From Aeromicrobium flavum (GTDB lineage Bacteria > Actinomycetota > Actinomycetes > Propionibacteriales > Nocardioidaceae), in contig NZ_BJZQ01000002.1 of NCBI RefSeq assembly GCF_007992115.1, positions 1 through 64,000 of the forward strand: a DNA stretch of 64,000 nucleotides, in the 5' to 3' direction. This document shows, in pieces, positions 1-64,000 of this stretch. The notes below the pieces were generated by a model. It did not search any database, was not told the DNA's origin, and saw only the letters and a program-made list of their open reading frames with translations. Position 1 is the first letter of the stretch. Each line of letters opens with the position of its first letter. Both the position numbers and the translations under genes were made by a program.

Positions 1-23
1 CCCGCCACTCGGCGAGTGGCGGG
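1..23 (-). terminator. Hairpin downstream of tsaD, probable terminator
   Basis: Two 11-base arms, CCCGCCACTCG and its exact complement, meet with almost no loop. The hairpin lies about 37 bases past the tsaD stop on the minus strand. There is no T-run, as is common for high-GC actinobacterial terminators. A shorter hairpin starting with the same CCCGCCAC arm lies at 16947-16975. Confidence 0.55.
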
Positions 24-59
24 CAGGTTTGCGCCACTCGCGGTGGGGTGGAGTGCGGG

Positions 60-1106
60 TCAGGCGGCGACGATGCTGGTGACGGGGAGGCTCGAGTCGA
101 CCGGCAGGTCGAGCGACGAGGGCGCGATCCCCCGACGCACGACCTCGGCACCGAGGGCCGCCACCATGGCGCCGTTGTCGGTGCACAGCGAGGGCGGCGG
201 GATGCGGACCTCGACGCCGGCCTTCTCGGCACGCTCCAGCACGAAGTGACGCAGCCGGCCGTTCGCCGCCACGCCGCCGCCGAGGATCAGGCGGGGCACG
301 TCGTGCTCGACGCAGGCCTTGATCGCCTTGCGGCTCAGCACGTCGCACACCGCGTCCTGGAAGGAGGCGGCAACATCGGCGACCGCGATCGCGCGGCCCA
401 TCCCCTGCTCGCGCTGGACGTGCCGCGCCACCGCGCTCTTGAGGCCCGAGAACGAGAAGTCCCAGCGGTAGCGGTCGAGGTCGCGACCGGTGGTGAGCCC
501 ACGCGGGAACGCGATCGCGGTCGGGTCGCCGTCGCGCGCCGCGCGGTCGATCTCGGGCCCACCGGGGTACGGCAGGCCGAGGAGCCGGGCCACCTTGTCG
601 AAGGCCTCGCCGGCGGCGTCGTCGATCGTCCCCCCGAGCAGCGTGATGTCGGTGGCGATGTCGTTGACCAGCAGCAGCTCGGTGTGGCCGCCGCTGACCA
701 GCAGCGCGACCGCCGGCTCGGTGTACCGGCCGCGCTCCAACTGGTCGACCGCGACGTGCGCGGCCAGGTGGTTGACGCCGTAGAGCGGCTTGTCGTGCGC
801 GACGGCGAGCGCCTTGGCGGCGGCGACGCCGACCAGCAGGGCACCGGACAGGCCCGGACCGCTGGTGACGGCGATCGCGTCGACCTCGCGGACGTCGAAG
901 CCGGCCTGTTCGTACGCCTGCTCGAGCGTCGGCACCATGGCCTCGAGGTGGGCCCGGCTGGCGACCTCGGGCACGACGCCGCCGAAGCGGACGTGCTCCT
1001 CGACGCTGGACGCGACCGCATGGGCCAGCAGCGTGGTGCCGCGGACGATGCCGACACCGGTCTCGTCGCACGAGGACTCGATGCCCAGGACCAGCGGTTC
1101 GCTCAC
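60..1106 (-). CDS. tsaD: tRNA N6-adenosine threonylcarbamoyltransferase TsaD
   Basis: TsaD transfers the threonylcarbamoyl group to A37 of tRNAs that read ANN codons, acting with TsaB and TsaE in the cytoplasm. The 348-residue product has the usual family length. It opens with the ASKHA-type GIESSCDET motif and carries the metal-binding HLAAH pair (His113, His117). A late TDNGAMVA segment supplies the conserved Asp. The start is GTG at 1106. tsaB and tsaE lie 2-4 kb upstream on the same strand, so all three t6A partners are in one gene run. A hairpin at 1119-1153 separates tsaD from the acyltransferase gene before it, so tsaD may have its own promoter. Confidence 0.97.
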
Positions 1107-1118
1107 CGGTCCATTGTG

Positions 1119-1153
1119 CCGTGGGCCCGGTCAGCGGACGTCGCGGCCCACGG
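1119..1153 (-). terminator. Hairpin between plsC-like gene and tsaD
   Basis: The 9-base arms CCGTGGGCC and GGCCCACGG flank a 17-base loop in the 61-base gap after the acyltransferase stop at 1168. It could terminate or attenuate transcription before tsaD. There is no T-tract, so this is tentative. Confidence 0.4.
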
Positions 1154-1167
1154 GACAGGGCCGGACG

Positions 1168-1923
1168 TCAGCCCCGCTGCGCGCGCTTGGCGTCGCGGAC
1201 GGCCTTCTCCTCGAGGTCGAGGCGGCGGGCCTCGTCGGGGGTGGGTGCGGTGCCGCCGTAGCGGGCGGGCGCCCACCACTGGCCCTCGGGCGGGACCGGG
1301 TACTCGCGGATGGCCTTGTCGAGCAGGCCGGTGAGCGCCTCGTGCAGCAGCGCGGTCTCGGCCACCGGGTCCTCGCCCGTGACCGGGATCGGCTCGCCGA
1401 CGTGCAGCCCGATCGTCTTGCCGCGGCCGTAGAGGTCGGCCTCGTGGTCCTTGGTCTTCAGCAGCTGCGTGCCCCAGACGACCATCGGGATGAGCGGCAC
1501 GCCCGCCTCGGCGGCCGCGCGGACGGCGCCGGTCTTGATCTCCTTGACCTCCATCGAGCGGCTGATCGTGGCTTCGGGGAAGATTCCGACGATCTCGCCC
1601 CGGCGCGCATAGTCGGCCGCGGCGTGCAGCGAGCCCTCGCCCTGGGCGCGATCGACCGGGATGTGGTGCATCGACCGCATGAGGGGGCCGGACACCTTGT
1701 GGTCGAACGCCTCCTTCTTCGCCATGAAGCGCACGAGGCGCCCGGCGGGCTGGGCCGCCAGGCCGTTGAAGATGAAGTCGACGTAGCTGACGTGGTTGGA
1801 CGCGAGGATGGCGCCACCCTCACGCGGGATGTGCTCGGTACCGGAGGTCTGGAAGGAGATGCCCAGCACCCGGAACAGCGTCTTCGCCGTGCCGATGACC
1901 GCCGGGTACGTCAGGTCGCGCAT
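1168..1923 (-). CDS. 1-acyl-sn-glycerol-3-phosphate acyltransferase family protein (PlsC-like)
   Basis: Members of this family move an acyl chain from acyl-CoA or acyl-ACP to lysophosphatidic acid in phospholipid synthesis, at the inner face of the membrane. The 251-residue product has the catalytic NHVSYVD motif (His44-x4-Asp49). A later FPEATISRS block corresponds to the glycerol-phosphate-binding FPEGTRS motif, with Ala in place of Gly. The N-terminal stretch is mildly hydrophobic. The last 30 residues are charged and probably cytosolic. It lies between tsaD and the DUF5709 gene. The family is clear, but the exact acceptor lipid is not. Confidence 0.85.
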   Translation of the reverse strand: MRDLTYPAVIGTAKTLFRVLGISFQTSGTEHIPREGGAILASNHVSYVDFIFNGLAAQPAGRLVRFMAKKEAFDHKVSGPLMRSMHHIPVDRAQGEGSLHAAADYARRGEIVGIFPEATISRSMEVKEIKTGAVRAAAEAGVPLIPMVVWGTQLLKTKDHEADLYGRGKTIGLHVGEPIPVTGEDPVAETALLHEALTGLLDKAIREYPVPPEGQWWAPARYGGTAPTPDEARRLDLEEKAVRDAKRAQRG

Positions 1924-1966
1924 GGCTGCACCCTAGTGCACGCGCGTTCACCGACGTGGGGTCTCG

Positions 1967-2380
1967 TCACTCCTCCTCGACGACGTGGACGGCAGCCTCC
2001 TCGGCGCTGGCGGCGGCACCGTCGATGCCCACGTCGTCGCCCACCAACTGGGACACGTGGTCCTCGCCGACGCCGCCGTCGGGGTCGACCAGCCGGCCGG
2101 ACCGGCGCACGCCGACCTCGCCGTCGTCGAGGTCCTCCTCGCTCCACTCGGACTCGGGGTCGACGTCGGGCTCCTCCTGCTGGAGGCGCTGCTCGAACGA
2201 CTCTCCCTGGACCTGCTCCTCGGCGGTCGTGCCGAAGCCCTCGCCGGCGGACCAGCGCTCGGGAGCGGTGAGGCCCTCGTCCAGCGGATCGTGGGTCTCA
2301 CGACCGAGCAGGGTGTCCTGATCCTGTTCCTGGCTCAGGTACTGGGAAGGGGCCGGGGGCTGGTTGCGCGGATCGCTCAT
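1967..2380 (-). CDS. DUF5709-type acidic protein, function unknown
   Basis: This 137-residue protein is very acidic and Gln/Pro-rich. It starts MSDPRNQPPAPSQYLSQEQD and continues with a TLLGRETHDPLDEG segment typical of DUF5709 proteins, a small family confined to actinobacteria with no known role. There is no signal peptide or membrane segment. The second half has Val/Asp/Gly runs with scattered Glu pairs and is probably partly disordered. It sits alone between two membrane-lipid-related genes. Family assignment is from recognition of the N-terminal pattern. I can infer no function. Confidence 0.75.
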   Translation of the reverse strand: MSDPRNQPPAPSQYLSQEQDQDTLLGRETHDPLDEGLTAPERWSAGEGFGTTAEEQVQGESFEQRLQQEEPDVDPESEWSEEDLDDGEVGVRRSGRLVDPDGGVGEDHVSQLVGDDVGIDGAAASAEEAAVHVVEEE

Positions 2381-2426
2381 GCCTCCACCTTGCCACGCGC
2401 CGGGGGCACTCGCAGGGGGCCCGAAG

Positions 2427-2909
2427 TCAGTCCTGCTCGGGGTCCGGAGCGGGTCCCGGCTCGCGGATCGAGCGTCCCAGCAGCACCGCCACCACCACCA
2501 CGACGGCGAGCAGGAAGAACCACGCGGCCCGCTCCGAGCCGCCGGAGAAGACCGCGAGGAAGGCGCTCATCCCGATCGTCGACCAGACCGTCGCCCAGAT
2601 GACGGCGCCGGGCAGCAGGCCGGTCAGGTAGCGCGGGAACGTCATCCGTGCCAGACCAGCCGCGAGGTTCACCGCGGTCTGCGCGCCGACCGTGAAGAAG
2701 CTCACGGTGACGGCCGGCGGACCCCAGCGGGCGACCTGCGCCATCGCCGCGCGGACGCGGGCGCCGGGCTCGCGATCGCGCACCAGGCCGGCGGCGAGGG
2801 CGCGGCCGATCCCGTAGGTTCCACCGGCACGCAGCAGCACGACGACGAAGAACGTGAGCCACGCCCAGGCCCAGGGCCACGAGCGGACCGAGTCCAGCAC
2901 GTCGCTCAT
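2427..2909 (-). CDS. Small DedA/VTT-like integral membrane protein
   Basis: The 160-residue product has four or so hydrophobic segments, near residues 13-35, 70-90, 100-125 and 130-145. A GIGRALAAGLVRD loop follows the first helix. Small polytopic proteins of this type resemble the DedA/VTT group, whose members act in lipid flipping or envelope homeostasis. The match is by helix pattern, not by a diagnostic motif. Its start overlaps the rimI stop by 4 bases (2906-2909), so it is translationally coupled to rimI. The tail is Pro/Asp/Glu-rich and cytosolic by charge. Confidence 0.6.
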   Translation of the reverse strand: MSDVLDSVRSWPWAWAWLTFFVVVLLRAGGTYGIGRALAAGLVRDREPGARVRAAMAQVARWGPPAVTVSFFTVGAQTAVNLAAGLARMTFPRYLTGLLPGAVIWATVWSTIGMSAFLAVFSGGSERAAWFFLLAVVVVVAVLLGRSIREPGPAPDPEQD

Positions 2910-3337
2910 CCGAGTGGGCGCTCCATGAGCACCGCGTCGGCACCCGAGCGGTAGTAGGAGCGCCGGCGGCCGGCCTCGCGGTACCCGGCGCGACGGTAGA
3001 GCGCGAGCGCGGCCGCGTTGTCGTCGGCGACCTCCAGCAGGAGCCGGTCGGCGCCCTTGCCGCGCGCCGCGTCCTCGGCCGCCTGCAACAGGCGCGAGCC
3101 CACCCCCTCGCGGCGCGACCCCAGCCCCACGGCGATCCGCATCAGCTCGGAGTCGGGGGCGAACAGCCGCACCGAGGCGTAGCCGCGCACACCGAACTCG
3201 TCGACGAGCACCAGCACGATCCGGTCGCCGACGAGCTCGTCCCGCACCTGCGCCGCGCTCCAGGCGTCCAGTCCGAAGCTGGCGTTCTCGATCGACTCCA
3301 GGGTGTCGAGGTCGCGCAGGCCCGCCGCGCGGATCAT
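2906..3337 (-). CDS. rimI: Ribosomal-protein-alanine N-acetyltransferase RimI
   Basis: RimI acetylates the N-terminal alanine of ribosomal protein S18 and, in some bacteria, other N termini. The 143-residue product is a single GNAT domain. It has the acetyl-CoA loop SRREGVGSRLL and the C-terminal ALALYRRAGY segment typical of RimI. The ATG at 3337 overlaps the tsaB stop (ATGA), and the tsaB-rimI order is conserved in many bacteria, which supports both the start and the name. A longer upstream reading exists in this frame, but it only runs through tsaB out of frame. Confidence 0.9.
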   Translation of the reverse strand: MIRAAGLRDLDTLESIENASFGLDAWSAAQVRDELVGDRIVLVLVDEFGVRGYASVRLFAPDSELMRIAVGLGSRREGVGSRLLQAAEDAARGKGADRLLLEVADDNAAALALYRRAGYREAGRRRSYYRSGADAVLMERPLG

Positions 3338-3972
3338 GCCGGCTTCGAGGCGACCTGGGGTGTCGCGTCCGGTCGGCGCAGGTAGAGGGGCTCGAGCGGC
3401 AGCTCGACCGCCCGGCCGCCGGCGACGAGCGCGGCGAGCGCGGCTGCCGACGGGTCGAGCGGCGTCGCCTCCACGCGGGCGAAGCGATCGGCGAAGAGGT
3501 GCCCGCCGCGACCGACGACCGGCAGACCGAGCGCCGCGACGGTCTCGGGGAAGTCGACGTCGGGACCGGCCACGCGGACGCCCGCGGCGGTGAAGCGGCC
3601 CCAGTAGACCTCCTTGCGCCGGGCGTCGGTGGCGACGACGAAGTCCTCGTCGAACTGCGCCGAGGCCTCGGCGGCGAGGATGTCGAGCGAGCACACGCCG
3701 TGGGTGGCGAGGCCGAGGGTCTGGCCCAGGGTCAGCGCCGTGACCACGCCGACCCGCAACCCGGTGAAGGGTCCGGGACCCACGCCGACGGCGACGTCGG
3801 TCAGGTCGGCGGGCGTGGCGCCGGCGTGCTGGAGCGCCTCGCGGATCGCCGGTGCCAGGAGCTCGCCATGGGCCATCGACCCCGCCCCCGTGGCCTCGCC
3901 GACGACGGAGGTGCCGTCGTGGACGGCCACGGAGATCGCCGGCGTGGCGGTGTCGAACGCGAGGAGGAGCAC
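3334..3972 (-). CDS. tsaB: tRNA threonylcarbamoyladenosine biosynthesis protein TsaB
   Basis: TsaB is the non-catalytic ASKHA-fold partner that scaffolds TsaD and TsaE in t6A synthesis. The 212 residues start MLLLAFDTATPAISVAVHDG, the classic YeaZ opening, and contain GVGPGPFTGLRVG. It lacks the HLAAH metal site of TsaD, as expected. It lies 116 bases downstream of the GNAT-TsaE fusion. That gap holds a large palindrome (4000-4060). The gene overlaps rimI by 4 bases, so tsaB-rimI form a coupled pair. Confidence 0.95.
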   Translation of the reverse strand: MLLLAFDTATPAISVAVHDGTSVVGEATGAGSMAHGELLAPAIREALQHAGATPADLTDVAVGVGPGPFTGLRVGVVTALTLGQTLGLATHGVCSLDILAAEASAQFDEDFVVATDARRKEVYWGRFTAAGVRVAGPDVDFPETVAALGLPVVGRGGHLFADRFARVEATPLDPSAAALAALVAGGRAVELPLEPLYLRRPDATPQVASKPA

Positions 3973-3999
3973 GGCCCCAGCCTAGTTCCGCCCCCTCCG

Positions 4000-4060
4000 C
4001 ACTTTTGGAACCGGATCCACGCTCAACGGGCCGCGCGACGTGAATCCAGTTCCAAAAGTG
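4000..4060. repeat. Intergenic palindromic element, copy 1
   Basis: Two 21-base arms, CACTTTTGGAACCGGATCCAC (4000-4020) and its near complement (4040-4060), flank a 19-base loop. The two arm mismatches would be G-U pairs in RNA. The outer ACTTTTGGAAC/GTTCCAAAAGT core recurs at 16865-16923 with a different inner sequence. Here it lies between tsaE and tsaB inside a minus-strand gene run, where it could act as an RNA stability or attenuation element. Confidence 0.75.
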
Positions 4061-4088
4061 GAGTGGGGCGCGTGGATGTGGCTGTCGG

Positions 4089-5051
4089 TCAGGCCAGCAG
4101 GGTGCTGCGCAGCGGGACCTCGAGCCACCGGGGGCCGTAGGGCCGGATGGTGACGACGCGCATGTCCTCGGACAGGACGCCCGAGGCCGTGCCGACCGGG
4201 TCGACCGGGCCGGCGGCGCGCGTCTCGATCGCGATCGAGAGCCAGCTGTCCGAGAGCTGCTCCGCCATGCCGGCGCCCCACTCAACGACGGTGACCGACT
4301 CGTCGGTGGTGGCGTCCAAGTCGATGTCGTCGATCTCGGCGGCGCTGCCGAGCCGGTACGCGTCGACGTGGACGAGCGACGGGCCGCCGACCAGGCTCGG
4401 GTGGGTGCGCGCGATGACGAACGTCGGCGACGTCACGGGCCCGCGGATCCCGAGGGCCTCCCCCAGCCCCTGGGTGAACGTGGTCTTGCCGGCCCCGAGG
4501 TCGCCGGTGAGCACGAGCAGGTCGCCGGCCCGGACGAGACCCGCGACGCGCGCGGCGAGGTCGCGCATCGCATCGGCGTCGGGCACTTCCCGGGCGAGCC
4601 ACAGCGTCTTGCCCATCTCGATCGTGGTGCCTTCGCGACGAACGGGCCGGTACTTGCGGTGACTCCAGAAGCGCACGTTCTCGGGCAGCTCCTCGCGGAC
4701 GTGGAGCCAGATGCCGTCCATGCCGGCCTCCTCCGCGACGTCCTCGGCGACGCCGACCATGGCCGAGGCGACGCCGCGGTCACGGCCGAGCGGGTCGACG
4801 CTGACGCGACGCAGGCCCATCAGCCCAGGACGCGAGCGGTCGAACAAGATGGCGCCGAGCGGCAGCCCGCGACGCATCGCGATCAGTCCCCCGTGATCCT
4901 CGAGCGCGGCGGCGACGGACTCGACGGTCTCGTCGCCGGCCGTGGCGGGCGGGTCGAGCGCCGGGCGCGCGGCGAAGGCACGATGGATGACGTCGACGAC
5001 CTCCTGGGCCCGGTCGGGACCGGCCAGGTCGACGTCGAGCTCACGGCTCAT
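4089..5051 (-). CDS. tsaE: GNAT acetyltransferase-TsaE fusion (t6A ATPase subunit)
   Basis: TsaE is the P-loop ATPase that powers the TsaBD complex during t6A synthesis. The 320-residue product is twice the usual length. Residues 1-150 form a GNAT-like domain, with SVDPLGRDRGVASAMVG as the acetyl-CoA loop. Residues 155-320 are TsaE, with Walker A GDLGAGKTT at 183-191 and a SPTFVIARTH block. The two parts share one frame with no stop or restart. Fusions of this kind are found in some Nocardioidaceae genomes. The ATG at 5051 overlaps the hydrolase stop (ATGA). The acetyl acceptor of the GNAT half is unknown. Confidence 0.9.
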   Translation of the reverse strand: MSRELDVDLAGPDRAQEVVDVIHRAFAARPALDPPATAGDETVESVAAALEDHGGLIAMRRGLPLGAILFDRSRPGLMGLRRVSVDPLGRDRGVASAMVGVAEDVAEEAGMDGIWLHVREELPENVRFWSHRKYRPVRREGTTIEMGKTLWLAREVPDADAMRDLAARVAGLVRAGDLLVLTGDLGAGKTTFTQGLGEALGIRGPVTSPTFVIARTHPSLVGGPSLVHVDAYRLGSAAEIDDIDLDATTDESVTVVEWGAGMAEQLSDSWLSIAIETRAAGPVDPVGTASGVLSEDMRVVTIRPYGPRWLEVPLRSTLLA

Positions 5052-6031
5052 GCGATGTCCTTGAGGACGCGCTCGATCGCCTCCGTCACCTGCTCGTGCT
5101 CCTCGAGCATGACCATGTGGCCCGCGTCGTTGACGGGCACGAGCTCGGCGCCGGTGATGTGACGGGCCAGCCAGCGGCTGTGGCCGAACGGGGTCATGAC
5201 GTCCTTCGTGCCGCACACGACCGCGGTGCGGCACCGGGAGATGGCATCGAGCCCGGCGCCGAGGTCGAGCTCGACGAAGTTGTCGTAGAAGTTCAGGACG
5301 ACGGTGGTGGGAGCACGCAGGATCATCTCGTCGGCCATGTCGACCCGCGAGGACTGCGCGTGCGGGCCGAAGGCCCAGCGGCGGATGACCGAGTAGCTGT
5401 TGAACTCGCGGCCCCAGTCGAGCAGGGGCGTCGCCGCCTTGACCAGCGGCACGATGAACCGCAGCGCCGGGCTGCGGCGCATGAGCTTGCCGGCACTCGT
5501 GCTGACCAGGACGACGCCCGCGATCCGGTCGTCGAACAGCTCGGGCGCCAGCTGGGCCAGCTGCATCGCGGCCATGCCGCCCATCGAGTGCCCCACGAGC
5601 ACGACCGGCCCGTCGGGCGCGTGGGCGTCGATCACGCGGCGGACGTCGTCGGCCATGTCGTGCAGGGAGGAGTTGCGCGGACCGCTGCGCCCCGAGCGCC
5701 CGTGCGACCGGTGCTCCATGAAGACCAGCCGGGCGTGGTCGCGCAGCGCGAGCCGCTGGAAGTGCCAGGTGTCGAGGTCGCACATCCAGCCGTGCAGGAA
5801 GACGATCGTGGGGCCGGGACCCTCGTCGACCTCGACGTGAATCGGCACGTCGTCGGCGGCCGACACGTAGTACGAGTCGCCGCGGACCGACCCGAAGGGC
5901 ACGTCCTCACCGCGCGAGAGGCGGCGCTGCTCGGCCTTGCGGTTCCGGAGGATCGTCGCGGCCGTGCCGGCGACACCGGCCGCCGCGAAGGCACCGGCGG
6001 TGGCCGCCACTCGTCCTGCCAACGACGTCAT
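5048..6031 (-). CDS. Alpha/beta hydrolase with N-terminal membrane anchor
   Basis: The product has 327 residues. Residues 8-27 are Ala/Gly-rich and hydrophobic and look like a signal or membrane anchor. The hydrolase fold follows, with FLHGWMCD as the oxyanion-hole region, VGHSMGG with nucleophile Ser149, and NDAGHMVMLEEHEQV carrying the catalytic His near the end. Substrate cannot be told; peroxidase/esterase-like annotations are common for relatives. It is coupled at both ends by ATGA overlaps, to alr upstream and to the GNAT-TsaE gene downstream. This alr-hydrolase-tsaE-tsaB order is conserved in many actinobacteria. Confidence 0.88.
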   Translation of the reverse strand: MTSLAGRVAATAGAFAAAGVAGTAATILRNRKAEQRRLSRGEDVPFGSVRGDSYYVSAADDVPIHVEVDEGPGPTIVFLHGWMCDLDTWHFQRLALRDHARLVFMEHRSHGRSGRSGPRNSSLHDMADDVRRVIDAHAPDGPVVLVGHSMGGMAAMQLAQLAPELFDDRIAGVVLVSTSAGKLMRRSPALRFIVPLVKAATPLLDWGREFNSYSVIRRWAFGPHAQSSRVDMADEMILRAPTTVVLNFYDNFVELDLGAGLDAISRCRTAVVCGTKDVMTPFGHSRWLARHITGAELVPVNDAGHMVMLEEHEQVTEAIERVLKDIA

Positions 6032-7134
6032 CGCTCTCCTCGGTAGGTGCGGGACCAGCGCCCTGCCAGACGCGTCACGATCTCGTAGGCGATCGTCCCG
6101 GCGGCATCGGCCCAGTCCTGGGCCGTCGGCTCGCCGTCGTCGCCGGGGCCGAACAGCGTGACCCGGTCGCCGATGCGGGCCGTCCGGTCGCCCAAGTCGA
6201 CGACCAGCTGGTCCATGCAGATCGTCCCACGGACCGGGGCCCGGCTCCCCGCGAACCCCACCTCGGCCCGGTTCGAGGCCGTGCGGTGGATCCCCTCGCC
6301 GTACCCGACGGGAACGAGCCCCAGGGTCGTCTCGCGGTCGGCCGACCAGCGCCAGCCGTAGGAGACCGACGCGCCCGCCGGAACCCGCTTGACGTTCGCC
6401 AGCACGGTGCGCGCGGTCAGCACGGGGCGCACCTCGGGGACGGGCACGGCGGGGTCGGGATCGATGCCGTACGAGGCGATGCCGATCCGGACGAGGTCGA
6501 AGTGCGAGGACGGCCGGGTCACGGCAGCGGCGGAGTTGGCCAGGTGCCGCACGCCGGGATCGACCCCGGCCGACGCCAGCTGGTCGACCGCCGCACGGAA
6601 CACGGACTCCTGGTGGTCGTTGGCCGGATGGTCCGGCTCGTCGGCGCTCGCGAAGTGCGACCAGACGCCGGTGACCTCGATGGTGCCGGCCTCCTGGAGC
6701 CGCGCGGCCGCGGCGACGAGCGCGTCCCACTGCGGTCCGAAGGCTCCGTTGCGCGACAGGCCGGTGTCGACCTTCAGCTGCACCCGGGGTCGCTCGCCGG
6801 CCGCGGCGATGGCGTGCAGCTGGTCGACGCCCGAGGCGGTGACGTCGACGTCGGCATCGACCAGCTCGGCGAAGGGCGCGCCGGGGATCGCGAGCCAGCA
6901 CAGCAGCGGCCCCCGGTCGCCCGAGGCGCGCAGGTCGAGCGCCTCCTGCGGCGTGGCGACACCCAACCAGTCGACGCCAGCGCCGCGCGCCGCGCGTGCG
7001 ATCGGCACCGTGCCGTGCCCGTAGGCGTTCGCCTTCACCACGGCCATCTGCAGGGCGTCGGGCGCGTACGCCCGCAGCGCGGCGAGGTTGGCTCGGTACT
7101 GGTCAAGGTCGACGACGAGCTCGGCGTTGCTCAT
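6028..7134 (-). CDS. alr: Alanine racemase
   Basis: This PLP enzyme interconverts L- and D-alanine for peptidoglycan. The 368-residue product has the standard length. PLP is held by Lys34 in VVKANAYGHG. The second catalytic residue is the Tyr of ASVSYGWRW near residue 260, and RGTICMDQ is the usual active-site segment. The ATG at 7134 overlaps the nnr stop, and its own stop overlaps the hydrolase start. In this run it follows the NAD(P)HX repair gene, an arrangement widespread in actinobacteria. Confidence 0.96.
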   Translation of the reverse strand: MSNAELVVDLDQYRANLAALRAYAPDALQMAVVKANAYGHGTVPIARAARGAGVDWLGVATPQEALDLRASGDRGPLLCWLAIPGAPFAELVDADVDVTASGVDQLHAIAAAGERPRVQLKVDTGLSRNGAFGPQWDALVAAAARLQEAGTIEVTGVWSHFASADEPDHPANDHQESVFRAAVDQLASAGVDPGVRHLANSAAAVTRPSSHFDLVRIGIASYGIDPDPAVPVPEVRPVLTARTVLANVKRVPAGASVSYGWRWSADRETTLGLVPVGYGEGIHRTASNRAEVGFAGSRAPVRGTICMDQLVVDLGDRTARIGDRVTLFGPGDDGEPTAQDWADAAGTIAYEIVTRLAGRWSRTYRGER

Positions 7135-8573
7135 GGGCGGCCCTCCTCTCGACGTCGGTGGATCTCGTCCTCCGCACCCCTCATGAGCCGGGACCCGTCG
7201 CAGAAATCGCGGAGGGTGCCCGGCAGGGCGCGGGCGATGTCGGAGGCGACGAAGGGTCCGCCGACCCGTTCGGCGGCGAGGCCGTGCAGCAGCGCCGCGA
7301 CCGACCCGGCGTCGAACGCGTCGAGCCCGCGGGCGAGCAGCGACCCGGCGAACCCGGCCAGGACGTCTCCGGCGCCCGCGGTGCCGAGCCACGGGGTGCC
7401 CGACGTGTTGACCCGCACGCGGCCGTCGGTCGAGACCACGAGCGTGCGCGGCCCCTTGAGCAGCACGGTGGCGGACCAGCGCTCGGCGGCGCGACGGGCA
7501 TGGGCCAGCGGGTCCGCCTCGACCTCGGCACGCTCGGTACCGAGCATCGCGGCGAGCTCGCCGGCGTGCGGTGTCAGCAGGGCGTCGACCTCGAACCGGT
7601 CGGGCAGGTGGCCCAACGCGGTGGCGTCGACCACCACGGGCACGCCGTCGGCGAGCGCGGCGTCGAGGGGCTCGGCGGAGTCCTCGCCGCCGGGCCCGAC
7701 GACCCACGCCTGCACACGGCCGGCGCCGGCCACGACCTCGGGGGCCCGGTCGACGACGCGGTGCGACAGGTCGGGGGCGCCGACGAAGCGGACCATGCCG
7801 GCCGGGCCGGCCTGGGCCCCGGCGACGCAGAGGTGGGCGGCGCCGGCGTACTCCGGTGAGCCCGCGCGGACGCCGACGACGCCGCGGCTGTACTTGTGGT
7901 CGGCGGCCGACGGGACCATGCGGTCGCGGAACCGGTGGCCGTCGGCGAGCTCGAGCGACTCCACCGCCCGCTGCTCCGCGAGGTCCAGGCCGATGTCGAC
8001 CACGGTGACGCGCCCGGCGAGCGGCGCGGCCGGCCCCAGCAGCAGCCCGGGCTTCATCGTGCCGAAGGTGATCGTGTGGTCGGCCCGGACGGCGGGTCCG
8101 TCGAGCCGGCCGTCGTCGACGCCGATCCCCGACGGCACGTCCACCGCCACGACGCACGGCCGCTCGCGCTCGATCCACGCGGCCCACTCCGCCGCCACTC
8201 CCGTCAGACCGGGGCGGGCGCCGATGCCGAAGAGCGCGTCGACCGCGACGCGGTGCCCTTCGGGACGATCGACGACCTGCGCGCCCGCGCCCGTGGCCGC
8301 CGCGAGGCCGGCGGGGTGGGCCTTCGACGCATCGAGCAGGCACAGGTTGACGCGGCGGCCGCGCTCCAGCAACCGGGCGGCCGCGAACAGCGCGTCACCG
8401 CCGTTGTTGCCCGGCCCGACCAGCACCACCACGGTCTCGTCGGCCGGGACCAGCTCGAGAAGGTGGCCGACCAAAGCCCCGGCCGCGCGCTGCATGAGCC
8501 CGTCCCAGCCCTGCTCGACCGCTGCGACCTCCTCCGCCGCACGGACCTGCGCGACGGTGTGGGCGGTCAGCAT
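7131..8573 (-). CDS. nnr: Bifunctional NAD(P)H-hydrate epimerase/dehydratase
   Basis: This enzyme repairs damaged NADHX and NADPHX. The N-terminal YjeF_N domain epimerises the R and S forms. The C-terminal ribokinase-like domain dehydrates the S form using ADP. In 480 residues the epimerase half shows VGPGNNGGDALFAARLL, and the dehydratase half ends with GTAGAGDVLAGFAGSL, the anion-hole motif. The stop overlaps alr by 4 bases. glmS ends its upstream neighbour only 4 bases before this start, so the gene appears to be in one operon with glmS. Confidence 0.95.
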   Translation of the reverse strand: MLTAHTVAQVRAAEEVAAVEQGWDGLMQRAAGALVGHLLELVPADETVVVLVGPGNNGGDALFAAARLLERGRRVNLCLLDASKAHPAGLAAATGAGAQVVDRPEGHRVAVDALFGIGARPGLTGVAAEWAAWIERERPCVVAVDVPSGIGVDDGRLDGPAVRADHTITFGTMKPGLLLGPAAPLAGRVTVVDIGLDLAEQRAVESLELADGHRFRDRMVPSAADHKYSRGVVGVRAGSPEYAGAAHLCVAGAQAGPAGMVRFVGAPDLSHRVVDRAPEVVAGAGRVQAWVVGPGGEDSAEPLDAALADGVPVVVDATALGHLPDRFEVDALLTPHAGELAAMLGTERAEVEADPLAHARRAAERWSATVLLKGPRTLVVSTDGRVRVNTSGTPWLGTAGAGDVLAGFAGSLLARGLDAFDAGSVAALLHGLAAERVGGPFVASDIARALPGTLRDFCDGSRLMRGAEDEIHRRREEGRP

Positions 8574-8577
8574 CGCG

Positions 8578-10422
8578 TCACTCGACCGTGACGGACTTCG
8601 CCAGGTTGCGCGGCTGGTCGACGTCGTGGCCGAGCAGCTCGGCCAGCTCGCAGGCGAAGATCTGCAGCGGCACCGTGGCCACCAGCGGCTGCAGCAGCGT
8701 GGGCACCTTCGGCAGCCGGATCACGACGTCGGCGAACGGCACCACGGAGTCGTCGCCGTCCTCGACCAGGACGATCGTGTAGGCGCCGCGGGCCCGCACC
8801 TCCTGGATGTTGCTGAGGATCTTCTCCTGCAACTGGTCGCGGGCGCGGGGCGGCACGACGACGAACATCGGCAGGCCCTTCTCGACCAGCGCGATGGGAC
8901 CGTGCTTCAGCTCGCCGGCCGCGAAGCCCTCGGCGTGCACGTAGGCCAGCTCCTTGAGCTTCAGCGCGCCCTCGAGCGCCACCGGGAAGCCCACGTGGCG
9001 GCCCAGGAACAGGAACGAGCGGCGGTCGACGAGCTCGGCAGCGAGCTTGCGCACCTGGTCGCCCTCGTCGATCATCCGCTGGATGCCGGCGGGCACCTGG
9101 TGCAGCTCGTCGATGATCGAGCTGATCTCGTCGCCGTACTTCACGCCCTTGGCCTGCGCCAGGTAGAGGCCGAGCAGGTAGCAGGCCACGACCTGGGACA
9201 GGAAGCCCTTCGTGGACGCCACGGCGACCTCGGGGCCGGCGTGGGTGTAGATCACCGCGTCGGACTCGCGCGGGATGGTGGAGCCGTTGGTGTTGCAGAT
9301 CGAGAGAACCCGGGCGCGCTGCTGGCGGGCGTACCGGATGGCCATGAGCGTGTCCATGGTCTCGCCGGACTGGCTGATCGCCACCACGAGCGTGGAGCGG
9401 TCGATGATCGGGTCGCGGTAGCGGAACTCCGAGGCCAGCTCGACCTCGCAAGGGATGCGGGTCCAGTGCTCGATGGCGTACTTGGCCACGAGTCCCGCGT
9501 AGGAGGCGGTGCCGCACGCGATGACGATGATCTTGTCGATCTCGCGCAGCTCGTCGTCGGTGAGCCGCATCTCGTCGAGCTGCAGGTGGCCGTCCTGGTC
9601 GAGGCGACCGAGGAGGGTGTCGGCGACCGCCTTGGGCTGCTCCTCGATCTCCTTGGTCATGAACCACTCGTAGCCGCCCTTCTCGGCGGCGGTGACGTCC
9701 CAGTCGACCGTGTAGGCGGTGGTCTCGGCCGGGTTGCCGTGGAAGTCGGTGACGTCGATCGCGTCGGCGGTGATCGTGACGACCTGGTCCTGGCCGAGCT
9801 CGATCGCCTCGGCCGTGTAGTCGATGAACGCCGCGACGTCGGAGCCGAGGAAGTTCTCGCCCTCGCCGCGGCCCACCACGAGGGGCGAGTTGCGCCGGGC
9901 GCCGACGACCACACCGGGGTTCAGCGCGTCGGCGAAGACGAGCGTGAACGCACCCTCCAGGCGGCGGCACACCGCGCGCACGGCCTCGGACAGGTCGTCC
10001 TGCTGCTGCAGCTCACGGTGCAGCAGGTGCACCACGACCTCGGTGTCGGTCTCGGAGAGGAACTCGTACCCCGCGGCCTCGAGCTCGGCGCGCAGGACCA
10101 TGAAGTTCTCGATGATGCCGTTATGCACCACCGCGACCCGGTCGGCGGCGTCGAGGTGGGGGTGGGCGTTGGCGTCCGTGGGCGCGCCGTGGGTGGCCCA
10201 GCGGGTGTGCCCGATCCCGGTCGTGGACGCGGGCAGGGCATTGCCCTCGAGGACGGCGTCGAGGTTCGCGAGCTTGCCGGCCTTCTTGGCCCAGGCGATG
10301 CGGTCGCCGTCGACCAGACCGACGCCCGTGGAGTCGTATCCGCGGTATTCGAGTCGTCGCAGACCGCCCATCACGACATCCAGCGCCTGACGATGGCCCA
10401 CGTATCCGACGATTCCACACAT
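8578..10422 (-). CDS. glmS: Glutamine-fructose-6-phosphate aminotransferase (isomerizing)
   Basis: GlmS makes glucosamine-6-phosphate from fructose-6-phosphate and glutamine, the entry to UDP-GlcNAc and peptidoglycan. The 614-residue product starts MCGIVGYVG, which exposes the nucleophilic Cys after Met removal. This fixes the ATG at 10422 over an earlier in-frame start. The N-terminal glutaminase domain is followed by two SIS domains, with SQSGETMDTL and CNTNGSTIPRESD in the sugar-binding part. The C terminus RNLAKSVTVE is the usual one. It diverges from coaA across 54 bases. glmM, the next step, is 2.5 kb upstream. Confidence 0.97.
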   Translation of the reverse strand: MCGIVGYVGHRQALDVVMGGLRRLEYRGYDSTGVGLVDGDRIAWAKKAGKLANLDAVLEGNALPASTTGIGHTRWATHGAPTDANAHPHLDAADRVAVVHNGIIENFMVLRAELEAAGYEFLSETDTEVVVHLLHRELQQQDDLSEAVRAVCRRLEGAFTLVFADALNPGVVVGARRNSPLVVGRGEGENFLGSDVAAFIDYTAEAIELGQDQVVTITADAIDVTDFHGNPAETTAYTVDWDVTAAEKGGYEWFMTKEIEEQPKAVADTLLGRLDQDGHLQLDEMRLTDDELREIDKIIVIACGTASYAGLVAKYAIEHWTRIPCEVELASEFRYRDPIIDRSTLVVAISQSGETMDTLMAIRYARQQRARVLSICNTNGSTIPRESDAVIYTHAGPEVAVASTKGFLSQVVACYLLGLYLAQAKGVKYGDEISSIIDELHQVPAGIQRMIDEGDQVRKLAAELVDRRSFLFLGRHVGFPVALEGALKLKELAYVHAEGFAAGELKHGPIALVEKGLPMFVVVPPRARDQLQEKILSNIQEVRARGAYTIVLVEDGDDSVVPFADVVIRLPKVPTLLQPLVATVPLQIFACELAELLGHDVDQPRNLAKSVTVE

Positions 10423-10476
10423 GGGTTCAGGGTACCGACTGCTCACTCGAGTGACGCGCTGGTGACAATGGTGCGT

Positions 10477-11418
10477 ATGTCACGGGACCCCTCCCCCTAC
10501 GTGGAGCTGGAACGCTCGGCGTGGGCCGAGCTGGCGCACGACGCCGTCCAGCCGATGTCTCCCGAGGAGGTCGAGCGCGTCCGCGGCTTGGGCGAGGAGC
10601 TCGACCTCGACGAGGTGCAGCAGGTCTACGTGCCGCTGACCCAGCTGATCAGCCTGCGGGTGCGGCTGGCCGAGGCGCTGTACCGGGCGACCGAGCGGTT
10701 CCTGGGCGACCCCCAGCCCGACCGCGTGCCCTTCATCATCGGTCTGGCCGGGTCGGTCGCGGTGGGCAAGTCCACGACGGCGCGCCTGCTGCGTGACCTG
10801 CTGGCCCAGCACGACGACCACCCGAACGTCGCCCTCATCACCACCGACGGCTTCCTGCTGCCCAACGCCGAGCTCGAGCGCCGCGGCATCATGCACCGCA
10901 AGGGCTTCCCCGAGTCGTACGACCGCAAGGCGCTGCTGCGGTTCATCATGCAGGCCAAGAGCGGGGCCGAGCACATCGAGGCGCCGGTCTACGACCACCT
11001 CACCTACGACCGCACCGACGAGTCCGTCTCACTCAAGCGGCCGGACATCCTCATCGTCGAGGGCCTCAACGTGCTGGCTCCCCCACGGACGCGCGGCGAC
11101 GGCTCGCCGGGCCTGGCGATCAGCGACTTCTTCGACTTCTCGATCTACGTCGATGCCAACAGCCGCGACATCCGGCGCTGGTACATCAGCCGGTTCCTGC
11201 GCCTGCGCGAGACGGCCTTCGCCGATCCGGCCTCGTACTTCCACCGGTACAGCACCTACACGGACGCCGAGGCCCAGTCCCGCGCGGAGGAGCTGTGGGA
11301 CACGATCAACTGGCCGAACCTGCGCGAGAACGTCGCCACCACGCGCGGCCGGGCCGACCTGGTGCTGCGCAAGTCGGCCGACCACAGCGTCCAGTGGGTG
11401 CGGCTGCGCAAGCTCTGA
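10477..11418 (+). CDS. coaA: Type I pantothenate kinase
   Basis: CoaA phosphorylates pantothenate, the first step to coenzyme A. The 313-residue product has the length of the Escherichia coli enzyme. It carries Walker A GSVAVGKST at residues 92-100 and the family block VPFIIGLAGSVAVGKST, then TTDGFLLPN. A start nine bases earlier is possible. I chose 10477 because a -10-like GACAAT (10464-10469) sits seven bases before it, as expected for a leaderless message. It is transcribed away from glmS and converges on a GNAT gene 13 bases past its stop. Confidence 0.95.
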   Translation: MSRDPSPYVELERSAWAELAHDAVQPMSPEEVERVRGLGEELDLDEVQQVYVPLTQLISLRVRLAEALYRATERFLGDPQPDRVPFIIGLAGSVAVGKSTTARLLRDLLAQHDDHPNVALITTDGFLLPNAELERRGIMHRKGFPESYDRKALLRFIMQAKSGAEHIEAPVYDHLTYDRTDESVSLKRPDILIVEGLNVLAPPRTRGDGSPGLAISDFFDFSIYVDANSRDIRRWYISRFLRLRETAFADPASYFHRYSTYTDAEAQSRAEELWDTINWPNLRENVATTRGRADLVLRKSADHSVQWVRLRKL

Positions 11419-11431
11419 TCCCCCGCTCGGG

Positions 11432-12403
11432 TCAGGTGAGGTGCTTGACCCACTGGTCGGCCCAGGCGGTGGCGCGGTAGCCGAGCGCCTCGTTGACGGC
11501 GATCATGTGCTCGTTCTGGGCGTCGTTCCACGTGATGACGCGGCGGCGGCCGTCCAGCAGGTCGGCGGCCTCGAGCATCGCCCGGCGCTTGAGCGCGAGA
11601 CCCAGCCCGTGGCCTCGGTGCTCGGGCAGGACGAGCGTGTCCCACTGGTAGACCTCGGCCGACTCGTGCGGGAAGAGCAGCTGCGTGTGCCCCGCCAGCC
11701 GGCCGTCGGGCGCCACCGCCACGACGGTCTGGCCCGTTCGGCGCTGGCGGCGCCACTGGTCGACCTCGTGCAGCAGCCGGTCGGGATCCCAGTACTCGTT
11801 GTCCAGCTGGGTCTCGCCCGACGGGGCCTCCTGGTTGAGCAGGGCGCGCAGGCGGGCGTACTCCTCGCGCCACTGCGGCGGCGGCGCGGCACGCCACCCC
11901 ACCAGCCGGTATCCGTCGGCCACGTCGGCCTCGGGGAGGTCGGCCGGGAGGTCGAGCTGCCGTTGGACCAAGGTCGTGTCGGGACCGTATCCGCAGGCCA
12001 GCATGAAGTCGCGTCCTGAGGCCGTCCGGTCGTCGATCGGGCGCAGCGTCTCGGTGAGCACCTGCGCGCGCCCGTCCTCCGCCACGCGCGACTCGAGACG
12101 CTCCAGCAGCGCGCGGCCGTAACCCCGGCGGCGCAGCTCGGGGGGCACCCAGACCTCCGCGTAGGCGGTCTGGACGTTGTCGCGCTCGGGGAGCTCGGCC
12201 AGGGCCACGCCGACCACGACGTCGCCGTCGCGAGCCACCAGCGAGTCGTTGCGCAGGTACTCGTCGCCCACGAGCAGCACCTGCAGACCGTCGGCCGACC
12301 ACGGTTGGTCGATGTCGCGCTCGTTGGCCCGCCGGTAGACGTCGTGGAACTCGACGAAGCTGCCGTGGTCGGTGGGGTCGAGCGCCTCGATCGTCACTGC
12401 CAT
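11432..12403 (-). CDS. Two-domain GNAT family acetyltransferase
   Basis: The 323-residue protein holds two GNAT repeats. The first has VPPELRRRGYGRALLERL near residue 90 and the second VLPEHRGHGLGLALKRR near residue 250. This layout resembles mycothiol synthase MshD and related tandem GNATs, but the residues do not let me assign MshD. Similar proteins are common in Nocardioidaceae. The ATG at 12403 (MAVTIEALDP) is preferred over an upstream in-frame start because similarity to GNAT begins there. It converges on coaA with a 13-base gap. Confidence 0.85.
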   Translation of the reverse strand: MAVTIEALDPTDHGSFVEFHDVYRRANERDIDQPWSADGLQVLLVGDEYLRNDSLVARDGDVVVGVALAELPERDNVQTAYAEVWVPPELRRRGYGRALLERLESRVAEDGRAQVLTETLRPIDDRTASGRDFMLACGYGPDTTLVQRQLDLPADLPEADVADGYRLVGWRAAPPPQWREEYARLRALLNQEAPSGETQLDNEYWDPDRLLHEVDQWRRQRRTGQTVVAVAPDGRLAGHTQLLFPHESAEVYQWDTLVLPEHRGHGLGLALKRRAMLEAADLLDGRRRVITWNDAQNEHMIAVNEALGYRATAWADQWVKHLT

Positions 12404-12441
12404 GGGGGCAGTCTCGCACCGATGCGGCCCCGGGCGGGAGG

Positions 12442-12900
12442 TCAGATCTCGCGGGTGAGGAACACGCTGTGCGGGTCGAGGACGTAGTCGGCGAACGGTT
12501 CGCACGGCACGAACCCGTGCCGCAGGTACAGGCGGCGGGCGGGCGCGAAGTACGACTCGGTGCCCGTCTCGAGGCTCAGCCGGCCGAAGCCGCGCGCGCG
12601 AGCGACGCCGAGCAGGTGCCCGAGCACCGCCGTGGCGACACCGCGCCCGCGAGCAGCGGACGTGGTGCGCATGGACTTGACCTCACCGTGACCGTCGCCG
12701 AGATCCTTCAGCGCACCGCACCCGAGCAGCCGGCCGTCCTCGCGAGCGCTCCAGAACTCGATGGCGGGATCGCGCAGCGCGTCGAGGTCGAGCGCATGGA
12801 CGCTCTCGGCCGGGCTCGTCGCGAACATATCGGAGAGGTGCTCGGCCAGCAGCGCCCGGACGTCGTCGCGGTCGAGCCTGCCGGGCTCGAAGTCCACCAC
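12442..12900 (-). CDS. GNAT family N-acetyltransferase
   Basis: This single GNAT domain of 152 residues has the acetyl-CoA loop SAARGRGVATAVLGHLL. A FARRLYLRHGF-like C-terminal segment (APARRLYLRHGF) leads into a short DPHSVFLTREI tail. Relatives act on small amines or protein lysines; the acceptor cannot be inferred. The GTG start lies 3 bases after the glmM stop, so it is probably co-translated with glmM. It is separate from the tandem GNAT gene that follows 39 bases downstream. Confidence 0.85.
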   Translation of the reverse strand: MVDFEPGRLDRDDVRALLAEHLSDMFATSPAESVHALDLDALRDPAIEFWSAREDGRLLGCGALKDLGDGHGEVKSMRTTSAARGRGVATAVLGHLLGVARARGFGRLSLETGTESYFAPARRLYLRHGFVPCEPFADYVLDPHSVFLTREI

Positions 12901-12903
12901 CGG

Positions 12904-14250
12904 TCAGAGGGCGAGCGACGTGCGGACGACGCCGGCCAGGTGATCGGCGATCTCCTGGGCCTGGTCGGCCGTCGGCGCCTCGACCATGACGCGGACGAGC
13001 GGCTCGGTGCCGGACGGGCGCAGCAGCACGCGACCGGTGTCGCCGAGCTTGGCCTCGGCGGCCGCCACCTCGGCCAGGACGGTCTCGTGGTGCTTCGCGC
13101 CGTCGCGGTCGACGCCGCCGACGTTGACGAGCACCTGCGGGAGGCGCTCCATGACGGCGGCGAGCTCGGCCATGGTGCGGCCCGAGGATGCCATCTCGGC
13201 CGCGAGGTGCAGCGCGGTCAGCGTGCCGTCGCCGGTGGTGGCGTGCCGGCTCATGATGACGTGTCCCGACTGCTCGCCACCGAGCATGTGGCCGCCGTTG
13301 CGCATGGCCTCCAGCACGTAGCGGTCGCCGACGGAGGTGTGCACGACGGTGATGCCGGCAGCCTCCATCGCGTGCGTGAAGCCGAGATTGCTCATGACGG
13401 TGGCTACCACGGTGTCGTTGTCCAGCAGTCCCTCGCGCTTGCCGCGCAGGGCCAGGATGGCGAGGATCTGGTCGCCGTCGACGACCTCGCCGAACTGGTC
13501 GACCGCGAGGCACCGGTCGGCGTCGCCGTCGAAGGCGAAGCCCACGTCGGCCCCGCGCTCGACGACGACGCGGCGGAGGTCGTCGAGGTGCGTGGACCCG
13601 CAGTTCTCGTTGATGTTGAGGCCGTCGGGATCGGCGTGGATCGTGATCACGTCGGCACCGGCGCGGATGAACGCGTCGGGGGCGGCCTCGTGCGTGGCGC
13701 CGTTGGCGCAGTCCAGGACCACGCGCAGGCCGTCGAGCCGGTTGGGCAGCGTGTCGAGGAGGTGCCGGACGTAGGCGCCGAGGCCGGCGTGGCTGTCGCC
13801 GACGCGACCGACGCCCGCACCGGTCGGGCGGTCCCACGGCTCCTGGAGGCGCTGCTCGATCGCAGCCTCGATCTCGTCGTCGAGCTTGACGCCGCCGCGC
13901 GCCAGGAACTTGATGCCGTTGTCGGGCATCGGGTTGTGGCTGGCGGAGATCATCACGCCCATGTCGGCCTCGAGGAAGGCCGTCAGGTACGCCGCGCCGG
14001 GCGTGGGCACCACGCCGAGGCGGTGCACGTCGACCCCCGCAGACGCCAGACCCGCGACCACCGCGGCTTCGAGGAACTCCCCCGAAGCGCGGGTGTCGCG
14101 GGCGACGACTGCCGTGGGTCGCTGGTCGGCGAAGGCACCGGCCTCGCCCAGCACGTGGGCGGCGGCCACGGAGAGGTCGACGGCGAGCTCCGCGGTCAGG
14201 TCCCGATTGGCCAGACCGCGAACGCCGTCGGTGCCGAAGATCCGACCCAT
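12904..14250 (-). CDS. glmM: Phosphoglucosamine mutase
   Basis: GlmM converts glucosamine-6-phosphate to glucosamine-1-phosphate for UDP-GlcNAc. The 448-residue product starts [15 protein letters not shown], the standard opening. It has the phosphoserine loop [11 protein letters not shown] (Ser104), the metal loop FDGDADRC, the sugar loop GGEQSGH and the phosphate loop [11 protein letters not shown]. It follows rpsI by 13 bases, which is the usual rplM-rpsI-glmM order in actinobacteria. Confidence 0.97.
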
Positions 14251-14263
14251 GCGCGCCGGCAGA

Positions 14264-14761
14264 TCAGCGCTTGCTGTACTGCGGCGCCTTGCGGGCCTTC
14301 TTCAGACCAGCCTTCTTGCGCTCCTTGATGCGCGAGTCGCGCGTCAACAGGCCGGCCTTCTTCAGGGTCGGACGGTTGACCTCGACGTCGATCGCGTTGA
14401 GGGAGCGGGCCACGCCGAGGCGCAGCGCGCCGGCCTGGCCGGTCATGCCGCCGCCGCTGACGCGAGCGATCACGTCGAAGGAGTCGAGCAGGCCCGTGGC
14501 CGCCAGCGCCTCCTTGGCGATCTGCTGGTGCAGCTTGTTCGGCAGGTGCTCCTCGAGCGGCTTGCCGTTGACGGTCCAGACGCCGGTGCCGGGGACGATG
14601 CGCACACGCGCAACAGCCTCCTTGCGGCGACCGGTGGCGGAACCGGGGGCGATGATCGACTTGATCTCGCCCTGCGCTGCGGCGCCGGAGGACTCCGACG
14701 TGTAGGCGACACCCTCCGCGTTGGGGGTGAACTCGGCCTCTTCGGTGGTGGTCTCAGCCAC
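14264..14761 (-). CDS. rpsI: 30S ribosomal protein S9
   Basis: S9 lies in the head of the 30S subunit and its C-terminal tail reaches the P site. The 165-residue product has an N-terminal Glu/Ala-rich extension of about 35 residues, common in actinobacteria. The S9 domain follows ([15 protein letters not shown]) and ends with [11 protein letters not shown]. The C-terminal Lys-Arg end is intact. It follows rplM by 18 bases in the same transcript. Confidence 0.98.
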
Positions 14762-14779
14762 GATGAACCTACTCTTCGC

Positions 14780-15223
14780 TTACTGGGAGATCTGCGTGAT
14801 CTCGAACGGCTGGGGCTTCTGGGCGGCGTGCGGGTGATCCGGGCCGGTGTAGACCTTCAGCTTGGTGATGAGCTGACGGCCGAGGCGGTTCTTGGGCAGC
14901 ATGCCGCGGACCGACTTCTCGATGGCCTTGCGGGCATCCTTCTCGAGCAGGTCGCCGTAGGCGATCTGCTTGAGTCCACCGGGGTAACCGCTGTGGCGGT
15001 AGACCGGCTTGTCGGTGCGCTTGTTGCCGGACAGGGCGACCTTCTCCGCGTTGACGATGATGACGAAGTCGCCACCGTCCACATGGGGCGCGAACGTCGG
15101 CTTGTGCTTGCCGCGCAGCAGGGTCGCCGCGACGACGGAGAGGCGGCCGAGGACGACGTCCTGGGCATCGATGACGTGCCACTGACGGGTGATGTCAGCA
15201 GGCTTCGGGCTGTACGTACGCAC
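14780..15223 (-). CDS. rplM: 50S ribosomal protein L13
   Basis: L13 is an early-assembly protein of the large subunit. I chose the GTG at 15223 ([19 protein letters not shown]), which gives 147 residues, the normal actinobacterial length, and has GAGAAGG as a ribosome-binding site just upstream. A longer in-frame reading exists but would add non-conserved residues. It leads the rplM-rpsI-glmM-GNAT transcript from the promoter at 15318-15347. Confidence 0.97.
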
Positions 15224-15317
15224 GGCGTGACCTTCTCGTTGAAAATCGAAAACTGTGTGATCGGGAATCTCGCGTCGCAAAGGCGCGGATGACCGCGTCG
15301 CAACACAACGACTATTC

Positions 15318-15347
15318 AGATTACCCGGCCACCCCCGTGAAGGTCAA
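15318..15347 (-). promoter_or_regulatory. Candidate promoter of rplM-rpsI-glmM
   Basis: On the minus strand TTGACC (15347-15342) and TAATCT (15323-15318) are 18 bases apart, close to the housekeeping sigma consensus. Transcription would begin about 90 bases before rplM. The rest of the 239-base gap to gltA also holds the gltA upstream region, with a TAAGTT (15399-15404) that may be its -10. Confidence 0.6.
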
Positions 15348-15462
15348 AACGGGTCTCGCGAACGTGACCCTCCTCTCGCGCCGCGGGCGAGGGGACACTA
15401 AGTTGGAGTGGGTCGCTCACCCCCGCGACCGTTACTTCTCTGACGTCACAGGAGACCCGATC

Positions 15463-16758
<1,296 letters not shown>

Positions 16759-16775
16759 GCTGACGCAGCATCGGC

Positions 16776-16809
16776 GAAGGCCGCGAGCCCCTCGGGGTTC
16801 GCGGCCTTC
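16776..16809 (+). terminator. Terminator of gltA
   Basis: The 11-base arms GAAGGCCGCGA and TCGCGGCCTTC are perfectly complementary around a 12-base loop, 18 bases past the gltA stop. Confidence 0.8.
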
Positions 16810-16864
16810 GTGGTTCCTGCGGGCGGGTGCCGCCGGCCGGGCCGCGTCCGTCGCCCCCGGCGCA

Positions 16865-16923
16865 ACTTTTGGAACTCGTTTCCCCTCGCGAGTGCGATTT
16901 CACGTGAAACGAGTTCCAAAAGT
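16865..16923. repeat. Intergenic palindromic element, copy 2
   Basis: The perfect 18-base arms ACTTTTGGAACTCGTTTC and its complement flank a 23-base loop that contains CACGTG. The outer 11 bases are identical to copy 1 at 4000-4060, while the inner parts differ, as if the arms drift together. This copy follows the gltA terminator. Confidence 0.75.
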
Positions 16924-16946
16924 GGGGAGGGGGCCGGGACGGCGAA

Positions 16947-16975
16947 GCCCGCCACCCTCTCGCTGAGTGGCGGGC
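16947..16975. terminator. Hairpin sharing its arm with the tsaD terminator
   Basis: The 9-base arms GCCCGCCAC (16947-16955) and GTGGCGGGC (16967-16975) flank an 11-base loop. The arm shares CCCGCCAC with the hairpin at 1-23. It may be a second terminator behind gltA or a remnant of a repeated element. Confidence 0.4.
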
Positions 16976-17111
16976 CTCTTCCCCAAGTGTGGGTCAGAGA
17001 CCAACTGCGGAGAACGTCGAGTCCTCGTCTGCCACCGGCACGAGCCGGCGTCGGAGCACCGCCGGCGTCTCACCGAACGCCCCGGTCCGTCGCGGCACCT
17101 AGGATGCCCGA

Positions 17112-18074
17112 GTGAGCATCCGTGGCTACTCCCCCGCCGAGCCGTCCGGGCCCGGCGCGACGAACGCCCTCGCCCGCGGGTTCGGGGTGCTCGGGGACGA
17201 GTGGACCCTCTTCCTATTGCGGTTCGCGCTGCTGGGCTGCCGGCGGTACACCGAGTTCTCCACCCGCATGCCGATCTCGCACGCCGTCCTCAGCGGCCGC
17301 CTCGACGTCCTGGTCCGGGCCGGGTTGATGGCCCGTCACGAGTACCAGCAGCGCCCGCCGCGGGCCGAGTACGTGCTCACCGACTCCGGGCGCGCCACGT
17401 GGCCGATCCTCGCCGCGATCTGGGGATGGGAGCGCGCGTGGGTGGACGAGCACTCCTACGAGACGCCGCCCATGCGCCACATCACGTGCGGTGAGGAGAT
17501 CACCCCGGTCCTGGCCTGCCGCGCGTGCCACCAGCCGGTGTCCGTGCAGGACCTCGACACCGAGTGGGGTCCGTCCGGCGGATGGCGCAGCTCGGTGCCC
17601 GAGACCACGACGCGCCGCCGCTCCTCCACCCGCGGCGCCGCCGTGGGCCACACCTTCTACCCCGACACGATGGCCATCTTCGGCAACCGCTGGTCGTGGG
17701 CGCTGATGGGCGCCGCCCTGCTGGGCGTGCGCCGCTTCAGCGAGTTCGAGGCGGCCCTCGGCCTGCCCCCGTCGCTGCTGTCGGGCCGGCTCAGCACCCT
17801 GCGCGAGCACGGCATCCTCGAGCAGGTCACGGGCGACTCCACCACCGAGCGCTCCGAGTACCGGCTCACGGAGAAGGGCCTGGCGTTCTTCCCCGTCATC
17901 GCGATGACGATCGGCTGGGCCGAGCGGTGGTTCGACACCGGCGAGGGGCCTGCGCTCATCCAGACCCACCGGGCCTGCGGCGAACGCTTCGTCGGCGAAC
18001 TCACGTGCGACCGGTGCGGCGAGCCGCTGCGCGGCACCAGCATCGACCTGGCCGAGCTCGACCCGACCAGTTGA
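17112..18074 (+). CDS. Tandem HxlR-family transcription regulator with paired Cys motifs
   Basis: HxlR proteins are winged-helix regulators that often sense aldehydes or redox state and normally act as dimers of about 110 residues. This 320-residue product joins two such units, at about residues 20-115 and 180-275. The units keep the family order LGDEWTLFLLR and FGNRWSWALMG. Each unit is followed by the same spacing C-x9-C-x2-C: Cys126, 136, 139 and Cys289, 299, 302. These could bind zinc or respond to oxidation. The GTG start has TAGGAT six bases before it, which suggests a leaderless message. Target genes are unknown. It is probably an internal duplication with fusion. Confidence 0.88.
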   Translation: MSIRGYSPAEPSGPGATNALARGFGVLGDEWTLFLLRFALLGCRRYTEFSTRMPISHAVLSGRLDVLVRAGLMARHEYQQRPPRAEYVLTDSGRATWPILAAIWGWERAWVDEHSYETPPMRHITCGEEITPVLACRACHQPVSVQDLDTEWGPSGGWRSSVPETTTRRRSSTRGAAVGHTFYPDTMAIFGNRWSWALMGAALLGVRRFSEFEAALGLPPSLLSGRLSTLREHGILEQVTGDSTTERSEYRLTEKGLAFFPVIAMTIGWAERWFDTGEGPALIQTHRACGERFVGELTCDRCGEPLRGTSIDLAELDPTS

Positions 18075-18077
18075 CGC

Positions 18078-18230
18078 TCAGCGCGTCAGCGTGAAGGAGT
18101 CCAGGGTGGAGCCGACCCTCGCGGCCGGCGTCGCACCCCGCCCGCGGTGCCCGACCAACGCCCGCACGCTCAGCGTCGTCGGCGTCACGGTCACCACCTG
18201 GTAGGTCGACGTTCGGTACGCCGCCTTCAT
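18078..18230 (-). pseudogene. Possible C-terminal gene fragment
   Basis: A 50-codon reading from an ATG at 18230 gives a Thr/Val-rich beta-like peptide. It contains YRTSTYQVVTVTPTTLSV and ends LDSFTLTR. This pattern resembles the end of a secreted phosphoesterase-type protein. No N-terminal part is found upstream before truA, and the frame continues through non-conserved sequence, so it may be a remnant. It is also compatible with chance. Confidence 0.3.
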
Positions 18231-18292
18231 CCGGGTGGCTCCCACGCGACGTCGCCCACGCGCCCCCTCACGGCCCCAGTACCGTGGGAGGC

Positions 18293-19081
18293 GTGCGCAT
18301 GCGGATCGATCTGGCCTACGACGGGACCGAGTTCAGGGGCTGGGCGACCCAGCCGGGGCTCCGCACCGTGCAGGGAGAGCTGGAGACCGCCCTCGGCACG
18401 ATCCTGCGGCTGCCCGAGCCGCCCCGGCTGACCGTCGCCGGCCGCACCGACGCCGGCGTCCACGCCCGCGCCCAGGTGGCCCACGTCGACGTCGACAGCC
18501 ACCCGGGCGTCCTCGAGCGCCGGCTGCGACGCATCGTCCCGGGCGACATCCGGATCCTGCGGGTCACCGAGGCCCCCGAGCACTTCGACGCGCGGTTCGG
18601 CGCGATCGAGCGCCGCTACGTCTACCGGATGACGGACCACCCCGCCGGTCCCGACCCGATGCAGCGCCGCATGGTGGCCGCGATCTCGCGTCCGCTCGAC
18701 GTCGACCTGATGAACGAGGCGGCCCAGCACCTGCTCGGCGAGCACGACTTCGCCGCCTTCTGCAAGCAGCGCGAGGGTGCCACGACGATCCGCCACCTGA
18801 TCGCCCTGCGCACGGTCCGCGGTGGCGAGACGATCGCCACCACCGTGCGCGCCGACGCGTTCTGCCACTCGATGGTCCGGTCGTTGATGGGCTGCCTCGT
18901 CGCCGTCGGCGAGCGTCGGTACGAGCCGCAGTTCGCGGCGGAGATCCTCGCCGGCGAGGTCCGCGACCCCCGGGTGAAGGTCATGCCGGCCCACGGACTG
19001 GTGCTCGAGGAGGTCGTCTACCCCGCGGACGACCAGCTGGCCGCCCGGGTCGAGCAGGCCCGCCGTCGCCGGGACGAGTGA
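18293..19081 (+). CDS. truA: tRNA pseudouridine(38-40) synthase TruA
   Basis: TruA makes pseudouridine at positions 38-40 of the tRNA anticodon stem. The 262-residue product carries the catalytic GRTDAGVHA with Asp53 and a late FCHSMVRSLMG block. The GTG at 18293 is preceded by TACCGT (18280-18285) at seven bases, a leaderless arrangement. An ATG two codons later is the alternative. truA usually follows rplQ in actinobacteria. Here rplQ is 40 kb away, with the catabolic island between. The stop overlaps the next gene by one base (TGATG). Confidence 0.95.
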   Translation: MRMRIDLAYDGTEFRGWATQPGLRTVQGELETALGTILRLPEPPRLTVAGRTDAGVHARAQVAHVDVDSHPGVLERRLRRIVPGDIRILRVTEAPEHFDARFGAIERRYVYRMTDHPAGPDPMQRRMVAAISRPLDVDLMNEAAQHLLGEHDFAAFCKQREGATTIRHLIALRTVRGGETIATTVRADAFCHSMVRSLMGCLVAVGERRYEPQFAAEILAGEVRDPRVKVMPAHGLVLEEVVYPADDQLAARVEQARRRRDE

Positions 19082-19542
19082 TGGCACGCCTGCTCAGCGC
19101 GGGCGTGCTGCTGCACCGGGTGCGCGACGGCCGGCGCGAGGTGCTCCTGGGGCACCTCGGCGGTCCGTTCTGGAGCAAGCGCCGTGAGCACGCGTGGTCG
19201 ATCCCGAAGGGCGTGCTCGAGGAGGGCGAGGAGCCGCGTGACGCCGCTCGGCGCGAGTTCGTCGAGGAGCTCGGGGTGCCGGTGCCGGAGGGTCCGTGGG
19301 TCGACCTCGGCTCGGTGCGTCAGTCGAAGAAGGACGTGCAGGTCTGGGCCGTCGAGGCCGACCTCGACCCGGAGTCCGTCGTGCCGGGCACGTTCGACCT
19401 CGAGTGGCCTCCCGGCTCGGGCACGATGCAGGCCTTCCCCGAGCTCGATCGCGTCGCCTGGTTCACGCTCGAGGACGCGGTCGAGGCGATCGTCAAGGCG
19501 CAGGCGGACTTCCTGCGCCGCCTTCCCGCCGTGCCAGACTGA
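19081..19542 (+). CDS. NUDIX hydrolase
   Basis: NUDIX enzymes cleave nucleoside diphosphates linked to another group. The 153-residue protein has a complete Nudix box, GVLEEGEEPRDAARREF followed by VEELG, matching G-x5-E-x7-REUxEExGU. An N-terminal RLLSAGVLLHR strand and C-terminal DRVAWFTLEDA loop are typical of small family members. The substrate is not inferable. Its ATG overlaps the truA stop, so translation is coupled, and the next gene begins 4 bases after its stop. Confidence 0.9.
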   Translation: MARLLSAGVLLHRVRDGRREVLLGHLGGPFWSKRREHAWSIPKGVLEEGEEPRDAARREFVEELGVPVPEGPWVDLGSVRQSKKDVQVWAVEADLDPESVVPGTFDLEWPPGSGTMQAFPELDRVAWFTLEDAVEAIVKAQADFLRRLPAVPD

Positions 19543-19546
19543 GGCC

Positions 19547-19924
19547 ATGGGCACGGCCATGACCTGGGACGACGTCGAGGCGTTCCTGCTGCGGTTCCCC
19601 GACACCGAGAAGAGCACCTCGTGGGGCATGCCCGGCGTCAAGACCGGCGGCACGCTCGTCGCCTGGTGGCGCGACCGCGACGACTCCCCCGGCTGCCTGG
19701 CGTTCAAGGTGGATCGCGCCGAGCTCGAGGCTCTCGTCGAGGACCCGGACACCCCGTACTTCACGATCGAGCACTTCCGGAAGTTCGACTCGAACGCCGT
19801 GCTCGTGCGTCCCGAGGACGTCGATCCCGCCGAGCTGCGCGAGCAACTGACCGAGGCCTGGATCGTCACCGCCAAGGTGAAGGTGCGCAAGGCCTGGCTC
19901 GCCGAGAACGGCCGGGACGCGTGA
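19547..19924 (+). CDS. MmcQ/YjbR family DNA-binding-fold protein
   Basis: This 125-residue protein has the YjbR hallmarks. These include the ETSWG-like segment KSTSWGMPGVKTGG, a FKVDRAELEAL strand and PYFTIEHFRKFDSNAVLV. YjbR proteins have a CyaY-like fold and an unclear role, often annotated as DNA-binding. A second ATG four codons on is possible. Its stop overlaps the methyltransferase start (GTGA), placing it in the truA operon. Confidence 0.85.
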   Translation: MGTAMTWDDVEAFLLRFPDTEKSTSWGMPGVKTGGTLVAWWRDRDDSPGCLAFKVDRAELEALVEDPDTPYFTIEHFRKFDSNAVLVRPEDVDPAELREQLTEAWIVTAKVKVRKAWLAENGRDA

Positions 19925-20499
19925 GTCACTACTTCGATCCGACCCCGCAGACTGAGGACGAGCGGCGCACCGTCACGGTCGAGATCTGGGGGCGCCGGCG
20001 CGAGTACACGACCTCGACCGGCGTCTTCTCCGGCGGTGGGCTCGACAAGGCCACCGCGATCCTGCTGGCCGAGAGCACTCCTCCCCCGCCCGGCACGGTG
20101 GTGCTCGACCTCGGCTGCGGCTGGGGCCCGATCGCCTGCTCGCTCGCCGCGGAGGGTGCCACCGTGTGGGCCGTCGACGTCAACGAGCGGGCGCTCGAGC
20201 TGACCGCCCAGAACGCGCAGGGGCTCGACGTGCACACCGCCCTGCCCGACCAGGTGCCGCCGGACGTCCGCTTCGATGCGATCTGGTCGAATCCGCCGAT
20301 CCGGATCGGCAAGGAGGCGCTGCACGAGCTGCTGCTCACGTGGCTGCCTCGGTTGCGTCCCGGGGGCGAGGCACGCCTCGTCGTCGGCAGGAACCTCGGC
20401 GCCGACTCGCTCCAGCGCTGGTTCATCGACCGGGGGCATCCCACCGAGCGCGTCGCCAGCAGCAAGGGCTTCCGCATCCTGTCCGTCCGCGCGACGTGA
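19921..20499 (+). CDS. RsmC/MTS-type SAM-dependent methyltransferase
   Basis: The 192-residue protein has the SAM-binding VLDLGCGWGP (residues 61-70) and the base-flipping motif SNPPIRIG. These define the methyltransferase small domain family, whose RsmC member modifies G1207 of 16S rRNA. It is shorter than E. coli RsmC because it lacks the N-terminal duplicated domain; this form is common in actinobacteria. The GTG start overlaps the YjbR stop (GTGA). It is the last gene of the truA-NUDIX-YjbR run. Confidence 0.85.
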   Translation: MSHYFDPTPQTEDERRTVTVEIWGRRREYTTSTGVFSGGGLDKATAILLAESTPPPPGTVVLDLGCGWGPIACSLAAEGATVWAVDVNERALELTAQNAQGLDVHTALPDQVPPDVRFDAIWSNPPIRIGKEALHELLLTWLPRLRPGGEARLVVGRNLGADSLQRWFIDRGHPTERVASSKGFRILSVRAT

Positions 20500-20502
20500 C
20501 GG

Positions 20503-20538
20503 TAGCGTGACTCCCGTCAATCCTGAATTCAGATTCAG
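20503..20538 (+). promoter_or_regulatory. Operator-like palindrome before the acyl-CoA carboxylase (site A)
   Basis: TGAATTCAGATTCA at 20524-20537 is identical to the 14 bases at 34268-34281 in the island. It sits between a -10-like TAGCGT (20503-20508) and the AGAGGAG ribosome-binding site, so a bound repressor would block elongation. The site places this gene in the island's regulon although it lies 9 kb from the nearest other site. Confidence 0.7.
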
Positions 20539-20548
20539 AGGAGTCCCC

Positions 20549-23500
20549 GTGAAGGTCCTGATCGCCAACCGCGGCGAGATCGCCGCCCGGATCGCCCGAG
20601 CCGTCGAGGCACTGGACTGGACGGTGCAGCGCGTCCACACCGCGCGCGAGGCGCCGACCGACGAGGACAGCTGGCTGCTCCCCCGCGACGGCTTGGCCGG
20701 CTACCTCGACGTCGAGGGCATCGTGGCCGCCGCCGTGCTGAGCGGCTCGGACCTCGTCCACCCCGGGTACGGATTCCTCAGCGAGAGCGCCGAGCTCGCC
20801 ACCGCCTGCGCCGAGGCCGGGCTGACCTTCGTCGGCCCCGACCCCACGACCCTCGAGCTCTTCGGAGACAAGGGCAGCGCCCGCGAGCACGCGCTCGCCC
20901 ACGGGGTTCCGGTGCTGGACGCGACGGGCCGCGACGCCTCGCTCGCCGAGGTGGCGGCCCTCCTGGAGCGGCACCCCGCCGGGATCATGATCAAGGCCGT
21001 CTCCGGTGGCGGCGGGCGCGGCATGCGCCCCGTCACCGACGCCGCCGACGTCGCCGAGGCCTACGACCGCTGCCGGTCCGAGGCCGAGCGCGCCTTCGGC
21101 AACGCCTCCGTCTACGCCGAGCGACTGCTCGCCAGCGCCAAGCACATCGAGGTGCAGGTGCTCGGTGACGGCACGGGCGTCGTCACGCTCGGCGAGCGCG
21201 AGTGCTCGGTGCAGCGTCGCCACCAGAAGGTCATCGAGGTCGCGCCGAGCCCGTCCCTGACGGATGCCCACCGCGAGCGCCTCACGACGTGGGCCAAGGA
21301 CCTCACCGCTCCCCTCGGCTACCGCGGCCTCGCCACGGTCGAGTTCCTCGTCAACGCCGACCTGCTGCGCCGGGGTGGTCCGCTCGACGCCGTGTTCATC
21401 GAGGTCAACCCACGGCTGCAGGTCGAGCACACCGTGACCGAGGAGGTCACCGGCACCGACCTCGTGCGCGCCCAGCTGCTCGTGGCGGCCGGGCAGAGCC
21501 TCGCCGAGGCCGGCGTGCCGACCGACGCCGGTCCGCGCCCCGGCGTCGTGGCGATCCAGTCGCGCGTCAACGCCGAGGAGGTGGTCGGCAGCGCGGTCGT
21601 CTCCACCACCGGCACCGTGACCGACTTCGCGACGCCCGAGGGCGTCCGCGTCGACAGCGGCATCACCGTGGGCACCGTCGTCGACGGCACGTTCGACTCC
21701 CTGCTCGCGAAGGTCGTCACCGTCACCGAGGGCGATCACGCGGCCGCCTGCGCGGACGCCGACGCCGCCGTCACCGCGCTGCGGATCGAGGGCGTGCGGA
21801 CCAACGTCCCACTGCTGCGCGAACTCCTGGCGCACGAGGTCGTCCGCAGCGGCGAGGTCACCACCGCGTGGCTCGACCGACTGCTGGCCGACCGCGCCGA
21901 CGCCGAGCGCACCACCGACGAGTCCGGCACGATCGCCTCGGTCATGAACGGCACCGTGCTGGCCGTGTCGGTCAAGCCCGGCGACACCGTCGGCCCGCGG
22001 ACTCCGCTGGCCACGCTCGAGTCGATGAAGATGGAGCACCCCGTCACCGCCGGCTTCGCCGGAACCGTCACCGAGGTCCTGGTCGCCGCCGGCGACCAGG
22101 TCGCGGTGGGCCAGACCGTCGCTGTGGTCTCCCCCGACGACACCGTCCACCACCAGCACGCCGAGGACGCCGACGTCGACCTCGACCACGTCCGCCCCGA
22201 CCTGGCCGAGCTGCAGGACCGGATCGCTCGCACCCGCGACGCCGCGCGGACCGAGGCCGTCGCCAAGCGGCACGCCCGCGGGCACCTCACCGCGCGCGAG
22301 TGGGTCGACCTGCTCGTCGACGAGGGCACCTTCACCGAGTACGGCTCGCTGACCGTGGCGGCCCAGCGGCAGCGCCGCAGCCTCGAGGACCTCATGGCCA
22401 ACACGCCCGCCGACGGGATCATCACGGGCCTGGGCACGATCAACGGCGACGACTCGGGCGACGCCCGCCGCTGCGCCGTCCTGGCCTACGACTACACGGT
22501 GCTGGCCGGCACGCAGGGCTACTTCAACCACAAGAAGACCGACCGGCTGCTGGAGCTCGCACGCGACCGGAAGCTGCCGGTCGTCCTGTTCGCCGAGGGC
22601 GGCGGCGGCCGCCCGGGCGACACCGACACCGCCGACCTCCTGGCCGCGGGCTTGAACGTGCGCACCTTCGCCACGATGGGCTCGCTGAGCGGCGTGGTGC
22701 CGACGGTCGGCATCCTCACCGGTCGCTGCTTCGCCGGCAACGCGGCCCTGCTCGGCTGCTGCGACGTCATCATCGGCACCGAGGACGCGAACCTCGGCAT
22801 GGCCGGGCCCGCCATGATCGAGGGCGGCGGCCTGGGGATCTTCACGCCCGAGCAGATCGGCCCGATGTCGGTGCAGGGCCCGAACGGCGTGGTGGACATC
22901 GTCGTCGGCGACGACGCCGAGGCGATCTCGGTCGCACAGCGCTACCTCTCCTACTTCCAGGGCGGACGCACCGCGTGGGACGCCGTCGACCAGCGCCGCC
23001 TGCGCCACGCCATCGGCGAGAACCGCAAGCAGGTCTACGACATCCGCACGGTGATCGACGCCCTCGCCGACACCGACAGCGTGCTTGAGCTGCGCCGCGA
23101 GTTCGGCACCGGCGCGATCACCGCGCTGGTCCGGATCGAGGGCCGCCCGTACGGCCTGGTCGCGAACAACCCAGCGCATCTGGGCGGCGCGATCGACGCC
23201 GACGCCGCCGACAAGATGGCCCGGTTCCTGCAGCTGTGCGACGCGCACGGCCTGCCGGTGGTGTCCCTGTGCGACACCCCCGGCTTCATGGTCGGGCCCG
23301 AGAGCGAGCAGACCGCCACCGTGCGCCACTTCAGCCGGCTGTTCGTGATCGCCTCGCACCTGACGGTGCCGATGACCACGATCGTCCTGCGCAAGGCCTA
23401 CGGGCTGGGCGCCCAGGCGATGGCGGCCGGCGGCTTCACCCAGACCACCGCCACCGTCTCGTGGCCGACCGGCGAGATCGGCGGCATGGGCCTCGAGGGC

Positions 23501-23734
23501 GCCGTCCGGCTCGGCTTCTCCAAGGAGCTGGCCGCGATCGAGGACGAGCAGGCCCGCGCCGAGCGCTACGAGGAGCTCGTCGCCCAGCACTACGAGGCCG
23601 GCAAGGCGATCAACGGCGCGATGAAGCTGGAGCTCGACGAGGTCATCGACCCCGCCGACACCCGCCGCTGGATCGTCGCCACCCTCGGCGACTGGGCCGG
23701 CGAGGGCTCGCACCGGTATGTCGACACCTGGTGA
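20549..23734 (+). CDS. Single-chain biotin-dependent acyl-CoA carboxylase (BC-BCCP-CT)
   Basis: The 1061-residue product joins all parts of an acyl-CoA carboxylase. Biotin carboxylase spans about residues 1-450, with the Gly-rich ATP loop GGGGRGM near 155 and EVNPRLQVEHT near 285. The biotin carrier domain has ESMKMEHP with biotinylated Lys494. The carboxyltransferase spans about 560-1061, with AYGLGAQAMAAGG. Actinobacteria mostly split these into alpha and beta subunits; single-chain forms are known and include long-chain acyl-CoA carboxylases. The substrate could be propionyl-, acetyl- or longer acyl-CoA. The GTG has AGAGGAG upstream. An operator matching the catabolic island suggests induction with it. 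Confidence 0.92.
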   Translation: MKVLIANRGEIAARIARAVEALDWTVQRVHTAREAPTDEDSWLLPRDGLAGYLDVEGIVAAAVLSGSDLVHPGYGFLSESAELATACAEAGLTFVGPDPTTLELFGDKGSAREHALAHGVPVLDATGRDASLAEVAALLERHPAGIMIKAVSGGGGRGMRPVTDAADVAEAYDRCRSEAERAFGNASVYAERLLASAKHIEVQVLGDGTGVVTLGERECSVQRRHQKVIEVAPSPSLTDAHRERLTTWAKDLTAPLGYRGLATVEFLVNADLLRRGGPLDAVFIEVNPRLQVEHTVTEEVTGTDLVRAQLLVAAGQSLAEAGVPTDAGPRPGVVAIQSRVNAEEVVGSAVVSTTGTVTDFATPEGVRVDSGITVGTVVDGTFDSLLAKVVTVTEGDHAAACADADAAVTALRIEGVRTNVPLLRELLAHEVVRSGEVTTAWLDRLLADRADAERTTDESGTIASVMNGTVLAVSVKPGDTVGPRTPLATLESMKMEHPVTAGFAGTVTEVLVAAGDQVAVGQTVAVVSPDDTVHHQHAEDADVDLDHVRPDLAELQDRIARTRDAARTEAVAKRHARGHLTAREWVDLLVDEGTFTEYGSLTVAAQRQRRSLEDLMANTPADGIITGLGTINGDDSGDARRCAVLAYDYTVLAGTQGYFNHKKTDRLLELARDRKLPVVLFAEGGGGRPGDTDTADLLAAGLNVRTFATMGSLSGVVPTVGILTGRCFAGNAALLGCCDVIIGTEDANLGMAGPAMIEGGGLGIFTPEQIGPMSVQGPNGVVDIVVGDDAEAISVAQRYLSYFQGGRTAWDAVDQRRLRHAIGENRKQVYDIRTVIDALADTDSVLELRREFGTGAITALVRIEGRPYGLVANNPAHLGGAIDADAADKMARFLQLCDAHGLPVVSLCDTPGFMVGPESEQTATVRHFSRLFVIASHLTVPMTTIVLRKAYGLGAQAMAAGGFTQTTATVSWPTGEIGGMGLEGAVRLGFSKELAAIEDEQARAERYEELVAQHYEAGKAINGAMKLELDEVIDPADTRRWIVATLGDWAGEGSHRYVDTW

Positions 23735-23781
23735 GCGGCGCGACGTGACCTCGCTGCACGCCTCGTCCGGCTACCCGTCCT

Positions 23782-24597
23782 TCAGTCTTCGTCCGTGAGG
23801 ATCTCCAGCGCCGTCTGGGCGTCGATACGGCGCTGACCCGTCACCACGGTCCAGGCGACGTCCTCGGGAGCGAGTCGGCCGCGCAGCATCAGGAGTCGGG
23901 AACGGTCGGAGCCGGTGAAGCTCTCGCGCTCAGCGAACGGATCGTCGAGGCAGGCAAGCAGCGCCACCGCGTCGCGCAGGTGGCGCTCGGGGTCGCGGGA
24001 GTCGGTCGTGTAGGCGGCGGCCTTCAGGACGAGAGCCCCGAACACGCTCGGCACCGAGACCGTGGTGATGGTTCCGGGGTTGACCTCCAGGCGGGCGTTG
24101 ATGGTGCGTCGAAGCGCCTGTGTCCCGCCCTCGATGCGGACCATGTCGCGTCCGGCGAGCCGTTCGGTGACCCTCGGAGCGTGGTGGTCAGAGATCAGGA
24201 CGTCGACGATCTCTTCGGCGTCGTCGTCGAGCCGAGCGCCGACCAGATCGATCCTGCTGGCACCTCTCACGAAGCGGTGAGCCGTGCTGTTGCGGGGATC
24301 GACGGCAGGGCGAAGCTCGTAGCCGAGGGAGCGCAGGGCGGCGGAAGTCTGGGAGGCAACCCCGCGGGAGGTCTCGACGTGAAGCACGATGTCGACGTCG
24401 TTCGTCGGGCGCACGACCCCCAGACCGTGGTGGATGGCGTGCAACTGGGTCATGAGCCCACCGACCAGCGTCCACCTGTCGGTCGGCAGCACGTCTGCGA
24501 TCTCCGCGACGTTCGGCCAGGGGTCCGGCCAGCCCCCGGCGCCGGCGGTGACGTCGATGGTGGGGCGCTCGCCCGGATGATTCTCAACGTCGGGCAT
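23782..24597 (-). CDS. AbiEii-like nucleotidyltransferase toxin
   Basis: Type IV AbiE toxins are nucleotidyltransferases that arrest growth, reported to modify tRNA or bind GTP. The 271-residue product has VGGLMTQLHAIHHG (Gly46-Gly47) followed by RPTNDVDIVL with Asp67 and Asp69, the nucleotidyltransferase signature. A later VLKAAAYTTDSR helix matches the KxxAxxxR-type motif. The ATG lies inside the end of the preceding gene (14-base overlap), so the pair is coupled. It converges on the carboxylase with a 47-base gap. Sequence is somewhat less G+C-rich than neighbours, which fits horizontal gain. Confidence 0.75.
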   Translation of the reverse strand: MPDVENHPGERPTIDVTAGAGGWPDPWPNVAEIADVLPTDRWTLVGGLMTQLHAIHHGLGVVRPTNDVDIVLHVETSRGVASQTSAALRSLGYELRPAVDPRNSTAHRFVRGASRIDLVGARLDDDAEEIVDVLISDHHAPRVTERLAGRDMVRIEGGTQALRRTINARLEVNPGTITTVSVPSVFGALVLKAAAYTTDSRDPERHLRDAVALLACLDDPFAERESFTGSDRSRLLMLRGRLAPEDVAWTVVTGQRRIDAQTALEILTDED

Positions 24598-25270
24598 TTT
24601 CGCGGAACAACTCCAGTCTCCGAACCAAGGCCCGCTCTCCCACGCCTCGTTCGCGCGGGTCGAGGGAGGTCGCGGCGTCGATGGCGGCGAGCGTGCTGTT
24701 GAGCGTCGCCAAGCGGTGGACGAAGTCGAGGTCCATCGACGTGTGGCGCAGCGTGATGGATCCCGTCATGTCCTCGCGCAACCGGTGACGGCGCACGAGG
24801 TCCGCGATCCGACTGGTATGGAGGTAGCCGTCGACGATGGCGGCGTCCTCGACGAGCCCGAGCCGCCGGCGTCCGGGGATGACGAGTTCCTCTCGGACGC
24901 GGTCGCCGGCCGAGCGGTGACCGGACCAGGTCGTGACGGTCGCGCGATCACGCAACCGGATGGCCAGCTCGCTCGGGTCGGTGATGTCGAGCAAGCTGGC
25001 GCGCAATCGGTACTGCTGGGTGTCGCCTAGGTCCAACGGTGCCGCGCCCGCCAGTAGCGCGACAGCTCCCCACGCAGTGTGCTCTGCCCACGTCCGAGTC
25101 CGGCCGGTGCCGCGCTCAGCGCGGTGGCGCTCCACCGATGTGCGGTCGAAGACGCCGCGCGCGACACGGACGATGTCCCCGGCCTCGGCGAGAACGCGCA
25201 CCTGGCGCGCTTTGACGCCCAGGAGGTCAGATGCCTCTTGGGTGGTCAGGAAGTCGCCACGGAAGATCAT
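24584..25270 (-). CDS. AbiEi-like antitoxin with N-terminal HTH
   Basis: In AbiE systems the first gene encodes the antitoxin, which also represses the operon. This 228-residue protein starts with an excisionase/MerR-like helix-turn-helix (TTQEASDLLGVKARQVRVL, residues 10-28). The rest is charged, with a conserved-looking LRHTSMDLDFVHRL segment. Position, coupling to the toxin and HTH give the assignment; I cannot confirm the AbiEi C-terminal fold. The GTG one codon earlier is less likely than this ATG. Its promoter carries a palindrome. Confidence 0.6.
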   Translation of the reverse strand: MIFRGDFLTTQEASDLLGVKARQVRVLAEAGDIVRVARGVFDRTSVERHRAERGTGRTRTWAEHTAWGAVALLAGAAPLDLGDTQQYRLRASLLDITDPSELAIRLRDRATVTTWSGHRSAGDRVREELVIPGRRRLGLVEDAAIVDGYLHTSRIADLVRRHRLREDMTGSITLRHTSMDLDFVHRLATLNSTLAAIDAATSLDPRERGVGERALVRRLELFRENARR

Positions 25271-25273
25271 CAC

Positions 25274-25308
25274 AGAATATTGCCACTTCCGGTGGTTATC
25301 TGTAAAGG
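25274..25308 (-). promoter_or_regulatory. Promoter with internal palindrome for the AbiE-like pair
   Basis: On the minus strand TTTACA and CAATAT are 18 bases apart. Between them lies CCACCGGAAGTGG (25283-25295), with 4-base arms and a 5-base centre. An operator inside the -35/-10 spacer fits autoregulation by the HTH protein. The local A+T content is higher than in neighbours. Confidence 0.55.
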
Positions 25309-25330
25309 ACCAAGCATCTAGGCGACGGCA

Positions 25331-25948
25331 TCAGAGCGACCGCTCGATCGTCGTCACCACGCTCGTCACCGAGGGCCTCGCGGGCGTGCTCGAGAAGCCG
25401 AAGCGGCACGGCGGATCGACGGGGCGAAGGTCCCCGAGGTCGGTCCCTCTCCACGCCCCGGTGATCTCGTCGACGGAGACGACCGAGGTCGCGCCGTACC
25501 ACTCGCGACGGTCGTTGCCGGCCGTCCCTCGCGTCCGCACGCCCCGCATCACGACCCGCGCGACGGGGTCGATCGCCGAGCACCAGGCAGGCGCGGTCGC
25601 CACCGATTTCGGGACGATTCCGAGCAGCGCGCCCAGCGGCGTGCGCCCGCCCACGACCAACCGCAGTGACAGCGACGGCGTCTCGACCTGCCACCCGTCG
25701 GCAGTGTCCGTCACGGAGACGGGCTCGATGACGTGCTCGTCGAACGAGTACGTCGCGGTGACGAACTCCCGCACCTGCTCGGTCGGCGCCAGCAGCACGC
25801 GGTGGCCGCCGGCGTCCTCTATCATCACGTCTGCGAACGCGCCCCATGGCGAGGCGTCCCAACGGCCGACGACCACGCGCACCCCGCTCGCACTGCCGAC
25901 ACCGGCGATCCGGCCGGCGAAGCGCTCCCTGACCCGATCTGCCTTCAC
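25331..25948 (-). CDS. Conserved hypothetical protein
   Basis: I do not recognise this 205-residue protein. It has no signal peptide or membrane segment. The sequence alternates beta-like Val/Thr-rich stretches with VVVGRWDASPWGAFADVM and LRPVDPPCRFGFSSTPARP near the end. The GTG at 25948 is chosen because the upstream in-frame part reads through the divergent ligase start. It is divergent from the DNA ligase gene across 58 bases, and may share that promoter region. Confidence 0.6.
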   Translation of the reverse strand: MKADRVRERFAGRIAGVGSASGVRVVVGRWDASPWGAFADVMIEDAGGHRVLLAPTEQVREFVTATYSFDEHVIEPVSVTDTADGWQVETPSLSLRLVVGGRTPLGALLGIVPKSVATAPAWCSAIDPVARVVMRGVRTRGTAGNDRREWYGATSVVSVDEITGAWRGTDLGDLRPVDPPCRFGFSSTPARPSVTSVVTTIERSL

Positions 25949-26006
25949 ATGCCCATCCTGCCCGTCGGGCCCAGCGGCTGTCGGTGACGAGCGGCAGGAT
26001 GGACGC

Positions 26007-27521
26007 ATGCTGCTCGCCGAGCTCGTCGCCACCTCCGTCGAGGTCGCCGCCACGCGCTCGCGCAAGGCGAAGGTCGCACTACTGGCCCAACTGCTCGGCC
26101 GCGCCGAGCCGGACGAGCTCGAGATCGTCGTGTCCTACCTCGGCGGTGCACTGCGCCAGCGACGCACGGGACTGGGCTGGAAGGGCGTCAGCGATCCGGT
26201 GGCACCGGCCGATGAGCCGACGCTGGGCGTCCTCGAGGTCGACGAGGCGTTCGAGGTGATCTCGCGGTTGTCCGGGCCCGGCTCGCAGGCCACGCGCAAG
26301 CAGGCCGTCGCCGAGGTGTTCGGCCGCGCCACCGCCGCCGAGCAGGACTGGCTGCGCGCGATCGTCACCGGCAACCTCCGCCAAGGTGCGCTCGACGCCG
26401 TCACGCAGGAAGCCGTCGCGCTGGTCGCCGAGGTGCCGCCGGCGGCGGTCCGCAGAGCGGCGATGCTTGCCGGCAGCACGGTCGCCGCGGCCCACGCCGC
26501 CTTCGAGGGCGAGGAGGCCTTGGCCGCGATCGGGCTCCAGGTCGGCCGGCCCGTCCTGCCGATGCTGGCCTCGAGCGCGCCCGACGTGGCCGGCGCCATG
26601 GCCGGCCTCTCCCCCGACGGCACCACCGAGGTCGCCGTCGATGCCAAGCTCGACGGGATCCGCATCCAGGTGCACCGTGACGGCGACGCCGTGCTCGTCG
26701 TCACCCGCAGTCTCGACGACATCACCGCGCGACTGCCCGAGGTGGTCGAGATCGCCCGGTCGCTGCCCGCCACCCGCTTCGTGCTCGACGGCGAGGCGCT
26801 CGCACTGGCCGACGACGGCCGCCCACTGGCCTTCCAGGACACCGCCAGCCGCACCGCGCAAGCCGCAGGAGTCGCGATCACCCCGCACTTCTTCGACGTC
26901 CTGCACGTCGACGGGCGCGACCTGCTCGATGCGCCGGGTCACGAGCGCCTCGCCGCCCTCGACGCCCTCGTGCCCGAGGCTCATCGCGTCCGCCGCCTCG
27001 TCACCTCCGACCCCGCCGCAGCGGATGCGTTCGCCGCCGAGACCGTCGCCGCCGGCCACGAGGGCGTCGTCCTCAAGGACCTCTCCGCCCCCTATGCGGC
27101 CGGCCGTCGCGGCGCGGCCTGGGTCAAGGTCAAGCCGGTCCACACCCTCGACCTCGTCGTCCTCGCCGTCGAGTGGGGCTCCGGCCGCCGCCGCGGCTGG
27201 TTGTCGAACATCCACCTCGGCGCCCGAGACGAGTCGTCGCCCACCGGGTTCGTGATGCTCGGCAAGACCTTCAAGGGGATGACCGACGAGATCCTCGCCT
27301 GGCAGACCGAGCGCTTTCTCGCGCTCGAGACGCACCGCGAGGGGCACGTCGTCCACGTCCGCCCCGAGCAGGTCGTCGAGATCGCCTTCGACGGACTCCA
27401 GCGCTCGACGCGCTACGCCGGTGGCCTCGCCCTGCGCTTCGCCCGCGTCATCCGCTACCGCGACGACAAGGGCCCGGCCGACGCCGACACGATCGAGACC
27501 ATCCGCTCACTCGTCCCCTGA
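26007..27521 (+). CDS. ATP-dependent DNA ligase (LigB-type)
   Basis: This enzyme seals DNA nicks using ATP, beside the essential NAD-dependent LigA expected elsewhere. The 504-residue product matches mycobacterial LigB in length. An N-terminal alpha-helical DNA-binding domain is followed by the nucleotidyltransferase motif AKLDGIRIQ with adenylated Lys214, then motif IV GHEGVVLKDL and motif V WVKVKP. The OB domain ends the chain. The ATG at 26007 is preceded by CAGGAT at six bases, suggesting a leaderless message. A long upstream open frame is not coding. A strong terminator follows. Confidence 0.92.
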   Translation: MLLAELVATSVEVAATRSRKAKVALLAQLLGRAEPDELEIVVSYLGGALRQRRTGLGWKGVSDPVAPADEPTLGVLEVDEAFEVISRLSGPGSQATRKQAVAEVFGRATAAEQDWLRAIVTGNLRQGALDAVTQEAVALVAEVPPAAVRRAAMLAGSTVAAAHAAFEGEEALAAIGLQVGRPVLPMLASSAPDVAGAMAGLSPDGTTEVAVDAKLDGIRIQVHRDGDAVLVVTRSLDDITARLPEVVEIARSLPATRFVLDGEALALADDGRPLAFQDTASRTAQAAGVAITPHFFDVLHVDGRDLLDAPGHERLAALDALVPEAHRVRRLVTSDPAAADAFAAETVAAGHEGVVLKDLSAPYAAGRRGAAWVKVKPVHTLDLVVLAVEWGSGRRRGWLSNIHLGARDESSPTGFVMLGKTFKGMTDEILAWQTERFLALETHREGHVVHVRPEQVVEIAFDGLQRSTRYAGGLALRFARVIRYRDDKGPADADTIETIRSLVP

Positions 27522-27526
27522 CACGA

Positions 27527-27565
27527 CAGCAGCCCCGCCGGGGAGGAATTCCGGCGGGGCTGCTG
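27527..27565. terminator. Bidirectional terminator between ligase and solute-binding gene
   Basis: The perfect 15-base arms CAGCAGCCCCGCCGG and its complement flank a 9-base loop between two convergent genes. Confidence 0.85.
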
Positions 27566-27579
27566 GCTCGTGGGGCGCC

Positions 27580-29136
27580 TCAGCCGGCGTTGCGGATGCT
27601 GCGCAGGTTCACCACCCGGTAGCCGGCGTCGAAGGTCAACCCCTTCGTGAAGTAGTTCGCCACCGGAACCATGAGCGGAACGAAGTCGACCCGCTCGAGC
27701 AGCGCGGCCTCGGCCTCGCCCCAGCGCGCGCAGCGCTCCTCACCCTCGAGGCTCGAGACCCGGTTCTCGATCAGGTCCTCGAACTTCGAGTTGTAGACGC
27801 GGCCCCAGTTCAGGGCGCCGCCCTCACCGAACACCGAGCTCATCTTCGTGGCCATCGGGTACGGCGTGCGGACCGCGGTCTGGTACGGGTACACGAAGAT
27901 GTCCCAGTCCGATCCGTCGCCGTAGATGATGCCCGCGCCCTGTGCGAGCGTGCCATTGGTGACGTTCACCTTGATGCCGAGCTGACGCAGGGCATCGGCG
28001 ATGTAGTCGGGCCCGGAGTTCTGCACGTCGTAGCCGAGCAGCTCGATCGTCAGGTCCCTGCCGCCGGGTCCGTAGCCGGCGGCCTTGAGCTCGGCCTTCG
28101 CCTTGTCGACGTCGAACTCCGGCACGAACTTCTCGTTCTCCGGCGTGTAGCAGTTCATGTTCTCGGTGATGACCGTGCGCGCAGGCTCGGCGACGCCGAA
28201 CGAGGCGGCCTTCGCGTACCCGGCCGGATCGATGGCGTGAGCGACCACGCGACGCAGGCGCTCGTCGTTCAGCGGGCGACCCTTGCGCTCGTTGAACGAC
28301 ATCGAGTCCGCGCCGTAGGCCTTGCCCTGGATCGGCTTGTTGTCGCGCTCGAGGCGCTCGGAGTCGCGGCCCAGCACAGCGGCGATGTCGGTCGTGCCGG
28401 TCTCGAAGAGGTTCGCCCGCGTGGAGTCCGACGTGACGACCCGCATCGTGATCTTGTCCGGGATCTCCTCGTCGTCAGCCAGTCCCGGGGAGTCCCACGC
28501 CTCGAGGACGTATTCCTCGCCGCGCTTCAGCGTGGTGATCTTGTACGGTCCCGATCCCTGCGGAGCGGTCGCGAGTCCCTCGACGTCCTTGAGCCCCTTC
28601 GGGCAGACGACGAACGCGTTGGTCATCGTCTCGAGCATGTCCGTGTGCGGCTCGTTGACCTCGATCGTGAGGGTGTCGGCCGCATCGTCGCCGACGATCG
28701 ACTTGGCGCCGCCGGAGCCGAAGAGGCGGCCGGTGAACGGCGAGCCCGACTTCGGATCGGCGAGGCGCTTCATGTTGTCCGCCACGTCCGACGGCAGCAG
28801 GGCGGTGCCGTCGCTGCACTTGAGGTCGGGGCGCAGCGTGAACACGACCTTGGTGGGCGTGACTTCCCACTTCGTGGCCATGGCCGGGGCGACGCCGCCC
28901 GTCTTGCGGTCCTGGCGCACCGGGGTGTCGTAGATCGCCTCGTACAGCTGCATGGCGCCCTGGTCGGAGGCCGAGACCGCCGGGTCGAAGGTGTCGATGT
29001 CGTTGCGCAGGTCCATCACGATGCTCTTCGGCACCTCACCGGCTTTGCCCTGCGCGCCGCCGTCGTCGCCGCCGCAGGCACTCAGGCCCATCGCCGCGAC
29101 GACGCCGAGCGCCACCACTGCACTGATTCTCGCCAT
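27580..29136 (-). CDS. ABC transporter solute-binding lipoprotein, family 5 (paralogue 1)
   Basis: Family-5 proteins bind peptides, nickel, opines or other solutes for Dpp/Opp ABC importers. The 518-residue precursor has a lipobox ending at Cys21 (GLSAC), then the family 5 core with DIDTFDPAVSASDQG and PQGSGPYKI. It is a clear paralogue of the products at 41138 and 42885. No permease lies beside it; the nearest set is 20 kb away in the island. It appears to be transcribed alone from the promoter at 29204-29232 and is closed by the terminator at 27527. A GAGGAGATCC ribosome-binding site precedes the ATG. Confidence 0.9.
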   Translation of the reverse strand: MARISAVVALGVVAAMGLSACGGDDGGAQGKAGEVPKSIVMDLRNDIDTFDPAVSASDQGAMQLYEAIYDTPVRQDRKTGGVAPAMATKWEVTPTKVVFTLRPDLKCSDGTALLPSDVADNMKRLADPKSGSPFTGRLFGSGGAKSIVGDDAADTLTIEVNEPHTDMLETMTNAFVVCPKGLKDVEGLATAPQGSGPYKITTLKRGEEYVLEAWDSPGLADDEEIPDKITMRVVTSDSTRANLFETGTTDIAAVLGRDSERLERDNKPIQGKAYGADSMSFNERKGRPLNDERLRRVVAHAIDPAGYAKAASFGVAEPARTVITENMNCYTPENEKFVPEFDVDKAKAELKAAGYGPGGRDLTIELLGYDVQNSGPDYIADALRQLGIKVNVTNGTLAQGAGIIYGDGSDWDIFVYPYQTAVRTPYPMATKMSSVFGEGGALNWGRVYNSKFEDLIENRVSSLEGEERCARWGEAEAALLERVDFVPLMVPVANYFTKGLTFDAGYRVVNLRSIRNAG

Positions 29137-29203
29137 GTCCGGATCTCCTCAGGGGACGGTGTGATCGTGCTCACACGTTCGTCCCATCGTGGAGGATGAA
29201 CCA

Positions 29204-29232
29204 GACATAGTCAATATTGAATTCAACTTTAG
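29204..29232 (-). promoter_or_regulatory. Promoter and operator of solute-binding gene 1 (site B)
   Basis: On the minus strand CTAAAG (29232-29227) and TATGTC (29209-29204) are 17 bases apart, and the spacer begins with the perfect palindrome TTGAATTCAA (29217-29226). The -35 and spacer layout matches sites E and G. The 15-mer itself is the weakest match to the shared consensus. Confidence 0.6.
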
Positions 29233-29423
29233 AAACGGCAATCTCGGCCGCCAGGGACGGGGGTCGAGGGGGCCGAGGCAACGCGAGGGTCAGCAGGCGT
29301 GGGTGACCATCAAGCCCTTGACCTGCCCGGTAAGAACAGGTTCGCTTCCACCACCGCGGACAGGTCAGCCGAGGAGCCTACGTGAGCGCCAGCACTGAAG
29401 TCCCAGGCTGAGGTGACGTCCTG
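29233..29423. other. Gap between solute-binding gene 1 and the lipoprotein gene
   Basis: No gene is supported here. A TTGACC at 29318-29323 might be a -35 for the lipoprotein gene, without a clear -10. I see nothing else. Confidence 0.5.
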
Positions 29424-29900
29424 GTGCGACGGTTGGCGCTTCCACTGCGACTTACCCTGATCTCGGCGATCGTCGCGGCTGCCGCGGGATGCGGACAGAC
29501 GTTTCGGGACGAGGAGGGTGCGCTGTCCCCGGAGGAGTTCGTCGCGTGCTCTGACCACGTGTTTGTCGGCCACGTCACCGATGTCGTCGCTCGGGGTCAG
29601 TCAGGCGATGTGGACGTCTCTCTTGAAGCCGAAACCTGGCTCAAGCCGACAACCGGACCGAGCACGGTCGTGTTGCGCGGAGTCGTTGACCCGGACGATC
29701 CCACGACCACGTGGCGGGTAGGACCACAGCGGCGGCTGCTGGTCTTCGTCTCGCTCGACGAGACGGGACGCTCACAGATCGGGGATCGAGGCGTCGACCA
29801 GCTGTCCGGAGGCGACTTCGACGAAACGGTCCAGGAGACCATGGCGGACGTGCGTGATGCCACGCAGAACAAGACGACGTGCCCGACCCCCATGCCGTGA
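29424..29900 (+). CDS. Small secreted lipoprotein, unknown function
   Basis: The 158-residue precursor has a basic start, a hydrophobic stretch and a lipobox ending at Cys23 (AAAAGC). The mature part has ACSDHVFVGHVTDVV, LEAETWLKP and GPQRRLLVFVSLDETG. This order (exported vulnerability or transport-like module of a secreted domain) recalls TIMP/netrin-like small domains, but I cannot confirm it. The GTG is preceded by GAGGTGAC. It is the only plus-strand gene in this part of the island, and codon use is slightly less GC-biased. A long hairpin follows its stop. Confidence 0.6.
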   Translation: MRRLALPLRLTLISAIVAAAAGCGQTFRDEEGALSPEEFVACSDHVFVGHVTDVVARGQSGDVDVSLEAETWLKPTTGPSTVVLRGVVDPDDPTTTWRVGPQRRLLVFVSLDETGRSQIGDRGVDQLSGGDFDETVQETMADVRDATQNKTTCPTPMP

Positions 29901-29922
29901 GAAAAGGCTGACCCGTGAGAGA

Positions 29923-29976
29923 ACGAAGGATGATGCATTCGGCTACCCCAGCGGGGCGGAATGCATCATCCTTCGT
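29923..29976. terminator. Long 18-bp-stem hairpin between convergent genes
   Basis: The arms ACGAAGGATGATGCATTC (29923-29940) and its exact complement (29959-29976) flank an 18-base GC-rich loop. The position between convergent genes suggests a bidirectional terminator. The stem is unusually long and A+T-rich for this genome and no T-run follows, so a small mobile palindrome is also possible. Confidence 0.6.
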
Positions 29977-30005
29977 GCCTCTGGCACGCGAGGCCTGCGC
30001 ACCAC

Positions 30006-30776
30006 TCAGCGGGCGTGGGTGACGCCTCCGTCCACCGTGATCGTCGAGCCGACGACGTAGTCGCCCGAGCGCGCGGCGAGGTAGATCGCCGCGGCCGCCA
30101 TGTCCTCGGGGTCGCCGATGCGGCGGGCCGGGATCGAGTCCTTGATCTCGTCGCCGTGGTCGCGCGCGTCCTTGTTCATGTTCGAGGCGAAGGCCCCGGG
30201 AGCGATGCCGCTCACGGCGATCCGGTCCTCGATGAGGCGGATGGCCATGCGCCGCGTCAGCTGGATGACCCCGGCCTTGCTCGCGTGGTACGAGTAGGTC
30301 TCCTGCGGGTTCAGCGAGATCCCGTCGATCGAGGCGATGTTGATGACCTTGGCCAGGTGGTCGCCCGCGGCGGCCACGAGGTCGCCCTTGAGCGCCTGCG
30401 TCAGGAAGAACAGGGACTTCACGTTCAGGTCCATGACCTTGTCCCAGCCCGACTCGGGGAACTCGTCGAACGGGGCGCCCCAGGCGGCACCGGCGTTGTT
30501 GACGAGGATGTCGAGGCTCGACTCGTGCTCGCGGTAGCGGGCGACGAGGTCGTTGATGCCCTCCATCGTCGAGACGTCGGCGGGCAGGGAGACGCAGGTG
30601 CCGAACTGCGACAGCTCCTCGGCGGTGGCGTCGCACGCCTCGGCCTTGCGCGCCGAGATGTAGACGCGGGCGCCCTGCTTCAGGAAGCCCTCGGCGATCA
30701 TCTTGCCGATGCCGCGCGAGCCGCCGGTGATGAGCGCCGAGCGCCCTTCGAGGCTGAACAGTGCTGTGGTGTCCAT
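30006..30776 (-). CDS. SDR family oxidoreductase (RhlG/FabG-like)
   Basis: Classical short-chain dehydrogenases use NAD(P)H to reduce ketones or oxidise alcohols. The 256-residue product has TGGSRGIG for cofactor binding, NNAG, the catalytic Ser in NIASIDG and YSYHASKAG with the catalytic Tyr and Lys. In a beta-oxidation setting it could be a 3-hydroxyacyl-CoA or ketone-side-chain dehydrogenase; substrate is inference. It is the last gene of the run that begins with three acyl-CoA dehydrogenases, 37 bases after the preceding stop. Confidence 0.88.
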   Translation of the reverse strand: MDTTALFSLEGRSALITGGSRGIGKMIAEGFLKQGARVYISARKAEACDATAEELSQFGTCVSLPADVSTMEGINDLVARYREHESSLDILVNNAGAAWGAPFDEFPESGWDKVMDLNVKSLFFLTQALKGDLVAAAGDHLAKVINIASIDGISLNPQETYSYHASKAGVIQLTRRMAIRLIEDRIAVSGIAPGAFASNMNKDARDHGDEIKDSIPARRIGDPEDMAAAAIYLAARSGDYVVGSTITVDGGVTHAR

Positions 30777-30813
30777 GGTGGTTCCGTTCTGTCGTGGTGG
30801 AGTCGGTCAGGGG

Positions 30814-31875
30814 TCAGTGCTGCGGGAGGTCCACGAGGCCGGCCAGGTCGGCACGGTGCGCCGCCGGGGTGCCCAGCGCGAGCTGGTCGGACTTGGCCCG
30901 CTTGAGGTACAGGTGGATCGCGTGCTCCCACGTCATGCCGATGCCGCCGTGCAGCTGCAGGGCCTCCTCGGCCGCGTGCACCGCGACGTCGGAGCAGTAG
31001 GACTGCGCCACCGCCTGCGCCACGGGGGCGTCGGCGTCGCCGGTCGCGAGAGTGTCGGCGGCGTACCGGGCCGCAGCCTGGGCCTGGGCGACCTCGAGGT
31101 AGAGGTCGGCCAGGCGGTGCTTGATGGCCTGGAACGAGCCGATGGGACGCGCGAACTGCACGCGCGTCTTGGCGTACTCGACCGTCGTCTCGAGGCACCA
31201 CTGCGCCAGCCCCACCTGCTCGGACGCGAGCAGAGCCGCCCCCGCCGCCAGTGCGGCGTCGACGGCTGCCACGGCTGCGTCGCCCTTGGCGAGCACCCGT
31301 CCCTCACCGGTCGGCGTGACCGCGGCGAGGGGCCGGCTCATGTCGAGCGAGGTGATCGGGTCGACGGTCGCGGACTCGTGCAGCACCAGCTGCACGGTGC
31401 CGCCGACGAGCGTCGGCACGAGGAAGAGGTCGGCGCCGAGCGCGCCGGCCACCGGAGTCACCGCACCGCCCTCGGTCGCGGTCCACGCTCCGGCGCGGGC
31501 CGACCACGGCAGGACGAGCACGCCCCGCTGGCCTCCGTCGGCCAGCGACGCGACCACGTCGGACTCGAGTTCGAGCAGTGCGGTGGTCGCGATGACCGCG
31601 CTCTCCAGGAACGGCACGGGTGCGACGGTGCGGCCGAGCTCCTCGAGCACCACCGCCACCTCGCGGGCACCGGCGCCGACGCCGCCCCACTCCCCCGGCA
31701 CCAGCAGTCCCGCCAGGCCGAGGTCGCCGGCGACGGCCGACCACACGGCCGACGTGTCGGCGTCGGGGTCGTCGTAGAGAGCCGCGACGCGGGCGGAATC
31801 CGTGACGCGTCCCAGAGCGCCGCGCACGCTCGAGCGCAGCGACTCCTCCACGTCGGAGTACAGAAGATCGGTCAT
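30814..31875 (-). CDS. Acyl-CoA dehydrogenase family protein, partner subunit 1
   Basis: Acyl-CoA dehydrogenases introduce a 2,3 double bond with FAD. The 353-residue product is shorter than usual and lacks the EGT-type catalytic Glu motif. It keeps FARPIGSFQAIKHRLADL and ALQLHGGIGMTWEH, which contact FAD. The N-terminal third is divergent. Such short chains pair with a second chain in heteromeric enzymes, as FadE proteins of the cholesterol side chain do in mycobacteria. The ATG overlaps the next gene upstream (ATGA), so equal expression with 31872-33041 is likely. Confidence 0.85.
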   Translation of the reverse strand: MTDLLYSDVEESLRSSVRGALGRVTDSARVAALYDDPDADTSAVWSAVAGDLGLAGLLVPGEWGGVGAGAREVAVVLEELGRTVAPVPFLESAVIATTALLELESDVVASLADGGQRGVLVLPWSARAGAWTATEGGAVTPVAGALGADLFLVPTLVGGTVQLVLHESATVDPITSLDMSRPLAAVTPTGEGRVLAKGDAAVAAVDAALAAGAALLASEQVGLAQWCLETTVEYAKTRVQFARPIGSFQAIKHRLADLYLEVAQAQAAARYAADTLATGDADAPVAQAVAQSYCSDVAVHAAEEALQLHGGIGMTWEHAIHLYLKRAKSDQLALGTPAAHRADLAGLVDLPQH

Positions 31876-33041
31876 CGGGGCACCTCGTTGAAGGGGACGC
31901 CCTTGTCGGGGCGGTGGTCGGCGGGCAGGCCCAGGACGCGCTCGGAGACGACGTTGCGCATGATCTCGGACGTGCCGCCCTCGATCGAGTTGCCCTTGGC
32001 ACGCAGGTAGCGGAAGCCCGGGCCGCGGCCGAGGAAGCTGGCCGAGACGGTGCGGACCATGGTCCAGTCGTCGTACTGCAGGCCCGCGTCGGGATCGAGC
32101 TCGAGCGCGAACCCGGAGATCTGCTGCGCCTGCTGGGCGAACGCCAGCTTCATCGCCGAGCTCTCGGGCCCGGGCTGGCCCACGGCCAGCTGCTGGCGCA
32201 GCCGCTCGCCGGCAAGGCGGGTCACCTCGGTCTCGACCCACCACGACATGAGGCGGTCGTGCTCGGCCGAGGAGCGCACCGACGGATCGTTGCGCCACCG
32301 CTCGGTGACGATCCCGATCTGCCCGGCCTCACGCTCGGCACCGCTGCCGATCGCGACCCGCTCGTTGTTCAGGGTCGTGGTCGCCACGCGCCACCCGGCA
32401 CCGACCGCTCCCACCCGGTCGGCATCGGGGACGCGGACGTCATTGAGGAAGACCTCGTTGAACTCGGCCTCGCCGGTGATCTGGCGCAGCGGGCGCACGT
32501 CGACGCCCGGGTCGGCCATGTCGACCACGAAGTACGACAGCCCGGCGTGCTTGACCACCGTCGGATCGGTGCGCGCCACGAGGATCGCCCGCTGCGCGTT
32601 CTGGGCGCCGGACGTCCAGACCTTCTGCCCGTTGACGATCCACGTGTCACCGTCGAGGACGGCCTTGGTCGCCACGCCTGCCAGGTCGGAGCCGGCGCCG
32701 GGCTCGCTGAACAGCTGGCACCAGATCTCCTCGCACGTGAAGAGCGGCCGCAGGTAGCGGTCCTGCTGCTCGGGTGTGCCGAAGGCGATGAGGGTCGGCG
32801 CGGCCATGCCGATGCCGATGCTGTTGCGGCCCAGGTCGGGCGCCGGGGCGCCGGCCTCGGCGAGCAGCTGCTCCACCACCTGCTGCTCGTCGCGCGGCCG
32901 GTCGAGGCCGCCGCGCCCGACGGGGAAGTGCACCCACGCAAGGCCGGCGTCGAACCGGGCGCCGAGGAACTCGACGGGGTCGACGGTCTCGAGGTCGAAG
33001 CGGGCCAGCAGCGCCGCCACCTCCGCACGCACGTCAGTCAC
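31872..33041 (-). CDS. Acyl-CoA dehydrogenase family protein, partner subunit 2
   Basis: The 389-residue product carries the flavin-binding core, with [15 protein letters not shown] and [14 protein letters not shown]. Near the C terminus it reads GGTSEIMR (residues 355-357 GGT), so the residue equal to the catalytic Glu of medium-chain enzymes is Gly. That is the pattern of heteromeric FadE chains. Together with the short neighbour it probably forms one enzyme. The GTG start lies inside the end of the ACAD10/11-type gene (8-base overlap), so the three are coupled. Substrate could be a branched or ring-bearing acyl-CoA. Confidence 0.88.
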
Positions 33042-34251
33042 GCGAGGCCACCTTCCGCAGCTCGTGGCGCGCGAGGGCGTTCTTGTGCACCTCGTCGGGG
33101 CCGTCGGCGAAGCGCAGCGTGCGCACCTGGGCGAACCACTCCGCGATCGGGAAGTCCTGGCTCAGGCCGCCACCACCGTGGACCTGGATGGCCTTGTCGA
33201 CGATCCACTCGACCGTGCGGGGAGCCGCGATCTTGATGGCCTGGATCTCGGTGTGCGCACCCTTGTTGCCGACGGTGTCCATCAGCCACGCGGCCTTGAG
33301 GGTCAGCAGGCGGATCTGCTCGATCTTGACGCGCGACTCGGCGATCCAGTCGCGGATGACGCCCTGCTCGCTCAGCGGCTTGCCGAAGGCGACCCGGTCG
33401 TTGGCGCGCGCGACCATCAGCTCCAGGCTGCGCTCGGCGATGCCGATCAGGCGCATGCAGTGGTGGATGCGGCCGGGCCCGAGGCGGGCCTGGGCGATGG
33501 CGAAGCCCTCGCCCTCCCCCGCGATGAGGTTCGAGACCGGGACGCGCACGTCGCGGAAGATGACCTCGGCGTGACCGCCGTGGTCGCGGTCGTCGTAGCC
33601 GAAGACGCGCATGCCGCGCTTGATCTCGACGCCCGGGGTGTCCCGGGGAACGAGGACCTGCGACTGCTGGCGGTGACGGTCCGCGGTGGGGTCCGTCTTG
33701 CCCATGACGATCATGATCTTGGCGTTCGGGTTCATCGCGCCGGAGATGAACCACTTGCGGCCGTTGATGACGTACTCGTCGCCATCGCGCACGATCGAGG
33801 TCTCGATGTTGGTGGCGTCGGAGCTGGCCACGGCCGGCTCGGTCATCGCGAAGGCCGAGCGGATCTCACCGGCGAGCAGCGGCTCGAGCCACTGCTTCTT
33901 CTGCTCGTCGGTGCCGAAGTGGCTGAGCACCTCCATGTTGCCGGTGTCCGGGGCCGCGCAGTTCGTGGCGGTCGGCGCGATGTGGAGGCTGCGGCCCATG
34001 ATCTCGCACAGCGGGGCGTACTGGAGGTTCGTCAGGCCCGCGCCCTCGGCGCCGGGGTGGAACAGGTTCCACAGGCCGCGCTCGCGGGCGGCGGTCTTCA
34101 GGCCCTCGATCACCGGCGGCGGCGACCACACGTCGGGGGCCGCTTCGAGCTGCTCCCAGAAGGTGGCCTCGGCCGGGTAGACGAACTCCTCCATGAAGGA
34201 CGTCAGCCGCTCGATCAGGTCGGTCGTGGTGCGGTCGTAGGCAAATTCCAC
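33034..34251 (-). CDS. ACAD10/11-type acyl-CoA dehydrogenase (paralogue 1)
   Basis: The 405-residue product differs from the two that follow it. It starts with an [14 protein letters not shown] helix, has [14 protein letters not shown], and near the end ADGPDEVHK with Asp383 in place of the catalytic Glu. This Asp and the GPDEVH tail mark the subfamily of human ACAD10 and ACAD11. In those proteins the dehydrogenase domain works with a kinase domain to remove a phosphorylated hydroxyl group. A second member lies at 51627-52862. The GTG has GGGAG upstream. It heads the 34251-30006 operon, from the promoter at 34286-34314. Confidence 0.88.
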
Positions 34252-34267
34252 TGGAGACTCCCAAAGA

Positions 34268-34314
34268 TGAATTCAGATTCAACTCAGGCTAGCGCGTGGA
34301 CCGCCCCGTGGCAA
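34268..34314 (-). promoter_or_regulatory. Promoter and operator of the acyl-CoA dehydrogenase operon (site C)
   Basis: On the minus strand TTGCCA (34314-34309) and TAGCCT (34291-34286) are 17 bases apart. The operator TGAATTCAGATTCAA (34268-34282) follows directly, so a bound repressor would cover the transcription start. Its 14-base core is identical to site A. Confidence 0.7.
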
Positions 34315-34335
34315 TGAGCGCTCCGGCGGGCGAGA

Positions 34336-35031
34336 TCAGGCCGACTCGGGCGACGACGCGGGCAGCGTCATGCCGAGCGCGTTGAACCAGAGCCTCGTCG
34401 CGGTGTCGACCATCGAGTCGACGTCCCAGTCCTCCCCCAGCGCGAAGGAGTAGTACGCCAGCCGGCTGACCATGCTGGCCAGGGCGCGCGACGTCATGAG
34501 GGGATCGAGACTGCGATCGGCCAGGCCGGCCTCCTGCATCGACCCGATCCACCGCGCGACGCGATCGGTGAAGAGCCTCGATCGCTCGACGCGCAGGCGA
34601 CGGAAGTCGGGGTTGATCGTGGCCACCTGCTCGAGCAGGACCATCAGCTGGGCGTTGCGCCGGTACGCCTCGAAGTAGGCGCGATTGGACGCCTCGAGCA
34701 CGCCGGCGATGTTCTCGGGCGCCTCCTCCACGCGGGGCAGGCCCGGGTGGAGCATGTCGTCCTGGGCGACCTGCAGGACGGCGGTGAAGACCTCGTCCTT
34801 GCTGTCGAAGTAGGTGTAGAACGTGCCGATCGACGTGTGCGCCTCGGTGGCGATGTCGGTCAGGCGCGAGTTGATGAAGCCGTCGCGCTCGAAGACCCGC
34901 CGGGCCGCCGCGACGAGCGACTCGCGGGTCCGCTGGCCGCGAGCGGTCACGGGCAGCGCCCGGACCTGCCGCTCGTCGACCAGCGAACCCGTGTCGTGGC
35001 CCTCGGGCCGCCCGCTACCGGGACTGCTCAC
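34336..35031 (-). CDS. TetR family regulator 1
   Basis: The 231-residue protein has an N-terminal extension of about 30 residues, then a TetR helix-turn-helix (SRLTDIATEAHTSIGTFYTYF, split over residues 55-76). A ligand-binding domain follows, with LMVLLEQVATINPDFR. Its GTG start overlaps the end of the ABM-domain gene by 17 bases. It therefore ends the thiolase operon that begins at 37373 under site D, and would regulate itself if it binds that site. Regulators of this type often bind acyl-CoA thioesters, which is consistent with the island. Confidence 0.88.
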   Translation of the reverse strand: MSSPGSGRPEGHDTGSLVDERQVRALPVTARGQRTRESLVAAARRVFERDGFINSRLTDIATEAHTSIGTFYTYFDSKDEVFTAVLQVAQDDMLHPGLPRVEEAPENIAGVLEASNRAYFEAYRRNAQLMVLLEQVATINPDFRRLRVERSRLFTDRVARWIGSMQEAGLADRSLDPLMTSRALASMVSRLAYYSFALGEDWDVDSMVDTATRLWFNALGMTLPASSPESA

Positions 35032-35314
35032 CGACCGGCTTCAGCACGGAGAGGACCGGCGGCGCCGCGATGAGGTCCTTCAGGACGTCACCGAACGCGG
35101 CGAACTCCGGGGACGAGCCGTGGCGGCGCAGGGCGTCACCGTCGGCGTACTCCTCGAGCAGCACGTAGTCGACCTCGGACCGGCTCACGCGCTGCAGGTC
35201 CCAGCGCGTGCAGCCGGGGTCGGCGAGCATGCCCGGGCGGGCGGCCGCGACGGCCGCCTCGAAGTCGGCCGTGCGGTCCTCGCGGACGGTCACGGCCGCG
35301 GTCACGTTGATCAT
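35015..35314 (-). CDS. Antibiotic biosynthesis monooxygenase (ABM) domain protein
   Basis: The 99-residue product is a single ABM-like ferredoxin fold. It starts MINVTAAVTVREDRTADFEA and has CTRWDLQRVSRSEVDYVLLE followed by a helix with SPEFAAFGD. Members are small heme-degrading enzymes, quinol monooxygenases or dimeric enzymes with unclear chemistry; none of the heme ligands is evident. It lies between the crotonase gene and TetR 1 in one transcript, so it may act on a pathway by-product or quinone. Function is not inferable. Confidence 0.75.
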   Translation of the reverse strand: MINVTAAVTVREDRTADFEAAVAAARPGMLADPGCTRWDLQRVSRSEVDYVLLEEYADGDALRRHGSSPEFAAFGDVLKDLIAAPPVLSVLKPVGEQSR

Positions 35315-35337
35315 GCGGTTCCTCTCGGTTCGGGTGG

Positions 35338-36174
35338 TCAGCGCTGGCCGAAGGTCGGCGTGCGCTTCTCGACGAAGGCGCGGACCGCGCCGATGTGATC
35401 CTCGGTGAGCCCGGTCCGCTTGTGGAGGGGGACCTCCGCGTCCATGCTCTCGGACAGCGTCTGGTGACTGGCCCGCCGCAGGTTGTCGGCGATGTACTCC
35501 AGCGCCAGCGCCGGACCGCTCGCCAGCTGCTGGGCGATCTCGGTCGTGCGCTCCTGCAGCTCGTCCTCGGCGACCACCCAGTTGAGCAGGCCGAGCTCCT
35601 TGGCCTCCTCGGCGCGGACGCGCGGGTTGAACATCATCAGCTCACGCGCCTTGACGGGGCCGACGATCGAGTTCAGCAGCCACGCGACGCCGAAGTCGCC
35701 CGACAGGCCGACCGCGGCGAACGCCGTGGCGAAGACCGCCCGCTCGCTGCCGATCCGGAAGTCGGCCGCGAGCGCCAGGCCCAGCCCGGCGCCGGCGGCG
35801 GCGCCGGGAATGGCGGCGATGACCGGCTTGCGGCTGGCGTGGATCGCGCCGACGGTCTGGTGCTGGGCCCGGCGCTGCGCCTCGACGGCGGCCTCGTCGA
35901 TCTCGTCGGCGCCGCCGCCCTCACCGCCCTTGGCGTCGAAGTCCTGGACGTCGCCGCCGGAGCAGAACGCCTTGCCGGCGCCCGTGATCACGATCACGCG
36001 GACGTCGTCGGACTCCTGCATCTGCTCGAGCAGCGAGGACAGGCCTGCCACCATCGCGTCGGACAGGGCGTTGCGACGGTCCGGCCGGTTCAGCGTGATG
36101 GTGCCGACGCCGTCCGCGACCTCGCCGAAGACGTCGTCCTCGGTGCTCGTGCCGCCAAAGGGCTGGCCGGGCAT
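35338..36174 (-). CDS. Enoyl-CoA hydratase/isomerase (crotonase fold), atypical site
   Basis: The 278-residue product has the crotonase fold with the oxyanion-hole strands ITGAGKAFCSGGD and IPGAAAGAGLGLALAAD. Of the two catalytic Glu residues of true hydratases, the first is Gly here and the second aligns with an Asp in VGLSGDFGVAWLL. That pattern is seen in isomerase-type members such as PaaG. Double-bond isomerisation is more likely than hydration. A Gly/Asp/Glu-rich insert (GGEGGGADEIDE) is unusual. Its ATG overlaps the thiolase stop by one base (TGATG). Confidence 0.88.
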   Translation of the reverse strand: MPGQPFGGTSTEDDVFGEVADGVGTITLNRPDRRNALSDAMVAGLSSLLEQMQESDDVRVIVITGAGKAFCSGGDVQDFDAKGGEGGGADEIDEAAVEAQRRAQHQTVGAIHASRKPVIAAIPGAAAGAGLGLALAADFRIGSERAVFATAFAAVGLSGDFGVAWLLNSIVGPVKARELMMFNPRVRAEEAKELGLLNWVVAEDELQERTTEIAQQLASGPALALEYIADNLRRASHQTLSESMDAEVPLHKRTGLTEDHIGAVRAFVEKRTPTFGQR

Positions 36175-37373
36175 CAGGCGACCTCGAACAGGCCGGCGGC
36201 ACCCATGCCGCCACCGATGCACATCGAGATCACGACGTACTGCACGCCGCGACGCCTGCCCTCGATGAGCGAGTGGCCCACCAGGCGGGCGCCGGTCATG
36301 CCGTACGGGTGGCCGACCGAGATCGCGCCGCCGTCGACGTTGTAGCGCTCCGGGTCGATCCCCAGGGCGTCACGGCAGTAGAGCGCCTGCGACGCGAAGG
36401 CCTCGTTGAGCTCCCACAGGCCGATGTCGTCGACGGTTAGGCCGTGGTGCTTCAGCAGCTTCGGGATGGCGAAGACCGGGCCGATGCCCATCTCGTCCGG
36501 GTCGCAGCCGGCGACGGCCATGCCGCGGTAGACGCCGAGCACGTCCGCGCCGCGCTGCTCGGCGACCTTGCGCTCCATGAGCACCGAGGCGGAGGCGCCG
36601 TCGGAGAGCTGCGAGGCGTTGCCGGCAGTCACGCTGGACACCTTCGTGACCTGGCCGTCGGGCAGCACCGCGCTCAGGCCCGCGAGGGACTCGCGGGTCG
36701 TCGAGGGGCGGTTGCCCTCGTCCTTGGCCAGGGTCACGCGCTGCTCGCTGACCTGCTTGGTCTCGCGGTCCTGCACGAGCTGGACGGACTCGAACGGCAC
36801 GATCTCGGCGTCGAACCGGCCGGCCTCCTGGGCCGCGGCGGTGCGCTGCTGCGAGAGCAGGGCGAACTCGTCCTGCGCGTCACGGCTGACGCCGTAACGC
36901 TCGGCCACGATCTCGGCGGTCTGCAGCATCGGCATGTAGAGGTCGGGACGGTGCTGCTCGAGCCACGGGTCGTTGGCGCGGTGGCCGTTCATGTGCTCGT
37001 TCTGCACCAGCGAGATCGACTCGACGCCGCCGCCGATCGTGATGTCCATGCCGTCGGCGACGATCTGCTTCGCGGCCGTCGCGATGGCCATCAGGCCCGA
37101 CGCGCACTGACGGTCGACCGACATGCCGGCGACCGAGGTCGGCAGTCCGGCCCGCAGCGCGCCCTGGCGCGCGACGTTGAAGCCGGAGCTGCCCTGCTGC
37201 ATGGCCGCCCCCAGGACGACGTCGTCGACCTCGGAGCCGTCGATGCCGGCGCGCTTCACCGCCTCGGCGATGGCGTGGCCGGCGAGCTCCTGGGCCTGCG
37301 TGTTGTTGAACGCACCCCGGTAGGCCTTGCCGATGGGGGTACGGGCGGTCGAGACGACAACGGCCTCTCTCAT
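36174..37373 (-). CDS. Acetyl-CoA acyltransferase (thiolase, FadA-like)
   Basis: Thiolase cleaves 3-ketoacyl-CoA with CoA to release acetyl-CoA in the last step of beta-oxidation. The 399-residue product has the nucleophile Cys90 in DRQCASGL, the GGGVESIS block, the catalytic His in GHPYGMTG and the second Cys in [16 protein letters not shown] precedes the ATG. It heads the run thiolase-crotonase-ABM-TetR 1 (37373-34336), transcribed from a divergent region shared with the MFS gene. A 2.8-kb open frame upstream of the true start is not coding. Confidence 0.95.
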
Positions 37374-37432
37374 GGGGCGTTCCTCTGGTTCGAAGGGAAA
37401 AGGAAGATGATGCTCGCGCTCGCGGCGCAAAG

Positions 37433-37462
37433 GGTCTAATATGAATCTTACTTCAGTTTCAA
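37433..37462 (-). promoter_or_regulatory. Promoter and operator of the thiolase operon (site D)
   Basis: On the minus strand TTGAAA (37462-37457) and TAGACC (37438-37433) are 18 bases apart. The operator TGAATCTTACTTCAG (37442-37456) fills the spacer. The same region faces the divergent MFS gene 70 bases away, so one site could affect both. Confidence 0.7.
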
Positions 37463-37529
37463 CTTTGGCTCGGGCCCGCCCGATTGTCAACCGTGCGCCC
37501 CGCGGCGCAGGAAGCGAGCTTCCACGTCC

Positions 37530-38987
37530 ATGGCAGGCCACCGCGCGCGTCGCCGCACCCCGGCGGCGAAGCCGAGGTCGGGCGCCGCCCTGGTCTGCGT
37601 CCTCGCGCTGCTGTCCACCGTCACCGCACTCCTGCAGACGATGGCCGTCCCCGTCCTGGGCAAGATGAGCCGCGACCTCGAGGTGTCCACGGCCGCGATC
37701 GGCTGGGTCGTCACGATCAACCTGTTGGCCGCCGCCGTCCTGACCCCGATCCTCAGCAAGTCCGGCGACCTGCACGGCCGGCGTCGGCTCGTGCTCGTCG
37801 TCACGGTGGCCGTCGCGGCGGGCTCCCTGCTCGCCGCGGTGACGTCGTCGTACTGGATGCTGCTCGTCGCCCGAGCGGTCCAGGGCGCCTCCTTCTGCCT
37901 CTTCCCGCTGTCGGTCGGCATCCTGCGCGACCAGCTCCACCCGCGCCGACTGCCCCTGGGGCTGTCGTTCCTCACCGGCGCGATCAGCGTGGGCGCCGGA
38001 GCCGGTCTGGTCCTGACCGGCATCCTCACCCACGGCGACCGCGACTACCGCAACATCTTCTGGTTCACCCTCGCCGTGGCACTGCTGCTGTCGGTGGCGG
38101 CCGTCGTCGTGATCCCGAAGGACCGGCCCCACAGCTCGGGACGGGTCGACTGGCTCGGCGGGCTGCTGCTCGGCGTCGCGCTCGTCCTGCTGCTGCTGGC
38201 GATGACGCAGGGCAACGACTGGGGCTGGACGAGCATCGCCACGACCGGCTCCTTGGCGGGGTCGCTCGTGACCTTCGCGGTCTGGCTCGCGGTGGAGCGG
38301 CGCGTCTCCGAGCCCTTGGTGCCGATCGCGATGCTGCGCGACCGCACCCTGGCCGCCGCCAACGCCATCGGCTTCTTCATCGGCTTCGGGATGTTCCTGA
38401 TCTTCCTCAGCATCACGGCCCTGGTGCAGGTGCCCGCGAGCCACGGCCACGGCTTCTCGGCGTCGGTGCTCGAGACGAGCCTCGTCTACCTCCTCCCCGC
38501 CGCGAGCATCGGCATCGTGGCCTCTCCCCTCGGCGGCATGTGCGTCGGCCGCTTCGGCGGCCGGGCGACGCTGCTGATCGCCTCGGTCGTGGGCCTGCTG
38601 GGCTACCTGCAGCTGCTCGCGTTCCACGAGCGGGCGTGGGAGGTCATCCTCGGTGGCGTCATCACGAACGCCGCGTTCAGCATGGGCTTCGCCGCCGTTC
38701 CCGCCGTCGTCACGGCGGTGGTGCTCCCCCGCGAGACGGCGCTGGCGAACGCCATGGCCTCGATCACCCGCTCGTCCGGCAGCGCTCTCGGCAGTGCCCT
38801 CGTGGTCGCCCTCATCGCCAGCCACCTGATGGCCGACGACCACCCGCGCGAGTCGGTGTTCACCATCGTCTTCGTCATCGGCGCCGTCACGATGGCCCTC
38901 AGCGTCATCATCACCCTCGTGGGCATCCCCCGCCGCCAGGCCATGGCGGCCGCGGCGCCGGCCCGCGAGGACCAGCGCACCCACTGA
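37530..38987 (+). CDS. MFS transporter, DHA2 type with 14 helices
   Basis: The 485-residue protein has a charged N-terminal tail and about 14 hydrophobic helices. The A-type loop [12 protein letters not shown] follows helix 2, and motif C-like [12 protein letters not shown] lies in helix 5. This is the drug:H+ antiporter-2 family, mostly exporters of drugs or metabolites. In the island it may export an excess intermediate or a toxic substrate. It is divergent from the thiolase operon and ends at a strong terminator. Nothing shows the substrate. Confidence 0.88.
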
Positions 38988-39004
38988 GCGACTCCCTTCA
39001 CGCG

Positions 39005-39041
39005 ACAGGGCCCCCGACGACCGTGTCGTCGGGGGCCCTGT
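39005..39041. terminator. Bidirectional terminator between MFS gene and TetR 2
   Basis: The perfect 16-base arms ACAGGGCCCCCGACGA and its complement flank a 5-base loop between convergent genes. Confidence 0.85.
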
Positions 39042-39050
39042 TCGCAGGTG

Positions 39051-39728
39051 TCAGCTCGCCGGTGTCTCGATCTTGAGCGCGTTGGCCCACAGCTCGGTGA
39101 GCGAGTCGACCATCTCGTCGATCGTCCAGCTCTCGCCGAGCACGAAGCGCGAGTAGGCCGCACGGGCGACCATGCCCGACAGGAACGAGGCCGCCATCAT
39201 CGGATCGATGTCCGCTCCGGCGACGCCGTCCTGCTGCATCTGCCGGATGCTCTTGGCGTTGCGCTGGACGAACGACTCGCCGCGCTTGCGCCGCAGCTCA
39301 CGGAAGTCCTCGTCGATGCTGGCCACCTGCTCCAGCAGGCGCATGAACTTCGAGAACCGCTGGTACGACTCCAGGTAGGCGCGGTTGGCCTTGCGGATCA
39401 TCGAGACCGGGTCGTCGCCGTTGGTCACCTGTCGCACGTCGGGGTGGAGCATCTCCTCCTCGACCTCGGCCAGCACGGCGGAGAAGATCTCCTCCTTGCT
39501 GTCGAAGTAGGTGTAGAAGGATCCGGCCGAGATGCCCGCCTCGGTGGTGATGTCCACCAGGCGCGCATCGAGGAAGCCGTCCCGCTCGAAGACGACGCGT
39601 GCGGCCTCGACCAGCTTGGTCCGGGTGCGCAGCCCGCGCGGGGTGGTGGGCAGGTCGCGAGGCGTCGACGTACCGGAGAAACCGGCCGAGCGACGGTGAC
39701 GCGCCGCACTCTCTGGCGTGCTACTCAT
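39051..39728 (-). CDS. TetR family regulator 2
   Basis: The 225-residue protein has an N-terminal tail of about 35 residues and a helix-turn-helix (VDITTEAGISAGSFYTYF). The ligand domain has MRLLEQVASIDEDFRELR, closely like TetR 1 (LLEQVATINPDFR). The two regulators are clear paralogues. The ATG at 39728 lies seven bases after the -10 of its own promoter, so the message is probably leaderless. It has its own copy of the shared operator (site E), separate from the MaoC gene upstream. Which of the two TetR proteins binds the sites is not known. Confidence 0.88.
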   Translation of the reverse strand: MSSTPESAARHRRSAGFSGTSTPRDLPTTPRGLRTRTKLVEAARVVFERDGFLDARLVDITTEAGISAGSFYTYFDSKEEIFSAVLAEVEEEMLHPDVRQVTNGDDPVSMIRKANRAYLESYQRFSKFMRLLEQVASIDEDFRELRRKRGESFVQRNAKSIRQMQQDGVAGADIDPMMAASFLSGMVARAAYSRFVLGESWTIDEMVDSLTELWANALKIETPAS

Positions 39729-39735
39729 GAGTCAC

Positions 39736-39764
39736 ATGCTAGAGGAATTTGACGTCAACTTCGG
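39736..39764 (-). promoter_or_regulatory. Promoter and operator of TetR 2 (site E)
   Basis: On the minus strand CCGAAG (39764-39759) and TAGCAT (39741-39736) are 17 bases apart. The spacer is occupied by GGAATTTGACGTCAA (39744-39758), a variant of the shared 15-mer. It fits within the 37 bases between MaoC and the regulator. Confidence 0.65.
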
Positions 39765-39765
39765 A

Positions 39766-40248
39766 TCATGACGCATCTTCGACGAGCCTTCCGAGGGATT
39801 CGGCGACCGCGACGGGCTTGTCCGAGCCCTCGCGCTCGAACACCTGGCGGGCCCGAACCTGCACGCCGCCGGGCACGTGGACGACGGCGACGACCTCGGT
39901 CGTCATCCGCACGCGCGAGCCGATCGGCAGCGGCGCGGGGAAGCGCACCTTCTCGTAGCCGTAGTTGAGGCTGTGCGTGAACGCCTCGAACGAGATCAGC
40001 GAGTACGAGAACGCCGGGCCGAGCGACAGGCTGTAGAGGCCGTGGGCGATCGTCGTGCCGAGCGGGCTCTGCGCGGCCCGTTCGGGATCGACGTGGATCC
40101 ACTGGTGGTCGCCGGTGACGTCGGCGAACGCGTTCACGCTCTCCTGCGTCACGTCGTGCCATTCCGTCGGGCCGATCGTCTGGCCGATGAGGGCCTCGAG
40201 CTCGGCCACGTTCTGCGGCCGGACGGGGAGCTGGGTCGTGTCGGTCAT
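39766..40248 (-). CDS. MaoC-like (R)-specific enoyl-CoA hydratase
   Basis: MaoC hydratases add water to trans-2-enoyl-CoA with R stereochemistry. The 160-residue hotdog protein has FADVTGDHQWIHVDPERA with the catalytic Asp47 and His52 of the hydratase-2 motif. A TTIAHGLYSLSL helix follows. The N terminus QNVAELEALIGQTIGPTEWH is common in mycobacterial homologues. It follows the crotonase at 40294 by 45 bases, so two hydratases of different folds share one transcript with solute-binding gene 2. Confidence 0.9.
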   Translation of the reverse strand: MTDTTQLPVRPQNVAELEALIGQTIGPTEWHDVTQESVNAFADVTGDHQWIHVDPERAAQSPLGTTIAHGLYSLSLGPAFSYSLISFEAFTHSLNYGYEKVRFPAPLPIGSRVRMTTEVVAVVHVPGGVQVRARQVFEREGSDKPVAVAESLGRLVEDAS

Positions 40249-40293
40249 GCGGTGTCCTTCGTTCGGTGAGGGTGGATGGTGGGGGGTGTGGGG

Positions 40294-41061
40294 TCAGCGC
40301 CCGCGCCAGACGGGGGCGCGGCGCTCGGCGAAGGCCGTGGCGCCCTCGCGGGCGTCCTCGGAGGTGCTGACCTTGATCGTGATGGGCTCCTGCTGCTTCC
40401 AGCCCTCGGCCATGCCCCAGTCGGCGGCGTTCTCCAGGACGTACTTGGAGCCCTCGAGCGCCAGCGGGGCGTTGTCGACCAGCTGGGCCGCGAGCGCGAG
40501 CGCCTCGTCGAGCGCGTGACCGGGCTCGGCGACGCGGTTCACCAGGCCGACCTGGTACAGCCGCTCGACCGAGAGGTGGTCTCCGGTCAGGGCGATCTCG
40601 GCGGCCACGTGGTACGGGATGCGCTGGGCCAGGCGCAGCAGACCGCCGCCGGCGGCGATGAGCGATCGCTTGACCTCGGGCAGGCCGAGCTTGGCGTCCG
40701 ACGCCGCGACGATCAGGTCGCAGGCCAGCGCCATCTCGAGGCCGCCGGCGACGGCGAAGCCCTCGATCGCGGCGATCAGCGGGGTCTTCGGCCCGCGCTG
40801 GGCGAAGCCGCCGAAGCCCCGGTCCTCGAAGGCCGGGAAGTCGCCCTCGAGGAACGCCTTCAGGTCCATGCCGGCGCTGAAGCCTCGCCCCTCGCCGCGG
40901 ATGATGCCCACGACGAGCGACGGGTCGGCGTCGAGCTCGTCCAGGATCGCGGCCATCTCGCGGGCCACCTGACCGTTGACGGCGTTGCGGGCCTCGGGCC
41001 GGTTCAGGGTGATGAGCAGGGCCCGGTCATCCAGGACCTTCTCGGCGAGTACGACTGACAT
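40294..41061 (-). CDS. Enoyl-CoA hydratase (crotonase family)
   Basis: The 255-residue product has both catalytic Glu positions of active hydratases, AVAGGLEMALACD and LGLPEVKRSLIAAGGG, and oxyanion-hole residues in FSAGMDLKAF. It therefore differs from the Gly/Asp protein at 35338. It would hydrate 2-enoyl-CoA to (S)-3-hydroxyacyl-CoA. AAGGAGCACC precedes the ATG. It comes 76 bases after solute-binding gene 2, past a hairpin, so reduced expression relative to that gene is likely. Confidence 0.92.
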   Translation of the reverse strand: MSVVLAEKVLDDRALLITLNRPEARNAVNGQVAREMAAILDELDADPSLVVGIIRGEGRGFSAGMDLKAFLEGDFPAFEDRGFGGFAQRGPKTPLIAAIEGFAVAGGLEMALACDLIVAASDAKLGLPEVKRSLIAAGGGLLRLAQRIPYHVAAEIALTGDHLSVERLYQVGLVNRVAEPGHALDEALALAAQLVDNAPLALEGSKYVLENAADWGMAEGWKQQEPITIKVSTSEDAREGATAFAERRAPVWRGR

Positions 41062-41100
41062 GGTGCTCCTTGCGCTCGTTCTTCTGTCGGGGAATGGGGA

Positions 41101-41133
41101 GGTGGGCGCCCCGTGCTGCACGGGGCGCCCACC
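41101..41133 (-). terminator. Attenuating hairpin after solute-binding gene 2
   Basis: The perfect 15-base arms GGTGGGCGCCCCGTG and its complement flank a 3-base loop directly behind the stop at 41138. Genes for hydratases continue downstream with no promoter that I can see, so this probably lets only part of transcription through, keeping binding protein in excess. Confidence 0.75.
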
Positions 41134-41137
41134 GGTC

Positions 41138-42715
41138 TCACTCGACCGCGCGGATGGTCCGCAGGTCGACGGTGCGGTACGTCGCCTCGAAGGTGAGTCC
41201 GTCGCTGAAGTAGTTCGCGATGGGCCACAGCAACGGGACGAGGTTGGTCTGCTCCAGCAGTGCGGCCTCGGCCTTCGCCCAGTTCTCGCAGCGCTCGTCG
41301 CCGAGCTTGCTGGTGGCCAGCGCCGCGTACTTGTCGAAGTCGTCGTTGCGCGTGCGGCCGAAGTTGTACGAGCCGCCCTCGCCGAGGTTCGAGCTCATCT
41401 TCGTGACCAGCGGGTACGGATGCGGTGCCGCACTGATGTACGGGAAGACGATGATGTCCCACTCGCCTTCGTCGCCGTAGACGATGCCGGCGGCCTGGGC
41501 CTGCGTGCCGTTCGTGACCTTGACCTCGATCCCGATCTTGCGCAGCGCGTCCGCGACGTAGTCCGGGCCGGAGTTCTGGACGTCGTACCCGAGCAGGCGC
41601 AGCGTGAGCTTCTTGCCACCGGGACCGTAGCCCGCCGCCTCGAGGTCGGCCTTGGCCTGGTCCTCGTCGAACTTCAGGCCCACCTTGCCGTTGGCCTCGG
41701 TGTAGCAGTCCATGTTCGGGGTGACGACGGTGTTCACGGCCTCGCCGACACCGAAGGACGCGGCCTTGGTGTACGCGGCGGCGTCGATCGCCTGGGCGAC
41801 GACGCGGCGCAGCTTCTCGTCGGACATCGGCGCCTCGGGCCGCTGGTTGAACGTCAGCGAGTCCGCCTCGAACGCCTTGCCCTGGATGAACTCGTGACTG
41901 CCCTCGAGCCGCTTGGAGTCGCGGCCGAGGATGCCCGCGATGTCGGTTTCGCCGGTCTCGAACAGGTTGGCCCGGGTCGCGTCGGCGGTGATGACGCGGA
42001 AGGTGAGCTTGGCGGGAACGCTGTCGGCGTCCTCGAGGGCCGGCGAGTCCCATGCCTCCAGCTCGTAGGTGTCACCGCGCTTGAGCGAGGTGACCTTGTA
42101 CGGCCCCGAGCCCTGCGGCGTCGTGGCGAGCGCCTCGAGGTCCTTCAGGCCCTTGGGGCAGATCACGAAGGCGGTCGACATGCTGTCGAGGAGATCCGAG
42201 TGCGGGTCCTTGACCTCGATCGAGACGGTGTTGGCCTCGTCGTCGGCCACGATCTGCTTGACGCCGCCGGCACCGAAGAGACGGCCGGTGTAGACCGAGC
42301 CCGTCTTCGGGTCGGCCAGGCGCTTCATCGAGTTCGCGATGTCGGTCGCGGTGAGGTCGGTGCCGTCGCTGCACGTCAGGCCCTCACGGAAGGTCATGTC
42401 GATCTTGGTCGTCGTGACCTCCCAGTCCGTGGCCATGGCGGCGACGTACTCACCCGTCTTCATGTCGCGTCGGACCGGGGTGTCGTAGAGCGCTTCGTAC
42501 ATCTGCACCGCGCCCTGGTCGGCGGCGGTGAGGAAGGGGTCGAAGGTGTCGACGTCGTTGCGCAGGTCCATCACGACGGCGTCGGGGGCCTTGCCCGCGA
42601 CGCGGTCGCCGCCGTCGGAGGAGTCCCCGCAGGCGCTGAGCAGGGAGGCCGACAGCAGCAGCGCTCCGGCGGCGCCGAGAGCTCGTAGCGGAGTGCGTGT
42701 TCGGGAGGGGATCAT
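41138..42715 (-). CDS. ABC transporter solute-binding lipoprotein, family 5 (paralogue 2)
   Basis: The 525-residue precursor has a lipobox with Cys29 (LLSAC). The mature part shares long stretches with paralogues 1 and 3, such as RNDVDTFDPFLTAADQG, PQGSGPYKVTSLKRG and NWAKAEAALLEQTN. I chose the ATG at 42715, which leaves a clean signal peptide; the frame upstream is not conserved. The gene heads a run with two enoyl-CoA hydratases, tying uptake to beta-oxidation. Its promoter carries site F, and a hairpin follows its stop. Confidence 0.92.
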   Translation of the reverse strand: MIPSRTRTPLRALGAAGALLLSASLLSACGDSSDGGDRVAGKAPDAVVMDLRNDVDTFDPFLTAADQGAVQMYEALYDTPVRRDMKTGEYVAAMATDWEVTTTKIDMTFREGLTCSDGTDLTATDIANSMKRLADPKTGSVYTGRLFGAGGVKQIVADDEANTVSIEVKDPHSDLLDSMSTAFVICPKGLKDLEALATTPQGSGPYKVTSLKRGDTYELEAWDSPALEDADSVPAKLTFRVITADATRANLFETGETDIAGILGRDSKRLEGSHEFIQGKAFEADSLTFNQRPEAPMSDEKLRRVVAQAIDAAAYTKAASFGVGEAVNTVVTPNMDCYTEANGKVGLKFDEDQAKADLEAAGYGPGGKKLTLRLLGYDVQNSGPDYVADALRKIGIEVKVTNGTQAQAAGIVYGDEGEWDIIVFPYISAAPHPYPLVTKMSSNLGEGGSYNFGRTRNDDFDKYAALATSKLGDERCENWAKAEAALLEQTNLVPLLWPIANYFSDGLTFEATYRTVDLRTIRAVE

Positions 42716-42783
42716 GGTCAACCTTTCGGACGTGAGCCTGAAGACGAGTTCAGCTCTTGACCTGAGTGTGACCCAAGTCACCG

Positions 42784-42811
42784 CGCATATCAATACTGAA
42801 TTCAGTTTCAC
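42784..42811 (-). promoter_or_regulatory. Promoter and operator of solute-binding gene 2 (site F)
   Basis: On the minus strand GTGAAA (42811-42806) and TATGCG (42789-42784) are 16 bases apart. The operator TGAATTCAGTTTCAC (42797-42811) overlaps the -35 and contains the 10-base palindrome CTGAATTCAG. Confidence 0.65.
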
Positions 42812-42827
42812 TTCGGAACCCCGAGAA

Positions 42828-42869
42828 GGGCCGGTCCGCTCGGGCGGGGGAACCCGAACGAACCGGCCC
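42828..42869 (-). terminator. Terminator of solute-binding gene 3
   Basis: The 17-base arms at 42828-42844 (GGGCCGGTCCGCTCGGG) and 42853-42869 pair with two mismatches, one a G-U pair, 16 bases past the stop at 42885. It isolates gene 3 from the gene 2 promoter. Confidence 0.75.
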
Positions 42870-42884
42870 GGTCTCGTCGCCGAC

Positions 42885-44480
42885 TCAGCCCTTCACGCGG
42901 ATGGTGCGCAGGTCGGTCGTGCGGTAGCCCGTCTCGAAGGTGAGGTCCTTCGAGAAGTAGTTCGCGATCGGCCACATCATGGGCACCACGTCGGTGCGCT
43001 CGAGCAGGGCCGCCTCGGCCTTGCTCCAGTTCTCGCACCGCTCATCACCCGTCGAGGCGGGAGCGAGCTTCGCGTACCGGTCGAACTCGTCGTTCTTCAC
43101 ACGGCCGAAGTTGTACGAGCCGCCCTCGCCGAGGTTCGAGCTCATCTTCGTCACGGCCGGGTACAGGTGCGGCGCGGGCGCGTTCATCGGGAACACCATG
43201 ACGTCCCACTCCCCCGCGTCGCCGTAGACGACGCCGGCGGCCTGGGCCAGCGTGCCGTTGGTGACCTCGACCTTGATCCCCAGCTCGCGCAGGGCGTCGG
43301 CCAGGTACTCCGGGCCGGAGTTCTGCAGGTCGTAGCCCAGCAGCCGCACCGACAGCTCCTTGCCGCCGGGGCCGTAGCCCGCAGCCGCGAGGTCGGCCTT
43401 CGCGCGGTCCTTGTCGAGCTTCAGGCCGAGCTTGCCGTTGCCCTCGACGTAGCAGTCCATGTTCGGGGTGACGAGCGTGTCGACGGCATCGCCGACGCCG
43501 AAGGACGCGGCCTTCGTGTAGCTCTCGGCGTCGAGGGCCTGCGCGACGACGCGACGCAGCTTCTCGTCGGCGAACGGGGCGCCCTCGCGCTGGTTGAAGA
43601 CCACCGAGTCGGCCTGGAAGGCCTTGCCCTGGATCGGCTCGACGGTCGACTCGAGGCGCTTGGAGTCACGCCCCACCACGCTGACGATGTCGGCCTCGCC
43701 GGTGTCGACGAGGTTCGCGCGGGTGGAGTCGGACGTGACCACCCGGTACGTGAGCTTGGCCGGGACGCTCTCGGGATCCTCGAGCGCCGGGGAACCCCAG
43801 GCCTCGAGCTCGTACGTGTCGCCACGCTTCATCGAGGTGAGCTTGTACGGACCGGAGCCCTGCGGCGTCGTGGCGAGGGCCTTGGTGTCGGCGAGCCCCT
43901 TCGGGCAGACGATGAACGCCGTGGCCATGCTGTCGATCAGGTCCGTGTGCGGCTCGTTGACCTCGACCGAGACGGTGTTGGCCTCGTCGTCGGCCACGAT
44001 CTGCTTGACGCCGCCCGCGCCGAAGAACCGGCCGGTGTAGATCGAGCCCGTCTTCGGGTCGGCCAGGCGCTCGAGCGACTTCTGGATGTCGCTGGGCAGC
44101 AGGTCGGTGCCGTCGCTGCAGGTCAGGCCGTCCTTGAGCTCGAAGTCGATCTTCGTCGGCGTGGCCTTCCACGACGTGGCCATCGCGGGCTCGTACTCGC
44201 CGGTCTTCCAGTTGCGGCGCACGAGCGTGTCGTACAGCGCCTCGTACATCTGGACCGCACCCTGCTCGGCCGCCGTCAGCATCGGGTCGAACGTGTCGAC
44301 GTCGTTGCGCAGCACCAAGGTGGCCTGCTCCGGCGCCTCGCCGGTGGTGCCGGCGGACGAGTCCGATCCCCCACCGCAGGCGGCCAGGAGGGACGCGCCC
44401 AGGGCGACGGCGGCGGCGGAGCCGAGGCCCCGGCTCCACGGTGAGCGGCGCTCCGCGCCCACTCGCTTGCTCAACTTCAT
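42885..44480 (-). CDS. ABC transporter solute-binding lipoprotein, family 5 (paralogue 3)
   Basis: The 531-residue precursor has a twin-basic-rich start and a lipobox with Cys35 (LLAAC). The family-5 domain shares RNDVDTFDPMLTAAEQG and PQGSGPYKLTSMKRG with its paralogues. It is transcribed alone, between site G and its own terminator. The permease genes lie 5 kb upstream on the same strand. With genes 1 and 2 it gives three receptors for one transporter. Differences in the ligand pocket cannot be judged from sequence by eye. Confidence 0.92.
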   Translation of the reverse strand: MKLSKRVGAERRSPWSRGLGSAAAVALGASLLAACGGGSDSSAGTTGEAPEQATLVLRNDVDTFDPMLTAAEQGAVQMYEALYDTLVRRNWKTGEYEPAMATSWKATPTKIDFELKDGLTCSDGTDLLPSDIQKSLERLADPKTGSIYTGRFFGAGGVKQIVADDEANTVSVEVNEPHTDLIDSMATAFIVCPKGLADTKALATTPQGSGPYKLTSMKRGDTYELEAWGSPALEDPESVPAKLTYRVVTSDSTRANLVDTGEADIVSVVGRDSKRLESTVEPIQGKAFQADSVVFNQREGAPFADEKLRRVVAQALDAESYTKAASFGVGDAVDTLVTPNMDCYVEGNGKLGLKLDKDRAKADLAAAGYGPGGKELSVRLLGYDLQNSGPEYLADALRELGIKVEVTNGTLAQAAGVVYGDAGEWDVMVFPMNAPAPHLYPAVTKMSSNLGEGGSYNFGRVKNDEFDRYAKLAPASTGDERCENWSKAEAALLERTDVVPMMWPIANYFSKDLTFETGYRTTDLRTIRVKG

Positions 44481-44541
44481 TCTCGACCTCTCACGTGCTC
44501 GGGACCGTCACGTCATCACGCGCGTGACCGTGTCCCGAGTC

Positions 44542-44570
44542 ACGTTACCCGAATCTGGGTTCAACTTCAG
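44542..44570 (-). promoter_or_regulatory. Promoter and operator of solute-binding gene 3 (site G)
   Basis: On the minus strand CTGAAG (44570-44565) and TAACGT (44547-44542) are 17 bases apart, and CGAATCTGGGTTCAA (44550-44564) fills the spacer. The layout equals sites B and E. Confidence 0.7.
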
Positions 44571-44588
44571 AATCGGGGTCCTCAGGGG

Positions 44589-45611
44589 TCAGAGGCCGGC
44601 TGCGCGCGCCTCCAGATCGGCCCGCGCCAGCAGGGAGTCGATCAGATCGCTGGAGATCTGGCCGGTGACCGCGGTGTTGCGGGGGTCGTCGATCGAGCGA
44701 CGCAGCACCCCCTCGGCGATGATCGCGATCTTCCAGAGCCCGAGGACGTACCAGAAGCCGATGGCGGAGACGTCGCGTCCGGTCGTGGCGGCGTACTGCG
44801 CCACGAGCTCGTCGCGGGACGGGAAGCCCGGCATCGTCGGACCGCGGAAGCCGGTGACGATCTCGTCGTCGGCCTGCGGCCAGTACGCGAGCAGCCCGCC
44901 GAGGTCCGCCAGGGGGTCGCCCAGTGTCGACAGCTCCCAGTCCAGGACCGCCGTGACCCGGCCCGCGTCGGCGTCGGTGATGACGTTCAGCAGGTGGAAG
45001 TCGCCGTGCACGAGCGACACCTCGCGCTGCTCGGGGACGTGCGCCGTGAGCCGGGCGGCGAGGTCGTCGACGATGGGCAGGTCACGCGTGCGCGACTGCT
45101 CCCACTGCCGGTGCCACCGACGCAGCTGGCGCTCGGCGTACGGCGCGTGGCTGGCGAGATCGTCGAGGCCGGCCGCGACGAGGTCGACCTCGTGCACCGA
45201 CCCGAGCGTCGAGGCCAGCGACAGGCCGATCGCACGGCGAGTCTCCTCGGGAACGGCCTCGACGGCCTCGATGCTGTCCAGCACCCGTCCGTCGACGAAG
45301 TCCATCAGCATGATCGGCGCGTCGGTGATGTCCGGGTCCTTCGTGAACCCGTGGATGGTCGGCACCGGCACGCCGGTGCCCTGCAGTCCGGACATGATCC
45401 GGTGCTCGCGCTCGACGTCGTGCGCCGAGGCCAGCAGCTTGCCCAAGGGCGGACGCCGCATGATCCACCGGTGCCCGACCGCGTCGGTGACCAGGAAGGT
45501 CAGGTTCGACTGGCCGGCGCCGACGCGCTCGAACTCGACCAGGCCCTCGGCGCCGATGCCGAGCGACGCGATCCAGCGGGCGATCGGCTCCGTCGCGATC
45601 AGCTGACTCAT
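44589..45611 (-). CDS. APH-fold kinase (ACAD10/11 kinase-domain type)
   Basis: The 340-residue product has the aminoglycoside-phosphotransferase fold with VHGDFHLLN (residues 201-209, catalytic Asp204) and the metal-binding LDWE at 223-226. It also carries MRRPPLGKLLASAHDVEREH, a segment typical of the kinase domain of human ACAD10/ACAD11 and of bacterial LvaA. Those enzymes phosphorylate a 4-hydroxyacyl-CoA hydroxyl group rather than an antibiotic. It ends the 53719-44589 run. The preceding SDR stops 7 bases before it. Kinase family is seen in the sequence; the substrate is inferred from relatives and context. Confidence 0.88.
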   Translation of the reverse strand: MSQLIATEPIARWIASLGIGAEGLVEFERVGAGQSNLTFLVTDAVGHRWIMRRPPLGKLLASAHDVEREHRIMSGLQGTGVPVPTIHGFTKDPDITDAPIMLMDFVDGRVLDSIEAVEAVPEETRRAIGLSLASTLGSVHEVDLVAAGLDDLASHAPYAERQLRRWHRQWEQSRTRDLPIVDDLAARLTAHVPEQREVSLVHGDFHLLNVITDADAGRVTAVLDWELSTLGDPLADLGGLLAYWPQADDEIVTGFRGPTMPGFPSRDELVAQYAATTGRDVSAIGFWYVLGLWKIAIIAEGVLRRSIDDPRNTAVTGQISSDLIDSLLARADLEARAAGL

Positions 45612-45618
45612 CGTCGCC

Positions 45619-46368
45619 TCACCCCTCGCTCGAGGCCAGCAGCTGGCCACCGTCGATGACGATCGTCTCGCCGGTGATCCACGCGGCGCCGTCGCCGGCC
45701 AGGAACGCGATGACCGATCCGATGTCCCGGGGCTCGCCGATCCGGCCGAGCGGGGTGCGTTGCGCCACCGCCTCCTCGTGCTCCTTCCACAGCGCCTCGG
45801 CCAGCCGCGTCCGGACGACACCCGGGGCCACGGCGTTGACGCGGACCTTCGGGCCGAGCTCGAGGGCGAGCTGCTTCGTCACGTGGATGAGCGCCGCCTT
45901 CGAGACGTGGTAGATCCCCAGGTCCGGTCCGACCGCCATGCCGCCGATCGACGCCGTGTTGATGATCGTGCCGCCGTGCTCCTGCATCCAGGCGTCCCAC
46001 ACCAGGCCCGACCACAGGATCGGTGCCCACAGGTTGACGTCCATCGTCTTGGCGAAGCGGCCGTGGTCCTGCGACACGACCGGCCCGAACGCCGGGTTGG
46101 TGCCGGCGTTGTTGACCAGGATGTCGATGCTGCCGAACCGGTCGAGGGTGAAGTCGACGCACGCGCGCGCGGCGTCCTCCTCGACCGCGTGGGCGGCGAA
46201 CCCGACGGCGTTCTCACCGATCGAGCGCGCGGCCTCATCGGCCGCCTCCTGGTGGCGCGACGTCACGACGACGCGAGCGCCTTCGGCGACGAGCTCCTCC
46301 GCCGCCGCGAGGCCGATGCCCCGCGAGGCTCCGGTGACGATGGCGGTACGACCCTCGAGGCGCTTCAC
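45619..46368 (-). CDS. SDR family oxidoreductase (FabG-like)
   Basis: The 249-residue enzyme has TGASRGIGLAAAEEL for NAD(P) binding, NNAGTN, the catalytic Ser in NTASIGG and YHVSKAALIHVTK with Tyr and Lys. The C-terminal ITGETIVIDGGQLL is the usual FabG end. It lies between a CoA ligase and the APH kinase. In the lva pathway the analogous SDR reduces a 4-keto to a 4-hydroxyacyl-CoA, which is the natural guess here. The GTG overlaps the ligase stop (GTGA), so translation is coupled. Confidence 0.9.
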   Translation of the reverse strand: MKRLEGRTAIVTGASRGIGLAAAEELVAEGARVVVTSRHQEAADEAARSIGENAVGFAAHAVEEDAARACVDFTLDRFGSIDILVNNAGTNPAFGPVVSQDHGRFAKTMDVNLWAPILWSGLVWDAWMQEHGGTIINTASIGGMAVGPDLGIYHVSKAALIHVTKQLALELGPKVRVNAVAPGVVRTRLAEALWKEHEEAVAQRTPLGRIGEPRDIGSVIAFLAGDGAAWITGETIVIDGGQLLASSEG

Positions 46369-47891
46369 GACATGCTCCTGTCCCGGCTGACGCGGGTGCC
46401 GGTGGCCAGGACTGAGCTGCGATCGAGCTGGCGCTTGAGGATCTTGCCGGTCGAGCCCTTGGGCAGCTCGGCGACCTCCTGGTAGACGCGCGGCACCTTG
46501 TAGGGCGCCAGGCGCTCCTCGAGCCACGACCGCAGGACGCCGGCGTCGACCTCACGCCCGGGGTGGGGTGCGAAGACGACGGCGATCTCCTCGCCGAGCC
46601 GGTCGTCGGGGACGCCGATGACGGCGACCTCGCGCAGGTCGGGATGGGTGTAGAGCACCTCCTCGATCTCGCGGGGGTAGACGTTGTAGCCGCCCCGGAT
46701 CACGAGGTCCTTCTTGCGGTCGACGATCCAGATGTCGCCGTCCTCGTCCTGCCGGCCGATGTCGCCGGTGAGGAACCACTCGCCGCGCATGACCTCGGCC
46801 GTGGCCTCGGGGCGCCGCCAGTAGCCCTTCATGATGACCGGCCCGGCGACGGCGACCTCGCCGTCGACGCCGGGACCGACCTGGTTGCCCTCGGAGTCCA
46901 TGATGCAGGCCTTGAGCCGCGGCAGGGCCGGGCCGACCGAGCCCTCCTTGCGGCGGACGCTGAGCTTGGCCGAGGTGGCCGCGCCGGTGGTCTCGCTGAG
47001 GCCGTAGCCGTCGAGGACGCGGCAGCCGAAGCGCTCGCGGAACGCGTCGGCGACGGCCAGCGGCAGCGCGGCTCCGCCGGAGAGCGCGTGGGTCAGGCCG
47101 GCCAGGTCCTCGGGCGACACGTCGACGTCGGCGTGCAGCATCGCGTTCCACATGGTGGGGACGCCGGCCAGGATCGTCAGCCGGTGCGCCGCCGCCATCT
47201 TCAGCAGGCCGGGCCCGCTGAAGGGACGCAGCAGCGAGAGGCTGGCGCCGATGGTGAACGTGCTGGCCATGACGCACACCTGGCCGAAGACGTGGAAGAG
47301 CGGCAGCGCGGTCCCGACGCGGTCGTCCCCCTCGCTGTCCAGCGTGCCCGCGATGATCTCGGCGCACGCCACGATGTTGCCGTGCGTCAGCTCGGCACCC
47401 TTGGGCTTGCCCGTGGTGCCGGACGTGTAGAGCAGCACCGCCGTGTCGTCGGCGTCCATCGACCGTGGCAGCTCCAGGTCCGCGGGCACGTCGACCTCGA
47501 CGTCACCGGCCTCGAGCACCCACAGGTCGATGCCGGTGGCCTCGGCCGCCTTCCGCGCGACGTCCTGCGTCTCGTGCCAGGCGATGGCGAGGGAGCACTC
47601 GGCGTCGGTCAGGAAGTACTCCAGCTCGGCCGCGGTCGACGTCGAGTTGACCGTCACCCCGATCGCACCGATCGCGGCGATCGCGTGGTGCACCACCACG
47701 AACTCCTGCGAGGTGGGGGCCACGAGCAGCACCCGGTCCCCCGCCGTGATCCCGGCGCGATCGAGCCGTCCGGCCCACGTCGCGATGAGGTCGCGCAGCC
47801 GGCCGTACGTCCACGAGTCGTCGCCGACCCGCACGGCGATCGCGTCGGGCGTGGTGTCGGCGTGACTCCACAGGCGGTCAACGGTGTTCAT
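46365..47891 (-). CDS. AMP-dependent acyl-CoA synthetase/ligase 1
   Basis: These ligases activate carboxylic acids to CoA thioesters through an acyl-AMP. The 508-residue product has the AMP-binding YTSGTTGKPKGAELTH, GYGLSETTGA, the hinge KKDLVIRGGYNVYP and the C-terminal catalytic Lys in LPKGSTGKILKR. The acyl-binding region does not reveal chain type. It follows the ABC ATPase gene by 45 bases, consistent with activation of an imported substrate. The product at 54479 is a paralogue. Confidence 0.93.
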   Translation of the reverse strand: MNTVDRLWSHADTTPDAIAVRVGDDSWTYGRLRDLIATWAGRLDRAGITAGDRVLLVAPTSQEFVVVHHAIAAIGAIGVTVNSTSTAAELEYFLTDAECSLAIAWHETQDVARKAAEATGIDLWVLEAGDVEVDVPADLELPRSMDADDTAVLLYTSGTTGKPKGAELTHGNIVACAEIIAGTLDSEGDDRVGTALPLFHVFGQVCVMASTFTIGASLSLLRPFSGPGLLKMAAAHRLTILAGVPTMWNAMLHADVDVSPEDLAGLTHALSGGAALPLAVADAFRERFGCRVLDGYGLSETTGAATSAKLSVRRKEGSVGPALPRLKACIMDSEGNQVGPGVDGEVAVAGPVIMKGYWRRPEATAEVMRGEWFLTGDIGRQDEDGDIWIVDRKKDLVIRGGYNVYPREIEEVLYTHPDLREVAVIGVPDDRLGEEIAVVFAPHPGREVDAGVLRSWLEERLAPYKVPRVYQEVAELPKGSTGKILKRQLDRSSVLATGTRVSRDRSMS

Positions 47892-47936
47892 GCAAGCTCC
47901 TTGTCGCTCCGTCTCGGAGCGGTCGATGGGGATCGG

Positions 47937-48737
47937 TCAGCCGGCGACGAGGTCGTGGCGCGAGCGCCAGCGACTTCCGCCGAGCGTGGGGACGGCGGAC
48001 AGCAGGGCCTGGGTGTACTCCTGCTGCGGGGCGTCGAAGACCTGGTCGGCCGTCCCGGCCTCGACCATCTCGCCGTGACGCATGACGTAGACGTGGTCGG
48101 CGAGGTAGCGGATCACGGACAGGTCGTGCGAGATGTAGAGCATCGAGACGTCCAGCTCGCGCTGCAGCTGGCGCAGCAGGTTGAGGATGCGCGCCTGCAC
48201 CGACACGTCGAGCGACGCCGTCACCTCGTCGAGGATCATCAGCGACGGCTCGAGGGCCAGCGCCCGCGCGATGGAGACGCGCTGCAGCTGACCGCCCGAG
48301 AGCTGGTGAGGGTAACGACGCATCGCGGCCTTCGGGACGCCCACCTTGTCGAGCAGATCGAGCGCGGCGTCGGCGCACTCGCGCGAGTTGAGCCGCTTGC
48401 CGGTGGCGACGCTGACGGCCTCCTGCACCGCCATCGCGATCTCCATGCGCGGGTTGAGCGAGGCGTGCGGGTCCTGGAACACCAGCTGGGCCCGGCCGCG
48501 CAGGTACCGCAGGGACTTGCCCTTGGGGTTCGTGACGTCCTGGCCGTCCAGCGTGATGCGGCCCTTCGTCACGGGCGTCAGGCCGATGGCGGCGCGGGCG
48601 ATCGAGGACTTGCCCGAGCCGGACTCGCCCACGAGGCCCACGGTGGAGCCGGTCGGCACGCTGAGGTTGATGCCCTTGACCGCCGTGAACGGGGGCGGGC
48701 CGGGGTAGGTGACTTCGACGTTCTCCAGCTCAAGCAT
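47937..48737 (-). CDS. ABC transporter ATP-binding protein, DppF/OppF type
   Basis: The 266-residue ATPase has Walker A GESGSGKS, VFQDPHASLNP as Q-loop, signature LSGGQLQRVSIARAL and Walker B LMILDEVTASLD. It lacks the Cys-rich C-terminal region of some OppF proteins. Its start lies 8 bases inside the DppD-type gene. It powers the importer with the product of 48730-49611; both face the cytoplasm. Confidence 0.93.
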   Translation of the reverse strand: MLELENVEVTYPGPPPFTAVKGINLSVPTGSTVGLVGESGSGKSSIARAAIGLTPVTKGRITLDGQDVTNPKGKSLRYLRGRAQLVFQDPHASLNPRMEIAMAVQEAVSVATGKRLNSRECADAALDLLDKVGVPKAAMRRYPHQLSGGQLQRVSIARALALEPSLMILDEVTASLDVSVQARILNLLRQLQRELDVSMLYISHDLSVIRYLADHVYVMRHGEMVEAGTADQVFDAPQQEYTQALLSAVPTLGGSRWRSRHDLVAG

Positions 48738-49611
48738 GGTTCATCTCCCGTTCGACGTCGAACTGCCCGTCCTCGATGGTCACGAGGTCCACGCCGCGGT
48801 CGGTGTTGAGGTCCGGGACCGCGCGGATGAGTCCCTGCGTGTACGGATGGTCGGGGCCCGCCAGCAGCTTCGCCGTCGTGAGGTCCTCGACGATCTCGCC
48901 GCGGAACATCACGATGATCCGGTCGCACACCTCCGACAGCAGCGAGATGTTGTGCGAGATCAGCAGGACGGCGCTGCCCTTGCGGTCGTTGAGGTCGCAC
49001 AGCAGCTGCATGACCTGCGCCTGGACCGTGACGTCCAGGGCCGTGGTGGGCTCGTCGGCCAGGATCAGGCTCGGCTCGCCCATGAGGCCCATCGCGATCA
49101 TGGTGCGCTGGCGCATGCCGCCGGACAGCTCGTGCGGGTACTGCTTCAGGCGCTTGGCCGGCTCGGTGATGTGCACGTCCTCGAGGCTGCGGATCGCCAG
49201 CGCCCGCGCCTCCTTCTTGGACAGGCCCCGGTGCTCCCGCACCGTCTCGATCATCTGGGCGCCGATCTTGCGCGCCGGGTTGAGCGACTGCATCGGGTCC
49301 TGGAACACCATCGCCAGGTTCGTGCCCAGCACCGTCCGCAACTCGCGGTCCGAGCCGCCGACCAGGTCGTGGCCGTCGAAGTCGATCCGGTCCGCGCTCA
49401 TGCTCAGGCCCTGGGGCAGCAGCCGCGACACCGCGAGCGACGTCAGCGTCTTGCCGCTGCCGGACTCCCCCACGATGCCGACGATCTCGCCGCGGTTCAG
49501 GTGGAACGAGACGTTCCGGACCAGCGGCGGGATCTCGTCGCGGTTCTCGACGCTGATCGAGAGGTTGCGCACGTCGAGCAAGATGTCGTTGCTCACGGGA
49601 TCGGCGTTCAT
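48730..49611 (-). CDS. ABC transporter ATP-binding protein, DppD/OppD type
   Basis: The 293-residue ATPase has Walker A GESGSGKT, VFQDPMQSLNP, signature LSGGMRQRTMIAMGL, Walker B LILADEPTTALDV and the H-loop LLISHN. The C terminus has the HPYTQGLIRAVP segment of peptide-type ATPases. The ATG at 49611 overlaps the permease stop (ATGA). It is coupled to the second ATPase downstream by an 8-base overlap. Confidence 0.93.
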   Translation of the reverse strand: MNADPVSNDILLDVRNLSISVENRDEIPPLVRNVSFHLNRGEIVGIVGESGSGKTLTSLAVSRLLPQGLSMSADRIDFDGHDLVGGSDRELRTVLGTNLAMVFQDPMQSLNPARKIGAQMIETVREHRGLSKKEARALAIRSLEDVHITEPAKRLKQYPHELSGGMRQRTMIAMGLMGEPSLILADEPTTALDVTVQAQVMQLLCDLNDRKGSAVLLISHNISLLSEVCDRIIVMFRGEIVEDLTTAKLLAGPDHPYTQGLIRAVPDLNTDRGVDLVTIEDGQFDVEREMNHA

Positions 49612-50579
49612 GGGCGTCCCTTCCTGAGTTCGGTCTCCATGGCGGGGTCGATCGTGATCTCCGGCGTCATGGCCAGGGCCTTGGCGCGGTTGCGGCGCAG
49701 CTTCGAGCGGAACAGGCTGGGCCGCTCGCTCCACAGCACCGGGTTGACCGCCCGGGCGAGCGCGTCGCCGAAGAGGTTGACCGCCAGGCCGGTGATCAGG
49801 ATCAACGTGGCCGGCACGAGCGCGGCGTACGGGTTGAGGTAGAAGTTCTTGACGCCGTCGGTCAGCATCTGGCCCCAGTCGAACTGCGGCGACTGGATGC
49901 CCAGGCCCAGGAAGCTCAGCGAGGACATCGCCATGATCCCCTCGGCGACGGTCGTGAACGTCACGATGACGAGGCTGTCGGCCACGTTGCGGCCGACGTA
50001 GCGCCGGCCGATGCCCGACTTGCTGACGCCGACGACGCGGGCGGCGGACATGTAGTCGCGCACCATGACCGAGTCGACGAGGCTGTAGGTGAAGCGGGCG
50101 AAGTGGGGCGTGAAGGCCACGCCGATCGCCAGCACCGCTCCCTTGGCGCCGACGCCGACGATCGCGACGACGACGACGGCCAGCAGGATGTCGCCGAAGC
50201 CCATCATCGTGTCGATGACGGCGCCGCCGACCTTGCGGACACGGGGGCCGCCGGCGGCGATGAGGCCGCCGACCAGACCGCCGACGATCATCGCGAAGAA
50301 CACCGCCGCGGAGGCGTAGAGGATGGACAGCCGCGTCGCGGCCAGCGTGCGCGTGAAGATGTCGCGCCCGAGAGCGTCCGTGCCCCAGCGGTGGTCCGCG
50401 GACGGACCCTCGCTCGAGCGGGCCATGTCGCTGACCGTCGCCTGGTCGCCGAAGCCGTTCGGGCCCATGATGACCAGCACGGTCAGGCCGAGCAGGATCA
50501 GTCCCGAGATGATGCCGGTCGGACTGGACAGGAACGCCTTGGACATCTGCCGCGTGGTGCCGTGGCGCTTGCTGCTCAT
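49608..50579 (-). CDS. ABC transporter permease, DppC/OppC type
   Basis: The 323-residue permease has an N-terminal helix near residues 20-40, a periplasmic WGTDALGRDIFTR motif typical of DppC/OppC, and five more helices. A cytosolic EAA-type loop (MSAARVVGVSKSGIGRRYV) contacts the ATPases. A 30-residue basic tail follows the last helix. The ATG at 50579 overlaps the DppB-type stop (ATGA). Confidence 0.93.
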   Translation of the reverse strand: MSSKRHGTTRQMSKAFLSSPTGIISGLILLGLTVLVIMGPNGFGDQATVSDMARSSEGPSADHRWGTDALGRDIFTRTLAATRLSILYASAAVFFAMIVGGLVGGLIAAGGPRVRKVGGAVIDTMMGFGDILLAVVVVAIVGVGAKGAVLAIGVAFTPHFARFTYSLVDSVMVRDYMSAARVVGVSKSGIGRRYVGRNVADSLVIVTFTTVAEGIMAMSSLSFLGLGIQSPQFDWGQMLTDGVKNFYLNPYAALVPATLILITGLAVNLFGDALARAVNPVLWSERPSLFRSKLRRNRAKALAMTPEITIDPAMETELRKGRP

Positions 50580-51517
50580 CGGCCCGCCTCCATGGTCCGG
50601 GGATCGACGATCCCGAGGATGACGTCGACCAGGGCGTTGACCAGCACCACGGCGAAGCCGAGCAGCAGGACGATGCCTTGGACGACCGGGTAGTCGCCGA
50701 CCAGGACGCTGTGGACCAGCGTCGTGCCCAGCCCGAGACGGGCGAAGACCTGTTCGACGATGACCGCGCCGCCGATGAGGCTGGCGAAGGTGACGCCGCC
50801 CATGGCCAGCATGGTCGTGATCGAGTTGGGGAAGACGTGCGCGAGGTAGAGCTTGCGCGTCGGCAGTCGCTTGCTGCGGGCCGTGCGGACGTACGGCGAC
50901 TCCAGCACCTCGAGGGTGCGGACGCGCACGAGGCGCGCGATCGACGCCGCCGGCCGGACCGCGATGGCGACCGCCGGCAGGATCGCGGCCTCGATCGACC
51001 CCGACCCCGCGACCGGCAGCAGCTGCCAGGTCACGGCGAACAGGAACGCCAGGAAGGTCGCGATGAGGTACTGGGGAATCGAGGCCATCGCGCCGGTCGA
51101 GCCGCTGAAGGCGATCTCGAACCACCGGTGGCCGTTGCGGGTCAGGACCGCGCCGATGATGCCCATGGGCAGGCCCACGAGCAGGATGAGCGCCATGCCG
51201 AGCACCGCGAGCTGCGCGGTGGGCCCGATCTTCTGGGCGATCTCCTCGGTCACGGGCTGGTTCGTCGCGAAGGACGTGCCCAGGTCGCCGCGGAACAGGC
51301 CGCCGACGTAGTCGAGGAACTGCTGGTACATGGGCTGGTCGAGGCCGAGCCGCTCGCGAGCGATCTGCACCGCCTGCTCGTCCGCGTCCATGCCGGCCAC
51401 GAGCCGCGCGGGGTCACCCGGGGCCAGGTGCATCATGAGGAACGTGAGGGTGGTGATCGCCACCAGCACGAAGGCGAGCCGGACGAACCGGGACACCAGG
51501 AACCGACGCCATTTCAT
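50576..51517 (-). CDS. ABC transporter permease, DppB/OppB type
   Basis: The 313-residue permease has a first helix near residues 10-30 leading into HLAPGDPARLVAG, the conserved DppB/OppB start. RLGLDQPMYQQFLDYVGGLF follows, then five helices with an EAA loop (YVRTARSKRLPTRKLYLAHV). It is the first gene of the transporter block; all four genes overlap. A 109-base gap separates it from the acyl-CoA dehydrogenase upstream and holds no operator, so the block is probably read from site H. Confidence 0.93.
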   Translation of the reverse strand: MKWRRFLVSRFVRLAFVLVAITTLTFLMMHLAPGDPARLVAGMDADEQAVQIARERLGLDQPMYQQFLDYVGGLFRGDLGTSFATNQPVTEEIAQKIGPTAQLAVLGMALILLVGLPMGIIGAVLTRNGHRWFEIAFSGSTGAMASIPQYLIATFLAFLFAVTWQLLPVAGSGSIEAAILPAVAIAVRPAASIARLVRVRTLEVLESPYVRTARSKRLPTRKLYLAHVFPNSITTMLAMGGVTFASLIGGAVIVEQVFARLGLGTTLVHSVLVGDYPVVQGIVLLLGFAVVLVNALVDVILGIVDPRTMEAGR

Positions 51518-51626
51518 GTCACATCGTCTCCATCAGCATTTCGTCGATCTTTCCTGGGATTCAGCGTGGGGGGAACGTCCGCGGGCGGCGGGGCACTGCC
51601 CGCGACCGCCCGCGGATCCGGGGTCA

Positions 51627-52862
51627 TCAGACCCGTGCGGCCGTCTGGGACTCCATGCGCCGCAGCTCGACCCGCGCGAGGGTGCGCTTGTGCACCTCGT
51701 CCGGTCCGTCGGCGATGCGCAGGGTGCGCTGGTGGGCGTAGAAGCTGGCCAGCGGGAAGTCGTCGGTCACGCCGCCGCCGCCGTGCACCTGGATGGCGCG
51801 GTCGATGATCTTGAGCGCCATCTCGGGCGCCTTGATCTTGATCGCCGCGATCTCGATGCGCGCCTTCTGGTTGCCGACGGTGTCCATCAGGTACGCCGTC
51901 TTGAACACGAGCAGGCGGGTCGCCTCGATCTCGATGCGCGCCTCGGCGATCCAGTCCTGGATGTTCGAGCGCATCGCGACCGGCTGACCGAAGGTCGTGC
52001 GGCTCTGGGCGCGGCTGATCATCAGGTCCAGCGCACGCTCGGCCATGCCGATCGAGCGCATCGCGTGGTGGATGCGACCGGGTCCGAGACGGGCCTGGCT
52101 GATCATGAAGCCGTCGCCCTCGCCGGCCAGCAGGGCCGTCTTCGGCACGCGCACGTCCTCGAAGAGGATCTCGGCGTGGCCCTCACGGTCCATGTACCCG
52201 AACACCGGGAGACCGCGGACGATCGTGACGCCGGGAGCGTCGATCGGCACGACCATCATCGACTGCTGACGGTGCGTCTCGGCCTCGAAGTTCGTCTTGC
52301 CCATGACGATGAGGACCTTGCAGTTCGCGTGCAGGGCGTTGGAGGCGAACCACTTGCGGCCGTTGAGGACGTACTCGTCGCCGTCGGCGTCCATGCGCAG
52401 CTCGACGTTCGTCGCGTCCGAGCTGGCGACGGCGGGCTCGGTCATGCAGAACGCCGAGGCGATCTCGCCGTTCAGCAGCGGCTTGAGGTACTTCTCCTTG
52501 TGCTCCTCGGTGCCGAACAGCTGCAGCACCTCCATGTTGCCGGTGTCGGGAGCGTTGCAGTTCATGGCCTCGGGGGCGAGGTACGGGCTGCGGCCCATGA
52601 TCTCGGCCAGCGGCGCGTAGTCGAGGTTGCTCAGGCCGGGCGATCCCCAGGCCTCGTCCTTGTGCGGGTGGAACAGGTTCCACAGGCCACGCTTCTTCGC
52701 CTCGGTCTTCAGCTCCTCGAGGATCGCCGGGTGGTGGTTCGCGTTGCCGGACTCGGCCATCTGGGCGTGGTAGACGGACTCCGCGGGGTAGACGTGCTCG
52801 TCCATGAAGGCGAGCACCTTCTCCTGGTACTCCTTGGCGGTGTCCGAGAGTTCGAAATGCAT
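51627..52862 (-). CDS. ACAD10/11-type acyl-CoA dehydrogenase (paralogue 2)
   Basis: The 411-residue product is close to the one at 33034 throughout. It has [47 protein letters not shown] and the terminal ADGPDEVHK with Asp385 at the catalytic-base position. These are hallmarks of the dehydrogenase domain of ACAD10/ACAD11 and bacterial LvaC. Together with the APH kinase in the same run, removal of a phosphorylated hydroxyl group is more likely than plain 2,3-dehydrogenation. AAGGAGC lies upstream of the ATG. It sits between an SDR and the transporter genes. Confidence 0.9.
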   Translation of the reverse strand: MHFELSDTAKEYQEKVLAFMDEHVYPAESVYHAQMAESGNANHHPAILEELKTEAKKRGLWNLFHPHKDEAWGSPGLSNLDYAPLAEIMGRSPYLAPEAMNCNAPDTGNMEVLQLFGTEEHKEKYLKPLLNGEIASAFCMTEPAVASSDATNVELRMDADGDEYVLNGRKWFASNALHANCKVLIVMGKTNFEAETHRQQSMMVVPIDAPGVTIVRGLPVFGYMDREGHAEILFEDVRVPKTALLAGEGDGFMISQARLGPGRIHHAMRSIGMAERALDLMISRAQSRTTFGQPVAMRSNIQDWIAEARIEIEATRLLVFKTAYLMDTVGNQKARIEIAAIKIKAPEMALKIIDRAIQVHGGGGVTDDFPLASFYAHQRTLRIADGPDEVHKRTLARVELRRMESQTAARV

Positions 52863-52909
52863 GGTCAGCTCCTTAGCTGGTTCGTGAGGTAGGGGGGTCT
52901 GGGAACGGC

Positions 52910-53719
52910 TCAGGCCAGCGAGGCCTGGTAGCGGCGCATGCCGGCGAGCCACCGGTCGATGTCGCCGGTCTTGCGCGACAGGAAGGTCTTCACCTCGGGG
53001 TGCGGCAGGATGAGGAACTCCTCGGTGTCCATCGCCGCCAGCACCATCGCCGCGACCTCGGCGGGCTCGAGCACTCCGCCCGCGTCCGTCACGGCCTGGG
53101 CCGCGCGGCGCTGGGTCTCGTTGGTGATGGGGGCGCCGCCGGTGAGCATGTCGGTGTTGACGCCCATCGGGCACAGGCAGCTGACCTTGACGCCTTGGTC
53201 GCCGTACGTCACCGAGAGCCACTCGGCGAAGGCCACCGCGCCGTGCTTGGAGACCGAGTAGGTGGCCGAGCCGATCTGGGTCAGCAGCCCGGCGGCGGAC
53301 GCCGTGGAGACGAAGTAGCCGGAGCCCCGCTCGACCCATCCGGGCACGAGCAGCTGCGCCGCGCGGACGTGGGCCATGACGTTGACCTGGTGGGCCAGGT
53401 CCCAGTCCTCCTCCGACGCGTCGAGGTTCACTCCCCCGCCGACGCCGGCGTTGGCGAAGTAGAGGTCGACCGGCCCGAAGGACTCCTCGGCGGTCTGGAT
53501 CAGCCGTTGGATCTGCTCGGTGCGGGACACGTCGCCGGCGACGGCGACGGCCGAGTCCGGGGTGTCGGCGTTGAGGCTCTTCGCGACGGACTCGACGCCA
53601 TCGGCCTTGAGGTCCGCGACGACGACGCGGGCGCCGGCTGCGACGAGGGCCTCGGCCAGGGCGGCGCCGATGCCGCCACCGGCTCCGGTGACGACGGCGA
53701 CCTTGCCGTTGATGTCCAT
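52910..53719 (-). CDS. SDR family oxidoreductase, first gene of the transporter/kinase run
   Basis: The 269-residue enzyme has TGAGGGIGAALAEAL, an NAGVGG segment, the catalytic Ser in STASAAGL and YSVSKHGAVAFAEWL with Tyr and Lys. The C-terminal part is longer than in FabG and ends GDIDRWLAGMRRYQASLA, a form common in actinobacterial catabolic clusters. GAGGAGA precedes the ATG. It is the promoter-proximal gene of a run of nine: SDR, dehydrogenase, two permeases, two ATPases, ligase, SDR and kinase. Site H lies in its promoter. Confidence 0.9.
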   Translation of the reverse strand: MDINGKVAVVTGAGGGIGAALAEALVAAGARVVVADLKADGVESVAKSLNADTPDSAVAVAGDVSRTEQIQRLIQTAEESFGPVDLYFANAGVGGGVNLDASEEDWDLAHQVNVMAHVRAAQLLVPGWVERGSGYFVSTASAAGLLTQIGSATYSVSKHGAVAFAEWLSVTYGDQGVKVSCLCPMGVNTDMLTGGAPITNETQRRAAQAVTDAGGVLEPAEVAAMVLAAMDTEEFLILPHPEVKTFLSRKTGDIDRWLAGMRRYQASLA

Positions 53720-53763
53720 GGTTCTCCTCGGGTCTGAATGTGGTCCTGCGTGACCTGGTTCAC

Positions 53764-53793
53764 ACCCTAACCTGAATTCGGGCTCAAGTTCAA
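53764..53793 (-). promoter_or_regulatory. Promoter and operator of the nine-gene run (site H)
   Basis: On the minus strand TTGAAC (53793-53788) and TAGGGT (53769-53764) are 18 bases apart. The operator TGAATTCGGGCTCAA (53773-53787) occupies the spacer. The -35 overlaps the stop of the HAD gene. Confidence 0.7.
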
Positions 53794-54482
53794 GAACGGG
53801 TTTCGAGCAGGGCGCCGGGCTCGAGCGAGAGCAGCGTCGCCAGCTGCTCGGCCGTCCGGTCGGCACGCCGGTGGACGACGCCGCCCAGGCCCATCGCGTG
53901 GGCCGCGCGCACGTTGATCGCGAGGTCGTCGATCATCAGCGCCTCGGTGGGTGCGACGCCCAGTCGCTCGCACGCGATCCGGTACAGCTCGCGCGAGGGC
54001 TTGCGGACCCCCTCGGTCCCGGAGATCACCCGGACGTCGAACAGCGCCTCGAGGTCGTGCCCCGCGTAGCAGTCGCGGCCGAGGGAGTTCGAGACCAGAG
54101 CCACCGCGATCCCCCGCTCGCGCAGCTGCGAGACGACGGACCGCATCGCCTCGTCGGGCAGCAGGTCGCGCTGCATCCGCGCGATCAGCCCGGCCGGCTC
54201 GACCTCGACGCCCCGGGCGGCGAGCCCGCGGGCGACGGCCGCCTCGAACTCCTCGTCCTCGATGCGGCCGCACTCGTGCTCGACGAGCGCGGCGCTCGCA
54301 CCCTCGTCCTGCGCCACCACCTGGAGCAGCAGGTCCGGGTCGCCGCTGATCTCGCGGCTGCAGCGGGCGAAGGACGCGAAGACGCTCGTGGTCAGCACGC
54401 CGCCGAAGTCGAACAGGACCGCGCGCGGCGGATCCACCGACGCGAAGACGTCCTGCGGGGCCGCGTCGGCCGTCACGGTCAT
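53790..54482 (-). CDS. HAD family hydrolase (ACAD10/epoxide-hydrolase N-domain type)
   Basis: The 230-residue protein starts with an acidic tail, then LFDFGGVLT with nucleophile Asp25. The usual second Asp (DxD) is Gly27, as in YihX-type phosphatases and the HAD domain of ACAD10. SNSLG is motif II, RKPSRELY holds the Lys of motif III and MIDDLAINVRAA is motif IV. It could remove phosphate from the kinase product or a by-product. It overlaps the upstream ligase by 4 bases (ATGA). Confidence 0.88.
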   Translation of the reverse strand: MTVTADAAPQDVFASVDPPRAVLFDFGGVLTTSVFASFARCSREISGDPDLLLQVVAQDEGASAALVEHECGRIEDEEFEAAVARGLAARGVEVEPAGLIARMQRDLLPDEAMRSVVSQLRERGIAVALVSNSLGRDCYAGHDLEALFDVRVISGTEGVRKPSRELYRIACERLGVAPTEALMIDDLAINVRAAHAMGLGGVVHRRADRTAEQLATLLSLEPGALLETRS

Positions 54483-55990
54483 CGGGCGCGGGCCGCGGTG
54501 CGTGCGATCTCCAGCAGGCGGTCCTTGTCGATCGCCCGCTTCTGGATCTTGCCCGTGGCGCCCTTGGGCAGCGCGTCGACGAACGAGTAGATGCGCGGCA
54601 CCTTGTAGGCCGAGAGCCGCTCCTTGGCCCAGGCGCGCAGCTCCTCGCCGTTCAGCTCGTGGCCGGGCGCCGCCGCGATCACCGCCGCGATCTCCTCGCC
54701 GTAGTGCTCGTCCGGGATGCCCACCACGGCGACCTCGACGATGCCGGGGTGCTCGTAGAGCACCTCCTCGACCTCGCGCGGGTACACGTTGTACCCGCCG
54801 CGGATCACGAGGTCCTTCACGCGATCGACGATCGTCAGGTAGCCGTCGTCGTCGAGCGATCCGAGGTCGCCGGTCTTGAGCCAGCCGTCGACGAGCTCGC
54901 TCGCGGTGGCCTCGGGCCGGTTCCAGTACCCCTTCATGACCGTGGGGCCCTTGATGAAGACCTCGCCCACCTCGCCGGGCGCCAGTACGGCGCCCGTGGC
55001 GTCGCGCACCTCGACGACCGTGCCCGGCAGCGCCGGACCGGTGGTGCCGATGCGCTGCTCGCGGTTCAGGTCGTTGAAGGTCGCGGCGCCGGTGGTCTCG
55101 GTCAGGCCGTAGCCCTCCAGGACCGAGCAGCCGAACCGCTCGGTGAACGCCCGGATGACCTCGACCGGCAGTGAGGCGCCGCCGGAGGTGGCCATCCGCA
55201 GCGAGGCGAAGTCCTCCGGCGAGTAGTCGCCCTCCGCGTGCAGCATGGCGTTCCACATGGTCGGGACGCCGGACAGCGACGTGAGCCGGTCCGTCTTGAC
55301 CATGTCGAGCATCTTCACCGGGTCGAACGGGCTCAGCAGCGAGAACGAGGAGCCGACCGCGAGGGCGGTGTTCATGCACACCGCCTGGCCGAAGACGTGG
55401 AACAGCGGCAGCGCGGTGCCGAACCGGTCGTCGCCGCTGAGCTCGAGGACGGGCTGGAAGGAGTCCACCGTGGCGACGAGGTTGTTCGCCGTGAGCTCGG
55501 CGCCCTTCGGCCGTCCGGTCGTGCCGGACGTGTAGAGGATGATCGCGGTGTCGTCGGGGTCGTGCTCGTGGGCCTGCTCCAGCGGCTCGGCGTCGAAGGG
55601 GGCACCGGGCTCGACCTCCCAGAAGGGCAGCCCGCGCTGCTCGGCGGCGGTGCGCGCGGCGTCGGCGCACTCGTGCCAGGCGATCACCAGCGTGGCCCCC
55701 GAGTCGTCGAGGACGTACTCGATCTCGGGGACGGTCGACATGACGTTCATCGTCGTGACGGTCACGCCGGCGGCGTGCAGGCCGTAGTAGACCTCGGGGA
55801 ACTCGGGGATGGTCGGCGCGATGAAGAGCACCCGGTCGAGGGGCTGCAGGCCGGCCGCGCGGACGGCTCCGGCGACGCGCCGGTTGGTCTCGCGCAGCTG
55901 GCCGAAGGTGATGGTGCGGGGCGACCGGAGGGCCACCCGGTCGGGCTCGGCGTCGGCATGCGCCCAGACGCGGGAAACGATGTTGACCAT
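54479..55990 (-). CDS. AMP-dependent acyl-CoA synthetase/ligase 2
   Basis: The 503-residue ligase has YTSGTTGRPKGAELT, GYGLTETTGA, the hinge RVKDLVIRGGYNVYP and the catalytic Lys in LPKGATGKIQKR. It is a paralogue of the product at 46365, sharing TALPLFHVFGQ and GVPTMWNAMLHA. The ATG at 55990 has AAGGACG upstream and is preferred over an earlier one that would add 16 non-conserved residues. It leads the ligase-HAD pair under site I and faces the divergent thioesterase gene. Confidence 0.92.
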   Translation of the reverse strand: MVNIVSRVWAHADAEPDRVALRSPRTITFGQLRETNRRVAGAVRAAGLQPLDRVLFIAPTIPEFPEVYYGLHAAGVTVTTMNVMSTVPEIEYVLDDSGATLVIAWHECADAARTAAEQRGLPFWEVEPGAPFDAEPLEQAHEHDPDDTAIILYTSGTTGRPKGAELTANNLVATVDSFQPVLELSGDDRFGTALPLFHVFGQAVCMNTALAVGSSFSLLSPFDPVKMLDMVKTDRLTSLSGVPTMWNAMLHAEGDYSPEDFASLRMATSGGASLPVEVIRAFTERFGCSVLEGYGLTETTGAATFNDLNREQRIGTTGPALPGTVVEVRDATGAVLAPGEVGEVFIKGPTVMKGYWNRPEATASELVDGWLKTGDLGSLDDDGYLTIVDRVKDLVIRGGYNVYPREVEEVLYEHPGIVEVAVVGIPDEHYGEEIAAVIAAAPGHELNGEELRAWAKERLSAYKVPRIYSFVDALPKGATGKIQKRAIDKDRLLEIARTAARAR

Positions 55991-56042
55991 GTCGTCGTCC
56001 TTCAATCGCTGCGAGGCGTGACGCATGACGCGCGTCACAAAG

Positions 56043-56093
56043 TGAACTTGGTTTCAGTTTTAGCAGCCTAGCGCGAGGAGGGCCGCCACGGAA
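56043..56093 (-). promoter_or_regulatory. Promoter and operator of the ligase 2-HAD pair (site I)
   Basis: On the minus strand TTCCGT (56093-56088) and TAGGCT (56070-56065) are 17 bases apart, and TGAACTTGGTTTCAG (56043-56057) lies just downstream, as in site C. Confidence 0.6.
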
Positions 56094-56116
56094 CCCCGCC
56101 TACGTGCCGGGGTGAT

Positions 56117-56145
56117 CTGAAACGCGATTCAACTCTGGCTAGAGT
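56117..56145 (+). promoter_or_regulatory. Promoter and operator of the thioesterase gene (site J)
   Basis: CTGAAA (56117-56122) and TAGAGT (56140-56145) are 17 bases apart. TGAAACGCGATTCAA (56118-56132) overlaps the -35. The ATG is seven bases past the -10, so the message is likely leaderless. Confidence 0.7.
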
Positions 56146-56152
56146 GGCCGCC

Positions 56153-56656
56153 ATGACCACCGCCACCTGGCCCACCATCGACGACGTCTCCGGCCTGGGG
56201 ACCGCGCTCTCCCTCGTCGCGCCGCCCGAGTTCGAGGACGGCAACGGACACGTCAACGTCGGGCACTACTACCGGCTGCACATGGAGGCGGCCGACGCGG
56301 CGTTCACCGCGCTCGGCTTCGACGAGGCCTATCGCGACCGCACCGGCCACAGCGTCTTCAGCGTCGAGCACCACATCCGCTTCCACGACGAGTCCCTCGT
56401 CGGCGACGAGCTCTCGGTCCACCTGCGCATCCTCGGCGTCGCCCCGAAGGCGATCCACGGGCTGACGGTCGTGGTCAACCGCTCGCGCGGGACGATCGCC
56501 AACACCCTCGAGTTCCTCGAGCTGCATGTCGACCTCACCTCCCGACGCACGACGCCGATGCCCGACGACCTCACCGCGCTCCTGCACGACCGGGTCCGCG
56601 AGCACGAGGCCCTGCCGTGGTCGCTGCCGCTGGCGGGTCCGATGGGCGTGCGCTGA
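56153..56656 (+). CDS. Hotdog-fold acyl-CoA thioesterase (4HBT-like)
   Basis: The 167-residue protein has the hotdog helix NGHVNVGHYYRLHMEAADAA and FRFHDESLVGDEL-like RFHDESLVGDEL strands, as in 4-hydroxybenzoyl-CoA-type thioesterases. It would free CoA from stalled acyl-CoA or release an end product. It is the last island gene on this side, divergent from ligase 2. The ATG at 56153 is chosen on the leaderless promoter spacing. An in-frame GTG three codons earlier lies inside the -10. Confidence 0.85.
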   Translation: MTTATWPTIDDVSGLGTALSLVAPPEFEDGNGHVNVGHYYRLHMEAADAAFTALGFDEAYRDRTGHSVFSVEHHIRFHDESLVGDELSVHLRILGVAPKAIHGLTVVVNRSRGTIANTLEFLELHVDLTSRRTTPMPDDLTALLHDRVREHEALPWSLPLAGPMGVR

Positions 56657-56720
56657 GGATCGTCCGCACTGCACCGTCGCCGCGCCGCCGGTAGCGTCGT
56701 GGCGGTCAGGAGGTGGTGAG

Positions 56721-57218
56721 ATGGCGGACGCACCGGGCCCGGAGCGGACCCCCGACGGCCACTTCGTCGTGATCGACGGCCGCCGCTGGCGCGCCACCGA
56801 CCCCCACATCCCCGACCCCCTGCGTCAGGAGCTCGTCGACGAGCTGATGAGCGCCCGCCGGGCGGTCCGCGCGGGCGAGCCGGACGCTCGGGGCCGGGTC
56901 GGCGACGCCAAGGTCGCCCTCGGCGAGCGCGGCCACCCGTGGTGGGACGACCACACCGACGACACGCTGCGCGCCCGGGCCGAGGCGACCATCCGGGCAC
57001 TCCTGCGCAAGCGCGACGGCAAGACCATCTGCCCCAGCGACGTGGCCCGCGTCGTCGGCGGCTCCGACTGGCGGCAGTGGATGTCCGACGTGCGCGCCGT
57101 CGCCGACGCGCTCGCCGACGACGGCCGCGTCGTGATCACCCAGCGCGGCGAGCCGGTCGAGGCCGGCGCCGCGAAGGGACCGGTCCGGATCGGCCGCGGC
57201 GAGCGCTTCGACGCGTGA
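56721..57218 (+). CDS. DUF3253 family protein
   Basis: The 165-residue protein starts with a short conserved module, IDGRRWRATDPHIPDPLRQE. A DUF3253 domain follows (residues 95-155) with KTICPSDVARVVGGSDWRQ and DDGRVVITQRGEPV, which looks like a small winged-helix fold. The function is unknown. AGGAGGTG before the ATG is a near-perfect ribosome-binding site. It is outside the island regulon and runs convergent with the subtilase 6 bases away. Confidence 0.85.
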   Translation: MADAPGPERTPDGHFVVIDGRRWRATDPHIPDPLRQELVDELMSARRAVRAGEPDARGRVGDAKVALGERGHPWWDDHTDDTLRARAEATIRALLRKRDGKTICPSDVARVVGGSDWRQWMSDVRAVADALADDGRVVITQRGEPVEAGAAKGPVRIGRGERFDA

Positions 57219-57224
57219 GACCGC

Positions 57225-59270
57225 TCAGCGCGAGCGGACGACCTTGCTGCGCTGGGCCGAGGTGACCTTGCCGCTGCCGGAGTAGATCACGCGGATGCGG
57301 TGCTTGCCCTTCTTGAGCTTGCGCAGGGTGATCTTGACCTTGCCCTTGTTCTTCGACGTCAGCTTCTTCGACGCGATGCGCTTCTTGCCGTCGTAGACGC
57401 GGATCGTGCCGGTCGCGCGAACGTACGGCGCCTTGACCTTGACGGTGATCCTGGTCTTCTTCGACTTCTTGACCTTGGACGGCATCGAGAAGGACAGCCG
57501 CGACTTCGTCTTCACGAAAACCGAGCTCTGGTGGTAGATCCCGGCCGACCCGTTCGTCGCCGTCGCGCGGACGGTGACCCGCTGGCCGATGTCGGCCTTC
57601 GTGAGCCGGTAGGACGTCCCCGTGCGCACGGCGCGCGAGCCCCGGTACCAGGTCAGCTTGACCTGGGCGCCGTTGCGCCACGAGCCGGTCGTCGCTCGCA
57701 GGGTGCGGCCCGGACGAGGCGGCCCGGTCAGGCGCGGCGCACTCGTGGGCGCCTTGGCCGTCAGCACGCGGTGGGCGCTGACGACGCCCGAGCCGCACGC
57801 CGTGGTGGGGCAGTTCGCCGCGCGGCGTGCCGTCGACTTCAGCACGCGCTCGACGACGTCGGGGTGCGTGATGCCCACCGAGTAGGCGAGCGCCGCGACG
57901 CCGGACACCGCCGGCGCCGCCATGCTCGTGCCCGCCCGTTCCGCGTAGTTGTTCGTGCCCGGCTTGGTCGCGCCGGCGTTGAAGGTCGAGATGATGTTGT
58001 TGCCCGGGAGGTCGCCGTCCTCACCCGAGCCGCCGGGCGCTGCAAGGTCGATCCCACGGCCGAAATTCGAGTAGGACGCCCTCGTGCCGTCTTTCTTGGT
58101 CGCGGCAACCCCAATGAACCCGGGGCAGACCGACGGCACGTTGTAGGCGTGGTTGCTGCCGTTGTTGCCGGCGGCGGCGACGATCGTCGATCCGCGCTTG
58201 CGCGCGATGGCAGCAACGTCGCCGTAGAACTTGCATGCACTCCGGGTCCACTGCGCTGCATGCTCTCGGTCCGTGCCGTTCCAGCTGCCCAGAGAGAGGT
58301 TGATGACCTTCGAGGGCGTGCGGTTGACCGGGATGGTGCCGTGCTGACCGCCGTCGTAGCCCGTGACGTTCGCGCCCGACGCCCAAAGGATTCCCATGGC
58401 GATGTCCCAGTCGGTGCCGCCGCAGCGCCCCAGTACCCGGACGGGCTGAACCTTCACGCCCGGCGCGACGCCCGCGACGCCGATGCGGTTGTTTCGCTTC
58501 GCTGCGATCGTGCCTGCAACGTGCGTGCCATGCCATGTGCTTCTCGGTGACCCCGCGCAGCGACTGGCACCGTCCCAATCGCCCGGGTCCGCCGGGTTCG
58601 AATCCCAACCGTTGCCGTCGTTCGCGAAGTAGAAGGTGTTGCGGAACCGGATGCGAGTACAAAATTCGTTGGCGCATTCGTAGTCGCGGTCGACGAAGTC
58701 GCGACCGGCGACGTACTGGCCGGCGAGGTCGGGGTGGTTGGTGAGCAGGCCCGTGTCCACGACGGCGACGCGCACGCCGGCGCTGCCGGTCGTGAGGTCC
58801 CAGGCCTTGTTGGCCTCGACGCCCCACGTGCCGGTGAGGTTCCACAGGCGACCGTTGGTGAAGTACGGGTCGTTCGCGGTGGCGGACGGCATGCGCACGC
58901 CGTTGGGCACGGCCCACGCGACGTCCGGGTTGTCCTGCAACTGCTCGATCGCGTCGTCCAGGTCGGCCGCGTCGACCTGCTCCGACAGCTCGAGCAGGCC
59001 CATCTCGCCCGGACCGGACGCCGTCTCGGCCACGCCCACGTCGTCGGGCAGCTCGGCCGCGACGTCGTCGACCAGGTCCGAGACCGACGAGTCGGCCTCG
59101 TCGGTGAGCTTGACGATGAGGCCGCGCGCCGGCTGGGCGATCTCCTCGGTGTTCAGCGGCCCGTCGGCGGGCGCCTCCGCCGCGACGGCGGACAGGGCAC
59201 CGGCCGCGAGGGCGAACGTCGTCACCAGCGGGACGACGAGCGTGAGTGGACGGCGCAGACGCTGCGTCAT
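57225..59270 (-). CDS. Secreted S8 subtilisin-like serine protease
   Basis: The 681-residue precursor has a signal peptide (about residues 1-31) and an inhibitor-like propeptide to about 125. The S8 domain carries Asp172 in VAVVDTG, His247 in HGTHVAGT and Ser449 in GTSMAAPAVSG. Extra Cys pairs and a YFANDGNGWDSNPADPGDWD insert resemble large actinobacterial S8 proteases. The C-terminal 170 residues hold a PxGxTLRATTGSW-type beta domain and a Lys-rich strand set (KKSKKTRITVKV), probably for wall or polymer binding. It likely degrades extracellular protein. It faces rplQ across a 163-base gap. Confidence 0.92.
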   Translation of the reverse strand: MTQRLRRPLTLVVPLVTTFALAAGALSAVAAEAPADGPLNTEEIAQPARGLIVKLTDEADSSVSDLVDDVAAELPDDVGVAETASGPGEMGLLELSEQVDAADLDDAIEQLQDNPDVAWAVPNGVRMPSATANDPYFTNGRLWNLTGTWGVEANKAWDLTTGSAGVRVAVVDTGLLTNHPDLAGQYVAGRDFVDRDYECANEFCTRIRFRNTFYFANDGNGWDSNPADPGDWDGASRCAGSPRSTWHGTHVAGTIAAKRNNRIGVAGVAPGVKVQPVRVLGRCGGTDWDIAMGILWASGANVTGYDGGQHGTIPVNRTPSKVINLSLGSWNGTDREHAAQWTRSACKFYGDVAAIARKRGSTIVAAAGNNGSNHAYNVPSVCPGFIGVAATKKDGTRASYSNFGRGIDLAAPGGSGEDGDLPGNNIISTFNAGATKPGTNNYAERAGTSMAAPAVSGVAALAYSVGITHPDVVERVLKSTARRAANCPTTACGSGVVSAHRVLTAKAPTSAPRLTGPPRPGRTLRATTGSWRNGAQVKLTWYRGSRAVRTGTSYRLTKADIGQRVTVRATATNGSAGIYHQSSVFVKTKSRLSFSMPSKVKKSKKTRITVKVKAPYVRATGTIRVYDGKKRIASKKLTSKNKGKVKITLRKLKKGKHRIRVIYSGSGKVTSAQRSKVVRSR

Positions 59271-59392
59271 GGTGGGCCTTCCCCGAGTCATCGGCCACCT
59301 CGCCTCTGAGGGGCCACGTGAGCATATCCCGAAACGAGCGGCGATTCCGCCTCGACCGCCCAGTCGGTCGATCCTCGCCCGGACACGACGAA

Positions 59393-59418
59393 GCGCCCAC
59401 CCCCGACGGGATGGGCGC
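59393..59418 (-). terminator. Probable terminator of the rpsM-rpoA-rplQ operon
   Basis: The 7-base arms GCGCCCA and TGGGCGC flank a 12-base loop, 16 bases past the rplQ stop. This is a modest hairpin. Confidence 0.5.
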
Positions 59419-59433
59419 CGCGTGCGAAGCGTG

Positions 59434-59982
59434 TTACTTGGTCTCGTCCTCGGCGGCCGCGGGGGCCTCCTCGACGGGAGCCTCGGTGACCTCGGCGGTC
59501 TCCTGGGCGGGAGCCTCGGTGGTCTCCTCCGGCGCGGTCTCGTCGGTCACGGTCTCCTCGACCGGGGCCTCCTCGACCGGGGCGGCCTCGGCGCGCGGAG
59601 CCTTCGGCGCCGAAGCGTCGAACTCCTTGGCCTCGACGATCTCGATGACGGCCATGGGGGCGTTGTCGCCCTTGCGCGGACCGATCTTCGTGATGCGCGT
59701 GTAGCCGCCGGGACGGCTGGCCATGGCCGGGCCGATCTCGGTGAACAGCGTGTGCAGGACACCCTTGTCACGGATGACCTTGACGACGTGGCGGCGGTTG
59801 GCCACCGTGTCGGTCTTGGCCTTCGTGATGAGGTGCTCGGCGTACGGGCGCAGGCGCTTGGCCTTCGCCTCGGTCGTCGTGATGCGACCGTGCTCGAACA
59901 GGCTCTGGGCCAGGTTCGCCAGGATCAGCCGCTGGTGCGAGGGGCTGCCGCCGAGGCGAGGACCCTTGGTGGGGGTAGGCAT
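59434..59982 (-). CDS. rplQ: 50S ribosomal protein L17 with acidic tail
   Basis: L17 lies near the peptide exit tunnel. Residues 1-118 are the L17 domain, from [18 protein letters not shown] to [12 protein letters not shown]. The remaining 60 residues are Ala/Pro/Glu/Thr-rich and acidic, a long tail seen in many actinobacteria. It ends the operon. In many actinobacteria truA follows directly, but here truA is 40 kb away and the subtilase lies next. Confidence 0.97.
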
Positions 59983-60016
59983 GTCGTTACTCCTGAATCA
60001 GTGGTGTCAGAGCAGT

Positions 60017-61027
60017 TCAGTACTGCTCGTCCTCGGCGAATCCGGCGTCCTCGTCGAACGTGTCGATGACGGCGGACGGATCGAAGCCGGACGGGCTGTC
60101 CTTGAGCGACAGACCCAGCTCGGCGAGCTTGGCCTTGACCTCGTCGATCGACTTCGACCCGAAGTTGCGGATGTCCAGCAGGTCCTGCTCGCTGCGCGTG
60201 ATGAGCTCACCCACGGTGTGGATGCCCTCGCGCTTGAGGCAGTTGTAGGAACGGACCGTGAAGTCCAGGTCCTCGATCGCCAGCGCCAGGTCGGCCGCCA
60301 GCTGCTCGTCGACGGGCGACGGGCCGATGTCGATGCCCTCGGCCTCGACGTTGAGCTCGCGCGCCAGGCCGAACAGCTCGACCAGGGTCGAACCGGCCGA
60401 CGCGATCGCGTCGCGCGGCAGGATCGAGGACTTGGTCTCGACATCGATGATCAGCTTGTCGAAGTCGGTGCGCTGCTCGACACGGGTGGCCTCGACCTTG
60501 TAGGTGACCTTCAGCACGGGGCTGTAGATCGAGTCGACCGGCATGCGGCCAATCTCCTCGTCGCCGGTCTTGTTCTGGACGGCGGAGACGTAGCCGCGGC
60601 CACGCTCGACGACCAGCTCGATCTCGAGGCGAGCCTTGTCGTTCAGGGTCGCGACGTGCAGGTCCGGGTTGTGGACCTCCACACCGGCCGGCGGGGTGAT
60701 GGCGGCGGCGGTGACGTCACCGGCCGAGTCGGCCCGCAGGTACATGACGACGGGCTCGTCGATCGTGGAGGACACGACGAGGTTCTTCAGGTTGAGGATG
60801 ATCTCGGTGACGTCCTCGGTGACGCCCTCGATGGTCGAGAACTCGTGGAGGACGCCGTCGATCTTGATCGACGTGACGGCCGCACCCGGGATCGACGACA
60901 GCAGCGTGCGACGCAGCGAGTTGCCGAGGGTGTAGCCGAATCCGGGCTCGAGGGGCTCGATGACGAACCGCGAACGGAACTCGTCGACGACCTCTTCGGA
61001 CAGGACGGGGCGCTGGGCGATCAGCAT
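60017..61027 (-). CDS. rpoA: RNA polymerase alpha subunit
   Basis: RpoA dimerises to nucleate RNA polymerase, and its C-terminal domain touches UP elements and activators. The 336-residue product has the N-terminal assembly domain with [22 protein letters not shown] linker rich in Pro follows, then the C-terminal domain with [17 protein letters not shown] and [19 protein letters not shown]. It lies between rpsD and rplQ with short gaps, in the standard order. Confidence 0.98.
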
Positions 61028-61091
61028 GGTGTTCTTTCCTTTCCGGACCCACCGCTATTTGAGGGCCGGTTGGTGGAGCGAGTGAGAAGGA

Positions 61092-61700
61092 TCAGATCTT
61101 CGAGTAGAACTCGACGATGAGCTGTTCCTGGATCGGGACGACGATCTGCTCACGCACGGGCTTGCTGTGCACGAGGATGCGACCACGATCGGGCGAGACG
61201 TCGAGCCAACCGGGAACGGTGTCGGCGTCGTGGGTCTCGCGGGCGACGATGAACGGCGTCGTCTCCAGGCTCTTGGGCTTGACATCGATGATGTCGTGCT
61301 TGCTGACCTGGAAGGACGGGATGTTCGTCTTCACGCCGTTGACCAGGAAGTGACCGTGGGTCACCAGCTGGCGGGCGTGACGGCGCGTGCGGGCCAGGCC
61401 GGAGCGGTAGACGACGTTGTCGAGCCGGCTCTCCAGCAGGGTCAACAGGTTGTCACCGGTCTTGCCGGGGCGGCGCGACGCGAGCTCGTAGTACTTGCGG
61501 AACTGCTTCTCGAGGACGCCGTAGGTGTAACGCGCCTTCTGCTTCTCCTGCAGCTGGGTGCGGTACTCCGACTCCTTGACGCGGGTGCGGCCGTGCTGGC
61601 CGGGCGCGTACGGACGGCGCTCGAAGGCCTTGTCCCCACCGACGAGGTCGACGCCGTAACGGCGCGACTTCTTGGTGAGAGGTCCGGTGTAACGGGCCAT
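61092..61700 (-). CDS. rpsD: 30S ribosomal protein S4
   Basis: S4 nucleates the 30S body by binding the 5' domain of 16S rRNA. The 202-residue product starts MARYTGPLTKKSRRYGVDL and has the S4 RNA-binding motif in SRLDNVVYRSGLARTRRHAR. The Cys residues of zinc-binding S4 proteins are absent, so this is a C-minus form. It follows rpsK by 36 bases. Confidence 0.98.
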   Translation of the reverse strand: MARYTGPLTKKSRRYGVDLVGGDKAFERRPYAPGQHGRTRVKESEYRTQLQEKQKARYTYGVLEKQFRKYYELASRRPGKTGDNLLTLLESRLDNVVYRSGLARTRRHARQLVTHGHFLVNGVKTNIPSFQVSKHDIIDVKPKSLETTPFIVARETHDADTVPGWLDVSPDRGRILVHSKPVREQIVVPIQEQLIVEFYSKI

Positions 61701-61736
61701 GGTTGATTACTCCTTGAAGAAAAAGTCGACGACGCG

Positions 61737-62135
61737 TCAGAGACGACGGTGCTTGGGCGGACGGCAGCCGTTGTGGGGGCTGGGGGTCACATCAGAGATG
61801 GTGCCGACCTCGAGGCCGACGCCGCTGAGCGACCGGATCGCCGTCTCGCGTCCGGAGCCGGGGCCCTTGACGAAGACGTCGACCTTCTTCATGCCGTGGT
61901 CCATCGCAGCCTTGCCGGCGGCCTCGGCGGCCATGCCGGCGGCGTACGGCGTCGACTTGCGCGAGCCCTTGAAGCCGACGGTTCCGCCGGAGGCCCACGC
62001 GATCACCGCACCGCTGGGGTCGGTGATCGTCACGTGCGTGTTGTTGAACGTGCTCTTGATGTGGGCCTCGCCCTGAACGACGTTCTTCTTTTCCTTGCGG
62101 CGCACCTTCTTGGCGCCGGAGTTCTTCGGGGGCAT
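61737..62135 (-). CDS. rpsK: 30S ribosomal protein S11
   Basis: S11 forms part of the platform and the E site. The 132-residue product has the typical Lys/Arg-rich N-terminal extension, [18 protein letters not shown] and the terminal [13 protein letters not shown]. It follows rpsM by 8 bases. Confidence 0.98.
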
Positions 62136-62143
62136 CGGCTACC

Positions 62144-62512
62144 TCACTTCTTCTTTCCGGCGACGGTGCGCTTGGGGCCCTTGCGGGTGCGCGCGTTGGT
62201 CTTGGTGCGCTGGCCGCGAACGGGCAGGTGCGCACGGTGACGGCGGCCCTGGTACGAGCCGATCTCCATCTTGCGGCGAATGTCCGCGGTGACCTCGCGG
62301 CGCAGGTCACCCTCGACCTGGTAGTTCGCCTCGATGTGGTCACGGAGTGCGACGAGCTGGTCGTCGTTCAACTCGTGAACGCGGGTGTTGGGGTCGATGC
62401 CGGTGGCGGCGAGGGTCTCGATCGCACGAGTGCGACCGACACCGAAGATGTACGTGAGTCCGATCACCACGCGCTTTTCGCGCGGCAGATCCACTCCGAC
62501 GAGGCGTGCCAT
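62144..62512 (-). CDS. rpsM: 30S ribosomal protein S13
   Basis: S13 contacts the P-site tRNA and the large-subunit bridges. The 122-residue product has [37 protein letters not shown] and the basic tail [19 protein letters not shown]. It lies 172 bases past rpmJ, a gap that holds two hairpins. Confidence 0.98.
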
Positions 62513-62561
62513 GTGCTGGCAGTTCCTTTCGGTTCGGCAGAGGTGTCGTCACCTGGGGCAT

Positions 62562-62600
62562 CCCGATCGCCTCGATCGGGCTCCGGCCTCTGCGCCGGAG
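62562..62600 (-). other. Two adjacent hairpins between rpmJ and rpsM
   Basis: CCCGATCG/CGATCGGG (62562-62580) and CTCCGGC/GCCGGAG (62581-62600) abut each other in a 172-base gap inside the operon. They may modulate transcription or binding of a ribosomal protein. No known leader motif was recognised. Confidence 0.45.
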
Positions 62601-62684
62601 GTGGCACCCGTGGCTCCGTCGTGGACGGGGCCCGGATGAGCCGTCAGATGTTCAGGGTGCTGCGTTGAAGAAGAGGTGTTCTGG

Positions 62685-62798
62685 TCAGCCCTGGCGCTGC
62701 TTGTGGCGCGGGTTCTCGCAGATCACCATGACGCGGCCGTGGCGACGGATCACCTTGCACTTGTCACAGATCTTCTTCACGCTCGGGTTGACCTTCAT
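62685..62798 (-). CDS. rpmJ: 50S ribosomal protein L36
   Basis: This 37-residue protein has [20 protein letters not shown] and keeps the zinc-binding set Cys11, Cys14, Cys27 and His32, so it is the C-plus form. It lies 49 bases past infA, the usual neighbour. Confidence 0.97.
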
Positions 62799-62847
62799 CG
62801 AGAAGCTCTCTCTTCGGTACGAACTGAACGTGGGGGATGTGGAATTG

Positions 62848-63069
62848 TCACTTGTAGCGGTAGACGATGCGACCTCGGCTGAGGTCGTACGGCGAGAGTT
62901 CCACCACGACCCGGTCCTCGGGGAGGATCCGGATGTAGTGCTGGCGCATCTTGCCGCTGATGTGGGCCAGGACCTTGTGGCCGTTGGCCAGCTCGACCCG
63001 GAACATCGCGTTGGGCAGGGCCTCGACGACCGCACCCTCCATCTCGATGACGCCTTCTTTTTTCGCCAT
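62848..63069 (-). CDS. infA: Translation initiation factor IF-1
   Basis: IF-1 binds the A site during initiation. The 73-residue product [20 protein letters not shown] is a complete S1-like OB domain ending in [26 protein letters not shown] ribosome-binding site precedes the ATG. It is the first gene of the operon, about 104 bases after the predicted start of transcription. Confidence 0.98.
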
Positions 63070-63179
63070 ACACCTCAACTTCTTCGTATCGACTGTTCGA
63101 CCCGGCACGCGCACGTGTCCCCGCCCGTTCCCGGGCTGCCTGGGGGCATGGGGATACGGCCCGACAAGGCCGACACACA

Positions 63180-63209
63180 AGTCTACGTCGAAGGGGGCCT
63201 TCGACTCAA
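63180..63209 (-). promoter_or_regulatory. Promoter of the infA-rpmJ-rpsM-rpsK-rpsD-rpoA-rplQ operon
   Basis: On the minus strand TTGAGT (63209-63204) and TAGACT (63185-63180) are 18 bases apart. The spacer contains the hairpin-like TCGAAGGGGGCCTTCGA in plus orientation. It leaves a leader of roughly 100 bases before infA, which holds no recognised riboswitch. Confidence 0.7.
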
Positions 63210-63229
63210 ATCGAGTCCTGCGCGGGGTC

Positions 63230-63595
63230 TCAGACGCCCCAGGGGATGCCGGCCTGCAGCACGGCCTCGTCGAGCGCGGCGGTGCGCAGTCCGGTGATCT
63301 GCTGGTAGTCCGGGTCGGCCACCATCTGGCTGAACGCCTCGCGCGAGGGGTACCGCACGAGCAGCACGGCGTCCCACGCCCAGCCGTCGGGCGCGACCAG
63401 CGCGGTGGACAGGTTGCCCGCGTACACGACCTCGCCGCCGACCTTCGCCAGGAACGGGACGATCCGCTCGCTGTACTCGCGGTAGGACGCGACACCGTCG
63501 GGCCGGAACTGCAACAGGTTCAGCATGACGACCCCTCCCCCGGGGTCCTCGGACAGGAATCGCTTGAGGTCCGCACCGGTGGGATCGACTGCCAT
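63230..63595 (-). CDS. DUF1330 family protein
   Basis: The 121-residue protein has the ferredoxin-like alpha+beta fold of DUF1330, with [21 protein letters not shown], a [10 protein letters not shown] strand and [19 protein letters not shown]. No enzymatic role is known. It converges on nothing and lies just upstream of the infA promoter, with its stop 20 bases before the -35. Confidence 0.85.
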
Positions 63596-63614
63596 GCCCC
63601 GACCCTAGCCGCGG

Positions 63615-64000
63615 TCAGCCGAGCGCGGTGATCAACGCGCGGTGGAACGCGCCGCCGCGCTCGAGCGTCTCGACCGCCACCTTCTCGTTCGGCGCGTGGA
63701 TCGAGTCGCGCTGCGCCCGCGTCATGTGCAGCGGCGCGAAGCGGTAGACCGAGTCGCTGATCCGGGTGAAGTGGCGCGCGTCGGTGCCGCCCGTCTGCAC
63801 GTAGGGAACGACGTGCACGTCGGGCCCGAGCACGCCGATGGCGTCGCACAGAGCGCGCCACGCGTCGTTGTCGGTGCGCGACACCGGCGGCGGGTCCTCG
63901 CCGTCCATCCGCTCGATTTCGACCTCGAGCCCGCGGAACAGCCGCTCCAGCCTGAGCCGCAGCCGCTCCTTGGTGTCCCCCACCGCGAGTCGGACGTTGA
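63615..64000 (-). CDS. M20 family metallopeptidase, C-terminal part (cut by window edge)
   Basis: The gene enters from beyond the window end. The visible 128 residues begin NVRLAVGDTKERL, matching the end of the dimerisation domain of M20 carboxypeptidase-like enzymes. They continue with YVQTGGTDARHFTRI, whose TDARHF block is typical of the PM20D1-type subgroup (which hydrolyses N-acyl amino acids). HAPNEKVAVETLERG closes the metal site. The metal ligands of the N-terminal half are outside the window. Confidence 0.85.
   Translation of the reverse strand, partial: NVRLAVGDTKERLRLRLERLFRGLEVEIERMDGEDPPPVSRTDNDAWRALCDAIGVLGPDVHVVPYVQTGGTDARHFTRISDSVYRFAPLHMTRAQRDSIHAPNEKVAVETLERGGAFHRALITALG

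Follow-up and report, generated by a model that had tools for sequence, protein, structure and literature searches.

A single-chain long-chain acyl-CoA carboxylase (LCC) of Aeromicrobium flavum has probably exchanged an ancestral regulon, shared with an acyl-CoA ligase under a TetR regulator of its own, for the TetR control of a neighbouring beta-oxidation island, where it would act on a medium-chain, long-chain or branched acyl-CoA. The stretch of DNA analysed, called the window below, comprises 64,000 nt of a 3.09-Mb genome (labelled G000); G-numbers denote the compared genomes and L-numbers the sequence loci taken from them. The LCC enzyme family is already known, while the probable regulatory capture of an LCC is the new point and the part meriting specialist attention.

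The carboxylase gene and its operator

LCC is encoded at 20549..23734 on the plus strand from a GTG start, and was assigned by Pfam, a structure match and the carboxyltransferase tree. The chain of 1061 aa fits the LCC length of about 1060-1090 aa and carries, all on the plus strand, a biotin carboxylase (BC) domain (aa 2-443, 20552..21877; Pfam and motifs), a biotinyl (BCCP) domain (aa 463-526, 21935..22126; Pfam and motifs) and a carboxyltransferase (CT) domain (aa 574-1044, 22268..23680; Pfam and CT tree), in the order BC, BCCP, CT. The LCC motifs are kept, namely the ATP-grasp motifs of BC, ESMKM with the biotinyl lysine K494, and the glycine-rich motifs of CT. The length, domain order and coordinates given in the initial annotation are thus all correct, and the listed ORF start at 20276 gains solely an overlap with the upstream methyltransferase gene. 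Located 3' of LCC is a gene pair at 23782-25273 on the minus strand, in which 24584-25273 has a weak AbiEi antitoxin match barely above the Pfam cut-off and the partner is without a Pfam match. An AbiEi-like pair also lies 3' of LCC in G088 (L046:10883-12368) and was not found at that place in G056.

Immediately 5' of the LCC ribosome-binding site, a pattern search revealed a putative operator, CTGAATTCAGATTCAG, at 20523..20538, in the gap behind an rsmC-like methyltransferase gene (19921..20499, plus strand) which synteny places about 15 kb away in relatives and which now adjoins LCC. The 14 bp of its core, TGAATTCAGATTCA at 20524-20537, are repeated unchanged at 34268-34281, in front of an island acyl-CoA dehydrogenase gene; this second copy is presumably the site C with which the core had earlier been equated. 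In the entire genome the exact pattern TGAAT-N4-ATTCA occurs at these 2 sites, against a base-composition expectation of about 0.08 exact sites per genome. With up to one mismatch there are 8 genomic sites, 5 of them inside the window, compared with 1 for the reversed-pattern control and with 4.3 expected from composition alone, an expectation that exceeds the control. The pattern lies in the LCC promoter region and is conserved in the relative G077, and by these marks LCC was counted in the regulon. Judged from the sequence, the operator is real.

TAGCGT at 20504..20509 on the plus strand is by sequence a possible -10 element, in a context, GGTAGCGTGA, common to G077; a sigma-70 scan of the rsmC-LCC gap found no consensus promoter and did not detect TAGCGT. 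In the loci examined, GGTAGCGTGA is present at two LCC promoters only (G000 and G077); since similar strings are found upstream of other Aeromicrobium genes, its presence in both does not prove that they inherited it from a common ancestor. The LCC transcript might arise by read-through from the rsmC operon, since rsmC, on the same strand, ends 49 bp before LCC and the gap lacks a recognisable promoter in the scan. That the operator has no function for LCC, and that LCC has been transcribed with the rsmC-truA operon since the deletion described below, is nevertheless improbable, as G077 retains 18 identical bases 5' of LCC amid diverged flanks and the chance of an exact operator in the intergenic gap is about 1e-6.

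The beta-oxidation island and its TGAAT sites

The island encodes acyl-CoA dehydrogenases, enoyl-CoA hydratases, a MaoC protein, a thiolase, acyl-CoA ligases and SDRs. Its transport genes specify an MFS transporter and an ABC transporter of the peptide type, the latter with solute-binding proteins, and its regulators are two paralogues of the TetR/EthR type. The operator core shared with LCC (34268..34281, found by pattern search like those that follow) is upstream of the acyl-CoA dehydrogenase gene at 33034-34251 on the minus strand. Operators with 1 mismatch lie in the gap between the thiolase (-) and MFS transporter (+) genes (37442..37455), where a solute-binding protein gene begins (42797..42810; gene 41138-42811, minus strand), and in the gap between an acyl-CoA ligase (-) and a thioesterase (+) gene (56118..56131). 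Weaker TGAAT-type sites precede further units, so that sites stand in front of most units of the island, and several of them are found at equal positions in related genomes. Outside the island, a 1-mismatch site at L014:1501-1514 (contig 16 of G000, 71089) may mark a remote member of the regulon; it lies in the gap separating a phosphotriesterase-family gene from an ADH_N_2 oxidoreductase gene.

The two regulators are TetR2 (39051..39728, minus strand), of the EthR_C type by domain match, and its paralogue TetR1 (34336..35031, minus strand), 51% identical by sequence comparison. TetR2 is the likely reader of the TGAAT operators, as predicted from an orthologue directly before LCC in Mumia. Furthermore, ACADb, an island acyl-CoA dehydrogenase traced at 80% identity or more, occurs in 9 of 12 LCC genomes versus 1 of 37 other Aeromicrobium genomes, and TetR2 homologues in 10 of 12 versus 9 of 37, figures for the co-occurrence of LCC and island that are inflated by shared descent and physical linkage.

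The proposed ancestral regulon and the missing block

In relatives LCC is arranged otherwise. LCC and a dedicated TetR gene point away from each other in five Aeromicrobium genomes (G056, G088, G037, G132 and G106) and in two from other genera (G057 and G014), and in all seven one or two TTGAC-N6-GTCAA palindromes lie between LCC and the divergent TetR or nearby. An acyl-CoA ligase gene is directly 3' of LCC in G106, G136, G057 and G014; in G056, G088, G037 and G132 it is close to LCC and has its own TTGAC pair. Genome-wide, the exact TTGAC-N6-GTCAA pattern is confined to the LCC and ligase promoters in G056 and G037, apart from one stray extra site in G037, while the G000 genome has none and G077 has one, located elsewhere. 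The G056 pairs, at the LCC/TetR and ligase/TetR promoters, are at L045:9825-9912 and 13640-13686. Ligase and LCC form an old pair, because about 20 loci from Pseudomonadota and Geothermobacter likewise have a homologous ligase next to LCC. Near LCC in three relatives, a sodium:solute symporter gene has TTGAC-N6-GTCAA upstream (L050:3791, L055:4403, L056:4587), which suggests that one acid is taken up, ligated and carboxylated. A literature search on this regulon found no relevant paper.

In G000 and G077, LCC directly adjoins rsmC. Both genomes lack the block made up of the LCC-TetR, the ligase, another TetR, a split carboxylase and an ABC transporter, and the new junction bears the TGAAT operator. 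No ligase orthologue is found elsewhere in the G000 or G077 genomes, the best matches being 30-32%. The proposed course is that ancestral control in the genus was a two-promoter regulon of LCC and acyl-CoA ligase, governed by the divergent TetR through paired TTGAC-N6-GTCAA sites; that a deletion of about 15 kb would have removed the regulator, the ligase and the neighbouring split carboxylase and joined LCC to rsmC; and that LCC would now be controlled by the TetR regulator or regulators of the adjacent island through the TGAAT-N4-ATTCA operator. The block in relatives also contains, beside the split CT, a short gene for a standalone biotinyl protein (L045:14430-14846, L046, L048), with a palindrome, TAAGCGTATGCTTA, 5' of it; biotinyl protein and split CT probably make up a further carboxylase that has a third operator.

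The direction of this change was judged from the LCC tree, in which G077 is sister to G037, a genome that retains the TetR/TTGAC state; flanking genes concur (TruA 98.5% identical), and no recombination between G000 and G077 is visible around the LCC start, where G077 resembles G037. Since G077 is sister to a genome in the old state, there were either two parallel changes or one change followed by a regain. Deletion with operator gain on two occasions is clearly favoured over an older new state with the block regained. The latter, in which this Aeromicrobium group started out with TGAAT control and G056/G088 and G037 regained the TetR-ligase block, seems rather doubtful: the operator and the -10-like string common to G000 and G077, which are not sisters, would agree with it, but TTGAC sites occur in the outgroups G132, G160, G106, G136, G094 and G149, most of which keep the TetR-ligase block, and the block holds the same position in G132, G056, G088 and G037.

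In the related genus Mumia, represented by G070 and by G064 from the same genus group, the TetR2 orthologue is followed directly by LCC and has a TTGAA-N6-TTCAA site 5' of it. The TGAAT junction of G000 and G077 and this TetR2 arrangement indicate that island-type control was acquired by LCC more than once. More tentatively, and with less confidence than the main explanation receives, LCC could be envisaged as shifting, on two or more independent occasions, between its own ligase-carboxylase TetR regulon and that of beta-oxidation, the reason being that alpha-carboxylation would be a real step in an undescribed fatty-acid or branched-acid route of the island. The whole presents a case of regulatory rewiring in which a dedicated repressor is lost and a neighbouring regulon captures LCC in two Aeromicrobium lineages, Mumia being arranged differently.

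Predicted function and comparison with known carboxylases

By the mechanism of the family, the BC domain would use ATP and bicarbonate to carboxylate biotin on K494, and the CT domain would then transfer this carboxyl group onto an acyl-CoA at its alpha carbon, yielding an alkylmalonyl-CoA. LCC would be de-repressed alongside the dehydrogenases, thiolase, hydratases, ligases and transporters of the island; because its own ligase is gone and it would be de-repressed with the island, the substrate, a medium-chain, long-chain or branched acyl-CoA intermediate, would probably be supplied by the island's ligases. Membership in the regulon points to a catabolic role. Against the island-control explanation it must be said that plain beta-oxidation offers no obvious step for a carboxylation. 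The traits expected of an LCC include a preference for long-chain acyl-CoA and a homohexameric form.

It was weighed whether the enzyme chiefly carboxylates propionyl-CoA or short acyl-CoA released by island beta-oxidation, serving as a second propionyl-CoA carboxylase (PCC). LCC shares a regulon with beta-oxidation genes, the G000 genome has methylmalonyl-CoA mutase genes, and LCCs also act on short chains; yet G000 encodes further split carboxylases together with BC genes belonging to them, the CT is 31% identical to the best PCC-like CT of G000, and relatives tie LCC to an acyl-CoA ligase instead of a propionate pathway, making such a role unlikely. Because other carboxylases exist, a role in propionyl-CoA carboxylation alone, or in fatty-acid synthesis alone, is less likely. 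The initial annotation's interpretation accordingly stands for a rare single-chain carboxylase bearing the island operator, is refined by assignment to the described LCC family, and is weak in its propionyl-CoA part. In the literature reached, including PMC6491548, the part that LCCs play in the cell is not settled, and the two regulons, one linking LCC across phyla to a particular acyl-CoA ligase and the other to a defined beta-oxidation island, offer concrete candidate substrates and inducers.

Of 49 Aeromicrobium genomes, 12 have a full-length LCC, as do 9 of 396 sampled Actinomycetota genomes (E 1e-180 or better, judged from match coverage), so that its description as unusual in actinobacteria holds as a matter of frequency. 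Most remaining Actinomycetota matches span the biotinyl and CT parts or CT alone; beyond actinobacteria, LCC is common in Pseudomonas, Marinobacter, Alcanivorax and others. Aeromicrobium genomes lacking LCC often have a standalone LCC-type CT, 50-54% identical (L031, L033, L035, L044 and others), and the two never occur together (0/37; Fisher p 0.005, kinship ignored). The idea that these standalone CTs belong to a split LCC whose BC is encoded alongside was rejected, as no BC lay in the stretches read in 3 genomes that carry such a CT (2 Aeromicrobium, 1 of another genus). In actinobacteria outside this class, an LCC-type BCCP-CT protein without a BC domain was observed (L184, L185, L186), with no BC gene within the 14-16 kb read around each.

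The enzyme is, by sequence comparison, a member of the LCC family, a described family that is rare in actinobacteria. In the CT tree its CT is grouped with those of LCCs, standalone LCC-type CTs and BCCP-CT proteins on a branch of 100/100 support, with long branches outside, and not with PCC/MCC-type CTs; the other CTs of G000 (contigs 26, 4 and 16) are 27-31% identical to it and fall outside the LCC clade. Pyruvate carboxylase and urea carboxylase were rejected, as NCBIfam scores were 504 bits against a cut-off of 965 and 408 against 1304, respectively. The top solved-structure match is PDB 4rcn, 'long-chain acyl-CoA carboxylase', over residues 3-1046 (E 9.8e-303), likewise a single BC-BCCP-CT chain of about 1060-1090 aa and homologous end to end. 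The next, the CT of PDB 5fif ('Carboxylase'; E 2.7e-188), which we take to be a Deinococcus single-chain carboxylase, has an LCC-type CT in common but is more distant, the comparison covering the CT stretch alone. The 4rcn enzyme is that of Tran et al. (Nature 2015), as cited in PMC4833862 and PMC4673880.

In Saccharopolyspora erythraea, SACE_3154 is also an actinobacterial single-chain LCC, likened here by description and not by sequence; it is an uncharacterised enzyme of group III, and LCCs are described as a separate, rare group with a proposed role in carbon and nitrogen metabolism (PMC6491548). SACE_4237 is likewise a multidomain single-chain carboxylase of an actinobacterium; it provides malonyl-CoA and is essential for fatty-acid synthesis (PMC6491548), a precedent for reading the A. 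flavum enzyme as a housekeeping acetyl-CoA carboxylase. Such a reading is very improbable. The 37 of 49 Aeromicrobium genomes without LCC show that it is non-essential in the genus and make use in fatty-acid synthesis unlikely, and its operator is of the catabolic type. Furthermore, SACE_4237 is an enzyme of about 200 kDa with a central domain and a CT of group V, apart from the LCCs, and is without palmitoyl-CoA activity (PMC6491548), whereas the A. flavum chain has 1061 aa and no additional Pfam domain, by which the eukaryote-type multidomain acetyl-CoA carboxylase was rejected as its identity.
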